DNA of 64,000 bases from Paeniglutamicibacter quisquiliarum (GTDB lineage: Bacteria; Actinomycetota; Actinomycetes; Actinomycetales; Micrococcaceae), in NCBI RefSeq assembly GCF_019084045.1, contig NZ_JAHRED010000002.1, forward strand, positions 372,001 through 436,000, written 5' to 3'. Below the pieces are notes generated by a model that was not told the origin of the DNA, ran no database searches, and saw only the letters and a program-made list of their open reading frames with translations. The position numbers and the translations under genes were made by a program. Below are positions 1 to 64,000 of this stretch, in pieces; the first letter of the stretch is position 1, and the number at the start of each line of letters is the position of its first letter.

Positions 1-30
1 CCCGCAGGGGTGCGGGCGCGCGAAAACTGG

Positions 31-49
31 CCCGCACCAATGTGGCGGG
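31..49 (-). terminator. Putative terminator after the small copper-operon membrane protein
   Basis: On the minus strand a bulged hairpin (CCCG-C-CAC, loop ATTG, GTG-CGGG) is followed by CCAGTTTTC, so there is a short T run. It lies just past the stop codon of the gene ending at 59. A second hairpin, CCCGCA/TGCGGG, is at 1..16. Confidence 0.4.
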
Positions 50-58
50 GACAAGGTT

Positions 59-517
59 TTACGTGCGACTGATGGACAGTTCGATCAGTGAAGGAGTCGG
101 TGGGATGTGATCGGTGGCGCCGGTGACCGGCGGCGGGCCACGCAACCCCAGGCTGCCGGGAAGCACCAGGAGCACCGGGAGGAAAAGCCAGGAGATGCTG
201 CCGGCCACTGGTGCCAGGTCACAGCCCGCGGCCTGCGGTATGTCCCCGCAGCAGCTGGGGCATTCCATCTCCGCCCAGACAGTCGCCGGGGATGACACCA
301 AGGAATCGTGGGTGTGGTCCGCGGGACCGGCATGGTGGTGGTCCCCGCCGGTCGCAGTAGCCGCCACCGCGGAGCCGGCCGTGGAGGTTCCGGCGTGGGC
401 GCCGGTGATGGTGTGCATTCCCATCAGGCCCAGGATGAGCAGGACCAGCCCCAGCAGGGCCGGCAGCGGGAGGAAAGACGCAGCGGGACGACGACGCAGC
501 GGTGTGCCGATGCCCAT
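59..517 (-). CDS. Small His/Cys-rich membrane protein (DUF6153-like)
   Basis: The 152-residue product has two hydrophobic segments (about residues 16-36 and 108-125) around a loop with the His cluster GGDHHHAGPADHTHD and the Cys motif ECPSCCGD. It resembles small actinobacterial DUF6153 membrane proteins of unknown function. It follows the copper ATPase gene on the same strand after 89 bases and has a good ribosome site (GGGAGA) before ATG 517. The loop and the neighbour suggest periplasmic metal binding or sensing; this is inference, since no function is established for the family. The second hydrophobic segment could be read as a re-entrant helix. Confidence 0.6.
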   Translation of the reverse strand: MGIGTPLRRRPAASFLPLPALLGLVLLILGLMGMHTITGAHAGTSTAGSAVAATATGGDHHHAGPADHTHDSLVSSPATVWAEMECPSCCGDIPQAAGCDLAPVAGSISWLFLPVLLVLPGSLGLRGPPPVTGATDHIPPTPSLIELSISRT

Positions 518-606
518 GTCTCCCGCCTTTCGCTCGATTGCCTGCCCTCCAGCTTACCGGGGCGTTCCGGGGCCCGGCGTCCCGGGTGGGTGGATGGTGG
601 TCGGGC

Positions 607-2745
607 TTAGTGGTTGGTGGTCGGGTCGAGCCTGAGCCGGCGCAGCAGCTGCGCGTTCAGGGCGACCACAATGGTGGATACGGACATCAGGATCGCGGCC
701 ACCGCCGGGGAGATGGCGACTCCGGCGAAGGCCAGGGCCCCGGCGGCCAGGGGAACGGCGATGATGTTGTAGCCCGTGGCCCAAGCCAGGTTCTGGATCA
801 TCTTGCGGTAGCTGGCCCGGGACAGATCGACCATGGAGAGCACTGCGCGCGGGTCGTTGCCGGCCAGGACCACCCCGGCCGATTCCACCGCGACGTCGGT
901 GCCGGCGCCGATGGCGATGCCGACCTCGGCCCGTGCCAGTGCGGGGGAGTCGTTGACCCCGTCGCCGACCATGGCGACCTTTAGTCCCCGGCCCTGGAGC
1001 TCGGCGACCTTCTTGTCCTTGTCCTGCGGCAGGACCTGGGCGAAGACCTCGTCGATGCCCAGCTGTGCGGCCACGGCCTCGGCGACCTGTGCCGCGTCGC
1101 CGGTGATCATGGCGACCTTGATGCCGCGGTGCTGCAGGGCGCGGATCGCCTGGAGCGACTCCTCGCGCACCTCGTCCTCCAGTGCGATGGCGCCGATGAC
1201 CTCTCCGTCCCGGATGACGTGGAGCACCGAGGCGCCGCGGTCGGCCCACTGCTTGGTGCGTGCGGCCAGGGCCGCGGGGATTTCGTGGTGTTCCTCGGCG
1301 ATCAGGTTCGGCCCGCCGACGGCCATCGTGGAGTCCTCGACCTCGGCGGTGACCCCGCGCCCGGTCAGTGATGCGAACCCGGTGGCCTGAGGCACCGCCA
1401 TGGCCCCGGACCGTGCCGCTTCGACGATGGCCCGGGCGGAGGGGTGCTCGCTGTCGGCCTCGACGGCGGCGGCCAGCGCCAGCACCTGGTGATCCTCCAC
1501 GTTCTCGGTGCCGGCGAATCCGGTCACGGCGGGCCGGCCCTTGGTCAGGGTGCCGGTCTTGTCGAAGAGCACGACGTCGATGGTGCGCATCCGCTCCAGG
1601 GCGATGCGGTTCTTGATCAATACCCCGGCGCGGGCCGCCTGTTCGGTGGAGATGGCGATGACCAGCGGAATGGCCAGTCCCAGGGCGTGCGGGCAGGCGA
1701 TGACCAGCACGGTCACCGTGCGGATGACCGCTTCGTCGGGGTTCCCCAGCAGCATCCAGATGATGAAGGTGAGGATGCCGGCACCGAGCGCGAAATAGAA
1801 CAGGAACGCGGCGGCCCTGTCGGCCAGGGCCTGGGCGCGGGAGGATGATGCCTGGGCTTCTGCGACCAGCCGTTGGATGCCGGCCAGCGCGGTATCGGCA
1901 CCGATGGCGGTGACCCGCACCCGCAGGGCGCTGTCGGTGGACACGGTGCCGGCGATGACGGTGTCGCCGGGGCCCCGGGGAACGGTCCGGGATTCACCGG
2001 TGATCATGGATTCATCCAGCTCCGCCCGGCCCTCGGTGATTTCGCCGTCGGCCGGAAGGCGCGCCCCGGAGCGGACCAGCAGGATGTCCCCGGCGGCCAG
2101 TTCGGACAGGGCCACGGTTTGGGTGCCGGTGTCGGTGATGCGTTCGGCCTCGTCCGGGAGCAGTTCGGCCAGGGCATCCAGGGCGCCCCGGGCCGATCCC
2201 AGGGCGCGCATCTCGATCCAGTGCCCCAGCAGCATGATGACCACCAGCAGCGACAGTTCCCACCAGAAGTCCAGGTTGAAGCCGCCGATGCCCAGGGTGG
2301 TGGTCCATGAGGCGGCGAAGGCGACGGTGATGGCCAGGGAGATCAGCAGCATCATTCCCGGCTGCCGGTTTTTCAGTTCGCTGGCGCCGCCCTTGAGGAA
2401 CGGGGCGCCCCCGTAGAGGAAGATGACGGTGCCGAGCACCGGGGGGATCAGGGACGAGCCGGGGAACACGGGGATGTGGTAGCTCAGCAGGTGTCCGACC
2501 ATGGGGCTGAAATAGACCACGGGGAGGCTCAAGGCCAGGCTGAGCCAGAACTTGCTCCTGAACATGGCGGTGCTGTGCCCGGCATGCTGCCCATGGTTGT
2601 GGACGACATGGTCATCCTCGGCACTCGAGCGGGCATGCCCATGCGGGCGTTGTTCCCCCGCTGGCTGCCCGGCAAAAGGATGGTGGTCTTGTTGCTGATC
2701 GACGGGCATGGGCCCGGGGTCCATGCGATGGTGACCGGTGTTCAT
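607..2745 (-). CDS. copB: CopB-type copper-translocating P1B ATPase
   Basis: This 712-residue P-type ATPase has a His-rich, flexible N-terminus (residues 1-60, many HH and HxH) instead of a CxxC heavy-metal domain. The actuator motif TGES is at 249-252, the membrane metal site is CPH (351-353), the phosphorylation motif DKTGTLT starts at 395, and GDGVNDSPAL follows near the end. CPH with a His-rich tail is the mark of the CopB (P1B-3) subgroup, which exports Cu(II)/Cu(I) or silver from the cytoplasm, rather than CPC-type CopA. The promoter carries a CsoR-like operator, which agrees with copper induction. A small His/Cys-rich membrane protein follows in the same operon. No csoR gene is visible in the window. 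Confidence 0.93.
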   Translation of the reverse strand: MNTGHHRMDPGPMPVDQQQDHHPFAGQPAGEQRPHGHARSSAEDDHVVHNHGQHAGHSTAMFRSKFWLSLALSLPVVYFSPMVGHLLSYHIPVFPGSSLIPPVLGTVIFLYGGAPFLKGGASELKNRQPGMMLLISLAITVAFAASWTTTLGIGGFNLDFWWELSLLVVIMLLGHWIEMRALGSARGALDALAELLPDEAERITDTGTQTVALSELAAGDILLVRSGARLPADGEITEGRAELDESMITGESRTVPRGPGDTVIAGTVSTDSALRVRVTAIGADTALAGIQRLVAEAQASSSRAQALADRAAAFLFYFALGAGILTFIIWMLLGNPDEAVIRTVTVLVIACPHALGLAIPLVIAISTEQAARAGVLIKNRIALERMRTIDVVLFDKTGTLTKGRPAVTGFAGTENVEDHQVLALAAAVEADSEHPSARAIVEAARSGAMAVPQATGFASLTGRGVTAEVEDSTMAVGGPNLIAEEHHEIPAALAARTKQWADRGASVLHVIRDGEVIGAIALEDEVREESLQAIRALQHRGIKVAMITGDAAQVAEAVAAQLGIDEVFAQVLPQDKDKKVAELQGRGLKVAMVGDGVNDSPALARAEVGIAIGAGTDVAVESAGVVLAGNDPRAVLSMVDLSRASYRKMIQNLAWATGYNIIAVPLAAGALAFAGVAISPAVAAILMSVSTIVVALNAQLLRRLRLDPTTNH

Positions 2746-2826
2746 GATTCTCCTTCAATCCCGGCGGCGCCGCGTCCGGGGATTCGGCGGAAGTGGATCC
2801 TCCGGGCACCGGAATCCGATACCCCG

Positions 2827-2855
2827 AAGTTATACCCCAATGGGGTATGTGTCAA
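2827..2855 (-). promoter_or_regulatory. copB promoter with CsoR-like operator
   Basis: The minus strand has TTGACA (2850..2855) and TAACTT (2827..2832) 17 bases apart, or TATAAC at a 15-base spacing. The spacer holds the dyad ATACCCCATTGGGGTAT (2832..2848), with arms ATACCCC and GGGGTAT. CsoR repressors bind GC-rich dyads of this kind flanked by TA, so copper-relieved repression of copB is likely. Confidence 0.8.
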
Positions 2856-2982
2856 GAGGTCGAGCGCACCCGGGTATGGGGCTCGCGCGGAGCCAATATC
2901 CGTGACGGTGGCCGTTTCGCCGATATCCGACACTGGCTGCAATATGGGGCGGCGGCCCGCCCGCTGGATGGCTGATGGGCGC

Positions 2983-3177
2983 CTATCCGCCGGAAGGGTC
3001 CCGGATTCCCGCCAGGATGACCCCGACGAGCCGGCACACGGCTTCTTCGGAGGGCATTTCGGCGGCGGCAGCGGTTGCGTGCAGGCAGTAACCAGCCAGT
3101 TCCGCCGAGGTCAGGTCCCTCCGGATGGTCCCTGTATGGGGTTTCGGGAGTAACGACGTGAAATTGCGCGCTAGGCC
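2983..3177 (-). pseudogene. Remnant of a TetR-family regulator (C-terminal part only)
   Basis: A minus-strand open frame ends at TAG 2983 and reads through residues such as TIRRDLTSAELAGYCLHA and CRLVGVILAGIRDPSGG. This fits the end of the TetR ligand-binding domain (pattern RDLT-x-AELAGY, then LVGVILAGIR). The frame is closed by TGA at 3178..3180, and no DNA-binding N-terminus or start codon precedes it. The break lies about 50-80 bases from the direct repeat at 3227, so insertion or deletion of the accessory block probably cut the gene. Assignment is by residue pattern only. Confidence 0.55.
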
Positions 3178-3226
3178 TCAAATGACTTGTTAGGGTAAAC
3201 CCCAAACAGACGTAAGCCTGATGAAA

Positions 3227-3254
3227 CGTGTGGTTTTCAACGCTAAATGTCGTA
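3227..3254 (+). repeat. Left copy of a 28-bp direct repeat flanking the mer/resolvase block
   Basis: The copy reads CGTGTGG, then T, then TTTCAACGCTAAATGTCGTA. The same 28 bases with one change (T to C at base 8) recur in the same orientation at 9358..9385, and CAAAC follows four bases later in both. It sits between a truncated TetR remnant and merR. Confidence 0.85.
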
Positions 3255-3419
3255 GCCACAAACCTCGGAAGGTGCTTCGGCCCGCCCCGGCGCCAGTCCA
3301 ACGGGCGACCATGAAGCCGCCAAGCCCTCGTGGGGATGCGCGGTCCATGGGCGCCCACCTTTAACGCCTGGCAGGTATTCCCGGCCGCGCGACCCGCAAC
3401 CAGCGGGGTGGGACATCGA

Positions 3420-3809
3420 TCAGATGTAGCGGCAGACCTGGTCGGCGGAGCAGGAATCCGGCTCCGGCTTGCTTGCCTTTTCGTGGAGCTGGAAAATGGT
3501 TTCCCGGAGGGCCAGGAGTTCGGCGATCTGGGCATCGAGTTCCCCGAGGCGCTGCCCGAGCAGGCCCTGGACGTGCGAGCACGGTGTCTGGCCGTGCTCG
3601 CGGATCTTCAGGATCTGGCGGATCTGGCCGAGGGTCAGCCCGGCGGCCTGTCCGCGGTGGATGAACGCGACCTGCCCCACGGCATCCTCGGCGTAGTCCC
3701 GATAGCCGGATGCCAGGCGCTCGGCGGGAGGGAGTAGCCTCGACTCCTCGTAGAACCGCAGGGTCTTGGTCGTCGTGCCTGTTGCTTCCGCGAGCTGTCC
3801 GATCCTCAT
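3420..3809 (-). CDS. merR: MerR-family heavy-metal-responsive regulator
   Basis: The 129-residue protein has an N-terminal MerR winged helix-turn-helix (MRIGQLAEATGTTTKTLRFYEE), a long dimerisation helix, and three cysteines at about 77, 120 and 126 (the last two as CSADQVC), the layout of thiol-based metal sensors. ATG 3809 was chosen over upstream in-frame codons because the MRIGQ motif starts the domain and AAGGAGGA lies just before it. It is divergent from the mercuric reductase gene, and the shared region has a textbook MerR operator, so Hg(II) is the likely signal. The three cysteines do not have exactly the Tn501 MerR spacing, so another soft metal cannot be excluded. Confidence 0.85.
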   Translation of the reverse strand: MRIGQLAEATGTTTKTLRFYEESRLLPPAERLASGYRDYAEDAVGQVAFIHRGQAAGLTLGQIRQILKIREHGQTPCSHVQGLLGQRLGELDAQIAELLALRETIFQLHEKASKPEPDSCSADQVCRYI

Positions 3810-3842
3810 GTTCCCCGATTCCTCCTTCGGTGGCCACCCAAC

Positions 3843-3874
3843 TTGACCTTCCATTGTACTGGAAGGTTCATGAT
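3843..3874 (+). promoter_or_regulatory. MerR-type operator inside a 19-bp promoter spacer (merA promoter)
   Basis: TTGACC (3843..3848) is followed, after exactly 19 bases, by a weak -10 (TCATGA, 3868..3873). A perfect dyad with arms ACCTTCCA and TGGAAGGT around TTGTAC (3846..3867) fills the spacer. The over-long spacer with a centred dyad is the hallmark of MerR-activated promoters. On the other strand TACAAT (3853..3858) can serve as the merR -10, so the two promoters overlap. Confidence 0.85.
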
Positions 3875-3915
3875 GGTTCATGGGAAGTCTTGAACGACAG
3901 TGAAGAGGTATCTTG

Positions 3916-5346
3916 ATGAGCAACGAACAGTTCGATTTGGCGATTGTTGGTTCCGGGGGCGGCGCGTTTGCGGCCGCGATCCGGGCCACCGGACTGGGCA
4001 AGCGGGTCGTGATGGTGGAGCGCGGCACCGTGGGCGGGACGTGCGTGAACACCGGGTGCGTGCCCTCAAAGGCGCTCCTGGCCGCCGCGGAGGCACGTCA
4101 CGTGGCGTTGGACGCGGCCCGCTTCCCCGGGGTGGCGGCCTCGGCGGGCCCGGTGGACATGCCGGCCCTGATCCGGGGCAAGGCCGCGCTGGTGGAAAGC
4201 ATGCGAACGGAAAAGTACATTGAACTGGCCGCCGACCACGGGTGGACCATGCTCGAAGGGGAGGCCTCGTTCACCGGAACCCAGGACGAACCCCGACTCC
4301 GGGTCGCCTCCCCGGACGGTGCCGAAAAAACGATCGAGGCCGACCACTATCTCGTGGCCACCGGCTCCGCCCCCTGGACGCCTCCCGTCCCTGGACTGGA
4401 CGAGACAGGGTACCTGACCTCGACGACGGCGATGGAACTGGACGAGGTCCCCGAATCAATGCTGATCATGGGCGGGGGCTATGTTGCCCTGGAAATGGCG
4501 CAGCTTTTCTCCCGGCTCGGTTCCCGGGTGACCATGCTGGTCCGTTCCCGGCTGGCCTCGCAGGAGGAACCGGAGGCATCCAAGGCATTGGCCGAAGTTT
4601 TTGCCGACGAGGGGATCCGGGTGGTCCGGCGGGCCTCCGCGGAGACTGTGGAGCGCGATCACGCCAACGGAGGGGTCCTGGTCTCGGCATCCGTGGCCGG
4701 CGGCAGGGAAACGTTCCGGGCATCCCGGCTCCTGGTGGCCACAGGCCGACGCCCCGTCATCGACGGGTTGAATCTTGACGCCGTCGCCGTGAAGACCGGC
4801 GCCACGGGCGAGATCGTGATTGATTCCCGCCTGGCCACGTCCAACCCGCGCATTTGGGCTGCCGGGGACGTGGCCGGACACCGGGAGTTCGTTTACGTCG
4901 CCGCGGCCCACGGCGCCCTGGCCGTGGACAATGCGTTCACCGACGCCGTCGCCGAGGTTGACTACCGGCACCTGCCCCGGGTCACCTTCACCAGTCCCGC
5001 CATCGGGTCGGTCGGCATGACGGAGAAGGAAGCCGTCGCTGCCGGGATCCGCTGCGAGTGCCGGGTCCTGCCCCTGGAGTACGTGCCGCGAGCCGTGGTC
5101 AACCGCGACACCCGCGGCTTCATCAAGGTCGTCGCCGAGCTCGGCACCGGACGGATCCTGGGCATTTCCGCCGTCGCCAGGGACGCCGGGGAACTGGCCG
5201 CCGCCGGCGTCTACATCCTCGAAGCGGGGATGACAGTCGCACAGGTCGCCGCCGCCTGGAGCCCCTACCTGACGATGGCCGAGGGCATCAGGATCGTCGC
5301 CAAGGCCTTCACCACCGACGTCGCCAAACTGTCCTGCTGCGCCTAA
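3916..5346 (+). CDS. merA: Mercury(II) reductase, form without the N-terminal HMA domain
   Basis: This 476-residue flavin disulfide reductase reduces Hg(II) to volatile Hg(0) with NADPH. Visible are the FAD motif VGSGGGAFAA (11-20), the redox pair in GGTCVNTGCVPSK (Cys43, Cys48), a second nucleotide-binding motif near MIMGGGYVALEMA, and the C-terminal LSCCA with vicinal cysteines (474-475), which is specific to MerA and hands Hg to the active site. The N-terminal MerP-like domain of many MerA proteins is absent. No merT, merP or merB is nearby, so uptake must depend on other routes. ATG 3916 follows AGAGG; TTG 3913 in the same frame is less likely. Confidence 0.93.
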   Translation: MSNEQFDLAIVGSGGGAFAAAIRATGLGKRVVMVERGTVGGTCVNTGCVPSKALLAAAEARHVALDAARFPGVAASAGPVDMPALIRGKAALVESMRTEKYIELAADHGWTMLEGEASFTGTQDEPRLRVASPDGAEKTIEADHYLVATGSAPWTPPVPGLDETGYLTSTTAMELDEVPESMLIMGGGYVALEMAQLFSRLGSRVTMLVRSRLASQEEPEASKALAEVFADEGIRVVRRASAETVERDHANGGVLVSASVAGGRETFRASRLLVATGRRPVIDGLNLDAVAVKTGATGEIVIDSRLATSNPRIWAAGDVAGHREFVYVAAAHGALAVDNAFTDAVAEVDYRHLPRVTFTSPAIGSVGMTEKEAVAAGIRCECRVLPLEYVPRAVVNRDTRGFIKVVAELGTGRILGISAVARDAGELAAAGVYILEAGMTVAQVAAAWSPYLTMAEGIRIVAKAFTTDVAKLSCCA

Positions 5347-5354
5347 GCGAAACC

Positions 5355-5385
5355 CACCTGAAGCAGAGGACTTCAATCTCAGGTG
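5355..5385 (+). terminator. Weak hairpin after merA
   Basis: CACCTGA (5355..5361) can pair with TCAGGTG (5379..5385) nine bases after the merA stop. The stem is short and no T run follows, so it may be only a processing or partial stop signal. Confidence 0.3.
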
Positions 5386-5548
5386 TCCGCTGCACTACAA
5401 CCGCAGTGGCGCACCTACCGACAGGGGAAAGCGGTCAGACCAACCGCTGACGGTCGCGAGGCGTCTTGAGACATAAGAACTGCACCAACTTTGGCAATCG
5501 GTCGCATTGAAGTCCCGGGAGGCAGTTTGTTCCAAAAAGTCGTCTTGC

Positions 5549-5564
5549 CGTAAAACGTCTTACG
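5549..5564 (+). promoter_or_regulatory. Palindrome upstream of the resolvase gene (possible res subsite or operator)
   Basis: CGTAAAACGTCTTACG is a near-perfect inverted repeat, and the unit CGTCTT occurs at 5541 and again at 5557. It lies about 40 bases before the recombinase start, where resolvases bind their own promoter and res site. Ten of 14 positions can be aligned with part of the flanking repeat (CGCTAAATGTCGTA). Confidence 0.4.
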
Positions 5565-5602
5565 AGGTTGGCATCCAAGAGTTTTTGAGACAAAATGGCC
5601 AT

Positions 5603-6196
5603 GTGAGACATTTGGGATACACGCGTGTGAGTACTTCGAGCCAGGATGCGCAGTTGCAGCTCGACGCGCTTCTCAAGGACGGGGTGCAAAAGCGGGATGT
5701 GTTCGCCGATGTCACCTCCGGCAGCAGGACGGCGATCGAGCGGCCCGGGATGAAGAAGCTGCTGGAATACGCCGAGGCCGGGGACACCGTGGTGGTCTGG
5801 CGGGTCGACCGGCTCGGCCGTTCCTTGATCGATGTGCTGAACACCGTGAACCTGCTGCGCGAACGCGGTGTGCAGGTCCGGTCTATTTCGGACGGGATCG
5901 ACCCGGCGACCTCGACCGGGCGGATAATGCTGAACCTGCTGGCTTCCTTGGCTGAGTATGAGCGTGAGCTGATCGTTGAGCGCGTCAACGCAGGGATCGC
6001 CGCGGCCCGGCAATCGGGCACCCGTTTCGGCCGGCCGCTCTCGGACCCGGCCGTGATCGCGGACAAGCTCGCGATCGCGAAGGACGCCCGCGCGAGGGGA
6101 CGCACCGCAGAGGACGCAGCACGCTTGGTCGGGTGGAGCCGCGCGACGCTCTACCGCCATCTCGGGCAAGACTCCGGATCCGTCAAGGGCCAGTGA
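5603..6196 (+). CDS. Serine recombinase, Tn3-type resolvase/invertase
   Basis: The product is 197 residues when started at GTG 5603, which puts the conserved HLGYTRVSTSSQDAQLQLDA at the N-terminus with Ser10 as nucleophile and Arg8 beside it. Other resolvase motifs are DRLGRS, LLASLAEYERELIVERV and a C-terminal Hin-type helix-turn-helix (AEDAARLVGWSRATLYRHL). Such enzymes cut and religate two recombination sites through a Ser-DNA link, resolving cointegrates or inverting DNA. No transposase gene is in the block, so this may be a remnant of a Tn3-family unit or a stand-alone recombinase acting on the flanking direct repeats. The in-frame region before 5603 does not look like protein. Confidence 0.9.
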   Translation: MRHLGYTRVSTSSQDAQLQLDALLKDGVQKRDVFADVTSGSRTAIERPGMKKLLEYAEAGDTVVVWRVDRLGRSLIDVLNTVNLLRERGVQVRSISDGIDPATSTGRIMLNLLASLAEYERELIVERVNAGIAAARQSGTRFGRPLSDPAVIADKLAIAKDARARGRTAEDAARLVGWSRATLYRHLGQDSGSVKGQ

Positions 6197-6390
6197 TCGC
6201 TGATTTCTCTGCGGAGTGCGGTCAAATTCTGAACGGCACATGTCCGAAGAGAAAAACCTCCGCGAGCGTCATTAACTTCACCCTCAGCTGGGGACCAGGA
6301 TCATACGCTTAGCGCCAACCGCTGTAACGATGGTCCTACAGGCCAAATTTCAACATCCACATACGAAATCAATACCGGTCCGTCCTTAGC
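6197..6390. other. Intergenic stretch downstream of the resolvase
   Basis: No plausible open frame, RNA gene or strong hairpin is visible here. A Tn3-like inverted repeat was looked for and not found. Confidence 0.5.
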
Positions 6391-6446
6391 GTGAATTTCC
6401 GTAAGGATCTTCCCCAGACCCCAAGACTGCGCTCTCCACCGCATTA

Positions 6447-7019
6447 TTGATCAGCATAATTGGCCTGGCTGGATGCACCACCGCCGCAGTTGAACCTTCT
6501 CATTCAACCCCGGAGGCAACTAATGCCGAAGCAAGCACGCCCGCACCGACCGAGGCGGTAACGGCCCGGACACCGGAGGACGTGAAGGCCTCTGCCATGG
6601 CGGCAGGCCGCCCTGAAGCTGCCTTCGACAGGAACTGCGAAGTCTGGAAATCGCCCGAGGCCACTACAGAGCCCGAAGCATGGGCCAACGAAATCGGCGG
6701 AGCATGGCTCGAGGCCAAGAAAGCGAAGTGCCCGGACGGAATCACTCTTCCTGGCTACTATGTCGAGTCGTGGAAGCCCAGTGCGCCTGGGGAAATCACC
6801 CTCATCGTTGACCGTGCCATCGACACAATTGAACTCAATGAGCATTTCAGCAATCTTGAATGGGTCGCTTTCGGGTTCATTTGTGAGCTGTACCGGGATA
6901 GGCCGGATCTTTCGAAGGTAGTCGCCATTACAGACGGGGGCGGACGAAAGGAAACGGTGACACGCGAGGATCTTGAGGCCCAAGGGAATCTGGACCTCAC
7001 GTCGAACAGCAATTGCTAG
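6447..7019 (+). CDS. Putative lipoprotein, probably frameshifted in its signal peptide
   Basis: The product has a lipobox (IIGLAGC), then a Ser/Thr/Ala/Pro-rich linker and a small soluble domain of about 130 residues with three further cysteines. I do not recognise the family. The only start in this frame is TTG 6447, which leaves a signal peptide of ten residues without a positive n-region. The upstream bases in this frame read PKTALSTAL, a natural signal-peptide core, but have no start codon. Another frame has GTG 6391 giving VNFRKDLPQT, and one extra C in the run at 6418..6422 would join the two into VNFRKDLPQTPKTALSTAL. This is either a real single-base frameshift or a homopolymer error. 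Confidence 0.55.
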   Translation: MISIIGLAGCTTAAVEPSHSTPEATNAEASTPAPTEAVTARTPEDVKASAMAAGRPEAAFDRNCEVWKSPEATTEPEAWANEIGGAWLEAKKAKCPDGITLPGYYVESWKPSAPGEITLIVDRAIDTIELNEHFSNLEWVAFGFICELYRDRPDLSKVVAITDGGGRKETVTREDLEAQGNLDLTSNSNC

Positions 7020-7358
7020 TCTGAGCACCCTTGTGAACACTGGGGCCGAACCAGTCCCGTGCGCGGCTTTGAAAGCATGCGCGAATCAACACGGGCGGCA
7101 ACCATTGATCCTGAAGACACATGCAGTGGGAGCCGATCATGCCAAGTGGCCGACCTGGAAAAGGGCCGCGCTATGGAAGCCGGTACACGCCCCTAACCGA
7201 CAAACTCAAACGCAAAACATCGGTGCATCCTTAGAAAATCTAAGGGTGCAGCGATCTCATGTGCTACCGCATGGCATTGATTTAAGCCTGAATGATCCTG
7301 GTGTAGTTCTCCCAGTTGTAGGGCGTGTGGGCTACCTGCCGTTAGCCCGTGATGGAGG
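7020..7358. other. Intergenic stretch between convergent lipoprotein and HxlR genes
   Basis: No gene is supported. The one clear structure is a 12-bp hairpin: TGCATCCTTAGA (7224..7235) pairs with TCTAAGGGTGCA (7239..7250) around AAA, with one G-T pair. It could act as a bidirectional terminator, but it lacks a T run. Confidence 0.5.
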
Positions 7359-7772
7359 CTAGTGGATTGTATGGTCCGGATTCGTCGCGTCGTAGATGAT
7401 CCGCGATGCTGCGATGTCGCTCCGATGGGTGAGGGACCAGTCCGCAAGCTGCTTGACCAGGTGGGTGAGGCTCGCTCCCAGATCGGTGAGTTCGTAGGTG
7501 ACTTGCGCGGGCACCGTGGGGTAGACGGTGCGGGTTACCAGCCCGTCGCGTTCCAGACGCCGGACGGTGAGGGTGAGCATGCGTTGGGAGATACCGTCGA
7601 TGGCGCGCTGCAGTTCCCTGAAACGACGGACACCCGAGGCCAGTTCGACGATCACCAGGACTGACCATTTGTCCCCAACACGGGTGAGCACGTCCCTGAT
7701 GCCGCAGTCCGGATAGTCCGCCTTGCCGCATGGCTCCAGCGATGCGGTTACTTCCATGTGCCCCTGTGACAT
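7359..7772 (-). CDS. HxlR-family (DUF24) redox-type regulator, QorR-like
   Basis: The 137-residue winged-helix protein has the HxlR core CGIRDVLTRVGDKWSVLVIVEL, then FRELQRAI..ISQRMLT..VRRLERDGLV. Cysteines 15 and 23 near the N-terminus fall where relatives such as the corynebacterial QorR carry a thiol switch. ATG 7772 was chosen because AAGGAGG lies seven bases upstream; an upstream in-frame ATG at 7799 lacks this. The gene is divergent from an NmrA-like NAD(P)-binding oxidoreductase, the same arrangement as qorR/qor2 and ytfH/ytfG, so it most likely represses that gene until oxidised by quinones or diamide-like stress. The pairing is inference from order and family. Confidence 0.85.
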   Translation of the reverse strand: MSQGHMEVTASLEPCGKADYPDCGIRDVLTRVGDKWSVLVIVELASGVRRFRELQRAIDGISQRMLTLTVRRLERDGLVTRTVYPTVPAQVTYELTDLGASLTHLVKQLADWSLTHRSDIAASRIIYDATNPDHTIH

Positions 7773-7820
7773 CAAAGTGCCTCCTTGTGCGCTTCCCATT
7801 GGTTACTGATGATGATCATA

Positions 7821-7835
7821 GTTACTTTTCATAAC
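7821..7835. promoter_or_regulatory. Candidate HxlR operator between the divergent genes
   Basis: GTTAC, then TTTTC, then ATAAC forms an imperfect inverted repeat in the 81-base divergent region; GGTTAC at 7801 may be another half site. HxlR-family repressors usually bind GTAC/GTTAC-type dyads in this position. Confidence 0.45.
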
Positions 7836-7853
7836 CATAGGCGGGAATGTTTC

Positions 7854-8660
7854 ATGATCTTAGTTACCGGGGCCTCAGGCCAGCTGAGCAGTGCCATTGT
7901 TGAATCCCTGAAAGCAGCCAATGTGCCGGTGACTCGCGCCACACGCAGCCCTGTTGTAGGCGGTAGTGATCGGCTGGTCGATTTTGACGATCCCGGCACC
8001 CTGGACTTCGCCGGCATCGACACGCTGGTGTTGGTGTCTGCCGGCTACGCCGAGGATGACGTGGTGATTGCCCGCCACGAACGTGTTGTGGCCGCTGCGG
8101 AGCGGGACGGAGTGCAGCACCTCATTTACACGAGCGTGGCCACGGAGGGTGACCACCTGGGCTTTGCGCTGGCACATCGTTGGACCGAGCGCCGCATCCA
8201 GGGCAGTGAAATGCGCTGGACGATCCTGCGAAATGGGATCTACGCCGAACTCCTTGGGGCGTTGATGGCACCGGACGGCGGAATCATCACGGCCCCGCTT
8301 GGCCACGGTGGTATCGCCGCCGTGGCCCGGGAGGATCTTGCTGAGGCAGCCGCCGTCGTGGCTGGCAACCCCGATGCCCACGCCGGACAGGTCTATGACT
8401 TGGTGGGCTCCCGCGCAGTCACGGCCGAGGAAATTGCCCGGCATGAGGACCTTCGCTACCAACCCGAATCCTTCGAGGCACGACGAAAAACCCTTAACAC
8501 CAGCGGACTGCTGCCGTTCCAGCCGAGCATGCTGCTCTCGATCTATTCCTCCGCCGCGAACGGGTTCCTGGCCACGACGGGCAACGATCTGGAGGGGCTT
8601 CTTGCACGGCCCCTGACGGACCCGGTCCAGGTTGCAGGAGCAATGCTTCAACAGCATTAG
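7854..8660 (+). CDS. NmrA-like NAD(P)H:quinone oxidoreductase (QorB/YtfG type)
   Basis: The 268-residue atypical short-chain dehydrogenase starts MILVTGASGQLSSAIVESL, a Rossmann fold of the TGASGQLG type, and lacks the classic YxxxK catalytic pair, as in NmrA/QorB proteins. Length matches the family (about 280). ATG 7854 follows GGCGGGA; the long in-frame extension upstream runs through the operator and is rejected. Divergent pairing with an HxlR regulator points to two-electron reduction of quinones or related electrophiles in the cytoplasm. Exact substrate is not visible. A hairpin follows the stop codon. Confidence 0.85.
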   Translation: MILVTGASGQLSSAIVESLKAANVPVTRATRSPVVGGSDRLVDFDDPGTLDFAGIDTLVLVSAGYAEDDVVIARHERVVAAAERDGVQHLIYTSVATEGDHLGFALAHRWTERRIQGSEMRWTILRNGIYAELLGALMAPDGGIITAPLGHGGIAAVAREDLAEAAAVVAGNPDAHAGQVYDLVGSRAVTAEEIARHEDLRYQPESFEARRKTLNTSGLLPFQPSMLLSIYSSAANGFLATTGNDLEGLLARPLTDPVQVAGAMLQQH

Positions 8661-8713
8661 GAACAGACGGGAAGACTCTCCCAATACAGCGAACTATTGA
8701 GAGAGTCTTGTTC
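8661..8713 (+). terminator. Hairpin terminator after the oxidoreductase gene
   Basis: AAGACTCTC (8672..8680) pairs exactly with GAGAGTCTT (8701..8709), and GAACA/TGTTC can extend the base. The loop is long and the following T run is weak. Confidence 0.5.
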
Positions 8714-8784
8714 GTTGGGGGAACGCTCACCGGACCGCCTCGCCCAGCATGCTTCCGAGGAAACAAGACATAGACTGAGCCACT

Positions 8785-9348
8785 ATGAAAGAGATCGACG
8801 ATGAAGTTACTTACCTCCGGTTCGAGCATGTTGCCCCGGACGAAGTTTGGGCCGAGGTCGCGAGTCTCTTCGTCTTGAGTTTCGCAGCCCCTCCCTACAA
8901 CGAACCACCAGACGAACTACAAAGCATCGATCAATGGGGCCCCGACAAACTTGCTAGCCCTGGTGGGCGACTTGTTGCGGCTAGACACAATGGACATCTG
9001 GTCGGCTTTGCGTTATCTCAGAGGCTTGACCAAGACAATGCCTGGCTGCGACGACTAGACACGATGCTGCCAGCGATAGACGCGGGAATTTCGCCTTCGA
9101 GAACCGTTATTGTCCAGGAACTAGCTGTTGACGAGAACTTTCGAGGTCGAGGGATAGCCAAACAGTGCATCCGTGAACTCCTCTCGAGCCGAATCGAACA
9201 GGATGCTGTCTTAGGTGTTTTCGGCCAGGCATCCCAGGTCCGAGAGATTTATAGACACTGGGGTTTTGCGGAGCTCGGCACCTCTCCCATTTACGGCGGA
9301 GCCGTGACCCTACATACCTTGCATCACAAACTTCCATGGACGGCCTAG
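8785..9348 (+). CDS. GNAT-family N-acetyltransferase
   Basis: The 187-residue protein has the acetyl-CoA site VQELAVDENFRGRGIAKQCI (motif A, RGRGIA loop) and, in the C-terminal third, the usual YRHWGF turn. Substrate cannot be read from the sequence; relatives acetylate small amines or antibiotics. The coding DNA is clearly more AT-rich than the core genes further right, which supports recent transfer with the mer block. Its stop codon is nine bases before the right copy of the direct repeat, so it is the last gene inside the repeat-bounded block. Confidence 0.8.
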   Translation: MKEIDDEVTYLRFEHVAPDEVWAEVASLFVLSFAAPPYNEPPDELQSIDQWGPDKLASPGGRLVAARHNGHLVGFALSQRLDQDNAWLRRLDTMLPAIDAGISPSRTVIVQELAVDENFRGRGIAKQCIRELLSSRIEQDAVLGVFGQASQVREIYRHWGFAELGTSPIYGGAVTLHTLHHKLPWTA

Positions 9349-9357
9349 TCATCCAAG

Positions 9358-9385
9358 CGTGTGGCTTTCAACGCTAAATGTCGTA
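9358..9385 (+). repeat. Right copy of the 28-bp direct repeat
   Basis: CGTGTGG, C, then TTTCAACGCTAAATGTCGTA matches 3227..3254 at 27 of 28 positions in direct orientation. The two copies bound 6.1 kb with merR, merA, the resolvase, the lipoprotein gene, the HxlR pair and the GNAT gene. Confidence 0.85.
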
Positions 9386-10933
9386 ACTCCAAACGCATTG
9401 GCTCTCGGTTCACACTGTTTCGCAAAGGGAACAAGGCCGAGTTTTGCTTTGTAACCGAATCCGTCGCATCGTCCCGCAAGGGGTCTGTCCGGATAAGGCT
9501 TCTGTAGCGTTCCGCAAGGGGGTGGGCTACCGGAACGCACTCATGGCTGACTTGGATTTTAGAAGTTTCTTAGATTCACAGGAAAGTCGACCGTCCCGTA
9601 ACCCCCGTCCGGTGAAATGTCCGGTGAGCGGGCGCTAAACGGGGCACGAAATGCAGACGGTTCTAGCTTTTCGGCGGAGCATCGATCCACGTGGTTTGGT
9701 CGGAAGAATTGTGTTGGATCCGGGGCTTCGTGAAACCCGACCCTGTTCCATTCAGTGCCAAGGTGGGTGGAAGCCGCCTTGCGATTTTCAGCCACCGGTG
9801 ATTTCGGGGCCAACCCGCCCCAGGGAAGAATTCCAAAGCAGCCGAGTATGCGACACGCATGCTAATACGGTGATGCGATCGCGGCTGTGAGACAAACCCA
9901 TTGACGGATACGGTGCCGCGGCCACGAGCGCTTGGCCGCTCGCCTGCTGGGGGAGTGCTGCAGCCAGATCGACAAATGCGCCCGCGACTGAGCGGTGGTT
10001 CAGGAAATATTCATGCCACCTTCAATTGCTGAGATTGGCGGCTTCGAAGACCATATGAAGCTTCCTGTGTCCACGACGGGTGATGACGCTGGTGTGGTGG
10101 CACCAGGTAATGCCGATTTCCGAACAGTCACGACCTCGCTGAAGTGGTTGGTTTTCCGGTTTTGGCTTAAATGATCCAGATCACATCCATGGGCCATCGT
10201 GCCATGGGGCAGGTCGGGATCTGGATCCTATCCGAGGGCTGGCCGTCAAGTGGAGAGCGATCAGTTGACATGAATCTCGGGCCGCGATGTGGAGTCAACA
10301 CGGTCAGTCGCGCATCAGCTCGATGAACTATTCCGTCTTCTTTACGGCTTGTAGTTGTCGAGCCAGTACAGGTTGACGACGAGGGGGCGGGGGAGGGGCC
10401 CGACTCTATGACAGCCACAGCCACAGCAGCCAGATTCGCAGATTGTTGCGTGGTGGAAAATACTTTCTGGTAGTGATCGTCGATGTTGTTGTCGGGACGA
10501 ACGTTAACCGCGATGCAGGGGCTGCCGGCGGATTTCGTGAGGTTGACGGGAACGTAGAAAGAGGGTTCCTTTGATTTTGGAATCGTGTTGGAGCGGTTGC
10601 GAGAAAGAAGCCGACTACTTCCCGACGGTGGTCGAAGATGAGGAGTCGCTCGCGTTTGCGCCGCGATTGCCATCCGGCGTCGCCCAAGTTGGTCGCTCAC
10701 CGCAGCGGTTCCTTCTGAACAGACATGACGTGAGCTGGTCGTAACTGAAAACGGCCAGGTTGTTGTCAACGCTTGAAGTGTGGGCGTATCCGAGCCGTAT
10801 TTGCTCGCAGCCACACAGTGTGCGCTGGTGCCAGGCTCCCAATTTTGCCGTGGGATGTGTTCAGCGTAGATGAGCCGGGATGAATCGGCACTGCTGTGAG
10901 TTGCACCGGTCCGAGAGGGGCTCTCGAAACACT
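9386..10933. other. Gene-poor, AT-richer stretch left of dif
   Basis: Open frames here (for example 9559..9813, 10167..10814 and 10000..10197, all minus) have no recognisable family, poor codon use and no ribosome sites. The stretch looks like decayed or non-coding DNA of an accessory region. Short similar strings CCCGCAAGGGG (about 9474) and CCGCAAGGGGG (about 9513) occur but form no array. Confidence 0.5.
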
Positions 10934-10961
10934 AGTTGACATAATGTAGATTATCGGCGGT
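10934..10961 (-). other. dif: dif site, XerC/XerD chromosome dimer resolution
   Basis: Read on the minus strand: XerC arm ACCGCCGATAA, central TCTACA, XerD arm TTATGTCAACT. The arms are partly inverted (GATAA/TTATG), with the usual 11-6-11 layout. By my count it matches the Escherichia coli dif at 19 of 28 positions, best in the XerD arm. It closely fits the actinobacterial form with GCCGATAAT and ACATTATGTCAA. No gene overlaps it. The site marks where XerCD resolves chromosome dimers and implies that the terminus is here, unless the copy belongs to a dif-using mobile element. Confidence 0.85.
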
Positions 10962-11295
10962 TTATCCATAGTCGGGGAAGTGGCGAAATCTCGGGTTTTC
11001 CTGACCATCTGATGTTGCCCACAAGCATGCATGCGCACGCCCGAATTGGCCTGCGGCTACACCCGCGGTCGCCTGGCTGTCGGCTCGTCTCGGCGCGGCC
11101 TGGCGACTCGGGCTTCCGCGACGCAGGCGCCGCCGCGGAGTTCCCGAAAAATACCGGAGTAACCCTGAGGTATCTACACGTTTTCCCACAGCGGCCGATC
11201 TCCCGACGGCTTTGGCTCAGGATAATAAACACTTGACATAACTACCCGGCGGCACGTTTTGGCACTTGCATAGTTATTCAGGGAAACTCGATGGT
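10962..11295. other. Region between dif and zapE
   Basis: No coding frame is supported. A TTGACA at 11233..11238 may be the -35 of the zapE promoter, but no good -10 stands 17 bases away; GATAAT at 11221 and TAGTTA at 11271 are other candidates. ACTTGACATAA (11231..11241) resembles a single XerD arm. Confidence 0.4.
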
Positions 11296-12504
11296 ATGCC
11301 ATACCCAAAGTCGCCAACCCGGCGTTCAAGCCTGCGCGGCGCAGCCCTTCACATGCGTGACGCCATGCAGCACGCCGTCGGCGCACGCGCGACCAGCGAG
11401 CACCTGGAACTCGATGCCATGCAGCTCGAGACCATCGACCTGCTGACCAGCAGTGCCGGTGCTCACCTGGCTCCCCTGCACCGCTCCCCCGGGAAAAACC
11501 ACGTCTACCTCTGGGGGCCGCCGGGCCGCGGCAAGACCTGGCTGCTGGGAGCCTTCTTTGATGCGCTTCCCACCGAGCGCAAGCTGCGGGTCCATTTCCA
11601 CGATTTCTTCCGAGACCTGCACGCCACGGCCCACAAGGCCACCACCCTTGCCCTGGCGCAAATCGGCGAACCCGATTCCGTCGGGGAATCTCGCGGCCGC
11701 GCCGATCGCGTGGAGGCCCGCACCAGTGCCATCGAGGAATCGATCGAAACGATGCTCGGAGAAGTGCAGGTGCTGTGTTTCGACGAATTCCACTGCAATG
11801 ATCCCGGCGACGCCATGTTGTTGGCGCGAACCGTCAAATACGTCATGGACCGCGGAATCTTGCTGGTTACCACCTCAAACTACCCGCCCGAGGAACTGCT
11901 GTCGGACGAGTATTATCACCACCTGGTCCTGCCGACGATCACCACCATCCGAGAGCAGATGACCGTGCATGAGCTCGATGCAAACCGCGACTACAGGACC
12001 ATCGAACGCCAGGAGGGCGGGCGCTCAGGCTTCAGCAGCGGAACGCTGCTGCGCTCACCGGGCTCCGTCCAGCTGCTTCGTCTGGGGCTGACGGAGCCGC
12101 GCTCCTGCGACGCCGTGCGGCTGAGGCCGACCAGCCAGGAGATCCAGGCCCTGCGCATCTCCGGCCGGCAGATCTGGTTCGGCTTCGCGGACCTTTGCGA
12201 ATCCCTGACCTCCACCCTGGACTACCTGGTGCTGGTGCGCGAGTACGACCACTGGATCATTTCCGGCGTCCCAGGTTCCGGGCGGATGTCCCCCTTCGGA
12301 TTGCGCCGCCTGGCCAACGTCATCGATGTGCTCTACGACCACCAGATCCGCCTGGACCTGTTCGTCGAAGAGGGCTTCACCGATTCCTTCGGCCACCTGC
12401 CCGAACTCGAGGCAGCACGGCTGCGCAGCCGGATCAATGCCCTGGACTCCGGCACCGGAGAATCCGCGGGACGAACCACGTACCTGGAAGGTGCAAACGC
12501 ATGA
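11296..12504 (+). CDS. zapE: ZapE/AFG1-like cell-division ATPase
   Basis: The 402-residue protein has the Walker A site GPPGRGKTW near residue 75, Walker B VLCFDEFHCNDP, and the sensor region LLVTTSNYPPEELL that mark the AFG1/ZapE AAA+ family. In Escherichia coli ZapE acts on the FtsZ ring; the mitochondrial homologue is linked to protein quality control. ATG 11296 was taken over TTG 11266, whose added residues look non-conserved. The stop overlaps the deformylase start (ATGA), so the two are translationally coupled. It is the first core gene to the right of dif. Confidence 0.87.
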   Translation: MPYPKSPTRRSSLRGAALHMRDAMQHAVGARATSEHLELDAMQLETIDLLTSSAGAHLAPLHRSPGKNHVYLWGPPGRGKTWLLGAFFDALPTERKLRVHFHDFFRDLHATAHKATTLALAQIGEPDSVGESRGRADRVEARTSAIEESIETMLGEVQVLCFDEFHCNDPGDAMLLARTVKYVMDRGILLVTTSNYPPEELLSDEYYHHLVLPTITTIREQMTVHELDANRDYRTIERQEGGRSGFSSGTLLRSPGSVQLLRLGLTEPRSCDAVRLRPTSQEIQALRISGRQIWFGFADLCESLTSTLDYLVLVREYDHWIISGVPGSGRMSPFGLRRLANVIDVLYDHQIRLDLFVEEGFTDSFGHLPELEAARLRSRINALDSGTGESAGRTTYLEGANA

Positions 12505-13166
12505 GCCCGCACGACGAATCGACATTTCCCGGTGCCTGGTCCCCCGAAACGATCCGGACCGAGGTGGACCGGATCGTCAGCGTGCACGAGTCTGGAGAGC
12601 TGCCCTCCATCGTGCAGCTGGGACACCCGGTGTTGCGCATGCCGGCTGCCGAGTTCACCGACCAGCTGGATCCCGCGGCGCTGCGCGCCTTCCTGGACAC
12701 CATGCGCGCCGTGATGATCGATGCCCCGGGCGTCGGCCTCGCGGCCCCGCAGCTGGGCATCCCCCTGCGCATCGCCGTGCTGCAGGACCTCTACGAAACC
12801 GTCCCGGAGATCGCCGCAGCGCGCGAACGCGAGCCGCTGGAATACCTGGAAATCATCAACCCCCGATATCGTCCCGTCGGCGATCGGATGGCTAGCTTCT
12901 ATGAGGGCTGCCTGTCGTTCAACGGCTACCAGGGGGTGGTGGAGCGTCCCGCCGACATCGCCACCTCCTTCCGTGACGCCCACGGCGCGACCGTCGAACG
13001 CCACTTCTCCGGGTGGCAGGCCCGGATCTTCCAGCACGAGACCGACCACCTTGACGGCATCGTGTACATCGACAAGGCACTGACCCGGTCGTTGTGCGCC
13101 AACCACGAATACCCTCGCTGGGCCAACCCGGGGATCGCCGGCGCCCGGGCGGGTCTCGGGTTCTAG
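12501..13166 (+). CDS. def: Peptide deformylase
   Basis: The 221-residue metalloenzyme removes the formyl group from nascent N-termini. All three signature motifs are present: GVGLAAPQLG, EGCLSF and HETDHLDG, which supply the metal ligands (Cys and two His) and the catalytic Glu. The N-terminal extension of about 60 residues before the core is longer than in minimal bacterial enzymes and is common in actinobacterial paralogues. Start ATG 12501 overlaps the zapE stop by four bases. A large stem-loop follows the stop. Confidence 0.92.
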   Translation: MSPHDESTFPGAWSPETIRTEVDRIVSVHESGELPSIVQLGHPVLRMPAAEFTDQLDPAALRAFLDTMRAVMIDAPGVGLAAPQLGIPLRIAVLQDLYETVPEIAAAREREPLEYLEIINPRYRPVGDRMASFYEGCLSFNGYQGVVERPADIATSFRDAHGATVERHFSGWQARIFQHETDHLDGIVYIDKALTRSLCANHEYPRWANPGIAGARAGLGF

Positions 13167-13178
13167 GCAGGAAGCTTA

Positions 13179-13243
13179 CCCGCCACGCCCGGGCCGCAGC
13201 TCCCCCGGCCGACGCGCAATGCAGGCTCCGGCCCGGTGGCGGG
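13179..13243 (+). terminator. Terminator-like stem-loop after def
   Basis: CCCGCCA and CCGGGCC on the left pair with GGCCCGG and TGGCGGG on the right, with a CGC bulge and a loop of about 34 bases. Confidence 0.5.
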
Positions 13244-13344
13244 GATCGCAGGCATGGCAGGGCAGGACCCCGGCGCCGCTACAGTGGTCAGCAGGCCACG
13301 GCACACCGCCACCCACCGCAGCAACGACACCATTGGAGCAGTAC

Positions 13345-14205
13345 ATGAATCCGGACGACGGCCTTCGCTGTCCCGTATGCCGGCTGGCGTTGCACCTGCA
13401 GGCCCAGCCGGGCAGGCCATCGCGGCTGGGCTGCGATGCCGGGCACGCCTTTGACGCCGCGAAGCAAGGCTACTTCAACCTGCTCGCGGGCAAAGGAACA
13501 AACTTCCGGGAAGACGGTGCCCAGATGGTTGCGGCCCGGGCCGCCTTCCTGGACGCCGGACACTACGAGTCACTGGCCGAGGCCCTGGGCCACCGGGCCC
13601 GCGCGGCCTTGCGCGGAAACGAAGACCCGCGGATTCTCGATGCCGGTGCCGGGACCGGCTACTACCTCAACCAGGTACTGCAGGCCCTGCCCGAGTACGC
13701 CGCGGCCAGCGCCGTCGCCCTGGACATTTCCCGGTATGCCATGCGACGAGCGGCAAAGGTCCCCCGGACCCTGGCGCTGGTATGGGACCTGTGGCGCGAG
13801 CTCCCCCTGGAAGACGAATCGTTTGACGTGCTGCTGAACATCTTCTCCCCGCACAACGGCTCCGAATTTTCCCGCGTGCTGCGCCCGGGCGGCACGGCGC
13901 TGGTCGTGACCCCGCTGCCCGGGCACCTGGCCGAGGGCGCCGAGCTATTGGGGCTGCTGGCCATCGCCCCGGACAAGGCGGCCGGTGTCGTGGCCTCCAT
14001 GGGCGACGGCTTCACGCTCAGCGCCACCGAGGAGGTGCGGATACCGTTGGTGCTTGATGCGGCCGCGGCCTTCGAATTGGCGATGATGGGCCCGGCCGGC
14101 CACCACCTGGATCCCGGGGAGCTGCGCGGCCGGCTGGCCGCAGCGGGAGGCACCATGCTTATCACCGCGGCATTCCGCATCCAGGAATTCCGCCGGAACC
14201 GGTAG
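13345..14205 (+). CDS. RlmA-type 23S rRNA (guanine-N1) methyltransferase
   Basis: The 286-residue protein begins with a zinc ribbon (CPVCRLAL..GCDAGHAF), followed by the family string QGYFNLL near residue 46 and a Rossmann methyltransferase domain with the SAM motif ILDAGAGTGYYL. The RlmA family methylates G745 or G748 in helix 35 of 23S rRNA; the actinobacterial RlmA(II)/TlrB branch gives tylosin resistance. The sequence does not decide which base is modified. ATG 13345 follows GGAG. Confidence 0.82.
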   Translation: MNPDDGLRCPVCRLALHLQAQPGRPSRLGCDAGHAFDAAKQGYFNLLAGKGTNFREDGAQMVAARAAFLDAGHYESLAEALGHRARAALRGNEDPRILDAGAGTGYYLNQVLQALPEYAAASAVALDISRYAMRRAAKVPRTLALVWDLWRELPLEDESFDVLLNIFSPHNGSEFSRVLRPGGTALVVTPLPGHLAEGAELLGLLAIAPDKAAGVVASMGDGFTLSATEEVRIPLVLDAAAAFELAMMGPAGHHLDPGELRGRLAAAGGTMLITAAFRIQEFRRNR

Positions 14206-14365
14206 CCCGCGCAAGGGCCGCGGGCATGCGGGCCGGCATCGCAATGATGAGTGTCCGGCGAGTGAACATCCTCCCTTGTGCTGATTCAATTTGGCCCCCC
14301 GATCAGGCAAAATGGAAGCTACGAGGTTGGTTTGCATCCAACGCATCCGGACTTGAGGGGTAAAC

Positions 14366-14833
14366 ATGTATGTGTGGCTTTTAGACAATGCTTGGGTGGT
14401 CTGGCTCGCGCTCTTCCTCTTGTTGGCCATCATCGAAATGATCTCCCTTGACCTGTACTTCATCATGCTGGGCGTCGGCGCCCTCGGTGGCGTGGGGGTC
14501 GCCCTGCTGGGCGGCGAATTCTGGTTGCAGGTCGTGGTCTTCTCCGTCGTCTCCCTGCTCATGATCATGTTGGTCCGACCCATCGCACTGCAGCACCTGC
14601 GCAAGGACCCGGAGGCGTTGCGTACCAATGTCGATCGGCTCATTGGCGAAGACGCGCTGGTGCTGGAACCCACTTCCAGGATGAACGGGCGGGCCAAGAT
14701 CGGTGGGGAAACCTGGTCGGCGCGCACCGAGGACGAGGTGGCCCTCCAGCCGGGGACCTACGGTTCCGTGGTCCGCATTGACGGGGCGACCGCCTACATC
14801 ACGTTGCGTACCAAGATGCTGGGCCTGGACTAA
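14366..14833 (+). CDS. NfeD-family membrane protein
   Basis: The 155-residue protein has a short lead, three membrane segments (about 10-75) and a C-terminal OB-fold (about 95-150; GRAKIGGETWSART, then GTYGSVVRIDGATAYITL). Short NfeD proteins pair with SPFH/stomatin proteins, and one follows 59 bases downstream on the same strand. The pair is thought to organise membrane microdomains and quality control. Start ATG 14366 has GAGGGG upstream. Confidence 0.85.
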   Translation: MYVWLLDNAWVVWLALFLLLAIIEMISLDLYFIMLGVGALGGVGVALLGGEFWLQVVVFSVVSLLMIMLVRPIALQHLRKDPEALRTNVDRLIGEDALVLEPTSRMNGRAKIGGETWSARTEDEVALQPGTYGSVVRIDGATAYITLRTKMLGLD

Positions 14834-14892
14834 GGACCTAAGGAAAGTTTTTCGGTGCTCCGGACGGGGCGCCCCAACGAAAGAGAGAAGAG

Positions 14893-15825
14893 ATGCAAAC
14901 ATCGGGTCTTGGCCTTACGGTCGTCCTGGTAGTACTGGCAATCTTCGTGATCATCGTGCTCTTGCGCTCCGTGCGCATCGTGCCGCAGGCGCGGGCCGGA
15001 ATCGTGGAGCGGCTGGGCAAGTACCACCGCACCCTGCTTCCCGGGCTGACGATCTTGATCCCGTTTGTCGATCGCTTGCTCCCCATGCTGGACCTCCGCG
15101 AACAGGTTGTGAGCTTCCCGCCGCAGCCGGTGATCACCGAGGACAACCTGGTGGTCTCCATCGACACCGTGGTGTACTTCCAGATCACCGAGCCGCGTGC
15201 GGCCACCTATGAAATCGCCAACTACATCCAGGCCGTGGAGCAGCTGACCACTACCACGCTGCGTAACGTGGTCGGCGGGCTGAACCTCGAGGAGGCGCTC
15301 ACCAGCCGCGACCAGATCAACGGCCAGCTGCGCGGGGTCCTCGACGAGGCCACCGGCAAGTGGGGCATCCGTGTTTCGCGCGTGGAGCTCAAGGCCATCG
15401 ATCCGCCGCTGTCGATCCAGGATTCCATGGAGAAGCAGATGCGCGCCGAGCGTGACCGCCGTGCCGCGATCCTCACGGCCGAGGGCACCAAGCAGTCCGC
15501 CATCCTGACCGCGGAGGGCCAGCGCCAGGCCTCCATCCTGAAGGCCGAGGGCGATGCCAAGGCATCGATCCTGCGCGCCGACGGCGAGGCACAGGCCATC
15601 CAGAAGGTCTTCGACGCGATCCACGCCGGAAAGCCCGACCAGAAGCTGCTGGCCTACCAGTACCTCCAGACCCTGCCGAAGATTGCCGAAGGCTCCTCCA
15701 ACAAGCTGTGGATCATCCCCAGCGAGGTCGGCGAGGCGCTGAAGGGAATCGGCGGAGCGCTGGGCAACTTCACCGAGGGCGCGGGCGACGACAAGCCCGA
15801 AAGCACGAGCAGCACCCTGATGTAA
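14893..15825 (+). CDS. SPFH/band-7 (stomatin/QmcA-like) membrane protein
   Basis: The 310-residue protein has one N-terminal membrane helix (about 8-25), the SPFH domain (VPQARAGIVERLGKYHRTLLPGL onward, about 30-190), and an Ala/Glu-rich coiled coil with repeats of the type ILTAEGTKQSAILTAEG and ILKAEGDAKASIL. Such proteins form large membrane-bound cages or rafts that recruit proteases. It follows its usual NfeD partner. A Ser/Thr-rich tail ends the protein, and a perfect 11-bp stem follows. Confidence 0.88.
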   Translation: MQTSGLGLTVVLVVLAIFVIIVLLRSVRIVPQARAGIVERLGKYHRTLLPGLTILIPFVDRLLPMLDLREQVVSFPPQPVITEDNLVVSIDTVVYFQITEPRAATYEIANYIQAVEQLTTTTLRNVVGGLNLEEALTSRDQINGQLRGVLDEATGKWGIRVSRVELKAIDPPLSIQDSMEKQMRAERDRRAAILTAEGTKQSAILTAEGQRQASILKAEGDAKASILRADGEAQAIQKVFDAIHAGKPDQKLLAYQYLQTLPKIAEGSSNKLWIIPSEVGEALKGIGGALGNFTEGAGDDKPESTSSTLM

Positions 15826-15848
15826 CGACCCATCCGGGCCGGGAATCC

Positions 15849-15886
15849 TCGGGCGGGCGACCTCACAACCGAGGGCGCCCGCCCGA
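15849..15886 (+). terminator. Terminator after the SPFH gene
   Basis: TCGGGCGGGCG (15849..15859) pairs perfectly with CGCCCGCCCGA (15876..15886) just before the rbpA promoters. Confidence 0.6.
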
Positions 15887-15902
15887 AGCCGCGTCGGGGC
15901 CG

Positions 15903-15960
15903 TATAATGGATACTTCGAGACTTGCGCCCCGCGGGAATTATAAGCTGGACCGGGACGTT
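15903..15960 (+). promoter_or_regulatory. rbpA promoters: housekeeping -10 and sigma-R/SigH-type promoter
   Basis: GGGAAT (15934..15939), exactly 18 bases, then GTT (15958..15960) matches the thiol-oxidative-stress consensus GGAAT-N18-GTT of actinobacterial SigR/SigH. A perfect TATAAT lies further up (15903..15908). Streptomyces rbpA is a known sigma-R target, so dual control is likely here. Confidence 0.8.
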
Positions 15961-16005
15961 TAAATCGGTAGCCGAACCCGTATGTAATCGCAGTAGGGAG
16001 ACAAT

Positions 16006-16365
16006 ATGAGCGATCGCAGCCTGCGAGGAATGCGCCTTGGCGCACAGAGCATGGAAACTGAGGCTGGCGTCGAGCCAGCAGCGCGCCAGCGCGTTGAATA
16101 TCGTTGCGAAGACGGCGAGCAGGTGTTCGTGATTTTTGCCGCCGAGGCAGATATCCCGGCAACCTGGACTTCCAAGACCGGCAAGCTTGCCAAGCTGGTC
16201 AATGGCGAGGCAGAGCCGGAGGAATCCAACGAGAAGCCGGTGCGTACCCACTGGGACATGCTCCTCGAGCGCCGCTCCGTTGATGAGCTGGAAACGATCC
16301 TGAAGGATCGCCTGGACAAGTTGCGCACCACCCGTGGTGCGGCCCAGGCGGCACTCAAGGGATAA
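16006..16365 (+). CDS. rbpA: RNA polymerase-binding protein RbpA
   Basis: The 119-residue protein matches actinobacterial RbpA: a basic N-terminal tail (SDRSLRGMRLGAQSMETE), a core barrel (RVEYRCEDGEQVFVIFAAEADIPATW), a basic linker (TGKLAKLVNG) and a C-terminal sigma-interaction domain (RTHWDMLLERRSVDELETILKDRLDKLR). It stabilises open complexes formed by the main sigma factor. Some orthologues bind zinc; here only one cysteine is seen in the core. A sigma-R-type promoter stands upstream and a strong bidirectional terminator follows. Confidence 0.95.
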   Translation: MSDRSLRGMRLGAQSMETEAGVEPAARQRVEYRCEDGEQVFVIFAAEADIPATWTSKTGKLAKLVNGEAEPEESNEKPVRTHWDMLLERRSVDELETILKDRLDKLRTTRGAAQAALKG

Positions 16366-16381
16366 CGACCCCTGGATTCAC

Positions 16382-16429
16382 AAATGGCGAGGGCCCGAAT
16401 GGATTATTCCATTCGGGCCCTCGCCATTT
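16382..16429. terminator. Strong bidirectional terminator between rbpA and the mannose synthase gene
   Basis: A perfect 21-bp stem (16382..16402 with 16409..16429) encloses the loop ATTATT. With AAAT and ATTT at its base it can stop transcription from both convergent genes. Confidence 0.9.
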
Positions 16430-16457
16430 GGGGATGCCCATCACGGCATCCGGGCGG

Positions 16458-17186
16458 CTACTTGCGGTTCGTGAGCTTCTTCCAGCGGGCGCTCAGACCC
16501 CACTTGGTCACGTTGAGCATGGCCTCGATGACGATGTTTCCGCTCATCTTCGAGACGCCAAGTTCGCGTTCCACGAACGTGATCGGAACCTCCACGATCT
16601 TCTTGCCCATTTGGGCCACGCGGAAGGTCATGTCGACCTGGAAGCCGTAGCCCACGGATTCGACGGCGTTGAAATCCAGGGCTTCGAGGGTTTCGCGGCG
16701 GAAGGCGCGGTAGCCGGCGGTGATGTCTCGCAGGTTCACCCCGAGCATGGTGCGCGAGTAGAAGCTGCCCACGCGCGAAATCATCTTGCGGTGCAGCGGC
16801 CAGTTGACGACCGAGCCGCCCTTGACCCAGCGGGAACCGATGACCAGGTCCGCGCCCTTGGGGATCTCGGCGAGCAGCAGCGGAAGCTGTTCGGGCTTGT
16901 GGGATCCGTCCGCATCCATTTCCACGAGCACGTCGTAGCCGGCATCCAGGGCCCAGCGGAAGCCCGCCAGGTAGGCGGCGCCCAAGCCGGCCTTGCCGGT
17001 GCGGTGCATGACGTGGATGGCCTTGTCGTCTGCCGCCATCTTTTCGGCAAGGTCGCCGGTGCCGTCGGGGGAATTGTCGTCAACAATCAAGACATCCGAA
17101 TCGGGCACTGCGGCACGCAAACGGCCCACGGTGATGGGAAGCGATTCAAGCTCGTTGTAAGTCGGAATGATCGTGACTACGCGCAC
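16458..17186 (-). CDS. Polyprenol monophosphomannose synthase (GT2, Ppm1-like)
   Basis: The 242-residue GT2 glycosyltransferase has IIPTYNELESL at the N-terminus, VDDNSPDGT, the DxD in EMDADGSHKP, GSRWVKGG and a C-terminal VPITFVER. It fits dolichol-phosphate mannose synthases of the short soluble type, which move mannose from GDP-mannose to polyprenyl phosphate for lipoglycans and protein mannosylation. GTG 17186 starts the conserved RVVTIIPTYNE and has AAAGGGA upstream; the longer frame is not conserved. The C-terminal membrane domain of some relatives is missing, as is usual for the actinobacterial catalytic subunit. Confidence 0.85.
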   Translation of the reverse strand: MRVVTIIPTYNELESLPITVGRLRAAVPDSDVLIVDDNSPDGTGDLAEKMAADDKAIHVMHRTGKAGLGAAYLAGFRWALDAGYDVLVEMDADGSHKPEQLPLLLAEIPKGADLVIGSRWVKGGSVVNWPLHRKMISRVGSFYSRTMLGVNLRDITAGYRAFRRETLEALDFNAVESVGYGFQVDMTFRVAQMGKKIVEVPITFVERELGVSKMSGNIVIEAMLNVTKWGLSARWKKLTNRK

Positions 17187-17717
17187 GCGGCAGTCCCTTT
17201 CTGCTGATGGAATGATCCGCGGAAGAGGGCCGCAAGGGGCCAAGTACCAACGTGCCGCTAGGCGGGAACCCGCTGCGACTGGTTTCAGGGATCGGGTGGG
17301 GGTCAGTGCTCAATTATACGCAACCGCCCTCGCGAAACCCGGACCCTCGCCGTGTGATGCGCAAGACCATTTCGCATTGCCCGCGGGTACAGATCGACCC
17401 CGCGGGCTTCGGTCCGTCCCCTCCCAACGGCATGCGGCGGGAAGGGTGTTATCTAGTGCCTACGGGGTCGATTTGTTCATGCGCACCGGAATGCCGGTAA
17501 GCCGGATCGAAGGATCAGACATTGGTTCCAGCCTACCGTCCAGTTTTTAACTGTCAACCGTTTCCGGACCACCGGCTTCATCAAACTACTCAAGTCAACC
17601 GATAAATCGCGGGCTGGCGCACTTTGCCGGAAAATAAACAAATCAACTGGCAATACTTCGTTTCAACCCTTGCAAAAACCAGAATCGTCTGATCCCCAGC
17701 CAGCGGCAAAGATGATT
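17187..17717. other. Intergenic region upstream of the mannose synthase gene
   Basis: No gene is supported. On the minus strand a perfect TATAAT lies at 17313..17318, about 127 bases before the synthase start, with a weak -35 (CGGGTT). The part from about 17520 is AT-rich and follows the end of the amidohydrolase gene; no clear terminator hairpin was found. Confidence 0.45.
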
Positions 17718-19337
17718 CTAGGAAACGCCGAGCGCATCGAAGAGTACATGCCCGGCACGCACCGTTCGCAGGCATTTGGGCAATTCGTCTTCCAGGACCG
17801 GCAGCATGGGGGTGCCGGCACGGGCGTCGGTGCTCCAGGAGGAAACACGGAGATCCGGTGTCTGCACCGACAGTTCGGCGGCGTCCCAGATTGCGAACGT
17901 GGCTTCGGCCCCGTTGACCAGTTGGCCTGCCATCGGGTTCGGTGCGCCAAGGGCGCGGAAGCCCGAACGGGTGTGCGCCATGAAGGCGGCCCTGGCCGAA
18001 ACGCGTGCCTGCGGATCGCTGAGCTCCAGGCAGGCCTTGACGGTGCTCCACGGGCTCACCGAGGTGACCGGCGCATCGGAACCCACCACGACTGGCACGC
18101 CCGCAGCCAGGAGCTGTCCCACGCCATTCATCGCGGCGGCGCGGGAGCCCCCCAGCCGCCGCTCGTAGAGACCGCCCTCGCCACCCCAGGCGGCATCGAA
18201 GCCGGGTTGCATCGAGGCGGTCAGCCCGAAGGCCAGCATTTGGGCCCGAGCCGCCTCGTCCACCATCTCCACGTGTTCCAGGCGGTGCCTGCCGGCCTGG
18301 ACCTTTGCCAGGCCCACGGATTCGGCGGCCCGGGCAAAGCCCTCAAGCGCCAGGTCCAGCCCGGCGTCCCCGATGACATGGAAGGAGGCCTGGATGCCGG
18401 CCAGCGAACAGGCAGCGACGTGGGCGGCGACGGTCTCAACGTCCAGGTAGGCAGTGCCCCGCTCCCCCGCGGCGTCGGCGTAGTCGCCGCGCAGCAAGGC
18501 GGTGCGGGAACCGATCGACCCGTCGATGTTCAGGTCCCCGCCCAGCCCCACCACCGCGGAGGAGTTGAAGGAGGCCAGGAGTGCCCGGGCCTCGTCCTCG
18601 GTGCCCACGGCCTGGCCCCAGTAGGCGTAGACCTCCGGAGTGGTGGCCTTCTCTTCGTCCGTGCGGGCCAGCAGCGACTCGAGGTCCGCGCGCCCGGAGA
18701 TGTGCTCGGCGGCCATCTCCACCACGGTCCCGTGGCCGGTGGCCGCCAGGTGCTGCAGCGCGAGATCGCGGTTTTCGGTGTCCGCTGCCGGATCGCCGGC
18801 GAGGACCGCTGCCCTGACGCGCGCATGTGCACTCCCGCGGACGAGGCCATCGGAGTATTCGGGGCCTTCCGCGATGCCGACCCGCTGGGCGAGCCGGGGG
18901 CTGATGAGGGCCGAGTGGACGTCGACTCGCGCCAGGTAGACCTCGCGGTCGGGGGCGGCCTGTTGCAGCTGTTCGGCGGTGGGCACGGTGCCGGTGTCGA
19001 AGGTGGACTCGTCCCACCCGGCTCCCAGAATGGCCCCGCCGGTGGTTGCCGCGGCCGCCGCAAGTGCCTCGAGCAGCTCCGCGGCGCTGCGGGCCGCACC
19101 CAGGTCCAGGCCCTTGAGCCGGGCACCGAGCGAGGACAGGTGCACATGCGAGTCGACGAATGCCGGGGTGATGAGCGCACCTTGCAAATCGATCTCGGTC
19201 ATTCGTGCGTCAAGCAAGGCACCTGCCGCGGCCTCGGTGCCGATCCAGGCCACCGTGCCGTCTTCGACGAGCATTGCGGTGGCAAACGGGTCAGCCGGGG
19301 AATAGACGGAGCCGTTGCGGTACATCTCAAGAGACAA
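17718..19337 (-). CDS. YtcJ-like amidohydrolase
   Basis: The protein of about 540 residues is a metal-dependent amidohydrolase of the YtcJ/ExeP group: the first metal motif is FVDSHVHL, then HVIGDAGLD and HRLEHVEMVD supply later His ligands, and GSDAPV carries the catalytic Asp. Family members hydrolyse N-formyl or N-acyl amides; the substrate here is unknown. TTG 19337 was chosen because AAAGGT stands seven bases upstream, while ATG 19325 in the same frame has no ribosome site; either gives nearly the same protein. It is the last gene of the leftward array after helY. Confidence 0.8.
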   Translation of the reverse strand: MSLEMYRNGSVYSPADPFATAMLVEDGTVAWIGTEAAAGALLDARMTEIDLQGALITPAFVDSHVHLSSLGARLKGLDLGAARSAAELLEALAAAAATTGGAILGAGWDESTFDTGTVPTAEQLQQAAPDREVYLARVDVHSALISPRLAQRVGIAEGPEYSDGLVRGSAHARVRAAVLAGDPAADTENRDLALQHLAATGHGTVVEMAAEHISGRADLESLLARTDEEKATTPEVYAYWGQAVGTEDEARALLASFNSSAVVGLGGDLNIDGSIGSRTALLRGDYADAAGERGTAYLDVETVAAHVAACSLAGIQASFHVIGDAGLDLALEGFARAAESVGLAKVQAGRHRLEHVEMVDEAARAQMLAFGLTASMQPGFDAAWGGEGGLYERRLGGSRAAAMNGVGQLLAAGVPVVVGSDAPVTSVSPWSTVKACLELSDPQARVSARAAFMAHTRSGFRALGAPNPMAGQLVNGAEATFAIWDAAELSVQTPDLRVSSWSTDARAGTPMLPVLEDELPKCLRTVRAGHVLFDALGVS

Positions 19338-19427
19338 TTGTTTACCTTTACTTTTTCTCAAGCACGCCGCAGGTGTCGGCGTCCTTCAATCCTGCCGGTG
19401 CCGGGCCGGGTCCCGCCGTGGCGGGAC

Positions 19428-22235
19428 TCAGTCGACAACGTTTGAATAAGCGACAACCCCGCGGCGGATCCTTTGCACCGCCTGGTTGCAGGAACGGGCC
19501 AGTCCGGTGTTCAGGTCAGGGATCTTGGCCAGTTGGTCCAGCACGTCAATGACCTGCTTGGCCCAGCGGACAAAATCGCCGCCGGCCAGGTCGGTGCCGC
19601 GGAGGCACTCGCGCAGGTCCGAACCCCGGGCCCACTTGTAGATCGGCCAGATCAGCCCGGAGTCAGGTGCCGCGGTCTCGGGCAGGCCGGCGTTGGCCTC
19701 CGCGTCCGAGAGGCGCGACCACAGGTTCACCGAGGTTTCCCAGGCAATCTGCACCTTAGCGGTGGGCATGCGCGGATCCGGACCGTGGTCCTCGCGGCGC
19801 GCCTGGAACACGAGGGCCGAGATGAATCCGGCAAGCTCCTCGGCGGTCATCTCGTTCATGGCCCCGGTTTCCATGACCAGGGAGGTCAGCAGGTCGCGTT
19901 CGCCGTAGATGCGCCGCAGCCGCTGCCCCGCCTCGGTGATTTGGGCCTGGCCCATGTCGTTCGAGGCCGGCACGAGGTACTCGAAGTCCTCGAGCACCTT
20001 GGCGACCTTGTCGAAGGTCTTCGAAATGGTGTTGGTGCGGCCGCTGATCTGGGACCGCAGCTTGTTGGTGTCGCGCAGCAGCTTCGCATGGCGCTCGCCC
20101 CAGCGCGCATGGTCCTCGCGTTCGGGGCACCCGTGGCACGGGTGGGCCTTGAGCGCGGCGCGCAACGCCGTGATGCGTGCTTCCTGCTCGTCGCTGCCGG
20201 TGAAGTTGAAACCGGGGACATCGTCCCGGGGCGGGCGGGACTCGGCCAGCGCGTTGTGCAGCGATGCTGCCAGGTCCCTGCGCTCCTTGGGGCTGCGGCC
20301 CGTGAAGCCCTTGGGGATCCGGATCCGGGAAATGACCTCGACGGGGCCGTTGAGGTCCTGGACGCCGACGCGCCGGATGTGCTTGTCCTCGGTCAGCACC
20401 GTGGGGCGCGGGTCGTGCCACGAATTGTCCAGCTCGATGACCACGCAGCGTCCTAGCTTGCGGGCGCCGTGGATTTCGATGATGTCCCCGCGCGCCAGGG
20501 TTTCCAGGGATTCGGTCGCCGCCGAGCGGCGCAGCCGCGACACGGTTTTTGACGCGTCCTTTTCCGCCGCAGAGAGCTGCTCGCGCAAGGACGCGTATTC
20601 GCCGAAGTCCCCCAGGTGGCAGGTCATCGATTTGGCGTAGCCGGCCAGCGACTCCTCGCGGGAGCGCACCTGGCGTGCCATCCCGACCACGGAACGGTCG
20701 GCCTGGAACTGGGCGAAGGAGGTTTCCAGGATGCCGCGTGCCCGCTCCCGGCCGAATTGTGAGGTCAGGTTGAGGGACATGTTGTAGGTGGGGCGGAAAC
20801 TGGAGTTCAACGGGTAGGTCCGCTTGGAGGCTAGCCCGGCAATCGCCGCGGGGTCGGTGTCCTGTTGCCACAACACCACCGCGTGGCCCTCGACGTCGAT
20901 TCCCCGGCGTCCCGCACGTCCGGTCAGCTGGGTGTACTCCCCCGCCGTGACCGACACGTGCGATTCGCCGTTGAACTTCTCCAGCTTTTCCATGACGACG
21001 GACCTGGCCGGCATGTTGACGCCCAGGGCCAGCGTCTCGGTCGCGAAGACGGCCTTGACCAGTCCGCGGACAAAGAGGTCCTCGACGACTTCCTTGAAGA
21101 TCGGCAGCAGGCCGGCATGGTGGGCTGCGAACCCGCGCATGAGTCCCTCGCGCCACGGCCAGAATCCCAACACCTCCAGATCGTCCGGCGGCAGCTTGTG
21201 GGCGACCATGTCGATGGTCTGTTCGATTTCCGTGGCCTCGGCAATGGTGGTCAGGGCGAGGCCCGAACGAACGCACTGGGCAACGGCGGCGTCGCAGCCG
21301 TTGCGCGAGAAAACGAACACCAGGGAAGGCAGCAATCCGGCATGGTCAAGCGCCATGATCATGTCCGGCCGGGAGACCCGGGTGCCCAGTTGCTCGCGCT
21401 TCTCCCCCCAGGTCCCTCCGCCTCCCCCGCGGCGTCCACGTCCGCGCTGGACGCGACCCCGGGACCCGGTCAGGCTGCGGTGGGCCATCTTGGAGAGCTC
21501 GGGGTTGACCTCGGCCACGCGCTCCGGGGCGTCCGCGACCTGGTCGAAGGACACGTCCTCGGCGAACAGGTCAAGGAGCCGGCCTCCGACCATGACGTGC
21601 TGGTAGAGCGGGATGGGACGGTGTTCGGAAACGATGATGCGGGTATCCCCCCGCACGGCGTCGAGCCAGCCGCCGAATTCCTCGGCGTTGGAGACCGTGG
21701 CGGAAAGCGAGATGACCTGGACATCCTCGCGCAGGTGGATGATGACCTCTTCCCACACCGCGCCGCGGAACTTGTCCGCCAGGTAGTGGACCTCGTCCAT
21801 CACGACGTAGCCCAGCGAATCCAGCGTGTCCGAGTCCGCGTACAGCATGTTGCGCAGGACCTCGGTGGTCATCACCACGATCTCGGCCTCGCCGTTGATG
21901 GTCATGTCGCCGGTGAGCAGCCCCACGCGTTCGGCGCCGTAGGTGGCCACAAGGTCGCTGTACTTTTGGTTGCTCAGCGCCTTGATGGGGGTGGTGTAGA
22001 AGGCCTTGCGACCGGAGCGGAGCGCCTGGAAAATGGCGAACTCCCCCACCACCGTCTTGCCTGCACCGGTAGGGGCCGCCACCAGAACCCCGGAACCGGA
22101 CGCCACGGCCCGGCATGCTTCCTCCTGGAACGGATCAAGGTCGAAACCCAGGCTGGCACGGAACTCGGCAAGCCCGGATTCGCTCTCCTGGTCTTGTTCC
22201 TTGGCTGCGTCAAATCGCTCGGCCGGCATGCTCAC
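19428..22235 (-). CDS. helY: HelY-type DEAD/DEAH superfamily-2 helicase (Ski2/Mtr4-like)
   Basis: The 935-residue helicase has Walker A APTGAGKT (motif I), TTPIKALSNQKY, the DEVH box in VMDEVHYL, SATVSN (motif III) and TGRAGRRGID (motif VI), followed by a long C-terminal region with a cysteine cluster (HPCHGCPEREDH). This is the layout of actinobacterial HelY, related to eukaryotic Ski2/Mtr4 RNA helicases and presumed to act in RNA turnover. GTG 22235 has AAAGGGG seven bases upstream; ATG 22229 is the alternative. It follows tatC, the order seen in mycobacteria. Confidence 0.9.
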   Translation of the reverse strand: MSMPAERFDAAKEQDQESESGLAEFRASLGFDLDPFQEEACRAVASGSGVLVAAPTGAGKTVVGEFAIFQALRSGRKAFYTTPIKALSNQKYSDLVATYGAERVGLLTGDMTINGEAEIVVMTTEVLRNMLYADSDTLDSLGYVVMDEVHYLADKFRGAVWEEVIIHLREDVQVISLSATVSNAEEFGGWLDAVRGDTRIIVSEHRPIPLYQHVMVGGRLLDLFAEDVSFDQVADAPERVAEVNPELSKMAHRSLTGSRGRVQRGRGRRGGGGGTWGEKREQLGTRVSRPDMIMALDHAGLLPSLVFVFSRNGCDAAVAQCVRSGLALTTIAEATEIEQTIDMVAHKLPPDDLEVLGFWPWREGLMRGFAAHHAGLLPIFKEVVEDLFVRGLVKAVFATETLALGVNMPARSVVMEKLEKFNGESHVSVTAGEYTQLTGRAGRRGIDVEGHAVVLWQQDTDPAAIAGLASKRTYPLNSSFRPTYNMSLNLTSQFGRERARGILETSFAQFQADRSVVGMARQVRSREESLAGYAKSMTCHLGDFGEYASLREQLSAAEKDASKTVSRLRRSAATESLETLARGDIIEIHGARKLGRCVVIELDNSWHDPRPTVLTEDKHIRRVGVQDLNGPVEVISRIRIPKGFTGRSPKERRDLAASLHNALAESRPPRDDVPGFNFTGSDEQEARITALRAALKAHPCHGCPEREDHARWGERHAKLLRDTNKLRSQISGRTNTISKTFDKVAKVLEDFEYLVPASNDMGQAQITEAGQRLRRIYGERDLLTSLVMETGAMNEMTAEELAGFISALVFQARREDHGPDPRMPTAKVQIAWETSVNLWSRLSDAEANAGLPETAAPDSGLIWPIYKWARGSDLRECLRGTDLAGGDFVRWAKQVIDVLDQLAKIPDLNTGLARSCNQAVQRIRRGVVAYSNVVD

Positions 22236-22298
22236 GCTGCGACCCCTTTCAGGAGGGTTGTAGGTGCGCCCGTGTCCGTACACCGGACACGGGGCATC

Positions 22299-23135
22299 CT
22301 ATGGAAGATCCGGCGAATCGGGAAGCTCGGATCCCTCGCCGGCAGTGGCGGCGTTCTCGGCCTCAAGCTGGGCCCGCTTCTTGTCGCGCTTGCGGTCATT
22401 CAGGTGGCAAATAAGTGTTGCCGTCGCAAAGGTCACGAACAACGGTCCGGCCAGGGCAAACATGGTGATTGCATCGCCGCCCGGGGCCGCCATGGCGGCC
22501 ACGAGGGCAATCAGGAATACCGTGATGCGCCAATGGCGCAGGATCAACCTGGCCTTCAGCACACCGACCAAATTCAACCCGACCATCAGGACCGGTGCCA
22601 GCATGGCCAGCCCGAAGGCGATCAGAAGCCGGAACACGAACGGCAGGTACGTGTCGGTCGTCAGCCAGGACTGGGCGTTTTCCGGGGTCAGCGAGATAAA
22701 GAACTTCAAGGCATGGGGCAATACCCAGTAGGCCATGCCGACGCCCAGAATGAAGAGCGGGGCCGCCGCCGCGGCGAACCCGATGGCCGTATTGCGTTCC
22801 TTCTTCTTCAACCCCGGGACTATGAAGGCCCATAGCTGATAGATCCAGATCGGCGCCGAGAACACCAGCCCCAAGAGCAACGAGGTCTTGAGCATGATGT
22901 CGAAGGGTGCCATGACGGAGGTGAAGTTGACTTCTCCACCGTATGCGCGCACCGGGGCGATGATCAGGCCAAGGACCTCATCGTAGAGGAAGAATCCCCC
23001 GACCGTTCCCAAGACCAGGGCGATCAGCGAAATGAAGAGACGGTTCCTGGCCTCCACCAGGTGCGCCTTCAAGGCCATGCGGCCCTCGGGATTGTCCTTC
23101 CGCCCTTTTTTGGAGTTCACTACTTGTTCGCTCAC
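22299..23135 (-). CDS. tatC: Sec-independent protein translocase TatC
   Basis: The 278-residue protein has six membrane segments. It has the TatC start (MALKAHLVEARNRLFISLIAL), the conserved FDIMLKTSLLLGLVFSAPIWIYQLWAFIVPGLKKKER block and LPFVFRLLIAFGLAMLAPVL. With TatA/TatB it exports folded, twin-arginine proteins. The tatA stop lies six bases before its start, so the two are one transcript. The charged C-terminal tail is typical for actinobacteria. No separate tatB is in this locus. Confidence 0.95.
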   Translation of the reverse strand: MSEQVVNSKKGRKDNPEGRMALKAHLVEARNRLFISLIALVLGTVGGFFLYDEVLGLIIAPVRAYGGEVNFTSVMAPFDIMLKTSLLLGLVFSAPIWIYQLWAFIVPGLKKKERNTAIGFAAAAAPLFILGVGMAYWVLPHALKFFISLTPENAQSWLTTDTYLPFVFRLLIAFGLAMLAPVLMVGLNLVGVLKARLILRHWRITVFLIALVAAMAAPGGDAITMFALAGPLFVTFATATLICHLNDRKRDKKRAQLEAENAATAGEGSELPDSPDLP

Positions 23136-23141
23136 GAAGGA

Positions 23142-23366
23142 CTAGGCGTTGTTCTCACGACGGTCGGGATCAACGATGTTGCCCTCGACGGTTTCATCGC
23201 CTGCCGCGGGAGCCTTCTCATCGTCCTTCATCTGACGGACCTCGGACTTGAAGATACGCAGTGACTGGCCCACGGAGCGCGCCAGACCGGGAAGCTTCGG
23301 GGCACCGAAGAGAAGCAGTGCCAAAATTACGATGATGACCAGATGCCATCCTTGGATTCCACCCAT
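23142..23366 (-). CDS. tatA: Sec-independent protein translocase TatA
   Basis: The 74-residue protein has one N-terminal helix (GWHLVIIVILALLLFGAPKLP), the glycine hinge FGAPKLP, an amphipathic helix (ARSVGQSLRIFKSEVRQM) and an acidic tail, the full TatA plan. ATG 23366 was chosen since AAAGGTAGG stands just upstream. It feeds directly into tatC. Confidence 0.93.
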   Translation of the reverse strand: MGGIQGWHLVIIVILALLLFGAPKLPGLARSVGQSLRIFKSEVRQMKDDEKAPAAGDETVEGNIVDPDRRENNA

Positions 23367-23401
23367 GGGGAACCTACCTTTCAATCGTGTTAAGTCTACA
23401 G

Positions 23402-23761
23402 TTAGAACAGTTCGAGGTCGCCCACGCGTTGCGCTTGTCCGCGACGCGTTTTGCGTTCAATACGCGCCTCGCGCCTGGCGGCCGAACGACGCAATTTCCC
23501 TGCATCACGCGCCGCACGGGCATCCTCCGGGTCCTGGAACAGTGCTGCGACCCCCGAGGGGGTCCGTTCCAAGATCTCGGGGTACGTGCGCGGCTCGGGA
23601 TCCGCATCCATCGAGGAACCCACCCGGTCCATGGCATCGCCGGCTTCGCTGGCCAAGGCCATGAAGCCGCGGAAGAGCCGAATTCCGGCCAGGACAAGGA
23701 ACAATAGCGCGCCCAGCGCGAGCACCACCCACAGCAACAGCCAAAACCACCAAGGCAACAT
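23402..23761 (-). CDS. Small conserved membrane protein of unknown function
   Basis: The 119-residue protein has one strong N-terminal membrane helix (WWFWLLLWVVLALGALLFLVL, about 4-30), then a soluble Arg/Ala-rich tail with RRSAARREARIERKTRRGQ. I recognise no domain. It lies two bases after the pafBC stop codon and 35 bases before tatA, so it is co-transcribed with both. The position between a DNA-damage regulator and the Tat genes gives no clear role. Confidence 0.65.
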   Translation of the reverse strand: MLPWWFWLLLWVVLALGALLFLVLAGIRLFRGFMALASEAGDAMDRVGSSMDADPEPRTYPEILERTPSGVAALFQDPEDARAARDAGKLRRSAARREARIERKTRRGQAQRVGDLELF

Positions 23762-23763
23762 CG

Positions 23764-25719
23764 CTACTTCACCTCCCGGGTCGTCACTGCCGCACGGAGC
23801 CAGGACTCGACGTCGCTGCGCAAGGAGTCAGGTGCGATGACCCGCAGGTCGCCGCCGTGGTACGCGACCATCCCCGGAAGGGTGGCCGTGGAGGTCATCC
23901 GGATCTCGGCGATGTTCTCCTCGGAGCCCTTGGCCCACTGTTCCGGGGCATATTCATCCACCAGCGAAGCCAGGCGCGGCCCGAACCCCAGGACAACGAG
24001 CTCGTCGGTGGCGCTGGGGGTGAACAGAATATCTTCATGGTCATCGTGCCGGTGCGGATCGAGGGTGAAGCCATGCCCGCTGAGGGCCGCCGCCTGGATT
24101 CGGTCGATGCGGAAACTCCGGATTTCGTTGTTGGGCACCGAGAACGCACGCAGATACTGTCGGCCGGCATTCTCGACGAGCCGGATGGGCTCGACCTGCC
24201 TGACGCCCACCGCGTCGCTGGAGGCGCTGTAGTAGTCCAGCTCGACCACCTGGTGCTCGCGGATCGCCCGCACCAGGGTTGAGTAGATGTCGTTTTCCTC
24301 GGTTGAGCGCAGCGAGATGGACAGCACCGATTCGAGGCCCTCGAAGCCCACCGCAGCGGCCTGCAGCTTGCCGTAGGCCGAGTCGACCGCCGCCGCATGT
24401 TCAAAGTCCGGGAGCCCGCGCAGCGATGCCAGGCCAGCCAGCATCGTGGCGGCCTCCGTCAGGCTGAGACGGATGGGGGAATTCAGGGCCTCGGCGTTGT
24501 TGATGCTGATGGTTCCCGCCTCCCATTCCACGTCGATCAGTTCATCCGGCAGCCCGTTTGGCACCCCGCACATCATGATCGTCTGCAGGTGGGCCAAAAG
24601 CTGCTTTTCAGTCAACCCGAAGTGGGTGGCCGTTTGGTCAACGGTGGGTGAACCGAACTTGGCCACGTAGGAAATGATGTCGAGGTTTCGGGCCACGGCC
24701 TCGGTGGACGGCGGGCGCCCTGCATTGCGGCGCTTGCTGAGTTTGAAGTCGGGAACAGTGGCCTGTTGCGCCGCCAATGCGCCCTCCAGGCGGTGGCGCA
24801 CCGCCGTTGCCAGGGGTGCCGGCTCCAGCACGCGGGCCGCCGCCCCCAGTTTCGCCACATCGGCCGCCAGCCCCATCAGGTCGTGGAATTGCAGCACGAG
24901 TACGTCGTGGTCATCGCCCGGGGTAATGGATTCGGCCCGGGAGCGCAGTGCCCATCCCGAATCCTTGGCCACCGAGATCCGTGCTTGCTCTCCGGCAATG
25001 TCCGGATCCAGCCGGCCCAGGGTCTCCGCCATGGAGAACCCGGCAGGACGCGAGGAGTGGGGCTGGCCGGTGCGGATGTCGCTAAGGATGCGGGTCAGGC
25101 GGAACATCCGCACGTCGTTGCGATCATGGTCGAGGCCCACCAGGTACCAGTTGCCGAAGCGCGAACCGATCCCCCAGGCGTCCACGGTCCGCGCGCTGGC
25201 GCGGCCCTGGGCGTCGAGGTAGTCGAAGGTGAGCACCTGGTGTGCCCAGACCGCCTCGAGGCAGGCAGCGAACGCCGGGCCGGCGGCATGCAGGCGCGGG
25301 ACGTACTCGGTGAACCTCACCCCGCGGCCGGTGTCCTCCAGTCCGGCCGAGAGCCGGCCGGTGGCCCGGGTGGCGGAGGATTCCAGGTCGGTGTCCTTCC
25401 ACAGCTGCGCCGCGAGTCCCAGCACCGCGGCTTCCTCGGTCGTGAAGCTCACTTCGGGCAGCCGGTAGCTGTCCGGGGCGATCAGGTAGCGTTCCTCGGA
25501 GCCTGTGCCAAGGGTCTTGACCGGGACGCCCATTTCACGCAGGTCCTTCTTGTCCCTGTCGAACTTCCGGTCGAAGGCGGCGTCGCTCAGCGACTGGTAG
25601 TCATCGACGATCTTGCGCAGTTCACGCTTGGAATATCCATGCGGGGTGTTGATCAACGCATAGGTGAGACTGACGAGTTTCTCGGCACGGGAAGGACCAC
25701 CGGGGTTATTTTGAGCCAC
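23764..25719 (-). CDS. pafBC: Fused PafB-PafC WYL-domain regulator of the DNA-damage response
   Basis: The 651-residue product contains two copies of the PafB/PafC plan in tandem: helix-turn-helix (RAEKLVSLTYALINTPHGYSKREL, about 10-60), then a WYL domain (VLTFDYLDAQGR..VGLDHDRNDVRMFRLTRI), then a second helix-turn-helix (ARNLDIISYVAKFGSPTVDQTATHFGL) and a second WYL domain (VELDYYSASSD..YLRAFSVPNNEIRSFRIDRI). In mycobacteria PafB and PafC are separate and form a heterodimer that activates most DNA-damage genes independently of LexA/RecA; in Arthrobacter the pair is naturally fused. GTG 25719 was chosen since the upstream frame is non-conserved. It stands downstream of the Pup genes as in mycobacteria. 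Confidence 0.93.
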   Translation of the reverse strand: MAQNNPGGPSRAEKLVSLTYALINTPHGYSKRELRKIVDDYQSLSDAAFDRKFDRDKKDLREMGVPVKTLGTGSEERYLIAPDSYRLPEVSFTTEEAAVLGLAAQLWKDTDLESSATRATGRLSAGLEDTGRGVRFTEYVPRLHAAGPAFAACLEAVWAHQVLTFDYLDAQGRASARTVDAWGIGSRFGNWYLVGLDHDRNDVRMFRLTRILSDIRTGQPHSSRPAGFSMAETLGRLDPDIAGEQARISVAKDSGWALRSRAESITPGDDHDVLVLQFHDLMGLAADVAKLGAAARVLEPAPLATAVRHRLEGALAAQQATVPDFKLSKRRNAGRPPSTEAVARNLDIISYVAKFGSPTVDQTATHFGLTEKQLLAHLQTIMMCGVPNGLPDELIDVEWEAGTISINNAEALNSPIRLSLTEAATMLAGLASLRGLPDFEHAAAVDSAYGKLQAAAVGFEGLESVLSISLRSTEENDIYSTLVRAIREHQVVELDYYSASSDAVGVRQVEPIRLVENAGRQYLRAFSVPNNEIRSFRIDRIQAAALSGHGFTLDPHRHDDHEDILFTPSATDELVVLGFGPRLASLVDEYAPEQWAKGSEENIAEIRMTSTATLPGMVAYHGGDLRVIAPDSLRSDVESWLRAAVTTREVK

Positions 25720-25777
25720 GCTCGCAAGATTACCCCGTGGCGCCAAGGCCGGGCCAATGCAACGCCGCGTTAACAGG

Positions 25778-25823
25778 CTTTGGCCGCGTTCTCCCTGTTT
25801 AACTTGGGAAAACACGGCCAAAG
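25778..25823 (-). terminator. Terminator after the cytoplasmic FKBP gene
   Basis: CTTTGGCCG (25778..25786) pairs with CGGCCAAAG (25815..25823), and the stem goes on with GTT/AAC and TCCC/GGGA across small mismatches. It separates the FKBP gene from the pafBC promoter. Confidence 0.7.
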
Positions 25824-25837
25824 GCGTAGTGCGGTGC

Positions 25838-26233
25838 TTAGCGCACGGCCACCAGGTCGACCACGAAGATCAGTGCCTCGTTCGGGCCGATGGCCCCGCC
25901 GGCGCCACGCGAGCCGTAGGCCAGCTCCGAGGGGATTTCCAGGCGGCGGCGGCCGCCGACCTTCATGCCGATCAGGCCCTGGTCCCAGCCCTGGATGACC
26001 TGGCCGACTCCGGCGCGGAAGTCCAGCGGGGTGCCGCGGTTCCACGAGGCGTCGAACTCCTCGCCGGTGGACCAGGCCACGCCGACGTAGTGGGTCGAGA
26101 CGGTGGAGCCCGGAACGACCTCGGCGCCGTCGCCGACGACGATGTCCTCGATCTTCAGCTCCGTTGGGGCGTCGCTTCCCGGGAATTCAATCTCGGGCTT
26201 GGTGCGGTCGTATTCACGCTGTCCAAAAGACAT
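25838..26233 (-). CDS. FKBP-type peptidyl-prolyl isomerase, cytoplasmic
   Basis: The 131-residue single-domain FKBP has no signal peptide. It has HYVGVAWSTGEEFDASWNRGTPLDF, GQVIQGWDQGLIGMKVGGRRRLEIPSELAYG and the closing LIFVVDLVAV, i.e. nearly all residues that form the FKBP active site. It should speed proline isomerisation during folding. It lies 37 bases after a lipoprotein FKBP gene on the same strand; such pairs are common next to the proteasome genes in actinobacteria. Confidence 0.92.
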   Translation of the reverse strand: MSFGQREYDRTKPEIEFPGSDAPTELKIEDIVVGDGAEVVPGSTVSTHYVGVAWSTGEEFDASWNRGTPLDFRAGVGQVIQGWDQGLIGMKVGGRRRLEIPSELAYGSRGAGGAIGPNEALIFVVDLVAVR

Positions 26234-26270
26234 GGTGGAATCCTTTCGGTTGGTTGCTAAAAGCTTCTAG

Positions 26271-27221
26271 CTACTTTACTTCTTTGAGCTCAACAAAGAA
26301 GACCAAGGGGCCCGCCGGGGCTCCCGCGGCCCCGCCGTAGGCAAGGTCGGTCGGAATGGTCAGCATGACCTGGGTGCCGGCCTTCAGGCCATCCAGGCCC
26401 TGTGTCCATCCGGGAATGACGCCCGCGAGGTTGAAGTCCGACGGCTCGCCGCGGTCAAAGCTGGAATCGAACTGCTTGCCGTCTTCCCAGCGGACGCCGG
26501 TGTAGTGGGCAGAGACGTCAGAGGTGGCGGTGGCTGCCTTGCCGGTGCCTTCCTTGACGATGTCAACGACCAGGCCGGCCGGGACATCCTTGTCCTTCGG
26601 GATGGTGATGGCGGGCTTGGAATCCTTCATTTCGAAGGTGGGCAGCGAGCCTTCGTCCTTGAGCTTCTTGACCTCGTCGGCCCCGAGCTTCTTGGATGCC
26701 TCCGGGATCGGCTCCGAGGCCACGACCTTCAGCACGACCACGGTCTCGGCCTTTGCCGCGCTGGGGCTTGCCGAGGGAGTGGCGCCTTCGGCGGGTGCCG
26801 CCTCGGCAGCGGGCTCGACCATGGCCACCCACGATCCGACCTTCGCCTGCATGAGCGTCTCGTAGAGTGCCGGCAGCTGTGCCTTGAATTCCTCATTGGT
26901 CGGCAATGTCACCGGTTCCCCGGCAAAGCCGGAGCCGAGCAGGCTGGCATCCTCGGCCTTGTAGGCAATGGACTTGAACTTGATGTTCTGGTTTTCCTTG
27001 ATTTCATCGCCCTTGCCCTCGACGATGACCTTGGCACCGGTTGCCGTGGCAACCAGCGGGGCGTCGAAGGTGACGGTCGGATCGCTGGAGTCATCCGCGC
27101 CGGGGGTGACCTTGATCGATTCCAGGGGGGCAACTTCACCGCTTGACGCCGTGGTGGTTGAGCCACAGGCCGTCACCAGCAGCAACGAAGCCGTTGCAAC
27201 GAGTGCCATTACTTTGCGCAC
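26271..27221 (-). CDS. Lipoprotein FKBP-type peptidyl-prolyl isomerase
   Basis: The 316-residue precursor has a lipoprotein signal peptide (MRKVMALVATASLLLVTAC, lipobox VTAC, Cys19). A Ser/Thr-rich linker and a low-complexity insert (AAEAAPAEGATPSASPSAA) follow. A degenerate N-terminal FKBP-like half leads to a full C-terminal FKBP domain (SAHYTGVRWEDGKQFDSSFDRGEPSDF, GVIPGWTQGLDGLKAGTQVMLTIPTDLAYG). It probably folds exported proteins at the outer face of the membrane. The nearby tatA/tatC genes fit an export theme, though this protein itself uses the Sec-type lipoprotein route. Confidence 0.9.
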   Translation of the reverse strand: MRKVMALVATASLLLVTACGSTTTASSGEVAPLESIKVTPGADDSSDPTVTFDAPLVATATGAKVIVEGKGDEIKENQNIKFKSIAYKAEDASLLGSGFAGEPVTLPTNEEFKAQLPALYETLMQAKVGSWVAMVEPAAEAAPAEGATPSASPSAAKAETVVVLKVVASEPIPEASKKLGADEVKKLKDEGSLPTFEMKDSKPAITIPKDKDVPAGLVVDIVKEGTGKAATATSDVSAHYTGVRWEDGKQFDSSFDRGEPSDFNLAGVIPGWTQGLDGLKAGTQVMLTIPTDLAYGGAAGAPAGPLVFFVELKEVK

Positions 27222-27352
27222 GAAATCAACTTTCAGTTGGGGATTATGGGACTGGAAACACCCACAGTGATTGTTGGGCTTTCGAGACTGTCTTCAGCCA
27301 GCTTAAAGGCCGAAACTGTGAATCACCTTATTGTGGGTGGAAATATGCCGCT

Positions 27353-28726
27353 TTAAGGCTGCCCGCCCATGGCCGAAATCAGCGCATCGACCCGCGAATC
27401 CGTATTGGCGAAGGGATCCTTGCACAGCACCGTCTGCCCCGGGTGGTCATTGAGCTTGAGGTGCACCCAGTCAACGGTGAAGTCACGCTCCGCATTCTTC
27501 GCTGCCCGGACGAAGTCGCCGCGCAGCTTGGCCCGCGTGCTTTGCGGCGGGTTGTCAACGGCGAAGGCGATGTCGGCGGGATCCACCACCGTGGCGACCC
27601 TGCCCCGGGATGCCAGCAGGTGGAAGAGCCCGCGCTGCGTGTCGATGTCGTGGTACGTCAAATCCAGTTGTGCCAGGCGCTGCGCGCCCAGGTCCAGCCG
27701 GTGCCGGTTTGCATAGGAATTTATCAGCTTGTGCTTGATGGCCCAGTCGATCTCCGTGTCGATGCCCGAGAAGTTGCCCGACTCCACGGCGTCCAGGGTT
27801 CGGGTCCACAGATCGAGCACTGCAGGGACCTGCTCGTGGTGGGCCCCCTCGCGGGCGACGAAGTCGGTGGCCAGTGCGAGGAAGCGGCGCTGGAGCGCGA
27901 GCGCGGTGAGGTGCTTGCCGTTGGCCAGCTTGACCAGGGTGGTGCCGTTGAAGTCGTGGGAGATCTCGCGGATGGACCGGATGGGGTTCTCCAGCCGCAA
28001 ATCCTCCATGATCTTCCCTGACTCGATGATCCGCAGCATCAGGTCAGTGGCACCCAGCTTCACCAGCTGGGTGGTCTCGGACATGTTCGAGTCCCCCACG
28101 ATCACGTGCAGGCGGCGGAAGTACTCGGCGTCGGCGTGCGGCTCGTCGCGGGTGTTGATGATGGGCCGGGAGCGGGTGGTGGCCGAGGAGACGCCCTCCC
28201 ACACATGGTCGGCGCGCTGGGAGAAGGCGTACAACGGCTCGCCGTCGACGGTCACGATCTTGCCTGCCCCGGCGATCAGCTGCCGGGTGACCAGGAACGG
28301 AATCAGGATCTCCGCCAGCCGGGCGAACTCGAGCTTGCGCGGGATCAGGAAGTTCTCGTGGCAGCCGTAGGAGTTCCCGGCGGTGTCGGTGTTGTTCTTG
28401 AACAGGTAGAGCCGGCCGGTGAACCCGTCGGCCGCCATCCGCTCCTCCGCACTGGCCACCAGGTCGTTGAGGATCGACTCCCCCGCCCGGTCGTGGGCGA
28501 TCAGCTGGGTGAGCTCGTCGCACTCGGCCGTGGCGTACTCGGGGTGCGAGCCGACGTCGAGGTAGAGCCTGGAGCCGTTGGTCAGGAAGACGTTGGAGCT
28601 GCGGCCCCACGCCACCACGCGGCGGAAGAGGTAGCGGGCGGATTCCTCCGGGGTGAGCGGGCGTCCCCCGGGGTCCGAGTAGGTGATTCCGTATTCGGTT
28701 TCGATGCCGTAGATCCTGCGGTCCAT
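27353..28726 (-). CDS. pafA: Pup-protein ligase PafA
   Basis: The 457-residue carboxylate-amine ligase couples the C-terminal Glu of Pup to lysines of target proteins with ATP. It has the nucleotide-binding start YGIETEYGI, the catalytic Asp in [13 protein letters not shown] (Asp57), [17 protein letters not shown], and [20 protein letters not shown]. It lacks the insertion loop that marks Dop. It begins six bases after the prcA stop, so it is the last gene of the proteasome operon here, whereas mycobacteria keep it separate. Confidence 0.96.
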
Positions 28727-28732
28727 GCGGGC

Positions 28733-29443
28733 CTACTTCCCTGCGCCCAGGAACCGGGCAATGGTGGGGGTGTCGAGACGGCGGAAATGGCGGTGCGAGC
28801 CGGATGCGGTGACGCGCTCGAGCACCGCGACCTCCAGCAGCCGGGCGTCCTCGGGGCTTACCCCGACGCCGGGCAGCACCAGGGCCGCGGCGCGGATGAC
28901 CTCGTCGGTCCCGGCGGCGGCCAGGTCCTTGTCGGCCCAGTACCCGTTCCAGGCCTCGCGCAGCACCGGGGTGTCGCCGCCCATGATGATGTATCCGGGC
29001 TGTTCGGCAATCGAGCCGTCGAAGTTCAGCGAGAACAGCGTGTCGTCGGCGGGGGTCGCGCCCAGTTCCAGGACCGCCAGTTCCACCTCGAAGGGCTTGG
29101 CCTCGGCGGTGAACACCGCCCCCAGGGACTGGGCGTAGACGCTGGCCAGGCCGCGGCCGGTCACGTCGTGGCGGGAATAGGAGTAGCCCCGGGTGTCGGC
29201 GTAGCGCACCCCGGCCTGCCGCAGCGACTCGAACTCGTTGTACTTGCCCACCGCGGCGAAGGCGATCCGGTCGTAGATCTCCCCGATCTTGTGCAGCGAT
29301 CCCGAGGGGTTCTCCGCGATCAGCGCGATCCCGTCGGCGCAGGAGGCCACGATGACCGCCCGGCCCCGGGCAATGCCCTTCCGGGCGAAATCCGCCCGGT
29401 CCTTCATGAGTTGCTCGGGCGAAACGTAGTATTGCGCGCTCAT
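28733..29443 (-). CDS. prcA: 20S proteasome alpha subunit
   Basis: The 236-residue subunit has the actinobacterial alpha N-terminus (YYVSPEQLMKDRADFARKGIARGRAVIVASCADGIALIAEN), with the gate residues before the first strand and no catalytic Thr, and a YxYxRHDVTGRGLASVYAQ segment. It forms the outer rings of the core particle. Start ATG 29443 directly follows the prcB stop codon without a gap. Confidence 0.96.
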   Translation of the reverse strand: MSAQYYVSPEQLMKDRADFARKGIARGRAVIVASCADGIALIAENPSGSLHKIGEIYDRIAFAAVGKYNEFESLRQAGVRYADTRGYSYSRHDVTGRGLASVYAQSLGAVFTAEAKPFEVELAVLELGATPADDTLFSLNFDGSIAEQPGYIIMGGDTPVLREAWNGYWADKDLAAAGTDEVIRAAALVLPGVGVSPEDARLLEVAVLERVTASGSHRHFRRLDTPTIARFLGAGK

Positions 29444-30235
29444 CTAGGCTTCCTTCCCGCTGGCGGTCCGTGCGGCAATGATCTCGGTCGCCATCCCGGC
29501 GAGGATGGGCTCCTCGACGCGGTGCGCTCCGGCGGCGTCAACGGTGTAGACCACCGGCCACAGCTGGCGCACGGCATCCGGTCCCCCGGTGGCCGTGTCG
29601 TCGTCCGCGGCGTCGTAGAGCGCCTCCACGGCGACGCGCACCGCGGCGGTGGCATCCATGTCCGGTTGCCAGAGCTTCTTCAGTGCGCCCCGGGCGTACG
29701 GGGAGCCGGAGCCGATCGAGTGGTGCTCCACTTCCTCGTAGAGCCCGCCGGTGATGTCGAAGGAGAAGATCCGCCCGGTCTCGGCCAGGGTGTCGAAGCC
29801 GGCAAAGAGCGGGACGACGCTCATGCCCTGCATGGCCAGGGCCAGGTTGGCGCGGATCATCGAGGCCAGCCGGTTGGCCTTGCCGTCGAGCGAGAGCCGG
29901 GTGCCCTCGATCTTCTCGTAGTGCTCGAGCTCGACGCGGAAGAGCTTGGCGATGTCGATGGCGACCCCGGCGGCGCCGGCGATGCCGACCACCGAGAACC
30001 TGTCGGTCTCGAAGACCTTCTCGATGCGGCGGCTGGCAATGACGTTGCCCATGGTCGCGCGCCGGTCCCCCGCCATCACGATGCCGTCCGTGTAGGAAAG
30101 CGCGACGATGGTGGTTCCGTGCGGAACCTGCCCCGCGGCACCCGCGGGTGCCTGGGCCGGGGCCCCGGGCAGCAGGTCGGGACGGTCCCGGTTCAGGTAC
30201 TCCATGAAGGAGGGGCCGGGACCGAGCTCGATCAC
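29444..30235 (-). CDS. prcB: 20S proteasome beta subunit (catalytic)
   Basis: The 263-residue precursor has a 40-residue propeptide ending in VPHG, so cleavage exposes Thr41 ([21 protein letters not shown]) as the N-terminal nucleophile. [11 protein letters not shown] and the following Asp-rich region are standard. GTG 30235 overlaps the pup stop (GTGA), coupling the two. Confidence 0.96.
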
Positions 30236-30417
30236 TGACCGCCCTTTTGCACGAACCCGCGCACGAATTCCTCGGCGTTGCGCTCCAGCACGCCGTCGAT
30301 CTCGTCGAGCAGGTCATCGACCCCGGCGTCCTGGCCGGCCGCGGCCGTGACTTCCTGCTCGGTCTCCTGGGCCTGGGCTTCCTCGCGGCGCTGTCCCGAG
30401 TGCTGTTCCTGTGTCAT
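30232..30417 (-). CDS. pup: Prokaryotic ubiquitin-like protein Pup
   Basis: The 61-residue disordered, acidic protein ends in [11 protein letters not shown]. The terminal Gln must be deamidated by Dop before PafA can ligate Pup to lysines. The central [23 protein letters not shown] is the helix that binds the Arc/Mpa coiled coils. ATG 30417 was chosen to give normal length (about 60-64). Overlap with prcB is four bases. Confidence 0.96.
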
Positions 30418-30519
30418 TGCCGTGACGCTCTTTTCCGTCTCTCGCGTGCCCGGCCGCATTGGCTGCGGTGCCCGGCACTGTTTTCGCTGGTATTTCCATC
30501 TTGCCACTGGGTAGGGCTT

Positions 30520-32118
30520 TTAGCTCCGCAGCGTGGCAATGAACTCGTGAATCGACAATTGTTGGTCCAAGAGGTCCCCGACCAGGGCCTTGGTGCCGCG
30601 CAGCGGCTCCAGGGTGGCGATGCGCTCGAGCCGGCGCGCCCCGGGCACCGTGAAGGACACCGAATCCCAGCTGGCCGCGACCACGTGCTCCGGGTACTGG
30701 CTCAGCACCCGCCCGCGGAAGTACGCGCGGGTGTCGGTCGGGGGGTTCAGCGCCGCCCGGGCGATCTGTTCCGGGGAGTAGAGCGTTTCCATCAGCCCGC
30801 GTGCCGCCAGGCGGTGGTACAGGCCCTTTTCCGGGCGGATGTCCGCCCATTGCAGGTCCATCGCCGCGATCCGCGGATCGCTGAAGTCCAGGCCATGGCG
30901 CTGGGCGTAGGAGGTCATGAGCTTGTACTTGGCCACCCAGTCCACGGTGGAGGCGGCGGCCATGATGTCGGTTTCCAGCAGCTGCAGCGTTTCCTCCCAG
31001 CGCCGCTGGATCTCCACGGTGGCCTCGTCGGTCGCGTCGGTCGCCCCGCTGTGCTCGGCCGCCGCCCGGGCATAGATCCACTGGATCTCCAGGGCAGTGA
31101 GCCTGCGCCCGTCGGCGAGTTCGACCTTGGTCTTCAGCGTGGGGTCGTGGCTGATCGCCTGCAGGGCGGCGACCGGATCGCGCAGCTCGAGCTCCGGGGC
31201 GGTGCCCGCCTCGATCATGGACAGCACCAGGGCCGTGGTGCCGGTGCGCAGCAGCGTGGAGACCTGCCCGAGGTTCGCGTCCCCGATGATCACGTGCAGC
31301 CGGCGGTACTTCTCCCAGTGCGCGTGCGGCTCGTCGCGGGTGTTGATGATCGGGCGGCGGATGGTGGTCTCCAGGCCGATCTGCGCCTCGAAGAAGTCGG
31401 CCCGCTGGGAGACCTGGAAGCCCGGGTGCGATCCGAGCATGCCGCGGCCCACCCGCCCGGAGGCGCAGATGACCTGGCGGGTGGCGAAAAACGGGATGAG
31501 CCCGGCGGTGATCGAGTCGAAGGGCACCGAGCGGGGCATCAGGTAGTTCTCGTGCGCCCCGTAGGAGACCGACTTGTTGTCGGTGTTGTTCTTGTACAGG
31601 TGCACGTCCGGCAGCCCGGCCAGCGACTCGATGCGGCGCACCGCCGCGAGCGCCACGTGGTCACCGGCCTGGTCCCAGAGCACCGCGTCGAACGGGTTGG
31701 TGGTTTCCGGGGAGGAGTACTCCGGGTGGGCGTGGTCGACGTAGAGCCGGGCGCCGTTGCCCAGGACCATGTTCATCAGCACCTCGTGGTCGTACTCGCC
31801 GGCATCGTACAGGGTGGAGCCGATGGTCACGTCGCCGCCGGCCAGCGCCACCTGCTCGGCGTCGAGCTCCGGTTCCACGTCCGTGAGCTGGGAGGGGTCC
31901 GCCTGCGCGCGGGGCTGGACGAAGCCGCGGGCGTCGTTCAGCGGGGTCTCGTCGGTGTAGTCCCAGTGGGTGCCGGCGATCCTTCCGCGGGCCTCGCGGA
32001 TGGTCGCCGCGTAGGCGTTGATGACCTGGGCCGAGAGCATCGTCGCATTGGCCCCGGGCATGGCCGGGGCCAGCACCCCGTACTCGGTCTCCAGCCCCAT
32101 CACGCGGTGCACGCTCAC
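30520..32118 (-). CDS. dop: Deamidase/depupylase of Pup (Dop)
   Basis: The 532-residue paralogue of PafA has MGLETEYGV at its start, then the longer Dop-specific segment (about 40-95), the catalytic Asp in [14 protein letters not shown] (Asp128), [20 protein letters not shown] and [20 protein letters not shown]. It deamidates Pup-Gln to Pup-Glu and removes Pup from substrates. GTG 32118 overlaps the arc stop codon; ATG 32100, six codons later, is an alternative. About 100 bases separate it from pup. Confidence 0.95.
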
Positions 32119-33848
32119 AGGTACTGCCCCGTCTCGTCGGCCCCCGGGGCCTGCAGCGTCTTCCCGCGCCCGTTCTTGTCCGCCACGATGGTGCGGATGA
32201 AGGTGATGCGCTCGCCCTTGCGCCCGGAGATCCGCGCCCAGTCGTCCGGGTTGGTGGTGTTGGGCATGTCCTCGTGCTCGTGGAATTCCTCCACCACCGC
32301 CGCCAGCAGGTGCTCCATGCGCAACCCGCGCTCCTGGCCGGTGAGCAGCGCCTTGATGGCCGACTTCTTGGCCCGGTCCACCACGTTGCGGATCACCGCG
32401 CCGGAGGCAAAGTCCTTGAAGTAGAGGATCTCGGTCTCGGTGTTGGCGTAGGTGACCTCGAGGAACTGGTTCTGCTCCCCGGTGGAGTACATGGCATCGA
32501 CCGTCGCCTGGATCATGGCGCGCACGCAGGCCGCGGGGTCGTTGCCGTGCTCGGCCAGGTCGTCCGGGTGCAGCGGCAAGTCCGCGGTGAGGTACTTGGC
32601 GAAGATCTCCGCCGCGCCCTGGGCGTCGGGGCGGCGGATCTTGATCTTCACGTCCAGGCGTCCCGGGCGCAGGATCGCCGGGTCGATCATGTCCTCGCGG
32701 TTGGAGGCGCCGATGACGATGACGTTGTCCAGCCGTTCCACCCCGTCGATCTCGGCCAGCAATTGCGGGACGATGGTGGTCTCCACGTCGGAGGACACCC
32801 CGGTGCCGCGGGTGCGGAAGAGCGAGTCCATCTCGTCGAAGAACACCACCACGGGGTTGCCGCCGGCGGCCTTTTCCCGGGCCCGGGAGAAGATCAGCCG
32901 GATGTGGCGCTCGGTCTCCCCGACGTACTTGTCCAAAAGCTCGGGGCCCTTGATGTTCAGGAAGTAGCTCTTGGCGGTGCCGGTGTCGCCGTTGCGCTCG
33001 TTGGTGCGCTCGGAGAGCGAGTGCGCGACGGCCTTGGCGATCAGCGTCTTGCCGCAGCCCGGGGGGCCGTAGAGCAGGATGCCCTTGGGGGCGGTGAGCC
33101 CGTGCTCGCGGTAGAGGTCCGGGTGCAGGAAGGGCAGCTCGACGGCGTCGCGGATGGCCTCGATCTGGTCGGACAGCCCGCCGATGTCCGCGTAGGAGAT
33201 GTCCGGGACCTCTTCGAGGACCAGCGACTGCATGTCGGAGAGGTGCACCTTTTCCAGGGCCAGGCCGGTGCGGGCGTCAAGGGTCAGCACGTCGCCCACG
33301 CGCACCACGTCCTTGGCCAGCGGGTGGGCCAGGCGGATGACGCGCTGGTCATCGGCCCGTCCCATGGCCACCACCCGGTGGTCCCCGAGGACCTCCTTGA
33401 CGGTGACAAGTTCCCCGGACTGCTCGTAGCCCAGGCCGGCGACGATGACCAGGGATTCGTTGAGCAGCACGTCCTGGCCGATCGCCAGCTTCTCGAAGTC
33501 AAGCAGCGGGGAGATGCCCACCCGCAGCTTGCGGCCGCCCTGGACGATGTCGGCGGACTGCACCCCGGTCGAGGAGATCGCGGTGCCCGCGGCGGGATGG
33601 CTGCGCGGGTGCAGCTCGACGATGGTGCCGTGGCTGAAGGGGGTGTCCCCGTCCTTCTCCAGCCCCGACTTCAGGGCCAGGATCTCCTCGCGGGTGCGCT
33701 CGAGCATGGCGACCAGGCGGGAGTTGTTGGCCCCCGCGGAGGCGAGCTGCCTGTCGAGCAGGCGGTTCTTGTCCCGCACCACGTTCAACTGCCGTTCGGC
33801 GGCCGCGATCTGGCCCTCCAGCCGTGTGCGGTCAGTTTCGTCGCCCAT
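32115..33848 (-). CDS. arc: Proteasome-forming AAA+ ATPase ARC/Mpa
   Basis: The 577-residue ATPase has an N-terminal coiled coil (about 5-55) that binds Pup, two OB folds (about 60-230), Walker A GPPGCGKT and Walker [11 protein letters not shown] in the AAA module, and the C-terminal GQYL, whose penultimate Tyr docks into the proteasome alpha ring. It unfolds pupylated proteins for PrcAB. The stop overlaps dop by four bases. With dop, pup, prcB, prcA and pafA the whole pathway is in one leftward cluster. Confidence 0.95.
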
Positions 33849-33984
33849 GTTCCACCCGTTTCACAAATATTCCGAGAACGCGTGTGCCGGGGTGAACCGG
33901 CACACGCCACTGCTGTTCCCATCCTATGCACGGGCGCCGCCCAAAGGCGGAAATGTGACCGCCGCCTCCCCCGCGGCGGGCGGG

Positions 33985-35067
33985 CTATGCCCCGGGGGCC
34001 TGGGGGCCGGATTCGGCGTCGGTGCCGGTTTCGGCCGCCTCGGGCAGCGAGCCGCGCTGGGTCATCGACTTGGCGTCCTTCGCGGCGCGGCGCAGCTTGC
34101 GGGCCGAGACGCCGCGCTCCCCCAGCGCCTCGTGGTGCCAGGCCTCGGGCTCATCCGAGCGGGTCCAGGTCGCCAGGTCCTCGGCGGAGTAGGTGTGTTC
34201 CTTCACGCGCTTGGCGCCGGGGATGCCCACGGCGCCGTCGGCCAGCCGGCGGCAGGTGATCAGGAAGGCGGTGTGCGCGACCATGCGGTGGTCCGGGCGC
34301 ACCGCCAGGCCCTCGACGTGCCAGCCGCGGACCATGGTCTCGAAGGATTCGGGCTCGGTGTACAGCCCGGTGGCGCGGATCGCCTCGACGGTGCGCGACA
34401 TCTGCGTCACGGTGGCCACGTAGTTGACCCACACCCCGCCGGGGGCCAGCACGGTGGAGACCGCGTCGACGCATTCCCAGGGCGAGAGCATGTCAAGGAC
34501 CACGCGGTCCACGGAGCCGGGCTCCTCGGTTTCCAGCACCTTTTCCTGGAAGTCGCCGATGGAGATCTGCCAGGCCGGGTGCGGGCCGCCGAAGACGGTG
34601 TCCACGTTGCCGCGGGCGATCTCGGCGAATTCCTCGCGGCGCTCGAAGGAGTGCAGGTAGCCGCCGTCCCCCACGGCGCGCAGCAGCGACATCGACAGGG
34701 CGCCGGAGCCGACGCCGGCCTCCACGACGCGGGCGCCGGGATAGATGTCGCCCATCTGGATGATCTGGGCGGCGTCCTTGGGGTAGACCACGGTGGCGCC
34801 GCGCGGCATCGAGAGCACGAAGTCCTTCAGCAGCGGGCGCAGCGCCTGGTAGCGGACCTCGGCGGTGTTCTCGACGACCGAGCCCTCGGCCAGGCCGATC
34901 AGGTCGTCGTGGAAGAGCACGCCCTTGTGCGTGTGGAACTCCCCGCCCGGGGTCAGCGTGATGGTGTTGATCCGGCGCTTCTGGTCGGTGAGCTGGACCC
35001 GGTCTCCGGGGCGGAAGGGGCCGCGGCGGCTGGTGGCCCCGTGGGGGGTGGCTGGCATGTCGCTCAT
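33985..35067 (-). CDS. trmI: tRNA (adenine58-N1)-methyltransferase TrmI
   Basis: The 360-residue protein has an N-terminal beta domain (about 15-90), then the SAM motif VVEAGVGSGALSMSLLRAVG, DRVVLDMLSPWECVD with motif IV Asp, and a C-terminal Ala/Glu-rich tail beyond the usual 280 residues. It makes m1A58 in the T-loop of tRNAs. It stands just upstream of arc, as is common in actinobacteria. Confidence 0.92.
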   Translation of the reverse strand: MSDMPATPHGATSRRGPFRPGDRVQLTDQKRRINTITLTPGGEFHTHKGVLFHDDLIGLAEGSVVENTAEVRYQALRPLLKDFVLSMPRGATVVYPKDAAQIIQMGDIYPGARVVEAGVGSGALSMSLLRAVGDGGYLHSFERREEFAEIARGNVDTVFGGPHPAWQISIGDFQEKVLETEEPGSVDRVVLDMLSPWECVDAVSTVLAPGGVWVNYVATVTQMSRTVEAIRATGLYTEPESFETMVRGWHVEGLAVRPDHRMVAHTAFLITCRRLADGAVGIPGAKRVKEHTYSAEDLATWTRSDEPEAWHHEALGERGVSARKLRRAAKDAKSMTQRGSLPEAAETGTDAESGPQAPGA

Positions 35068-35150
35068 ACTCGGTTCTGTGTCCTTAGGTCCTGTGCTGGT
35101 GGTGAAGTTCGGTGGTGTTCCCGCTGGCCGGGGCCGTGCGGGATGCCGCG

Positions 35151-36278
35151 CTAGTGCGGCTTGCCGGTGATGGCGGAGACGATGCGCGCCTGGGACAGCA
35201 GCCCGATGACCCGGTGGGAGTCGTCGATGACCGCGTATTCGCTGCCGTGCAGCGTGGCCAGGTAGCCGATCAGGGCGCGGCCGTCGGCGTTCGCGTCGAC
35301 CACGGCACCGGGGTCAAGGGCGCGGGCGGCGGAGAGCGCGGGGGTTTCGGCGAGCACCGCGGGGTCGATGCCGTGCAGCGTCGCCTCGTCGATCACGGCG
35401 ACGGGGTTGCCCGCCGTGTCGATGAGGATGACCCGTCCGCCGCGGCTGGCCAGCCGGCCGGTGACCTCCGCGAGGGTGGAGTCCTGGCGGATGGCGGTGG
35501 CGGGCTCCATCAGCGCGCGCACGGAGACCAGCGGCAGGCGCAGGCGCAGCTTGGCGTGCGCGATGCCCTGGGAGGCCCCGACCCACATGAACCCGCCGAC
35601 CAGGATCGCCACGACGAGGACCTGGAAATTGAGGGGTTCGTTGCGGGTCAGCGGGACGATGACGAACCAGCCCACGACCAGCACCACCAGCACCCGCCCG
35701 GCCCAGCCGGCGGCAATGGTGCCGCGGTCCTGCGAGCCGGTGTAGCGCCAGACGGCCGATTCGACCAGGCGCCCGCCGTCCAGCGGAAGGCCGGGAAGCA
35801 CGTTGAAGATCGCGACCAGCAGGTTCGCCCAGATGAGGATGTCCCAGAGCAGGAACACCACGCCGGCCGGCTGCACGAGCAGCAGCAGCAGGTACCCGGC
35901 GCCGGCGATCACGAAGTTGGCGGCCGGGCCGGCCATGGCCACGGCCAGCGAGCGGCCCGGGGTGGCGTTGAAGGAGGAGAACTGGGTGTGCCCGCCCCAG
36001 AGGTTCAGCGTGATCCGGGCCCCGGGCCAGCCGAAGGACTTTGCCGTCAGGGCGTGCGCGAGTTCGTGGATGAGCACCGAGAAGGCCAGCAGCACCGCGT
36101 AGGTGAAGGCGACCAGGTAGGCTCCGGCCCCCAGGTCCGGCCGGGAGCGGGCCACGGTGGGCCCGAAGACCATCACGATGAGCCCGGTGATGACGAACCA
36201 GGACCAGGCCAGGGACACGGGGACCCCGAAGACGGAACCCAGCGGAATCCCGTCGCGCTTGGTGGCCGGTTCGCTCAT
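35151..36278 (-). CDS. Site-2 protease family membrane metalloprotease with CBS domains
   Basis: The 375-residue protein has six or so membrane helices, the zinc motif HELAHAL (about residue 72-78), and the second motif NVLPGLPLDGGR with the Asp ligand, both within the membrane. The soluble C-terminus (about 250-375) holds two CBS motifs that may bind adenosyl ligands. It resembles mycobacterial Rip3-type proteases, which may cut membrane-bound regulators; the target is unknown. The start overlaps the stop of the HAD gene by four bases (ATGA). Confidence 0.88.
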   Translation of the reverse strand: MSEPATKRDGIPLGSVFGVPVSLAWSWFVITGLIVMVFGPTVARSRPDLGAGAYLVAFTYAVLLAFSVLIHELAHALTAKSFGWPGARITLNLWGGHTQFSSFNATPGRSLAVAMAGPAANFVIAGAGYLLLLLVQPAGVVFLLWDILIWANLLVAIFNVLPGLPLDGGRLVESAVWRYTGSQDRGTIAAGWAGRVLVVLVVGWFVIVPLTRNEPLNFQVLVVAILVGGFMWVGASQGIAHAKLRLRLPLVSVRALMEPATAIRQDSTLAEVTGRLASRGGRVILIDTAGNPVAVIDEATLHGIDPAVLAETPALSAARALDPGAVVDANADGRALIGYLATLHGSEYAVIDDSHRVIGLLSQARIVSAITGKPH

Positions 36279-36994
36279 GCGCGCACCCCGGTGGACGCCA
36301 GGGCGTCGAGGGCGTTGATGTCCAGGTCCAGCAGCGAGTCGGCGCGGTGCCAGGCGGCGGAGTCGGGCACCGGGGCGATGTGCTCGACGAGCAGCGCGGT
36401 GATGCCGCTGGCCGCCGCCGAGGCGATGCCCGGGGCCGAATCCTCGATCCCGATGACGCGGGAGGGCTCCAGGTCGGGCACGTGCCCGCCGAGCAGTTCC
36501 AGGCCCAGCAGGTACGGGTCGGGGTGCGGCTTGCCGTGGGCGACCATATCCCCGGTGACGCGGAAGGCGAAATAGTCCTTGGGCAGCGCCTCGAGCACGG
36601 CGGCCGCCAGCGGCTCCTCGGACATGGTCACGAGTCCGCAGGGGATGGACGCGGCGCGCAGCGCCTCCAGCAGTTCCAGCGCACCGGGGCGCCAGTCGAC
36701 GTGGCGCCGGACCCCGGCCAGGACCTCGCCGGTGAGCCGGTCGATGATCTCGCGCTCGGGCAGCCGGACCCCGGCGCGCTGGAGCGCGGCGGCGGCGTCG
36801 GGCAATGCGTTGCCGACCAGCGACAGGGCCTGGGCGTGGCTCCACTTGCCGCCGAATTCGGCCACGAGCCGCCCCTCGGCGGCCATCCAGTGGGGTTCGG
36901 TGTCAAGCAGGGTTCCGTCCATGTCCCACAGCACGCCCTGGATCCCGGTGTTCCGGGGGCGCGCGGGCATGGGGTCGCAATTCTGGGTTGGCAT
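36275..36994 (-). CDS. HAD-superfamily phosphatase (subfamily IA)
   Basis: The 239-residue hydrolase has motif I DMDGTLLDTE, motif II LVTMSE, a Lys motif near GKPHPDPYL and motif IV GIEDSAPGI, and a small alpha-helical cap (about 30-90). This is a beta-phosphoglucomutase-like phosphatase of sugar phosphates; substrate unknown. On the minus strand TAGAAT (37001..37006) lies six bases before ATG 36994, so the mRNA is probably leaderless. Its start is 61 bases from the divergent PAC2 gene. Confidence 0.85.
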   Translation of the reverse strand: MPTQNCDPMPARPRNTGIQGVLWDMDGTLLDTEPHWMAAEGRLVAEFGGKWSHAQALSLVGNALPDAAAALQRAGVRLPEREIIDRLTGEVLAGVRRHVDWRPGALELLEALRAASIPCGLVTMSEEPLAAAVLEALPKDYFAFRVTGDMVAHGKPHPDPYLLGLELLGGHVPDLEPSRVIGIEDSAPGIASAAASGITALLVEHIAPVPDSAAWHRADSLLDLDINALDALASTGVRA

Positions 36995-37055
36995 GTCCCA
37001 ATTCTAGTCGGTGCGCACTTGCCCCGGCGACCGGTGCGCGCGCTAGGGTGAGGAT

Positions 37056-38051
37056 GTGAGCGAAGATATGAATGATCCAGTGACACTTTCCTCCCTGGTG
37101 GCCGCATCCACGACTCCCGGGCCCGTGCGCCCGGCGATCATGGTGGTGGCCTTCGAGGGCTGGAACGACGCCGGGGACGCCGCCAGCTCGGCCCTCAAGG
37201 ACATCAAGGCCGCCACCGGCGCCGTGAGGGTCGCGGGCATCGGCGACGACGACTACTACGACTACCAGTTCTCCCGCCCGCAGGTGCGCCGCAATGCCGC
37301 CGGCAAGCGGATCATCAAGTGGCCGACGACGCGGATCTACCGCGCGTCGCTGCCCGACGGGCCGGTCGATTTGTTGCTGGTGCGCGGCGTGGAGCCCACC
37401 TACCGCTGGAAGGCCTTCATCACCGAGATCCTCACCCGCGCCGAGGAGGAAAACGTGCAGGGCGTGATGGCGCTCGGTTCGCTGCTGGCCGATGTGCCGC
37501 ACACCCGGCCGATCCAGGCAGCGGTCTCCTCCGACGACGCGGCGGTGCGCGAGGCCCTGGGCGCGCTGCCCGCCACCTACGAGGGACCCACCGGGATCCT
37601 GGGGGTGCTGGCCCAGTTCTCCGAGGCCGCGGGCCTGCCCACGCTCTCGATCTGGGCGGCGGTGCCCCACTACGTGGCCCAGGCCCCCTCCCCCAAGGCG
37701 CAGCTGGCACTGCTGCACCGGGTGGAGGAGCTGCTGCCGCTGGCCCTGGACCTGCACGAGCTCGGCGAGGACGCCCTGGCGTGGGAGCGCGGGGTCGATG
37801 CGCTGGCCACCGGGGACGCCGACATCGCCGCCTACGTGCAGCAGCTGGAGCAGGCGCAGGACGAGACCGAGCTGCCGGAGGCCACCGGCGAGGCGATCGC
37901 CCGGGAGTTCGAGCGCTACCTCAAGCGCCGGCACCGCCCGGGCGCGGCGGGGGGACAAGGCCCGGGTGCCCCGGAATCCCCGGGGCCGGGCGGCCCGGCA
38001 AACAGCCCGGATTCGCCCGACGGCCCGGATGGGCCGCGGCCCGGCGACTAG
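37056..38051 (+). CDS. PAC2-family protein (proteasome assembly chaperone fold)
   Basis: The 331-residue protein begins with PAIMVVAFEGWNDAGDAAS, the standard start of bacterial PAC2 proteins, and has LLVRGVEPTYRWKAFITEIL and GLPTLSIWAAVPHYVAQAPSPKAQLALL. The C-terminal tail is Gly/Pro-rich and low complexity. The eukaryotic homologues assist proteasome assembly; the bacterial role is unproven, but the closeness of prcBA and arc is suggestive. GTG 37056 has GAGGAT upstream; ATG 37068 is an alternative. Confidence 0.87.
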   Translation: MSEDMNDPVTLSSLVAASTTPGPVRPAIMVVAFEGWNDAGDAASSALKDIKAATGAVRVAGIGDDDYYDYQFSRPQVRRNAAGKRIIKWPTTRIYRASLPDGPVDLLLVRGVEPTYRWKAFITEILTRAEEENVQGVMALGSLLADVPHTRPIQAAVSSDDAAVREALGALPATYEGPTGILGVLAQFSEAAGLPTLSIWAAVPHYVAQAPSPKAQLALLHRVEELLPLALDLHELGEDALAWERGVDALATGDADIAAYVQQLEQAQDETELPEATGEAIAREFERYLKRRHRPGAAGGQGPGAPESPGPGGPANSPDSPDGPDGPRPGD

Positions 38052-38066
38052 CGGCCGCCCACGCAA

Positions 38067-38117
38067 ACGCGTCCCCCGTCCCCTGCCCCGCGAGGGGTCC
38101 GGGGACGGGGGACGCGT
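38067..38117. terminator. Strong terminator between the PAC2 gene and mshC
   Basis: ACGCGTCCCCCGTCCCC (38067..38083) pairs perfectly with GGGGACGGGGGACGCGT (38101..38117), with a smaller CCCC/GGGG hairpin in the loop, between convergent genes. The plus strand then runs into CTTGGGG. Confidence 0.85.
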
Positions 38118-38147
38118 CTTGGGGCGTGGCCCGGTGTCCGGTTGCGG

Positions 38148-39425
38148 CTAGGAGAGCTTGAGGCCCAGCAGCGCGTCAAGCGCGTCGGCGAGCAGCTGCC
38201 CGCCGGCTTCCAGCGATCCGTCGTCCTCCGCCGCTTCCTGCGCGGAGAAGGCATCGAGCACCGCCAGGGCCGCCGGGGCGTCCAGGTCGTTGGCCAGCTT
38301 GGAGCGGATGCGGGTGACGACCGCGGTGGCCTCGGCCAGGGTGGCGGAGCCGATGCGCCGGCGCCAGCGGGCCACGCGCACCTGCGCCTGGGCGAGCAGC
38401 TCGTCGGTCCAGAACCAGTCGCTGCGGTAGTGCTGGCCCAGCAGCACCGTGCGGATCGCCACCGGCTCCACCCCGGCGGCGCGGAGCTTGGAAACCAGCA
38501 CCAGGTTGCCCAGGGACTTGCTCATCTTCTCCCCGTGCAGGCCGACCATGCCGGTGTGCACGTAGGCTTCGGCCAGCGCCTTGCCGTCAAGGGCCGCGGC
38601 GTGTCCGGCGGAGAATTCGTGGTGCGGGAAGATCAGGTCCGATCCGCCGCCCTGCACGGTGAAGGGGGCGGGCAGGAAGCGGCGGGCGATGACCGAACAC
38701 TCGATGTGCCAGCCCGGGCGCCCGGAGCCCAGCGTCGCGCCGTCCCATTCCGGTTCCCCGGCGCGGGCCACGCGCCACAGCAGCGGGTCAAGGGCGTCGC
38801 GCTTGCCCGGGCGCGCCGGGTCTCCCCCGCGCTCGGCGAAGAAGCCGAGCATGGTTTCGCGGTCATATCCGCTCACGGTGCCCAGTTCCCAAGCCTCGGA
38901 TGCCGCGGCGGCGGCGTCGAAGTAGATGTCCCCGTCGGGTTCCCCGTTCTCCCCCGGGACGGCGTAGGCCAGGTCCTTGGCGACGAGCTCCTCGACGAGC
39001 GGGACCAGCCAGGTGATGGATTCCACGGCGCCGATGTAGTGCTCCGGCGGGATGACGTTCAGTGCCTCCATGTCGGCGCGGAACAGGTCGGTCTGCTCCT
39101 TGGCCAGCACCTGCCAGTCCACCCCGGTGGCGGCGGCGCGCTCCAGCAGCGGGTCGTCGATGTCGGTGACGTTCTGCACGTAGGTGACCTTTCGGCCGGC
39201 GTCGCGCCAGGTGCGCTGCAGCAGGTCGAAGGCGACGTAGGTGGCGGCGTGCCCCATGTGGGTGGCGTCGTAGGGGGTGATGCCGCAGACGTAGATGCTC
39301 GCCGGCGCGTTGGACGCTTCGGCCGGGGCGGTGTCCTTCAGCCGTCCGGCGGAGGTGTCGTGCACCTGGAGGATCGGTGCGTTTCCCGGGACATGCGGGA
39401 CGGTGGGCGCGGACCATGCAAGCAC
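38148..39425 (-). CDS. mshC: Cysteine:GlcN-Ins ligase MshC (mycothiol synthesis)
   Basis: The 425-residue class I synthetase-like enzyme joins cysteine to glucosaminyl-inositol with ATP, the third enzymatic step of mycothiol synthesis. It has the HIGH-type motif HMGH in [22 protein letters not shown] and [10 protein letters not shown] for zinc binding, [11 protein letters not shown], and the KMSKS motif in [13 protein letters not shown]. It is shorter than CysS and lacks the tRNA-binding C-terminal domain, as expected for MshC. mshA is also in the window. Confidence 0.94.
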
Positions 39426-39536
39426 GGGGCGTCCTTTCTCTTAGGTGATTGCCCGAACGTGGCCGGGCGCAGTGCAGTTACTTGGAACAAGTCCAAAGGA
39501 CCCCGCGGTTATTCCGCATTGGGGGATCCGGTTTTG

Positions 39537-40361
39537 CTAGGCGTTGATCACACCGAAGCCCAGCAGCAGGTACAGGGCCAGGCCAAGGGCCACGCGGTAC
39601 CAGACAAAGATGCGGTAGCTGTGCGAGGAAACGTACTTCAGGAACCAGCCGACGATCACGAAGCCGACGACGAAGGCGATGAGCGTGGCCAGGCCGGTCT
39701 GCGGCAGCGAGTACACGCCGGGCTCGTCAAAGGACTTGGCCAGCTTGTACAGCCCGGAGGCGAAGACCGCGGGGATGGCCAGCAGGAACGAGTAGCGGGC
39801 CGCCGCTCCGCGGGTGTAGCCCATGAACAGCCCGGCGGTGATGGTGCCGCCGGAGCGCGAGACCCCGGGAATCAGGGCGAGGGCCTGGGCGAGGCCGAAG
39901 AGGATGCCGTGCCTGGTGGTCAGCGAGGTCAGCTCGCGTTCCTGGTTGCCGTAGTAGTCGGCAACCGCCAGGATCAGGCCGAAGACCACCAGGGTGGTCG
40001 CCACGATCCACAGCGAGCGGAACGAGGTGTCGATCTGCTCCTCGAAGAGCAGTCCCAGCACCGCGATGGGGATGGAACCGACGATGATCAGCCAGCCCAT
40101 CCTGGCGTCGGGGTCGCTGTGCGGCACCCGGCCGCGCAGCGCGTTGAACCAGGCGCCGATGATCCGCACGATGTCCTTCCAGAAGAACACCAGCACCGCG
40201 CTCTCGGTGCCCAGCTGCGTGATCGCGGTGAACGCGGCGCCGGGGTCGGCCGCGTTGGGCAACAACTCCCCGACGATGCGCAGGTGGGCGCTGGAAGAGA
40301 TGGGGAGAAATTCTGTCAAACCCTGGATGAGCCCCAGGAATGCCGCTTCAAACCAATTCAC
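39537..40361 (-). CDS. uppP: Undecaprenyl-diphosphatase UppP (BacA)
   Basis: The 274-residue integral membrane enzyme has eight or so helices. The two signature motifs are [15 protein letters not shown] near the N-terminus and [17 protein letters not shown] in the middle. It removes one phosphate from undecaprenyl diphosphate to recycle the carrier for peptidoglycan and gives bacitracin resistance. The start (40361) is far from the next upstream gene, so it has its own promoter. Confidence 0.95.
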
Positions 40362-40501
40362 GTACCGACACTACTTCACCAAGGCGCGGCAACGCCCATT
40401 GGCACTCCACGCGGAGCCGAACTTAATACCGTGGTCGCAGCCGCGCGGACGGCTCCGGCGGGTCGGCCGCGCCGGTGCTCCCCGGGGGCCGGTTTGCCCG
40501 C

Positions 40502-40759
40502 CTACCGGGTGCGGGGTTCGACCTGGTCGTCCCCGTCGTACGGATCGTCGTCGTCGCTTTCCTCCACCACGCTCAGGGGCAGGAATTCCTCGTAGGCCTC
40601 GTAGAGTGCGTCCTCGTACTCCTCAAATGCGTCGGCAACGGCCAGGAACGCCGAGCTGATCGAGGCGTCCTGGGCGCCGCGTTTTGCGGCAACCGCCGAA
40701 AGGTGTTCTTCGAGGCAGCTGGTCAATACACTGAGGGCAACACGCGGGTCTGTACTCAT
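40502..40759 (-). CDS. Small acidic protein of unknown function
   Basis: The 85-residue product has a helical N-terminal half (RVALSVLTSCLEEHLSAVAAKRGAQ) and a very acidic tail (EESDDDDPYDGDDQ). I recognise no family; similar short proteins stand here in Arthrobacter-type genomes, as far as I can recall. ATG 40759 was picked as the start that avoids overlap with the divergent small gene. The longer frame up to 41002 would overlap it entirely. Confidence 0.6.
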   Translation of the reverse strand: MSTDPRVALSVLTSCLEEHLSAVAAKRGAQDASISSAFLAVADAFEEYEDALYEAYEEFLPLSVVEESDDDDPYDGDDQVEPRTR

Positions 40760-40801
40760 GTGTTCGACGTTACAGGCACAAGCCACACTATGGACAGGGT
40801 C

Positions 40802-41056
40802 ATGATTGAAAAGAAAATCCCCGTAGCACGCCCCGGTGACCAGATGCCCGGGGACCCCGGGCACCTCTTCGAATACCTGGTCATCACCGCCCGCCCGGGC
40901 GAGCACCGCTCGGTCGCCCGCGCCGCGCTGCGTGAGCATTCCGAGTACGGAAAATGGGAATTGGTGCGCACCTGCCTCTACGAGGGCGGCGGCCAGAAGC
41001 ACTGGATGCGCAGGCGCGTCATGCGGGTCAAGCCGACCATGAACCTCAGCGCCTGA
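40802..41056 (+). CDS. Small conserved protein (DUF5703-like)
   Basis: The 84-residue basic protein reads GHLFEYLVITARPGEHRSVARAALREHSEYGKWELVRTCLYEGGGQKHWMRRRVMRV, which fits the actinobacterial DUF5703 family of unknown function. ATG 40802 follows CAGGG; ATG 40790 in the same frame is another option. It is divergent from the acidic gene, with about 40 bases between starts. Confidence 0.65.
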   Translation: MIEKKIPVARPGDQMPGDPGHLFEYLVITARPGEHRSVARAALREHSEYGKWELVRTCLYEGGGQKHWMRRRVMRVKPTMNLSA

Positions 41057-41077
41057 GCCCCGCCACGCCCGCGGCGG

Positions 41078-42235
41078 CTACGCGCTGGGCGGGCCCAAAA
41101 GCCATGAGGCCACAGTGGAGTGGGCCGATTCGGCGTCCGAGGGGTGGTACAGGCTGGCCAGCGCGTCGCGGTAGAGGCGCTCGAGCTCCGAGCCGCGGAA
41201 GTACTGCCCGCCGCCGGAGACCTTGGCGGCGATGTCGATACAGGACCGGGCCGCGTCCCCGGCCGCGGTGCGCAGCGTGACCAGCCGCGGGAACCAGGAT
41301 GCCCCGTGGTCAACCAACTCGTCGAGGTCCCGGGTGGTCATCCGCAGCATCGAATCGAGCCTCAGGACCTCCATCCCCGCATTGGCCACCTGCCACCGGA
41401 TGTCCGGGTCCTGGTCGTAGGTGCGCCCCCCGAACTTCAGCGAGCTGCGCCTGGCGGGGTTCGCCGCGGCCAGCTCCATGCCGCGCTCGGCCAGCCCCAC
41501 GTAGACGGAGGCCGTCAGCGAGAGGAACGAGGCGAAGATGCCGAAGACGAGCGGATCGGGCACCGGCCCGACGGGCAGCCTGGTATGGATGTGCTCGGCC
41601 GGCACGCGGGCGTCGGTGAGAACGGTGGAGTTCGACTGGGTGGCGCGCATGCCCAGGGTGTTCCAGTTCTGCGGGATCTCGATGCCGGGCGCGTCGCGGT
41701 GCAGGAAGCCGTGGACCAGCTGCCCGTCGGCGGTGCTATCGTCCTTGCCGAAGACCCCGAGCCGGGTCCACACCGGGGCCAGCGAGGTGAAGACCTTGGT
41801 GCCGGTGAAGGCGTAGGAGCCGTCGGCGGCGGGCACCGCGCGGGTCACCGAGTCAAAAAGGACCTCGTCGTTGCCGGCCTCCGACACGCCGAAGGCCATG
41901 ACCTCCCCCGCCTGCACCCAATCCAGCACCATCTCCAGGCGGTCGTCCCCGCGGGCGGCCAGCAAAGTGGCGACCCCGGTCCACACCAGGTGCATGTTCA
42001 CCGCCAGCGCCGTGGCCGGGGCGTGGGCTCCGAGCAGGCGCTGGGCGGCCGTCATGCTTTCCATCCCCCAGCCCAGGCCGCCGCGCGACTCCGGCAGCAT
42101 CGCGCGCAGGTAGCCGGCCTCCGTGAGTTCGGCAAAGTCCTCGGCGCAGAAGGTGTTCTCGGCGTCGTAGTGCGGCGCCCGGCCCCGGAACCGCTCGAGC
42201 ATTTCGGGTACGAGGACCTCGTTGATGGTTTTCAT
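41078..42235 (-). CDS. Acyl-CoA dehydrogenase family flavoprotein
   Basis: The 385-residue protein has the full acyl-CoA dehydrogenase plan: helical N-terminal domain (GYLRAMLPESRGGLGWG), a middle beta domain (FGVSEAGNDEVLFDSVTRA..FTGTKVFTSLAPVWTRLGVFG), and the C-terminal helical domain ending in GGGQYFRGSELERLYRDALASLYHPSDAES. The usual catalytic Glu is not obvious, so it may be of the DszC/HpaA-like monooxygenase type or act on an unusual substrate. ATG 42235 and GTG 42250 are both possible; neither has a good ribosome site. Confidence 0.8.
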   Translation of the reverse strand: MKTINEVLVPEMLERFRGRAPHYDAENTFCAEDFAELTEAGYLRAMLPESRGGLGWGMESMTAAQRLLGAHAPATALAVNMHLVWTGVATLLAARGDDRLEMVLDWVQAGEVMAFGVSEAGNDEVLFDSVTRAVPAADGSYAFTGTKVFTSLAPVWTRLGVFGKDDSTADGQLVHGFLHRDAPGIEIPQNWNTLGMRATQSNSTVLTDARVPAEHIHTRLPVGPVPDPLVFGIFASFLSLTASVYVGLAERGMELAAANPARRSSLKFGGRTYDQDPDIRWQVANAGMEVLRLDSMLRMTTRDLDELVDHGASWFPRLVTLRTAAGDAARSCIDIAAKVSGGGQYFRGSELERLYRDALASLYHPSDAESAHSTVASWLLGPPSA

Positions 42236-42302
42236 GCGTGTGGACTTCACTTTCGGCTGGGGTGGAGGTCGGCGCTTTCCGGGCGGCGGGCCCGGGGAGC
42301 CG

Positions 42303-43628
42303 TCAGTAGGTGGTCAGCAGGTCGCGCAGCACGCGGGTGCCGAACTTCAGCGAATCGACGGGGACGCGCTCGTCGACGCCGTGGAACATGCCGGTGAAGT
42401 CCAGTTCGGCCGGCAGGCGCAGCGGCGCAAATCCGTAGCCGGTGATGCCCAGCCGGGACAGTGCCTTGTTGTCGGTGCCGCCGGAGAGCATGTAGGGCAG
42501 CACCACCGCCTCCGGGTCCTCACGATTCAGCGCGGCGACCATGGAATCGACCAGGTTCCCGGCAAAGGGAACCTCCAGCGCGCGGTCCAGGTGCAGCGCG
42601 GACAGCTCCACATCCGCCCCGGCCAGGGCGCGCAGCGTTTCCATGACCTGCTCGTGTTGTCCCGGCAGCGTGCGGACATCCAGCAGCGCCTCGGCGGCCC
42701 CGGGGATCACGTTGTGCTTGTAGCCGGCGGAGAGCACCGTGGGGTTGGCGGTGTTCTGCAAGGTGGCGCCGACGAAGCGGGCGACGTTGCCCAGCTCCGC
42801 CAGCAGCACCTGCGGGTTGTCGTCGGTGAACGCGATGCCGGTCATCTCCGAGACACCCTGAAGGAAGGCGCGCGTGGTGTCGGTGTAGGAGATCGGCCAG
42901 TCGTGTTCGCCGATGCGGGTGATGGCCGCGGCCAGCCGGGTCACCGCGTTCTCCTCGTTGATCTGCGAACCGTGCCCGGCGCGCCCGGCGGCGGTGAGCT
43001 TGAGCCAGGCGATGCCCTTCTCCGCGGTCTGCAGCAGGTAGGCGCGCCTGCCGTCGATGGTGGCGGAGAACCCGCCGACCTCGCTGATGGCCTCGGTGGC
43101 GCCCTCGAAGAGCTCGGGGTGGTTCTCCACCATCCAGCGTGCCCCGTAGTCGCCCCCTGCCTCCTCGTCGGCAAAGAAGGCGAAGACCAGGTCGCGGCGC
43201 GGCCGGGTGCCGGTGCGCCGCATCTCGCGCATGACGGCCAGGATCATCGCGTCCATGTCCTTCATGTCCACCGCGCCGCGGCCCCAAATCATCCCGTCCT
43301 TGATCTCCGCGCCGAAGGGATCCACCGACCACTCGTCCTTGAACGCCGGCACCACGTCCAGGTGGCCGTGCACGATCAGGGCAGGCAGGGACTTGTCGGT
43401 GCCCTCGATCCGGGTGACGACGTTGGCGCGGCCCTGGGCGGATTCCAGCACCTTTGCCTCGAGCCCGACCTCGGCGATCAATTCGGCCACGTATTCGGCG
43501 GCCTTGCGCTCCCCCGAGCCTTCGTTGTTGCCGTAGTTGGTGGTGTCGATCCGGATCAGCGCCTGGCAGATGCCGGCGACCTCATCCTCGGCGACAACGG
43601 TGGCCGGGGCGTTCTGCGCAGCTGACAT
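42303..43628 (-). CDS. M20-family metallopeptidase
   Basis: The 441-residue protein has the di-zinc motifs of M20 peptidases: LIVHGHLDVVP (His/Asp), WGRGAVDMKD (bridging Asp), FADEEAGGDYG (catalytic Glu and ligand Glu), and a C-terminal His in MFHGVDERV. The dimerisation domain is in the middle (about 200-320). Relatives cleave dipeptides, acyl-amino acids or carnosine-like substrates. Specificity cannot be read. Confidence 0.88.
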   Translation of the reverse strand: MSAAQNAPATVVAEDEVAGICQALIRIDTTNYGNNEGSGERKAAEYVAELIAEVGLEAKVLESAQGRANVVTRIEGTDKSLPALIVHGHLDVVPAFKDEWSVDPFGAEIKDGMIWGRGAVDMKDMDAMILAVMREMRRTGTRPRRDLVFAFFADEEAGGDYGARWMVENHPELFEGATEAISEVGGFSATIDGRRAYLLQTAEKGIAWLKLTAAGRAGHGSQINEENAVTRLAAAITRIGEHDWPISYTDTTRAFLQGVSEMTGIAFTDDNPQVLLAELGNVARFVGATLQNTANPTVLSAGYKHNVIPGAAEALLDVRTLPGQHEQVMETLRALAGADVELSALHLDRALEVPFAGNLVDSMVAALNREDPEAVVLPYMLSGGTDNKALSRLGITGYGFAPLRLPAELDFTGMFHGVDERVPVDSLKFGTRVLRDLLTTY

Positions 43629-43751
43629 GGGGGAATCCTTCTGTCTCTCGGGGTGGGAGGTCGAACTGCCTCCACCCTATCGAGGTATGCGTTCACCGCG
43701 CGAGGGGTATCACGGCGCGGGTCGCGGGGCGGGCTCCCCCGGACACGAGAA

Positions 43752-43785
43752 AACCCCCGACCTGACTTTCGTCTGGTCGGGGGTT
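43752..43785 (-). terminator. Rho-independent terminator after tRNA-Leu
   Basis: On the minus strand AACCCCCGACC pairs with GGTCGGGGGTT around a 12-base loop (43763..43774), and the stem is followed by TTC with T's from its own end (GGGGGTTTTC). It is seven bases past the tRNA 3' end. Confidence 0.88.
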
Positions 43786-43791
43786 GATCCG

Positions 43792-43874
43792 TGCGAAGGA
43801 GGGGACTTGAACCCCCACCCACTTACGTGGACTAGCACCTCAAGCTAGCGCGTCTACCATTCCGCCACCCTCGC
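43792..43874 (-). tRNA. tRNA-Leu (anticodon GAG)
   Basis: The 83-base cloverleaf reads on the minus strand from GCGAGGG to CCTTCGC plus discriminator A. The anticodon stem CTAGC/GCTAG encloses TTGAGGT, so the anticodon is GAG (codons CUC/CUU). The long variable arm (CCACGTAAGTGG) and GGTTCAAGTCC T-loop are typical of class II tRNA-Leu. CCA is not encoded. The promoter and terminator are both visible. Confidence 0.96.
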
Positions 43875-43938
43875 TGGTGGCCGCTGCACCGGAGCAGTTC
43901 GTGAAGAACTTTGTTTCCGTTGTCCGCGGCGAGATAAG

Positions 43939-43968
43939 ACTCTAGCACGGGTTTGGGGCGCACTTCAA
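43939..43968 (-). promoter_or_regulatory. Promoter of tRNA-Leu
   Basis: On the minus strand TTGAAG (43963..43968) and TAGAGT (43939..43944) are 18 bases apart, putting the start about 60 bases before the mature tRNA. Confidence 0.6.
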
Positions 43969-44228
43969 TTCGGGGTCTCCCGCGCCCAAAAACCCCGGGT
44001 TTACAAGGCTATTTGCGCTCAAATCGGCGGAAAACCCCGCCCTGCCCGGGAATTTGTGAGCAGGGTCATATCCGCGTGCCGCCAAAACGGGTTTTCCCGC
44101 GTTCCGGGCAACACGACGCCGGGCCCGCGGCGTTGCATAGGATGGTCGTGTTCCCTCGCCCGATGACAGATCGGACGGCACACGGGAACCCAGATTCCAC
44201 ATTCTCGTTTGTAGGCGGCCGAGTACCG
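43969..44228. other. Region upstream of mshA
   Basis: No other gene is supported. ATAGGAT near 44147 may be a -10 for mshA. In-frame upstream codons such as ATG 44163 exist, so the true mshA start could be earlier than annotated. Confidence 0.4.
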
Positions 44229-45470
44229 ATGTCAGATTCCAGCACCCTTCCCACGCGCATCGCGATGATTTCCCTGCACACCTCCCCGCTGGATCAGCCG
44301 GGAGCCGGGGACGCGGGCGGGATGAACGTCTACATCCGCCACCTGGCGCTCGCCTTGGCCGAGCGTGGCGTGTGCGTCGATGTTTTCGTCCGGGCCGCCG
44401 GCGACACCAGGGCAGTGGAAATGGCCCCGGGGGTCACCTGCCACGAGGTGCGCTCCGGCCCCGCCGGCAAGCTGGGCAAGGAGGAGTTGGCCGACCACCT
44501 GGACGAGGTGGCCCTGGCGATCCGGCGATATGCGGCAGGCCTTGCCCCCTATGACGCGATCCACTCGCACTACTGGCTTTCCGGGATCGTGGGGCTGCAC
44601 CTGCGTGCCGCGTGGCAGGTTCCGCTGGTGCACACCATGCACACCATGGGAAAGGTCAAGAAACTCTCCGCGCACACCGAGGAATCCGGTGCCCGCATCC
44701 GCGGCGAAATGCTCCTGGCCAAACAGGCCGACCGGCTCACGGCCAACACCCCCGCCGAGGTCGAGGAACTGGTCCACCTCTACGGCGCCGACGCGGCGGC
44801 ACTGGACGTCGTTGAGCCCGGCGTGGACCTCGGCGTCTTCAGCCCCGGGGTGTGCGCGAAACGCGAAGGCGTACCAAATTCGCTGCGCGTGGTCTTCGCC
44901 GGGCGCATCCAGAAGCTCAAGGGCCCGCAGATCCTGGTGCGGGCGCTGGCGATCCTCGCCCGGGAACGGCCCGAGCTCGATGTGAAGCTCTCGGTCATTG
45001 GTGCGCGTTCGGGGTCCAAGGAGCTGAACCTGCAAAAACTTGTCGAGGAAGAGTCGGTGGAGCACCTGGTGCGGTTCTCGCTGCCAATGCCCGCCGCGCA
45101 CCTGGCCAGGGCCTTCCGCCTTGCCGACGTGGTGGCGGTCCCCTCCTACAGCGAGTCCTTCGGGTTGGTGGCCCTCGAGGCACAGGCCTGCGGAACCCCG
45201 GTGCTGGCCAGCCGCGTCGGCGGGCTGCCCTATGCGGTGCAGGACGGGCAAACCGGCATCCTGGTCGACGGTTCCGAGCCAGCCGCCTGGGCCGTGGCCC
45301 TGGCGAAGCTCGCGGCCGACGAGCCGCTGCGCCGCATCCTGGGTCGGCAGGCGGCCGAATTCGCCGCGGGGCACGGGTGGGAACAAACCGCCGTGGCTGC
45401 CTTGTCCTCCTATGCCGGCGCGATCCTGCGCAAGACCACGCGCGGGGCGGGCGCCTCCCACGCCGGATAG
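44229..45470 (+). CDS. mshA: D-inositol-3-phosphate glycosyltransferase MshA (mycothiol synthesis)
   Basis: The 413-residue GT4 enzyme has the MshA N-terminal glycine loop (SPLDQPGAGDAGGMNVYIRHLA), the central IHSHYWLSG and HTMHTMGKVKK, and the C-terminal E-x7-E donor motif (SYSESFGLVALEAQACGTPV). It links GlcNAc from UDP-GlcNAc to inositol-3-phosphate, the first step of mycothiol synthesis. mshC is 5 kb away; mshB and mshD are not in the window. ATG 44229 was taken as start because the conserved block begins a few residues on. Confidence 0.9.
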   Translation: MSDSSTLPTRIAMISLHTSPLDQPGAGDAGGMNVYIRHLALALAERGVCVDVFVRAAGDTRAVEMAPGVTCHEVRSGPAGKLGKEELADHLDEVALAIRRYAAGLAPYDAIHSHYWLSGIVGLHLRAAWQVPLVHTMHTMGKVKKLSAHTEESGARIRGEMLLAKQADRLTANTPAEVEELVHLYGADAAALDVVEPGVDLGVFSPGVCAKREGVPNSLRVVFAGRIQKLKGPQILVRALAILARERPELDVKLSVIGARSGSKELNLQKLVEEESVEHLVRFSLPMPAAHLARAFRLADVVAVPSYSESFGLVALEAQACGTPVLASRVGGLPYAVQDGQTGILVDGSEPAAWAVALAKLAADEPLRRILGRQAAEFAAGHGWEQTAVAALSSYAGAILRKTTRGAGASHAG

Positions 45471-45501
45471 CGAGTCAGGTGCCGCGGGCCGGAATTGCGG
45501 C

Positions 45502-45530
45502 GCCCCGCGGACCCAAGAGGCCTGCGGGGC
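45502..45530. terminator. Hairpin between convergent mshA and MaoC genes
   Basis: GCCCCGC (45502..45508) pairs with GCGGGGC (45524..45530). The surrounding CCGCGGGCCGG strings (about 45482 and 45536) repeat and are self-complementary, so several folds are possible. Confidence 0.4.
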
Positions 45531-45571
45531 ACCGTCCGCGGGCCGGAGGCACCGGCGTGCGTGCGCGTTCC

Positions 45572-46456
45572 CTAAAGCGCGGTGATCGAGCCGCTGAAGT
45601 GCGGCTTGCCGCTGCGCGCCCCCCACCCGCTGAAGGTGGTGCGGCCCGCGCCGACGTCGAACGCCACGTCCACGGTGGAGGGCAGGAACACCGGGGTGGC
45701 GAACTCGATCTCCCAGTCGTAGCCGGTGCCGTGCGGCGCGGCCGCGGCCAGCGCGCGCCCGGCCAGGTACATGCCGTGCGCAATCGCCCGCTTCATGCCC
45801 AGCGCCCTGGCCGAGGCGGCCGAGAGGTGGATCGGGTTGTAGTCACCCAGCACCGCCGCATAGGCGCGCCCGGTGTCGGCCGCCAGCTTCCACGAGGCGG
45901 TGCGCCCCGGGGCGGCGAAGGCCGCATGCGGTTCGGCCGGTGCGCCCGGCCCGGCGCCGGGCCAGACCCCGCGGGCCAGGTAGGTGGAAACCCCGCGCCA
46001 GACCACCTCGGAGCCCTCGCCAACCTCGACCACCAGGTCGAGCTGGGTGCCGGCGCGGTGCCCGCGCAGGTTCTCGGCGTGTGCGGTGGCCGAGAGCGTG
46101 GCTGCCGGCGAGATCGGCCGGACGTGGGTGGCCTTGTTGGCCAGGTGCACCATGCCCAGCAGCGGCAGCGGGAAGTCCTCGCGCACCATCACCGACATGG
46201 CCAGCGGGAACACCATCCCGTGCACGAACACGCTGGGCAGCTCATCGCGCACGGTGTCGCCCATCATCCGCTGGTAGTCAACCAGCTTTCCGGGATCGAC
46301 CCGCAGTCCGTCCAGGTGGTGTTCGACCTGCGGCAGCGCTCCGCCGGCGGGTTTGGCACCCGGAAAGAGGGCGGTAAGCCGCGCGCCGGCGGCCCTGGCA
46401 TAGAGCGTGGCCAGCGAGGGGGCGGCGGCGAGCACCACCCTGGTGCGCGCGCTCAT
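45572..46456 (-). CDS. MaoC-like (R)-enoyl-CoA hydratase (HtdX-like)
   Basis: The 294-residue double hot-dog protein carries the hydratase motif GDYNPIHLSAASARALGMKRAIAHGMYLAG in its C-terminal half, with the D-x4-H catalytic pair. It probably hydrates trans-2-enoyl-CoA or -ACP. ATG 46456 overlaps the stop of the upstream reductase by four bases. The gene is last in the set thiolase, reductase, hydratase, which resembles mycobacterial htdX-fabG4-fadA2. Confidence 0.85.
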   Translation of the reverse strand: MSARTRVVLAAAPSLATLYARAAGARLTALFPGAKPAGGALPQVEHHLDGLRVDPGKLVDYQRMMGDTVRDELPSVFVHGMVFPLAMSVMVREDFPLPLLGMVHLANKATHVRPISPAATLSATAHAENLRGHRAGTQLDLVVEVGEGSEVVWRGVSTYLARGVWPGAGPGAPAEPHAAFAAPGRTASWKLAADTGRAYAAVLGDYNPIHLSAASARALGMKRAIAHGMYLAGRALAAAAPHGTGYDWEIEFATPVFLPSTVDVAFDVGAGRTTFSGWGARSGKPHFSGSITAL

Positions 46457-47790
46457 GCCCCCACCAGCGACTGCCCGCACACCCGCAGGGTGCGCCCGTT
46501 GATGCCCGCTGCCGCGTCGGAGGCCAGGAAGCCGATGGCCTCCGCGACGTCGACCGGCAGCCCGCCCTGCATCAGCGAGGGCATCAGCATCCGAGCCACG
46601 GCCCGCGTTGCCACCGGGATCTTGGCGGTCATGTCGGTCTCGATGAAACCGGGTGCCACCGCGTTGATGCCCCCGCCCTTGGCCGCGAAGGCAGCAGCGG
46701 AGGCCCGCACCATGCCGATGACCCCGCCCTTGGAGGCCGCGTAGTTGGTCTGTCCGCGGTTCCCGGCGATGCCGGAGGTCGAGGCCAGCGACACGATGCG
46801 CAGCCCCGGCAGGTCCGCGGCGAGGAATGCCTCGTTCATGGCCAGCTGCGAGGAGATGTTCACCGCGATGACCGAGTCCCAGCGGGCCGCATCCATGTTG
46901 GCCAGCAGCTTGTCGCGGGTGATCCCGGCGTTGTGGATGACGATGTCCAGGTGCCCGTGGCGCGCCAGGGCGTGCTCGATGATCTTTTCGCCGGCGTCCG
47001 GGCGGGTGATGTCAAGTTGCAGGGCGGTGCCGGCGACCTGGTTGGCGACCTTCGCCAGCGCGTCCCCGGCCGCCGGGACATCGACCACCACCACGGTGGC
47101 GCCGTCGCGGTGCAGCGTGGCGGCGATGGAGGCCCCGATGCCGCGGGCGGCGCCGGTGACCACGGCGACCTTTCCGGCCAGCGGCCGGCCGAAGTCCTCC
47201 GGCAGCTTTCCCTCGGCCGAGTCGACGGCAAGGAACTGCCCGCTGACGTAGGCGCTGCGGCCCGAGAGCAGGAAGTGCAGTGCGGCAAGCGCGGAGGGGG
47301 CGGTGGCGGGAACGCCCTCGGCGAGCACGATGCCGTTGGCGGTGGCCCCGCCGCGCAGTTCGCGGCCGACCGAGCGCAGCGCACCGTCGATGCCCTGGCG
47401 CACGGCGGCAACCGCGGGGGCGTCGGCGGGCAAGGCCGGGCGGCTGATGCCCACCACGCGTCCGCCCGGCGCCAGCTGGCGCAGCGCCGCCCCCGCCGCG
47501 AGCATCGGCGCGGACAGTTCGCCCGGGTCGGCAAGCTCGTCGAGCAGCAGCACGATCCCGCCGAGCCTTGCCACCCCGACGGCGTGCCGGCGCACGTCAA
47601 GCCCCCAGGCCAGCAGCGTGTCGGCGAGTTCCTGCGCGCCGGAGGAATCCCCCAGCAGCAACAGCGGTCCGGGGACCAGCGGCGCGCCGGGTGTGTGGCG
47701 GCGCAGGATCGAGGGGCGCGGCAGGCCCAGGGACTTGGCCAGGTTCTTGGTGAAGCCGGAGTTCACGAGCTCCAGGTACTTGTCGGCCAT
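46453..47790 (-). CDS. High-molecular-weight 3-oxoacyl reductase (FabG4-like)
   Basis: The 445-residue protein has an N-terminal flavodoxin-like/degenerate Rossmann domain (about 1-190) and a C-terminal SDR domain: TGAARGIGASIA (cofactor), NAGITRDKLL, and the catalytic Ser and YAASKGG (Tyr-x3-Lys). This two-domain size is the FabG4 type, which uses NADH with 3-oxoacyl-CoA. ATG 47790 is three bases from the thiolase stop. Role: second or third step of beta-oxidation-like or reverse chain-building reactions, with the neighbouring thiolase and hydratase. Confidence 0.88.
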   Translation of the reverse strand: MADKYLELVNSGFTKNLAKSLGLPRPSILRRHTPGAPLVPGPLLLLGDSSGAQELADTLLAWGLDVRRHAVGVARLGGIVLLLDELADPGELSAPMLAAGAALRQLAPGGRVVGISRPALPADAPAVAAVRQGIDGALRSVGRELRGGATANGIVLAEGVPATAPSALAALHFLLSGRSAYVSGQFLAVDSAEGKLPEDFGRPLAGKVAVVTGAARGIGASIAATLHRDGATVVVVDVPAAGDALAKVANQVAGTALQLDITRPDAGEKIIEHALARHGHLDIVIHNAGITRDKLLANMDAARWDSVIAVNISSQLAMNEAFLAADLPGLRIVSLASTSGIAGNRGQTNYAASKGGVIGMVRASAAAFAAKGGGINAVAPGFIETDMTAKIPVATRAVARMLMPSLMQGGLPVDVAEAIGFLASDAAAGINGRTLRVCGQSLVGA

Positions 47791-47792
47791 GA

Positions 47793-49091
47793 TCAGCGTG
47801 CCTCCAGGATCGCCACGACGCCCTGCCCGCCGGCGGCGCACACCGAGATCAGGCCGCGGCCCGAACCCTTTTCGTGGAGCATCTTCGCCAGGGTGGCCAC
47901 GATGCGTCCGCCGGTGGCGGCGAAGGGGTGGCCGGCGGCCAGCGAGGAGCCGTTGACGTTGAGCTTGCTGCGGTCGATGGACCCCAGCGGGGCGTCCAGG
48001 CCCAGCTTGTTTTTGCAGAAGTCCTCGCTTTCCCAGGCTGCCAGCGTGGAGAGCACGGTGCCGGCGAAGGCCTCGTGGATCTCGTAGAAGTCGAAGTCCT
48101 GCAGCGTGAGGTTGTTGCGCTCCAGGATCCGGGCCACCGCGTAGGCCGGGGCCATCAGCAGACCCTCGGCACCGTGCACGAAGTCCACGGCGGCGGCCTC
48201 GAAGTCCACGAAGTTGGCCAGCATCGGCAGGTCGTTTTCGCGGGCGTACTCCTCGGAGCCCAGCAGCACCGCGGAGGCGCCGTCGGTCAGCGGGGTGGAG
48301 TTGCCCGCCGTCATGGTGGCATCGGCCCCCAGGTTCCTGCCGAAGGCGGGCTTCAGGGTGGCGAGCTTCTCCAGCGTGGAGTCGGCGCGCAGGTTCGTGT
48401 CCCTTGAGACCCCGGCAAACGGGGTGATGAGGTCGTCGAAGAAGTTCCGCTCGTAGGCCGCCGCCAGGTTCTTGTGGCTGGCCAGGGCGAGCTCGTCCTG
48501 GGCCTCGCGGCTCACGTTCCAGGCCTTGGTGGTGATCGCCTGGTGGTCGCCCATCGACAGGCCGGTCCGCGGCTCGCCGGTGCCCGGGGCGTGGGGGGCG
48601 AGGTCGCGGGGGCGGAACTTGGACAGCGCCTTGAGCTTGGCGCTGGTGGAACGGGCGCGGGACAGGTCCATGAGCACCGCCCGCAGGCCCTCGGAAACGG
48701 CGATCGGGGCATCCGAGGTGGTGTCAACGCCGCCGCCGATGGCCGAGTCGATCTGGCCCAGCTTGATCTTGTTGGCCAGCGACCCGATGGCCTCCATGCC
48801 GGTGGCACAGGCCATCTGCACGTCGTAGGCGGGGGTCTGCGCGGACAGCGAGGTCCCCAGCACGGATTCACGCACCAGGTTGAAGTCCTTGGAGTGCTTG
48901 AGCACGGCGCCTGCGGCGACGGCTCCCAGGCGCTGGCCCTGCAGGCCGAAGCGGGCGATGAGCCCGTCAAGGGCTGCGGTGAGCATGTCCTGGTTGCTGG
49001 CCTTGGAGTAGGCGCCGTTGGATCGGGCAAAGGGGATGCGGTTTCCGCCGATGACGACGGCCGGACGGATGGCTTGCAATGGTTCGGACAT
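47793..49091 (-). CDS. Acetyl-CoA C-acyltransferase (thiolase, FadA2/FadI-like)
   Basis: The 432-residue thiolase has the acyl-Cys in QMACATGMEAIGS (about residue 95), the His in EIHEAFAG in place of the commoner NEAFA, NVNGSSLAAGHPFAATGGR, and the second Cys in CAAGGQG. The length and HEAF pattern fit the FadI/trifunctional-type beta thiolase. It starts the leftward operon thiolase-reductase-hydratase. The start is 70 bases from the divergent tetR, with a perfect dyad operator between. Confidence 0.9.
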   Translation of the reverse strand: MSEPLQAIRPAVVIGGNRIPFARSNGAYSKASNQDMLTAALDGLIARFGLQGQRLGAVAAGAVLKHSKDFNLVRESVLGTSLSAQTPAYDVQMACATGMEAIGSLANKIKLGQIDSAIGGGVDTTSDAPIAVSEGLRAVLMDLSRARSTSAKLKALSKFRPRDLAPHAPGTGEPRTGLSMGDHQAITTKAWNVSREAQDELALASHKNLAAAYERNFFDDLITPFAGVSRDTNLRADSTLEKLATLKPAFGRNLGADATMTAGNSTPLTDGASAVLLGSEEYARENDLPMLANFVDFEAAAVDFVHGAEGLLMAPAYAVARILERNNLTLQDFDFYEIHEAFAGTVLSTLAAWESEDFCKNKLGLDAPLGSIDRSKLNVNGSSLAAGHPFAATGGRIVATLAKMLHEKGSGRGLISVCAAGGQGVVAILEAR

Positions 49092-49129
49092 GCTGTGGTG
49101 CTCCCGGGGCAGATGTGAGGTGGATTACT

Positions 49130-49160
49130 GATACCCAGCGTACCTGATACGCTGGGTATC
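49130..49160. promoter_or_regulatory. Perfect 13-bp dyad operator between the thiolase gene and tetR
   Basis: GATACCCAGCGTA (49130..49142) and TACGCTGGGTATC (49148..49160) are exact inverted copies around CCTGA. The site ends next to the tetR start at 49161, so TetR-type autorepression and control of both operons is likely. TGATAC (49145..49150) inside may be the tetR -10. Confidence 0.9.
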
Positions 49161-49937
49161 GTGAACAACCCCCAACCCATGGACACGGCGGATGCGCAGT
49201 CCGAGACAGCCGGCGACGGCCGCTCGGCGCGCTGGGACACCCATCGCGCCGCCCGCCGCCTCGAATTGATCAAGCTTGCACGGCACACCATCCACCGGCA
49301 GGGCCCCGGCGCCTCCATGGAGGACATTGCCGCGCGGGCCAACACCTCCAAGTCGGTGTTCTACCGGTACTTCGGCGACAAGGAGGGCCTGCGCCAAGCC
49401 CTGGGAGCCTATGTCATCACGAATTTCCGCGCCCAGGTGATCGCCGCCGCCCGCCAGAGCACCGGCGAGGGCGAAGCGCTGCACGCCATGGTGCTCGCCT
49501 ACCTGCAGATGGCCTCCACCTCGCCGAACATCTACTTCTTTGTCACCGCCAACCCGGTCACCGACCTGCTCACCGACCCGGCGGCCGAACCTGACCCAAA
49601 CAGCGGCAGCGGCGCGCTGAACGGCTTCTTCGACGAGCTCACCTCCATGATGCGCACCCGAATGCACTCCTATATGGGCATCCCGGAGGGGCAACACGCC
49701 TCGGCAGCCCTGGAGCTGTGGCCGCGCGCCTCCATCGGCATGGTCCGCGCCGCCGGCGAACTCTGGCTGCGCGCCCCCGACACGCCCGAGCGCCCCGGCA
49801 TCGAGGAGCTCGCCGCATCCATCACCTCGTGGCTCACCCGCGGCGTCGCCCCACAGGTCGACCGCGGGTTTGCCCCGGCACCACCAGCGTCACCCCACAA
49901 CCAGGCAAGCCCCACCGAAAGGCAGACACGCCCGTGA
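49161..49937 (+). CDS. TetR-family regulator of the fatty-acid module
   Basis: The 258-residue protein has a TetR helix-turn-helix (TIHRQGPGASMEDIAARANTSKSVFYRYFGDKEGLRQAL, about 45-85) and a variable ligand domain; long-chain acyl-CoA or a steroid-type ligand is guessed from the neighbours. GTG 49161 directly abuts the operator, so the message is likely leaderless; ATG 49179 is possible. The stop overlaps the acyl-CoA dehydrogenase start (GTGA). Confidence 0.85.
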   Translation: MNNPQPMDTADAQSETAGDGRSARWDTHRAARRLELIKLARHTIHRQGPGASMEDIAARANTSKSVFYRYFGDKEGLRQALGAYVITNFRAQVIAAARQSTGEGEALHAMVLAYLQMASTSPNIYFFVTANPVTDLLTDPAAEPDPNSGSGALNGFFDELTSMMRTRMHSYMGIPEGQHASAALELWPRASIGMVRAAGELWLRAPDTPERPGIEELAASITSWLTRGVAPQVDRGFAPAPPASPHNQASPTERQTRP

Positions 49938-52015
49938 CAACCGAACAAATTTCCCCCCAGGCCACCGATACCGCCGTTGACGTGGCGGCCCTTGGCGAGC
50001 AGCTGCTGGGCCGCTGGGCGTCCATCCGCAAGGAAGCCCGCGCCCTGGCCGGCACCGAGGCCGTGCGAGGCATCCCGGGCCTGGGCATGGACGAGCACCG
50101 CGAACGCGTTTTCACCCAGCTGCACGAGCTGGTCAACGCCGGCAGCGTGCACCGCGCCTTCCCCACGCACCTGGGCGGGCAGGACAACCACGGCGGCTCC
50201 GTCGCCAGTTTCGAGGAACTGGTCACCGCCGACCCGTCGCTGCAGATCAAGGCGGGGGTCCAGTGGGGCCTGTTCGGCTGCGCGGTGCTGCACCTGGGCA
50301 CCGAGGAGCACCACAACAAATGGCTGCCGGGCATCATGAGCCTGGAGATCCCCGGCGCGTTTGCGATGACGGAGATCGGCCACGGCTCCGACGTCGCCTC
50401 GATCGGCACCACCGCCACCTACGACCCCGACGCGCAGGAATTCGTTGTCAACACGCCGTTCAAGGCCGCCTGGAAGGAATTCCTGGGCAATGCCGGGGTC
50501 CACGGCAAGGCCGCGGTGGTCTTCGCGCAGCTCATCACCAATGGCGTGAACCACGGCGTGCACGCCTTCTACATGGACATCCGGGACGAGAACGGCTTCC
50601 TGCCCGGAATCGGCGGGCAGGACGACGGGCTCAAGGGCGGGCTGAACGGCATCGACAACGGCCGGCTGCACTTCACCAACGTGCGCATCCCGCGCACCAA
50701 CCTGCTCAACCGCTACGGGGACGTCACGGCCGACGGGACCTATTCCTCGCCCATCCACTCCCCGGGCCGCCGCTTCTTCACCATGCTCGGCACCCTGGTA
50801 CAGGGCCGGGTCTCGCTGGACGGGGCGGCCACCGCCGCCTCGAAGATCGCGCTGCAGATCGCGGTGACCTACGGCAACCAGCGCCGCCAGTTCAACGCCT
50901 CCTCGGACGTGCAGGAGGAAACGATCATGGACTACCAGCGCCACCAGCGCCGGCTGATCCCGCGCCTGGCCCGCACCTATGCCGCGTCTTTCGCGCACGA
51001 GGAATTGCTGGAGAAGTTCGACGGCGTGTTCTCCGGGGCCACCGACACCGATGCGGACCGCCAGGACCTGGAGACCCTGGCCGCGGCCCTGAAGCCGCTG
51101 AGCACCTGGGACGCGCTTGACACCCTGCAGGAGGCCCGCGAGGCCTGCGGCGGCGCCGGGTTCATCGCGGCAAACCGCTTCGCCGCGCTGCGTGCCGACC
51201 TGGACATCTACGTCACCTTCGAGGGCGACAACAACGTGTTGCTGCAGCTGGTGGGCAAACGCCTGCTCACCGACTACGGCCAGGAGTTCCGCCAGCTCAA
51301 CGCCGGGGTGCTCGCCCGCTACGTCGTCAAGCAGGCCGAGAACGTGGCGCTGCACCGCACCGGGCTGCGCTCGGTCGGCCAGGCCTTCGCCGACACCGGG
51401 GACGAGCGCAAGAGCGCGAACTTCTTCAAGGACGAGGCCAACCAGCGCGCCCTGCTCACCGACCGGATCGGTTCCATGGTCGGGGAGATCGCCGATTCGC
51501 TGCGCGGGGTCGACACCAAGGACCGTGCCGCCGCGGCGGCCGCCTTCAACGTGAACCAGGACGCGCTGATTTCCGCCGCCCGCGCCCACGGCGAGCTGCT
51601 GCGCTGGGAGGCCTTCACCGCCGCATTGGGCAACACCGCCGATGCCGGAACCCGCACGGTGCTGACCTGGCTGCGCGACGTGTACGCCCTGTCCCTGATC
51701 GAGGAGAACCTCGGCTGGTACCTGATGAACGGGCGGCTGTCGATGCAGCGCGCACGCACCCTCACCGGCTACATCAACATCCTGCTCGCCCGCCTGCGCC
51801 CCCACGCCCAGGACCTGGTCGACGCCTTCGGCTACGGGCCCGAGCACCTGCGCGCGGACATCGCCGACGGGTCGGAACAGGAGCGCCAGGACGAAGCCGC
51901 GGAATACCACCGCCGGCTACGTGCCAGCGCCGACGCGCCCATCGACGAGAAGGTGCTGATCGCCCGCGAAAAGGCCGCCAAGAAGGCGGCGCACCAGGCG
52001 GCGAAAAACAGGTAG
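49934..52015 (+). CDS. Large acyl-CoA dehydrogenase (FadE5/acyl-CoA oxidase-like)
   Basis: The 693-residue protein is much longer than normal acyl-CoA dehydrogenases (about 380) and fits the acyl-CoA oxidase/FadE5 architecture: dehydrogenase core (FAMTEIGHGSDVASIGTTATYD; NLLNRYGDVTADGTY; GGAGFIAANR) plus a C-terminal helical domain of about 200 residues with a Lys/Ala-rich tail. It should introduce the 2,3-double bond into an acyl-CoA. GTG 49934 is coupled to tetR. Together with the divergent hydratase, reductase and thiolase a complete beta-oxidation cycle is encoded. A strong hairpin follows. Confidence 0.88.
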   Translation: MTTEQISPQATDTAVDVAALGEQLLGRWASIRKEARALAGTEAVRGIPGLGMDEHRERVFTQLHELVNAGSVHRAFPTHLGGQDNHGGSVASFEELVTADPSLQIKAGVQWGLFGCAVLHLGTEEHHNKWLPGIMSLEIPGAFAMTEIGHGSDVASIGTTATYDPDAQEFVVNTPFKAAWKEFLGNAGVHGKAAVVFAQLITNGVNHGVHAFYMDIRDENGFLPGIGGQDDGLKGGLNGIDNGRLHFTNVRIPRTNLLNRYGDVTADGTYSSPIHSPGRRFFTMLGTLVQGRVSLDGAATAASKIALQIAVTYGNQRRQFNASSDVQEETIMDYQRHQRRLIPRLARTYAASFAHEELLEKFDGVFSGATDTDADRQDLETLAAALKPLSTWDALDTLQEAREACGGAGFIAANRFAALRADLDIYVTFEGDNNVLLQLVGKRLLTDYGQEFRQLNAGVLARYVVKQAENVALHRTGLRSVGQAFADTGDERKSANFFKDEANQRALLTDRIGSMVGEIADSLRGVDTKDRAAAAAAFNVNQDALISAARAHGELLRWEAFTAALGNTADAGTRTVLTWLRDVYALSLIEENLGWYLMNGRLSMQRARTLTGYINILLARLRPHAQDLVDAFGYGPEHLRADIADGSEQERQDEAAEYHRRLRASADAPIDEKVLIAREKAAKKAAHQAAKNR

Positions 52016-52033
52016 CCGGCCGGGCACCCTTTC

Positions 52034-52093
52034 GGGGAGGGCGGCGCGGGCCAAGCGGCAGGCAACTGCACGCGGGCCCGCCCCGCCCTCCCC
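52034..52093 (+). terminator. Terminator after the acyl-CoA dehydrogenase gene
   Basis: GGGGAGGGCGG starting at 52034 and GCGGGCC pair with GGCCCGC and CCGCCCTCCCC ending at 52093, with a loop of about 20 bases, between convergent genes. Confidence 0.75.
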
Positions 52094-52111
52094 GTCCATG
52101 TTGGGTGGCGC

Positions 52112-52756
52112 CTAGCAGCGCGCCCGTTGGACGAAGGTCGCGGCGCCCGGACCCGTGAGCTCACCCTCGCCCACGGGACGGCCCGAGACCGCCAGCAGCA
52201 GCGTGATCGCAGGGCCGCGAACCTCGTTCCCGGCACCATGTTCGAATGCAGCATCGGTGGCAACCAACGTGAACCCCGCGGCCAGCTCCTTCCCGCCGCC
52301 CATCTTCACGCTCGTGCGCACCTGGTGGGCCAACGCCGTGGAGACCTGGGCGGCCGGGTAGTCACCCTGCATGCCCAGCGGACGACGAATGTCCTCCCCG
52401 TGCACGAAGGCCTCGACCAGCCGCGTGGCAGGGGCGGCCGGCGGGGTGCTGGTGCGCGTGAGCACGTCGCGGAACCCGGCCAGGGTTTCCGCGGGGTCCT
52501 GGCGACGCTGCGCGGTGACGCCGGCGGCGTTGTCCTTGTCGAAATCGAATCCGGCAAGGACCAGGCGGCGCATGAAGCCCAACCTCGTGGTCTTGGCGGT
52601 GTCCGTCAGATGGGCCAGCACGTCATGGACATCCCAGCCGGGGCACAGCGACGGTGTCTTCCATTGGCCTGGTTCCAGGCCTTCGAGGTCCTTGAGCAAC
52701 GCCAGCCTTTCGGCGTGCACCACGGGCCAGACATCAAAGTTGCGCCGAGGGGTCAT
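52112..52756 (-). CDS. Maleylpyruvate-isomerase-family (DinB-like) mycothiol-dependent-type enzyme
   Basis: The 214-residue protein has the MDMPI N-terminal bundle: HAERLALLKDLEGLEPGQWKTPSLCPGWDVHDVLAHLTDT, where the His (HDVLAHL) and a later HGEDIRRPLG supply the metal site. Such proteins use mycothiol or act as thiol transferases; the substrate is unknown. Two mycothiol synthesis genes lie in the same window. ATG 52756 has a GGGTGG upstream; ATG 52804 would add 16 residues. Confidence 0.8.
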   Translation of the reverse strand: MTPRRNFDVWPVVHAERLALLKDLEGLEPGQWKTPSLCPGWDVHDVLAHLTDTAKTTRLGFMRRLVLAGFDFDKDNAAGVTAQRRQDPAETLAGFRDVLTRTSTPPAAPATRLVEAFVHGEDIRRPLGMQGDYPAAQVSTALAHQVRTSVKMGGGKELAAGFTLVATDAAFEHGAGNEVRGPAITLLLAVSGRPVGEGELTGPGAATFVQRARC

Positions 52757-52975
52757 GGAACCACCCAAGCAGCGGCGCAGCGTGTTGGCAAGAAGACCGG
52801 TCATGGCCGCTGGGCCCCGCGGCGGACACGGCACGCCGCGATTCCCGTTTTTCGGCCGCCACCTCGGGATACGCCCGGCTCCGAGGTGCCCCAAATCCGT
52901 GGATTCCGGTTCAGCCGGAGTGCGCCGTCGCATAGAATTGATGCAACGCGGCTTATGAAAGGGCGATACTCCCCC

Positions 52976-53788
52976 ATGAAGAAGAACTCAATTTTTGCTC
53001 GACTGTTCCGGATTGGAAAGTCCAACGCCAACGCTGCGCTGGATGCGCTGGAGGATCCGCAGAAGATGCTGGACCAGCAGGTTCGCGACTACTCCAACAA
53101 CATTTCGCAGGCGGAGACCGCGGTGGCGCAGACCATCGGCAACCTGCGCATGCTCGAGGACGACTACAAGATCGCCGTAAACGATGCGCGCGAATGGGGC
53201 CAGAAGGCGTTGGCCGCCTCCAACAAGGCCGAGGAATACACGGCCGCCGGCGACAGCGTCAACGCCGAGAAGTTCAACAAGCTGGCCACCCTGGCCATCC
53301 AGCGCCAAATGGCCAGCGAGAAGCAGGCCAGCAACGCCGAACCGAACATCGCCTCGCAGCGCGAGATCGTGGAGAAGCTCAAGACCGGGCTGAACACCAT
53401 GGGCACCAAGCGCCAGGAACTGGTTGCCAAGCGCGACGAGCTGGTGGCACGCGCCCGCAACGCCAAGACCCAGGGCCAGATGATGGACGCGGTCAAGGCC
53501 CTGGACATGAACGACCCGACCTCGGAAATCAACCGGTTTGAATCCAAGATCCGTGCCGACGAGTCGCGCGTGCGCGGCGCGGCGGAACTCGCCGCATCCT
53601 CCCTCGATGCACAGTTCGCTTCCCTCGAGGACCTGGGCGAGGCCACCGAGGTCGAGGCCCGCCTGGCCGCCCTGAAGGGCGAAAGCAACATCCTGGAGCA
53701 GGGCTCTGCCGCGCCCCAGCTCGAGGAAGCCGCGGCTCCCTCGGAAATCGAGGCCCGCCTGGCCGCACTGAAGGCCAAGAACCAGTAG
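52976..53788 (+). CDS. PspA/IM30-family membrane-stress protein
   Basis: The 270-residue protein is mostly long helices: the N-terminal amphipathic helix (FARLFRIGKSNANAALDALEDPQKMLDQQVRDY), a coiled coil to about residue 215 and an Ala/Glu-rich tail with twice the string EIEARLAAL or EVEARLAAL. PspA proteins line stressed membranes. ATG 52976 was chosen; ATG 52955 in the same frame would add seven residues. TAGAAT (52933..52938) is a likely -10. The C-terminal repeat may bind a partner. Confidence 0.87.
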   Translation: MKKNSIFARLFRIGKSNANAALDALEDPQKMLDQQVRDYSNNISQAETAVAQTIGNLRMLEDDYKIAVNDAREWGQKALAASNKAEEYTAAGDSVNAEKFNKLATLAIQRQMASEKQASNAEPNIASQREIVEKLKTGLNTMGTKRQELVAKRDELVARARNAKTQGQMMDAVKALDMNDPTSEINRFESKIRADESRVRGAAELAASSLDAQFASLEDLGEATEVEARLAALKGESNILEQGSAAPQLEEAAAPSEIEARLAALKAKNQ

Positions 53789-53825
53789 CGCCCTGCCCGG
53801 AGCGGAAACGGCCCCGCTACCGGCA

Positions 53826-53868
53826 CCAAAGGTGGCGGATGCGAACGACTCGCGTCCGCCACCTTTGG
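53826..53868. terminator. Bidirectional terminator between pspA-like gene and trpS
   Basis: CCAAAGGTGGCGGA (53826..53839) pairs exactly with TCCGCCACCTTTGG (53855..53868); GCGA/TCGC extends the stem inside. Confidence 0.85.
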
Positions 53869-54008
53869 CGTGCCCCGAAGACGGCCCGCCCAGAGATCTG
53901 TGTGCAGCCGGCCCGAACGGCAGTGGCCTCGTCGCTGCCTCGCCGTCCGGTTGCGGCGCCGGGGGCCCTGCTCCCCTTCATCAGGTGCCCGGCACCCCGT
54001 GGGCCGCT

Positions 54009-55091
54009 TCAATAGGAAGTCTTCATGGCCTTCCTGACCTCTTCCAAGGTTGCCTCCGCCACGGCGTTGGCGTGTTCGTTCCCCTTGCGGAGCACGCTGC
54101 GAATGATGCCCGGATCCTGCGCATAGTCCATCCGCCGTGCCCTGATCGGCGCCAGGAACTCATTCACGGCCTCGGTCACCACTGTCTTGAGGGCTCCGGA
54201 TCCCCCGTCGCCGATGTCCTCGGCGACCGCGTGGGGATCCCTGTCCAGGCACAGCGCGGCCAGCAGCACCAGGCTGGAAACCTCGGGCCGGGCCGCCGGG
54301 TCGTAGGAGATGCGCCGGATCGAATCGGTCCTTGCGCCGCGAATCAGTCGAGCGGTTTCATCGGCGTCGTCGGCTAGGGCGATGGCGTTGCCGCGGCTCT
54401 TGCTCATCTTCCCGCCATCTGTGCCCAGCAGCAGCGGGGCGGCCGACAGCAGTGCCGCGGGTTCGGGGAAGATGTCCGCCCGCGGGGAATACCGGGCGTT
54501 GAAGCGCCGCGCGATCGTGCGCGTGAGTTCGAGGTGCGGCAACTGGTCCTGGCCCACCGGCACGACGGTGGCCTTGCAAAACAGGATGTCCGCGGCCTGG
54601 TGCACCGGATAGGTGAACATCAGCCCGCTGACCGAGGACTGCCTTGAATGCGCGATCTCGTCCTTGACGGTGGGGTTCCTGCCCAGTTCCGCAACGGACA
54701 CCAGGGAGAGGAAGGGCAGGAGCAGTTGGTTCAGGGCCGTGACGGCGCTGTGCGTGAAGATCGTCGCACGGGCCGGGTCGATGCCCACGGCGAGGTAGTC
54801 AAGCACCAGGCCCTGGACCGCGGCGTCGAGGTTCTCCGCCACGTCCCGGTCCGTCAGGACCTGGTAGTCCGCGACGAGGATGAAGGACTCGACGCCGAGA
54901 TACTGCAACCGCACCCGGTTCTGCAGCGTGCCGAAGTAGTGGCCCAGGTGCAGTCTCCCCGTGGGACGGTCTCCGGTCAACACCCGGTAGCGGCCCGGGT
55001 CGGCGTGCAGTCCTTGCTCGATCGGGGATCTGCCCCCGGCGGCGGAGGTACCGACGGACGAGGTCGTGGTGGCTTGCTGGTGCTGTTGCAA
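54009..55091 (-). CDS. trpS: Tryptophanyl-tRNA synthetase, probably the inducible auxiliary type
   Basis: The 360-residue class I synthetase has the HIGH motif as HLGHYFG (residues about 47-53), DYQVLTDRD, the Trp pocket motif GQDQLPHLELTR, and KMSKS as GKMSKSRGN. It charges tRNA-Trp. TTG 55091 was chosen since AGGGAG stands six bases upstream; the frame further up (to 55163) passes through the terminator of the attenuator and is probably leader. The upstream leader codes for a short peptide with two Trp codons, so expression depends on Trp-tRNA supply. The same design is described for the indolmycin-resistant second trpS of Streptomyces coelicolor. A housekeeping copy should exist elsewhere. 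Confidence 0.9.
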   Translation of the reverse strand: MQQHQQATTTSSVGTSAAGGRSPIEQGLHADPGRYRVLTGDRPTGRLHLGHYFGTLQNRVRLQYLGVESFILVADYQVLTDRDVAENLDAAVQGLVLDYLAVGIDPARATIFTHSAVTALNQLLLPFLSLVSVAELGRNPTVKDEIAHSRQSSVSGLMFTYPVHQAADILFCKATVVPVGQDQLPHLELTRTIARRFNARYSPRADIFPEPAALLSAAPLLLGTDGGKMSKSRGNAIALADDADETARLIRGARTDSIRRISYDPAARPEVSSLVLLAALCLDRDPHAVAEDIGDGGSGALKTVVTEAVNEFLAPIRARRMDYAQDPGIIRSVLRKGNEHANAVAEATLEEVRKAMKTSY

Positions 55092-55160
55092 CTGGTGCTC
55101 CCTGGGATTGGTTCTTGTCGCCGTTCGCCCGGCCGGACACAGAAGCCCCTCCAGGGGGCA

Positions 55161-55257
55161 CAAAAATGGCCGTCCTTGCGAACGGCCTGGTGTGAATCAC
55201 GAAACGCGGCTGTTCCTAGGGGGAACGCCACCACGCAAGACTCCGTGTATTGATCAT
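55161..55257 (-). promoter_or_regulatory. Ribosome-mediated transcription attenuator of trpS
   Basis: On the minus strand, the leader peptide with Trp-Trp is followed by three competing hairpins. GTTCC/GGAAC overlaps the leader stop. Antiterminator: GAACAGCC (55208..55215) pairs with GGCCGTTC at 7 of 8 positions. Terminator: GGCCGT (55182..55187) pairs with ACGGCC (55168..55173), then ATTTTTG. Stalling at Trp codons would favour the antiterminator. TAGGAT (55264..55269) is the likely -10, placing the start at the leader ATG. Confidence 0.88.
55216..55257 (-). CDS. Leader peptide of the trpS attenuator (MINTRSLAWWRSP)
   Basis: Thirteen codons with two adjacent TGG codons at positions 9-10. 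ATG 55257 lies six bases after the putative -10 TAGGAT, so the leader is itself leaderless; the stop is TAG 55216. Its only role should be to sense charged tRNA-Trp. It was too short to appear as a normal open frame. Confidence 0.85.
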   Translation of the reverse strand: MINTRSLAWWRSP

Positions 55258-55386
55258 GGACCAATCCTAAGCCCGCGACGCGGCGGTCCCGTTCGGTGCG
55301 TGCCGATCCGGCCGGGAAGTGCCGTTGGTCGCATGCGCCGAACGGTTATCCGCCCGCCGGTGGCGGCCGGTAGACTTGATGGCGAC

Positions 55387-56901
55387 ATGACTGAGAATTA
55401 TTCTGCGGCCGATGCGGCCGGCAACGACGAAATCTTTACCGACGCCGAGCTCCAGGCGGCGCTCAAGGTGCTGGGCCAGGTGCACCGCCTGGACGCCGAG
55501 GACGAGCGCCACGTTGCCGTGCGCCGGGCCACGGGAAAGATGTTCAAGGCTGCCAAGCGGCACCGCAAGAACGAGAAGCGCTCGGCCATCAACGCCGCGG
55601 ACCGCGCGGTCGTTGAACGCACCGCCACCGGCTCCCCGCAGCGCCTGGACGACGAGACCCTCGGCCTTGACCTGAGCACTTCGACCGAGGAGCACACCGC
55701 CGGGGAGTACATCAAGCCGCGCGGCTGCTATATCTGCAAGCAGCGCTACACCACGGTCGACGCCTTCCACCACTACCTGTGCCCGGAGTGCGCCGCCGCC
55801 GGGCGCGAACGCCGCGACGCCCGCGCCGACTTGACCGGCAAGCGCGCGCTGCTCACCGGGGGACGCGCCAAGATCGGCATGCACATCGCGCTGCGGCTGC
55901 TGCGCGACGGCGCCCACACCACCATCACCACGCGCTTCCCGCGCGACGCGGCCCGCCGCTTTGCAGCGCTGGAGGACTCCGCCGACTGGATCCACCGCCT
56001 GCGCATCGTCGGCATCGACCTGCGCGATCCCTCCCAGGTGATCTCGCTGGCCGATCGCGTCGCCGCCGAGGGCCCGCTGGACATCTTGATCAACAACGCC
56101 GCGCAGACCGTGCGCCGCACCTCGAACTCCTACCTGCACCTGGTCGAGTCCGAGTCCCAGCCGCTTCCTGCCGAGCTCGAATACTCGGCCGGCGGCCCGG
56201 AGGTCTGGGGCGAGGCCAATCCCCCCTCCGAGCACCCGCGCGCGCTGGCCAGCGCCTTCCGGCTGGAGGACTCGGCGCTGCTGGTCCCCGCCACCCCCAC
56301 CACCTACGACGCGCAAGCCGTGGCCGACCTGGCGATGACCGCGGGCTCCGCCTCGCTGGAGCGGATTGCCGCCGGCACCGCGATCGACGCCGGCGGGCTG
56401 GTGCCCGACGTGGTCACCGAGAACTCCTGGACGCAGATCCTGGGCGACGTGGACGCACTGGAAATGCTCGAGGTGCAGCTGTGCAACGTCACCGCGCCCT
56501 TCCTGCTGGCCTCGCGCCTGCGCCCGGCGCTGGCCGCGTCCGATGCGCACCGCAAGTACATCGTGAACGTCTCCGCCATGGAGGGCCAGTTCTCCCGCCG
56601 CTACAAGGGCGCCGGGCACCCGCACACCAACATGGCCAAGGCCTCGCTGAACATGCTCACGCGCACCAGCGCCGAGGAAATGCTGCAGACGGACCGGATC
56701 CTGATGTCCGCGGTGGACACCGGATGGATCACCGACGAGCGTCCACACGACTCCAAGGTCCGCATGGTCGCCGAGGGCTGGCACGCGCCGCTTGACCTGA
56801 TCGACGGCGCGGCCCGGGTCTACCAGCCGATCGTCGACGGGGAACGCGGCATCGACCTCTACGGCTGCTTCCTGAAGGACTACGAGCCCTCCCCCTGGTA
56901 G
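55387..56901 (+). CDS. Atypical SDR protein with an N-terminal Cys4 module
   Basis: The 504-residue protein has an N-terminal helical region (about 15-75), a Cys4 cluster (CYICKQRYTTVDAFHHYLCPEC, about 117-138) that looks like a zinc ribbon, and an SDR domain. The cofactor loop is TGGRAKIGMHIALRL and NNAAQT follows, but where YxxxK is expected the sequence reads GHPHTNMAKASLN, so the catalytic Tyr is replaced. An insertion of about 100 residues interrupts the fold. Cytoplasmic; substrate unknown. TAGACT about ten bases upstream is a likely -10, giving a very short leader. Divergent from the trpS leader. Confidence 0.7.
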   Translation: MTENYSAADAAGNDEIFTDAELQAALKVLGQVHRLDAEDERHVAVRRATGKMFKAAKRHRKNEKRSAINAADRAVVERTATGSPQRLDDETLGLDLSTSTEEHTAGEYIKPRGCYICKQRYTTVDAFHHYLCPECAAAGRERRDARADLTGKRALLTGGRAKIGMHIALRLLRDGAHTTITTRFPRDAARRFAALEDSADWIHRLRIVGIDLRDPSQVISLADRVAAEGPLDILINNAAQTVRRTSNSYLHLVESESQPLPAELEYSAGGPEVWGEANPPSEHPRALASAFRLEDSALLVPATPTTYDAQAVADLAMTAGSASLERIAAGTAIDAGGLVPDVVTENSWTQILGDVDALEMLEVQLCNVTAPFLLASRLRPALAASDAHRKYIVNVSAMEGQFSRRYKGAGHPHTNMAKASLNMLTRTSAEEMLQTDRILMSAVDTGWITDERPHDSKVRMVAEGWHAPLDLIDGAARVYQPIVDGERGIDLYGCFLKDYEPSPW

Positions 56902-56943
56902 GAACTGCGCCTGCGCCGCCCTGCCCGGCGCTTCCGGAGCGGC

Positions 56944-57426
56944 TCAGCTGCCCTCGCCGGCCGCGGTGACGCGCCCGGTGCCGCCATCCACGGTGACCCG
57001 GTCCCCGTCGGCCAGCAGGCTGGTGCCGGTACGGGTGCTCATCACCGCGGGGATGCCGTATTCGCGGGCCACGATGGCGGTGTGCGAGCCCATGCCGCCG
57101 GTGTCGACCACCACGGCGGCCGCCCGCTGGAACAGCGGCGTCCAGGTCGGATTCGTGTAGGGGCAGACCATGATCTCCCCGGCGCGGAGCTCCCCGAAGC
57201 CTTCGGGCCCCATGATCACGCGCACCGTTCCCGTGGCGGTGCCCCGGCTGGCCGGCGTGCCGGTCAGCAATGCGCTGCCGTCCGAGGCACGCGGGGCGAA
57301 GGCTGCATCCAGGTCCAGCAGCGGGACGCCTGCGAGCCCGTCGCGCTTGGCGGCCCGGGCACGCACGATGCCGCGTGCGACAGCTGCAGCTGGGCCGGCG
57401 CAGGGATTGTCAAATGCTCGTTTCAT
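56944..57426 (-). CDS. Stand-alone PEP-utilising mobile (phosphohistidine) domain protein
   Basis: The 160-residue protein has only the swivelling domain of PEP synthase/PPDK-type enzymes. The phospho-His region is GGMGSHTAIVAREYGIPAV, with Thr and His in order, after LLTGTPASRGTATGTVRVI. ATP-grasp and PEP-binding TIM domains are absent. It may be a remnant of a rifampin-phosphotransferase-like or PpsA-like gene, or may work as a phosphocarrier with a partner elsewhere. ATG 57426 was used; its start is 23 bases from the divergent pepN. Confidence 0.7.
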   Translation of the reverse strand: MKRAFDNPCAGPAAAVARGIVRARAAKRDGLAGVPLLDLDAAFAPRASDGSALLTGTPASRGTATGTVRVIMGPEGFGELRAGEIMVCPYTNPTWTPLFQRAAAVVVDTGGMGSHTAIVAREYGIPAVMSTRTGTSLLADGDRVTVDGGTGRVTAAGEGS

Positions 57427-57449
57427 GTTTGAATGGTCTGGTGGATCAC

Positions 57450-60089
57450 ATGCGCAGAAACCCGGGCCCGAACGAAAACCTCTCACGCGACGAGGCCGCC
57501 TGGCGCGCCGCCACCCTTCAGGTGGTTTCCTGCGAGGTGGACCTGGACCTTTCGCAGGCGCAGGACCCCGCGGTGACCGGGTACCGTTCCGTCACCACGC
57601 TGGCCTTCAGGGCCACCGGCACCACCGGCACGTTCATCGACTTCATCCACGAATCCATCGGGTCGATCACGCTCAACGGCTCCCCGGTCGACCCCGCAGA
57701 CGCGGTCGCCGGCTCGCGCATCTACCTGACCGGGCTCACCGAGGGCGACGGTGCAGTGAACACCGTGGTCATCGACGGTTACGCGAAATACTCGCGCAGC
57801 GGCGAGGGCCTGCACCGCTACGTCGATCCGGCCGATGGCCAGACCTATTGCTACACGCAGTTCGAACCGGCCGACGCCCGCCGGGTCTACGCAAATTTCG
57901 AGCAGCCGGACCTGAAGGCGCCGTTCACCTTCAGCGTGCGCGCCCCGCAGGACTGGCACGTGGCCTCCAACCAGTCAGCGGCCCGGGTTGACCACCACGG
58001 CGACGGAACCGCCACCACGCGCTTCGCCCCCACACTGCCGATCTCCACCTACATCACCACGGTGCTCGCCGGGCCCTATTTCGTGGCCACCGACACCTAC
58101 ACCCGCGCCCTGCCCGACGGGACCGAGCTGGTGATTCCGCTCAATGCCACCTGCCGCGCCTCCCTGGCCGGGCACTTCGACGCGGAGAACATCCTGGCAC
58201 TGACCCGGGCCGGGCTTGACTACTTCCACGAGCTCTTCGACTACCCCTACCCGTGGGGCAAGTACGACTCGGCGTTCGTGCCCGAATACAACCTCGGCGC
58301 CATGGAAAACCCCGGCCTGGTCACCTTCACCGAGCACTACGTCTTCACCTCGCGCGCCACCGAGGCCCAGCACGAGGCCCGCGCCAACACCATCATGCAC
58401 GAGATGGTGCACATGTGGTTCGGCGACCTGGTGACCATGGCCTGGTGGGACGACCTGTGGCTCAAGGAGTCCTTCGCCGACTACATCGGCACGCTGGCCA
58501 ACGCCGAGGCCACCGGGTTCGACACCGCCTGGGTTGCCTTCGCCAACCGCCGCAAGGGGTGGGCCTACGTGGCCGACCAGCTGCCCACCACCCACCCGAT
58601 CGTCGCGGACATCACCGACCTGGAGGCCGCCAAACAGAACTTCGACGGCATCACCTACGCCAAGGGCGCCTCGGTGCTCAAGCAGCTCGCCGCCTACGTG
58701 GGCGCCGAGGCCTTCCGCGACGCGTCCCGCGCCTACTTCCGCACCCACGAATACGCGAACACCACGCTGGCCGACTTCCTCGACGCGCTGGGCACGGCCT
58801 CGGGCAGGGACATGGGCTCCTGGGCCGACGCCTGGCTGAAGACCGCCGGCGTCCCGCGCCTGGGCGTGGAGCTCTCGCTCACCGATGCGAAGATCACCGC
58901 CGCGACGCTCACGCAGGCGGGAACCGACCCGAGAACCGGAACGGGCATCACCCACCCGCACGTGCTCAACGTCGGGCTGTTCAACGTGGTCGACGGGACG
59001 CTGGCCCGCACCGCTTCACACCGCGTGGAGCTGGCCGGAAGCTCCGTGCAGCTCCCCTTCCTGCTCGGGGAAGCCCGCCCCGACCTGATCCTGCCCAACG
59101 ACGGCGACGACACCTACGCGATGGTGGATTTCGACGAGGTTTCGCTGGCGACGCTGCTGGCGCACCTGGGCACGCTCTCCGATCCGCTGGCCCGCGCGAC
59201 CTGCTGGGCGGCGCTGTGGAACATGGTCCGCGACGCGAAGCTGCCGGCCCCCGAATTCCTGGAGGCGGTGCGCGCGCACGCCGAATCGGTGACCGAGGTC
59301 GGGGTCTTCGCGCAGCTGCTCGCCCAGGCCACGACCGCCGTCAACCGCTACCTTCCCCCGGCGCTGCGCGATGCCGAACGCGCCGCCCTGGCCGAGGCGC
59401 TCACCGACTGGCTGGGCCGGGCGGAACCCGGCGGCGACAAGCAGGTTGCCGCCGCGCGCGCCCTGGCCGTGCTGGCCCGCGGCCGGGTCGCCGGGGAGCT
59501 GGTCGACTCCCTGCTGGCCGGCGGGCAGCCCTTCGACGGGCTGGAGCTGGACGAGGACCTGCGCTGGGCGCTGTGGCAGGCCAAGGCCGCCTCCGGCACC
59601 CTCGATGCGGCGGCGCTGGCCCGGCTCGAGGCCGACGCCGCGGCACACCCCTCGGCGGTGGCAGTCTCCGGCCGGCTGCTGGCCCTGGCCGCACGACCGG
59701 ATGCCGCCGTGAAGAAGGCGGCGTTCACCGCCGTGCTCACCGGACGCGATGCCGACGGTTCGGCCCTGTCCAACGAGGCCGTCTCCGCCACCGCGGCAGG
59801 TTTCCTGCTCGGCACCCACAAACTGCTCGACGGGCACTACTCCGAGTACTGGCCGGCACTCGAGGCCATCTGGGAATCGATGAGCATCGGCATGGCCACC
59901 CGCGTCATCTCGGGGCTCTTCCCCGCGGCCCAGGACCTCGGCGAGGAACCCGTCCACCCGGTCATGGCCCGGGTCGATTCCTGGCTCCTGGAGCACCCGG
60001 ACGCCCCCGCGGCGCTGCGCCGGATCCTGCTCGAGGAACGCGACTACCTTTCCCGCTCACTGGCCGCCCAGCGCCTCAGCGCCGGCTAG
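57450..60089 (+). CDS. pepN: Aminopeptidase N (M1 family)
   Basis: The 879-residue zinc aminopeptidase has GAMENPGLVTFTE (exopeptidase motif, about residue 290), the zinc site HEMVHMWFGDLVTMAWWDDLWLKESFADY (HExxH-x18-E) and a C-terminal ERAP1-like helical domain rich in Ala. It trims N-terminal residues in the cytoplasm and can process peptides left by the proteasome. ATG 57450 and GTG 57441 are both possible. Confidence 0.93.
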   Translation: MRRNPGPNENLSRDEAAWRAATLQVVSCEVDLDLSQAQDPAVTGYRSVTTLAFRATGTTGTFIDFIHESIGSITLNGSPVDPADAVAGSRIYLTGLTEGDGAVNTVVIDGYAKYSRSGEGLHRYVDPADGQTYCYTQFEPADARRVYANFEQPDLKAPFTFSVRAPQDWHVASNQSAARVDHHGDGTATTRFAPTLPISTYITTVLAGPYFVATDTYTRALPDGTELVIPLNATCRASLAGHFDAENILALTRAGLDYFHELFDYPYPWGKYDSAFVPEYNLGAMENPGLVTFTEHYVFTSRATEAQHEARANTIMHEMVHMWFGDLVTMAWWDDLWLKESFADYIGTLANAEATGFDTAWVAFANRRKGWAYVADQLPTTHPIVADITDLEAAKQNFDGITYAKGASVLKQLAAYVGAEAFRDASRAYFRTHEYANTTLADFLDALGTASGRDMGSWADAWLKTAGVPRLGVELSLTDAKITAATLTQAGTDPRTGTGITHPHVLNVGLFNVVDGTLARTASHRVELAGSSVQLPFLLGEARPDLILPNDGDDTYAMVDFDEVSLATLLAHLGTLSDPLARATCWAALWNMVRDAKLPAPEFLEAVRAHAESVTEVGVFAQLLAQATTAVNRYLPPALRDAERAALAEALTDWLGRAEPGGDKQVAAARALAVLARGRVAGELVDSLLAGGQPFDGLELDEDLRWALWQAKAASGTLDAAALARLEADAAAHPSAVAVSGRLLALAARPDAAVKKAAFTAVLTGRDADGSALSNEAVSATAAGFLLGTHKLLDGHYSEYWPALEAIWESMSIGMATRVISGLFPAAQDLGEEPVHPVMARVDSWLLEHPDAPAALRRILLEERDYLSRSLAAQRLSAG

Positions 60090-60194
60090 CGAGCCGGTGC
60101 CGAAGCTGGCGACTTGGCCAGGTTCGGCCGGCCACGAATTCACGCGTGGCCCCGGCCTCGCCGGAAACGCGCAGGCGGGCCCGGCGGCGCGGGG

Positions 60195-60626
60195 TCATCG
60201 GATGCAGAACTCGTTGCCCTCTGGATCGGCCAGCGTGTACCAGGCGAAGGGGCCCTGTGCGGCCGCATGCAGGAATGTCGCACCACGTTCCACAAGCCTG
60301 TCGCGCACCTCGTCGCGGTCCCCCAGATTCAGGTCAAGGTGCAGGCGGTTCTTCACGGTCTTGGGCAGGTGAACCAGCTGAAAGAGGATCCGCTGGCGCT
60401 GCTGCTTGCCAAGCTGGTCCAGCGGGCAGATTCCCGCCCCGCTCCTCCAGGCCAGCTCGCCGTCGAAGATCAGGGTCTCGTCCTCGCTGGCGTGCCCCTC
60501 GTCGATCATCTTCTGGATGAAGTCCGGGTCGCTGGGTTCCACCGTCCAGCCGAGGGTTTCCGCCCACCACACCGCCTGCCTGTGGGGGTTGATGCTGTCG
60601 ATGGTGATCTGCAGTGGGTGGTCCAT
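60195..60626 (-). CDS. Glyoxalase/VOC-superfamily protein
   Basis: The 143-residue protein has the VOC fold: LQITIDSINPHRQAVWWAETLGWTVE at the start and the second strand set NRLHLDLNLGDRDEVRDRLVERGATFLHAA..WYTLADPEGNEFCI at the end. It belongs to the glyoxalase-like group whose ligand is not obvious. ATG 60626 lies close behind CATAAC, so the mRNA may be leaderless. It is on the opposite strand to its neighbours. Confidence 0.78.
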   Translation of the reverse strand: MDHPLQITIDSINPHRQAVWWAETLGWTVEPSDPDFIQKMIDEGHASEDETLIFDGELAWRSGAGICPLDQLGKQQRQRILFQLVHLPKTVKNRLHLDLNLGDRDEVRDRLVERGATFLHAAAQGPFAWYTLADPEGNEFCIR

Positions 60627-60873
60627 GACCACACGTTATGCCGCCGAACCGCCCGATTCAAGGGCCCGTGCCCAACGTGGCGCGCTTCGGGGCGACAGGG
60701 CGTGCCGAAGGTGGCGTGGAACCGGTCGCTGCGACCCCTTCCTCGCCACCGTGCCGCGGGGCCATGTCCACCGTGCCCATTGCCTCCCATGCCCGCCGGC
60801 CGTACTCTGGGCCGTGGAATGGCGGCGCGGCAATGCGCCGGCCTGCCGACACGGCCCTGAAAGCGAGCAAACC

Positions 60874-61536
60874 ATGTCACGGGTGAGGGTCCACAACTTC
60901 AGCCTCTCGATCGACGGCTACGGCGCCGGCCCCGGGCAGGGACTCGCGGAGCCGCTCGGCGCGGGCGGCGAGGAGCTGCACGGGTGGATCTTCCCCACCG
61001 CCTACTGGCACGAGCGGAGCGGGGAGCCCGGCGGGAGCACCGGGCGGGACGACGCGTGGCTGCGGGCCGGGGACGAGGGCATCGGGGCCACGGTCATGGG
61101 CAGGAACATGTTCGGACCCGTGCGCGGGCCCTGGGAGGCGTGGGATGCCGCGGGCGACGCCGGGCCGTGGCGCGGCTGGTGGGGCGAGCGCCCGCCCTTC
61201 GGGCACGAGGTCTTCGTGCTCACCCACCATGCCCGGGACCCGGAGGTGATGGAGGGCGGCACCACCTTCCACTTCGTCACCGACGGGATCCGTGCGGCGC
61301 TCGAGGCCGCCCGGGGCGCCGCGAACGGAGCGGACATCCGCATCGGCGGGGGCGTGCACACGGTGCGCGAGGCCGTCGCCACGGGGCTGGTGGACGAGCT
61401 GCACGTGGCCATCGCGCCGGTGCTGCTCGGCGGCGGCGAACGGCTCTTCACCGGCAACTGGGCCGAGGACGGCTACCGGCTGGCCGCCTCGGAGCAGGGC
61501 GAAGGGGCCATGCACGTGCGCCTGGCGCGCTCCTGA
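60874..61536 (+). CDS. RibD C-terminal/DHFR-like reductase
   Basis: The 220-residue protein shows the dihydrofolate-reductase-like fold of the RibD_C family: VHNFSLSIDGYGAGPG, GATVMGRNMFGPVRGPW, EVFVLTHHARDPEVMEGGTTFHFVTDGI, DIRIGGGVHTVREAVATGLVDELHVAIAPVLLGGGERLF. It probably reduces an NADPH-dependent substrate, not folate itself. It leads into the following VOC gene. Confidence 0.83.
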   Translation: MSRVRVHNFSLSIDGYGAGPGQGLAEPLGAGGEELHGWIFPTAYWHERSGEPGGSTGRDDAWLRAGDEGIGATVMGRNMFGPVRGPWEAWDAAGDAGPWRGWWGERPPFGHEVFVLTHHARDPEVMEGGTTFHFVTDGIRAALEAARGAANGADIRIGGGVHTVREAVATGLVDELHVAIAPVLLGGGERLFTGNWAEDGYRLAASEQGEGAMHVRLARS

Positions 61537-61592
61537 TCCCCTCTTGCCGCCGGCGCCGGATCGCGCCGGCGACGCAAGCTAATCTGGTTCAC

Positions 61593-62306
61593 ATGTATTT
61601 GGAAAACATCGTTTTCGACGCCGTTGACCCGCGGCGCGTTGGCAGGTTCTGGCAGGAGCTCTTGGGCTGCGTGCAGCTGAGCGACTCCGCGGAGGGATTC
61701 GAAACGCGGCTGGCGATCGACGGCGGCCCGGCCCTTGACCTGTGCTTCCAGCCGGTCCCCGAGGCCCCGCGGGATCCGGTGCGGCTGCACCTGGACCTGC
61801 GCGGCGGGCCCGGGCGGGACGCGGTCGTTGCCGCGGCGCTGGAACTGGGGGCGGTGCGCCTGGACATCGGCCAGGGGGAGGTCCCGTGGGTCGTGCTGGG
61901 CGATCCGGAAGCCAACGCCTTCTGCGTGATGGAGGACCGTGCCGCCTACTCCGACACCGGGCCGATCGCCGCGCTCCCGCTGGACAGCGCCGACCCGGAC
62001 GCCGACGCCGTCTTCTGGTCCTGGCTGACCGGCTGGGCCGCGCTCCCGGCCGATGCCCGCACGCTGCGCCACCCCTCGGGCCGCGGCCCGCTGCTGGTGC
62101 TGTGCCCCGAGCCCGCGGCCAAGGCCGGCGCGAAGAACCGGATGCACCTGGATCTGCGGTTGGAGACGGGCGACGATGCCGACGAGGTCGCCGCCGGCAT
62201 TCTCGCCCGCGGCGGCAGGGAAATGCACCCGGACTGGGGCGAGCTACCCTGGCGCATCTATCAGGACCCCTCGGGCAACGAATTCTGCGTGCTGCCGGCC
62301 GGCTAG
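61593..62306 (+). CDS. Two-domain glyoxalase/VOC protein
   Basis: The 237-residue protein is a duplicated VOC fold. The first half has ENIVFDAVDPRRVGRFWQELLGC and ends with GDPEANAFCVMED; the second has ADAVFWSWLTGWAALPADA and ends with DPSGNEFCVLPAG. Function unknown; resistance or dioxygenase types are possible. TAATCT (61580..61585) stands seven bases before ATG 61593, which suggests a leaderless or very short leader. Confidence 0.75.
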   Translation: MYLENIVFDAVDPRRVGRFWQELLGCVQLSDSAEGFETRLAIDGGPALDLCFQPVPEAPRDPVRLHLDLRGGPGRDAVVAAALELGAVRLDIGQGEVPWVVLGDPEANAFCVMEDRAAYSDTGPIAALPLDSADPDADAVFWSWLTGWAALPADARTLRHPSGRGPLLVLCPEPAAKAGAKNRMHLDLRLETGDDADEVAAGILARGGREMHPDWGELPWRIYQDPSGNEFCVLPAG

Positions 62307-62414
62307 CCTTCACCCTGCCAAGGGGCAACGGCCGGCCCGCCGCCGGTTGGTGATCGGGCGCACATCTGGCATACGGTGGCATGTATCCATGTTCTGCCGT
62401 TCCAAGGAGTGCCC

Positions 62415-63788
62415 ATGAGTGTTTACGCTGTCACCAATCCCGCCACCGGCGTCGTCGAGGCGACCTACCCCACGGCCACCGATGCCGACATCCAGGCGGC
62501 CCTGGGCCTCGCCCACGGCGCCTTCGGGTCCTGGAACACCACGGAGATCGCCGTGCGCGCTGCCCTGCTGAACCGCGTCGCGGACCTCTACGAGGAGCGC
62601 CGCGACGAACTCTCCGCGATCATCACCCGCGAGATGGGCAAGCCGATCTTCCAGTCCGGCAAGGAAATCGACATCACCGTGTCGATCTACCGCTACTACG
62701 CGGCCAACGGGGCGAAGTTCCTGGCCGACGAGGAGCTGGAGGTCGCAGCCGGCGGCACCGCACTGATCCGCAAGGAGGGCGTGGGCGCGCTGCTGGGCAT
62801 CATGCCGTGGAACTTCCCCTACTACCAGGTGGCCCGCTTCGCCGCGCCGAACCTGATGAACGGGAACACCATCCTGCTCAAGCACGCCCCGCAGTGCCCC
62901 GAATCCGCGCTGGCCATGGAGCAGATTTTTGCCGACGCCGGGGCGCCGGAGGGCGCCTACGTGAACATTTTCGCCACCAACGACCAGGTCGCCGGGATCA
63001 TCGCCGATCCCCGCGTGCAGGGCGTCTCGCTTACCGGCTCCGAGCGCGCGGGCTCCGCGGTCGCGGAAATCGCCGGGCGCAACCTGAAGAAGGTCGTCCT
63101 TGAACTCGGCGGCTCCGATCCCTTCCTGGTGCTGGAGGACGCCAACGTGAAGCGTGCGGCCAAGCAGGCGATGGTGGGCCGCTTCGGCAACACCGGCCAG
63201 GCCTGCAACGCCGCCAAGCGCATCATCGTCGACGCATCGGTCTACGACGAGTTCGTCGAAAACTTCACCGGCGCCGTCGCGGGCATCAAGGTCGGGGACC
63301 CGGCACACCCGGAGACCTTCCTCGGCCCGCTGTCCTCCGCCGCGGCCCGGGACGGGCTGGCCGCCCAGGTGCAGGACGCCATCGACAAGGGTGCCACCGT
63401 GCTCGCCGGCGGTGCCGCGCTTCAGGGCGACGGGTCCTTCTTCGCTCCCACGGTGCTGGCCGATGTCACCGAAGACATGCGCGCCTACACCGAGGAGCTC
63501 TTCGGCCCGGTGGCCGTGCTCTACAAGGTCTCCGGCGACGCGGAGGCGGTGGCCCTGGCCAACGCCTCGGCCTACGGCCTGGGGGCCTCAATCCAGACCG
63601 AGGACATGGACCGGGCGCACTCCATCGCCCGGCAGCTGGAGGTCGGCATGGTCTCGATCAACCAGACCAGCGGGTCCGCCGCGGAACTTCCCTTCGGCGG
63701 CGTGAAGCGCTCGGGTGTCGGGCGCGAGCTGGGCAAGTACGGCATGGAGGAATTCGTGAACCGCAAGCTGGTCACCTTCCGCGGCTAG
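62415..63788 (+). CDS. NAD(P)-dependent aldehyde dehydrogenase, succinate-semialdehyde type
   Basis: The 457-residue dehydrogenase has the Glu site VVLELGGSDPFLVLEDA, the catalytic Cys in FGNTGQACNAAKR, and PWNFPYYQVARFAAPNLMNGNTILLKHA for cofactor binding. The short length and the GSDPFLV/GQACNA pattern fit the succinate-semialdehyde dehydrogenase (Sad/GabD1) group. It oxidises an aldehyde to the acid. AAGGAG stands seven bases before ATG 62415. Confidence 0.88.
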   Translation: MSVYAVTNPATGVVEATYPTATDADIQAALGLAHGAFGSWNTTEIAVRAALLNRVADLYEERRDELSAIITREMGKPIFQSGKEIDITVSIYRYYAANGAKFLADEELEVAAGGTALIRKEGVGALLGIMPWNFPYYQVARFAAPNLMNGNTILLKHAPQCPESALAMEQIFADAGAPEGAYVNIFATNDQVAGIIADPRVQGVSLTGSERAGSAVAEIAGRNLKKVVLELGGSDPFLVLEDANVKRAAKQAMVGRFGNTGQACNAAKRIIVDASVYDEFVENFTGAVAGIKVGDPAHPETFLGPLSSAAARDGLAAQVQDAIDKGATVLAGGAALQGDGSFFAPTVLADVTEDMRAYTEELFGPVAVLYKVSGDAEAVALANASAYGLGASIQTEDMDRAHSIARQLEVGMVSINQTSGSAAELPFGGVKRSGVGRELGKYGMEEFVNRKLVTFRG

Positions 63789-63815
63789 CGCCGGTCCCCC
63801 GGCCGGTCCGCGCGT

Positions 63816-63844
63816 GCCCCGGTGTGGCTCCTGCACACCGGGGC
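63816..63844 (+). terminator. Terminator after the aldehyde dehydrogenase gene
   Basis: GCCCCGGTGTG (63816..63826) pairs exactly with CACACCGGGGC (63834..63844) around GCTCCTG. No T run follows, as is common in high-GC actinobacteria. Confidence 0.75.
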
Positions 63845-63915
63845 ATACGGGCCCCGCGCCGCGCGATGCCGGCGGATGTGAGGCAATCGGCAACCGCCAC
63901 ACCGCGCACGGCGGA

Positions 63916-63921
63916 TAGAAT
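63916..63921 (+). promoter_or_regulatory. Likely -10 of the gene at the right edge
   Basis: TAGAAT preceded by GGA lies about 65 bases before the next start codon, in the gap after the terminator. Confidence 0.45.
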
Positions 63922-63984
63922 TGGGGCAGCAAGTACCGCGCCCGAGCTGGCCCGGCGTTGAAACCCCGGCAGGAAAGCACAACC

Positions 63985-64000
63985 ATGAACCCTGAACGCA
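63985..64000 (+). CDS. Start of a gene cut by the window edge
   Basis: ATG 63985 opens a frame reading MNPER before the window ends, with a ribosome site CAGGAAAG about ten bases upstream and a TAGAAT promoter box. Too little is present to name the product. Confidence 0.5.

Follow-up and report, generated by a model that had tools for sequence, protein, structure and literature searches.

What controls the tryptophanyl-tRNA synthetase gene at this locus of the soil bacterium Paeniglutamicibacter quisquiliarum, and which kind of synthetase does it encode? The window, by which we mean the whole stretch of 64,000 nucleotides that was analysed, contains a trpS gene (here trpS2) whose product matches TIGR00233 with 240 bits (cut-off 177). 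The original prediction placed a complete Trp attenuator in front of it at 55161-55269, and these coordinates are exact, on the minus strand. The parts that it described are all in place (Table 1): a leader of 13 codons with TGG TGG, a -10 hexamer TAGGAT six bases ahead of the leader ATG, competing 1:2, 2:3 and 3:4 pairings, and a terminator with a T run. The leader ORF is short and has its adjacent Trp codons close to the stop codon, and an intrinsic terminator with a U run lies ahead of trpS2, its stem (55187-55168) comprising 8 pairs of which 6 are GC. No Shine-Dalgarno sequence is seen upstream of the leader ORF at 55257, and the -10 spacing predicts a transcript that begins on the A of the leader ATG or on a neighbouring base. 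The label 'Arthrobacter-type' in the original prediction was close: the genus is Paeniglutamicibacter, of the Micrococcaceae.

Table 1. Features of the trpS2 leader region and gene, with positions in the 64-kb window.
Feature	Position	Strand	Basis or detail
-10 hexamer TAGGAT	55264..55269	-	Sequence reading; TANNNT kept in relatives
Leader peptide ORF MINTRSLAWWRSP and stop	55216..55257	-	13 codons, ATG at 55257, TAG 55218-55216
Adjacent regulatory TGG TGG, codons 9 and 10	55228..55233	-	Sequence reading
Strand 1 GGCGTTCC, overlaps second Trp codon	55222..55229	-	1:2 pairs, 49 sequences
Strand 2 GGAACAGCC, first G is last base of stop codon	55208..55216	-	1:2 and 2:3 pairs
Linker, 20 nt, with partial complementarity to leader codons 4-8; may form an outer helix that closes the 1:2 hairpin	55188..55207	-	
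Strand 3 GGCCGTTC	55180..55187	-	2:3 and 3:4 pairs
Intrinsic terminator: strand 4 GGACGGCC (55175-55168) and T run ATTTTTG (55167-55161)	55161..55175	-	
Second GC-rich hairpin directly past the terminator	55145..55159	-	
Shine-Dalgarno-like GGGAG of trpS	55098..55102	-	Sequence reading
trpS2, auxiliary tryptophanyl-tRNA synthetase (assigned from sequence), 360 aa, TTG start (start codon inferred)	54009..55091	-	

The 64 kb contain the arrangement of a -10 hexamer, 6 nt, a start codon, 7 codons, TGGTGG, 3 codons and TAG a single time, and 0 of 100 dinucleotide shuffles produce it. The 70-nt segment that begins with the second Trp codon and runs through the T run has a folding energy of -27.3 kcal/mol; shuffled sequences average -17.5 (sd 2.8), and 0 of 200 are as good. 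Folding is less marked for a 111-nt stretch (5 of 200 shuffles equally good) and unremarkable for leader and linker without the terminator (18 of 200). Searching the 4.4 Mb genome with a covariance model of 49 related sequences, of which the window sequence is one, gives a single match at E <= 0.1, the window locus itself (E 7.6e-18). Terminator-like sites are not rare here (3 in 2.3 kb, about 1 expected), as an ordinary intrinsic terminator next to an unregulated chance ORF would have it, but the shuffled layouts, the folding and the single covariance-model match rule out that combination, and the leader, its spacing and the three pairings are conserved; we consider such a coincidence to have practically no chance of being the explanation. 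A T-box riboswitch was rejected because there is no Rfam match at the gathering score at the locus. The only such match in the window is a tRNA gene (43792-43874, minus strand).

A leader with adjacent Trp codons (WW leader) is widespread in front of related genes. In a scan of named genomes, mostly outside Micrococcaceae, it precedes 67 of the best 80 relatives listed. The parser finds 66 of these with TANNNT upstream, at 6 nt (57) or 7 nt (9), and the 67th, L084, could not be oriented by the parser and was recognised by eye. In three of the best 80 the leader is altered, through a change in one Trp codon (L045, L086) or loss of the stop codon (L105), and in ten it is absent (L030, L032, L037, L066, L083, L085, L087, L096, L097, L100), so the gene can live without its leader. 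The Trp codons were required in choosing the leaders of alignment A1, and their conservation inside A1 is no proof; the unconditional figure is the 67 of the best 80 listed. By eye, transposase-like genes precede L030 and L085, and in the Micromonospora loci L066, L087 and L096 the stretch before trpS, which has no leader, resembles the Streptomyces post-terminator region, so that regulation may have been lost cleanly there. The record of L084 bears the title Sporosarcina beigongshangi and would be a cross-phylum case; it was rejected as such, the stretch having 64.5% GC and an upstream region identical to that of L107, which is placed in Micrococcaceae, and the label is probably wrong.

Comparison within Micrococcaceae, which the original prediction had proposed, supports the attenuator. 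This synthetase type occurs in 23 of 395 sampled genomes of the family, with Trp codons near the leader stop at all 22 loci assessed (every one but L121 of G200) and adjacent Trp codons at 20. In a sample of the class the type is present in 46 of 394 genomes. At 33 of the 45 loci besides the window a WW leader is accompanied by TANNNT at a distance of 6 to 8 nt upstream, six loci have looser candidates (L133 and L137 with one Trp codon or separated Trp codons), and six have no leader, one of them (L162) near a contig end. A CATNNT-like box is found among the looser candidates at L142, L143, L151 and L161. The housekeeping trpS of the genus has no leader of such layout upstream at any of 15 loci, among which L010 offers a short upstream stretch only; a few short Trp-containing ORFs occur far upstream, with the -10 not rightly placed.

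Two further arrangements were seen in passing. In one family, f27 (L139, L140, L141, L144, L146, L148, L153, L154, L157, L158, L160), the hairpin after leaders such as VKSLVLVWWLPS is strong but lacks a T run, and the switch there may use another kind of termination or act on translation. At L193 (1500-2300), in a genome of the class, an intact attenuator lies ahead of a trpS2 copy that carries internal deletions.

The terminator and antiterminator pairings exclude each other and are conserved over 49 sequences, aligned from 53 diverse leaders after exclusion of L108, L115, L165 and L133. Pairs are formed in 92.8% (1:2), 97.9% (2:3) and 99.1% (3:4) of the cells, and in at most 66.8%, 67.7% and 62.0% when the strands are slid by 1-3 columns. 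On our reading the 1:2 pairing of ten WWPS-like rows is shifted in register, which would explain why 10, 10 and 8 cells are unpaired at three of the pairs. Changes on both sides of a pair are found in 11 cells for 1:2 and in 14 for 2:3, each count reached by 0 of 500 shuffles; for 3:4 there is a single such cell, and 60 of 500 shuffles are as high. Pairs with changes on both sides number 3, 1 and 1 (1:2, 2:3, 3:4), with shuffles as good in 60 of 500 (1:2) and 496 of 500 (2:3), and the count of pair types is likewise no better than in shuffles (325 of 500 for 1:2, 500 of 500 for 2:3). The case is therefore one of whole-helix pairing conservation more than of many independent double changes. Strand swaps among 27 clusters barely part own from foreign strands, 46% (1:2) and 38% (2:3) of the swaps being equally good. 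In 32 of 118 unique regions the T run of the terminator is short, with no more than 2 T among the 9 nt that follow the hairpin. In clade B, a separate group in the tree of the enzyme described below, the strands have other letters in identical order and with identical logic (GGCTG / CAGCC / GGGCTG / CAGCCC).

The possible outer helix between leader and linker is also favoured among relatives. Over 35 clusters the duplex of a leader with its own linker has a mean of -11.1 kcal/mol, compared with -7.3 for swapped linkers (p 4e-8); shuffled-letter linkers average -6.9 (p 3e-11), and segments taken from elsewhere in the locus -9.3 (p 0.002). The own duplex is in the best tenth of shuffles in 25 of the 35 clusters and of swaps in 19; in the window alone the helix is not significant (21% of shuffles equally good). 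It prolongs the 1:2 hairpin across much of the leader ORF, and the start codon is also paired in 14 of 109 regions.

We consider it very probable that the locus is a classical ribosome-mediated transcription attenuator, which couples the auxiliary TrpRS gene to charged tRNA-Trp. The possible pairings, their conservation and the type of gene come from in silico analysis, and stalling, switching and induction would follow the model of established attenuators. As the spacing suggests, the RNA would begin at or next to the leader AUG and the ribosome would load on the 5' end without a Shine-Dalgarno sequence. When Trp-tRNA is ample the ribosome would pass WW and reach the stop codon that abuts strand 2, covering strand 2, so that 3:4 forms and transcription terminates. 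When Trp-tRNA is short, through Trp starvation or a blocked housekeeping TrpRS, a ribosome stalled on WW would cover strand 1, and the resulting 2:3 pairing would give antitermination and expression of trpS2. In an untranslated leader the 1:2 hairpin would form, making termination the default. The 2:3 pairing of the window is weak, at -9.3 kcal/mol and with an A.C mismatch, and is likewise weak in the three other Paeniglutamicibacter copies measured (L004, L006 and L007, -8.4 to -9.0 kcal/mol); the median over 59 WWRS relatives is -15.2 kcal/mol. When the window stretch is folded minus strand 1, 3:4 is still preferred, so with a weak 2:3 pairing antitermination would have to win kinetically.

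An arrest peptide could work an otherwise similar hairpin switch, the ribosome being stalled by its nascent peptide, for instance when a drug sits in the ribosome, rather than by a shortage of Trp-tRNA. Such a peptide might account for the frequent WWRS or WWPS ending in clade A and for a near-constant leader length, 12 or 13 aa in 87 of 98 unique leaders, but strand 1 consists of the RS and PS codons, which are thereby constrained as RNA. Moreover, clade B leaders end in WWWLR, WWWLS, WWRLR and similar with the geometry unchanged, and the downstream gene encodes a Trp-tRNA synthetase. We hold an arrest peptide to be very improbable, and continue with the attenuator that responds to charged tRNA-Trp.

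The spacing of the start codon was studied in these 98 unique leaders, which were picked by TGGTGG and a nearby stop with the promoter ignored. Before the pick, 17 unoriented loci (mostly housekeeping, but also L009, L025, L084, L107 and L121) and the window repeats L002 and L003 were dropped; among the 148 loci kept, 106 had one candidate, 15 were ambiguous (mostly WWW leaders) and were set aside, and 27, of which 4 are housekeeping, lacked a candidate. In 80 of the 98 leaders TANNNT is 6 nt ahead of the start codon, in 15 it is 7 nt ahead and in one 8 nt; over offsets of 40-99 nt upstream the background averages 0.07 per offset. Three of the 98 leaders are preceded by a Shine-Dalgarno-like core; by a looser measure such a core is present before 71 of the 98 possible trpS starts. 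Because TANNNT is found at 6 or 7 nt in 95 of the 98, leaderless initiation, as originally predicted, looks conserved across the relatives. This is in line with the leaderless Trp leaders reported for S. lividans in passages of PMC8079986.

It is conceivable, although unlikely, that leaderless loading is itself a working part of this class-wide design, in which the folded leader would close over the 5' end and block reloading after the ribosome's departure, giving a single-pass switch with one ribosome per transcript. This idea draws on the start codon being 6 or 7 nt from the -10 in nearly all relatives, whatever the peptide, and on the first leader codons, which can pair with the linker.

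The original prediction also took the gene for an auxiliary synthetase and suggested looking for a second trpS. The genome does contain one on another contig, a copy of the housekeeping kind which scores above the window copy with TIGR00233 (349 bits). The solved chains nearest to the window enzyme are 1yi8 (252 bits) and 2a4m (248 bits, named TrpRS II), both from Deinococcus radiodurans, and the top chains for the housekeeping copy are different ones (7el8, 6dfu). At one position, in 166 extracted proteins with repeats included, auxiliary enzymes have Gln (147) and housekeeping enzymes have His (16); the remaining 3 are unparsed by the pattern yet show DYQ. In an alignment TrpRS II (2a4m, 1yi8) has Gln at the equivalent position, as the window enzyme does. 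This position is presumably His43 of the Geobacillus enzyme, which matters for indolmycin. The window enzyme is separate from housekeeping TrpRS and groups with second copies from Streptomyces and relatives, in a set that contains no characterised Streptomyces TrpRS1 by name. By its tree grouping, nearest chains and Gln residue the window gene is an auxiliary TrpRS (TrpRS1 / TrpRS II type), and drug tolerance, which the original prediction implied, is a candidate property suggested by homology and one residue.

The same switch, and an attenuator all the same, might instead control an enzyme that serves under Trp shortage, a high-affinity or stress copy of the sort TrpRS II is described to be, and not a drug-tolerant one. 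The closest solved chains (1yi8 and 2a4m) suit such a role, and the neighbours of trpS2, a PspA-like protein and an SDR-like protein, suggest neither resistance nor antibiotic synthesis. Against this, the Streptomyces TrpRS1 or second TrpRS (S. griseus) is called indolmycin-resistant in passages of two reviews (PMC9437257, PMC6804068), and the auxiliary copies parsed have Gln replacing His. We give the stress role a little under an even chance, and refer to the gene below simply as the attenuated auxiliary TrpRS.

In a tree of 114 proteins the window gene groups with three other Micrococcaceae rows (100/97), and these rows fall within a clade of 69 rows (100/98) made up of Streptomyces, Streptosporangiaceae and relatives. 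Their closest neighbour inside this clade is unsure, the join with S. rimosus having 81/45. Clade B is a separate 13-row group (100/99) of 12 Micrococcaceae and one row of another family. The window rows and clade B are apart in the tree, which indicates two lineages in Micrococcaceae, and a genome of the same genus (G004) carries the clade B type. Across the genus either type is found in 7 of 15 genomes, and in 6 of the 7 carriers trpS2 is at most about 1.2 kb from an SDR-like gene. Three genomes (G011, G012 and G013) have the PspA-like gene 0.5-0.7 kb from the SDR-like one, without trpS2; G012 and G013 retain there short stretches like the 3' end of trpS2 (window 54044-54156), so loss has probably occurred. 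The other six genomes of the genus have neither arrangement within the 1.5 kb examined. Ten plasmid records carry the gene. Among the four plasmids inspected the leader is present in those of Streptomyces, Microbacterium and Rhodococcus, and the Collinsella plasmid has no leader in the 400 nt scanned. The attenuator was probably acquired together with the gene from a Streptomyces-like lineage.

A covariance-model scan of 197 genomes of the class found 22 with a match at E <= 0.001. L197, L198, L199, L202, L203, L206 (match at about 1500) and likely L201 have the leaderless layout before a gene that by eye is of the anthranilate synthase or chorismate-binding kind, so the design is not confined to trpS. 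The leaders before the chorismate-binding-like genes read MLANLTWWPAS, MTASTCSWWPAS, MYATALGTWWRAS and alike, with a -10 box 6 or 7 nt ahead; the protein of L199, when scanned, falls under the curated cut-offs. A TrpRS of the housekeeping kind (SDLHALT, with the His kept; TIGR00233 295 bits) is preceded at L196 (1500-1650) by the Trp leader VRMICCFLSWWRP, whose spacing is unchanged, and the attenuator thus accompanies two TrpRS kinds. The matches at L200, L204, L205, L207 and L208 look like chance.

Taken together, the results suggest that an attenuated auxiliary TrpRS known from Streptomyces has reached Micrococcaceae along with its regulator. The 98 unique leaders form a large natural alignment of one leaderless attenuator, in which one can compare the parts played by the spacing of the start codon, the number of Trp codons and the strength of the strands, and natural variants with one Trp codon changed, the stop lost, or the leader replaced or absent are ready-made comparisons.

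The attenuator of the auxiliary trpRS1 of S. coelicolor was reportedly described by Vecchione and Sello in 2010, and a 2015 study by Korolev et al., which reportedly treats classical attenuators of Actinobacteria that depend on Trp, may already include Micrococcaceae. Micrococcaceae cases were not found in the literature searched, the most relevant papers lying outside that search. Published Trp attenuators before biosynthetic genes share adjacent Trp codons, a GC-rich terminator with a U run and complementary triples of the gGCC-rGCy-GGCC type with the window; in contrast to those systems, trpE of this genome has no Trp leader, with no Trp-containing short ORF in the 500 nt scanned upstream. 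Attenuated trpS is in print for Streptomyces, the genus that the original prediction named: passages of a 2005 study predict attenuated trpS and leuS in Streptomyces, including S. avermitilis trpS2 (PMC1262725). The Streptomyces trpS attenuators have a Trp leader peptide, an antiterminator/terminator switch and a TrpRS gene in common with the window, whereas the host of the window belongs to Micrococcaceae. The TrpL2 leader of S. lividans TK24, MMTRTCTQLWRAA (passages of PMC8079986), resembles the window leader in being a leaderless Trp leader of 13 aa ahead of trpS; it has one Trp codon and, according to that paper, no uridine-enriched stretch, whereas two Trp codons and a T run are present at the window locus. 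The anatomy of the attenuator is thus of a kind known from Streptomyces, and what is new is its presence, with strong comparative support, in another host family.
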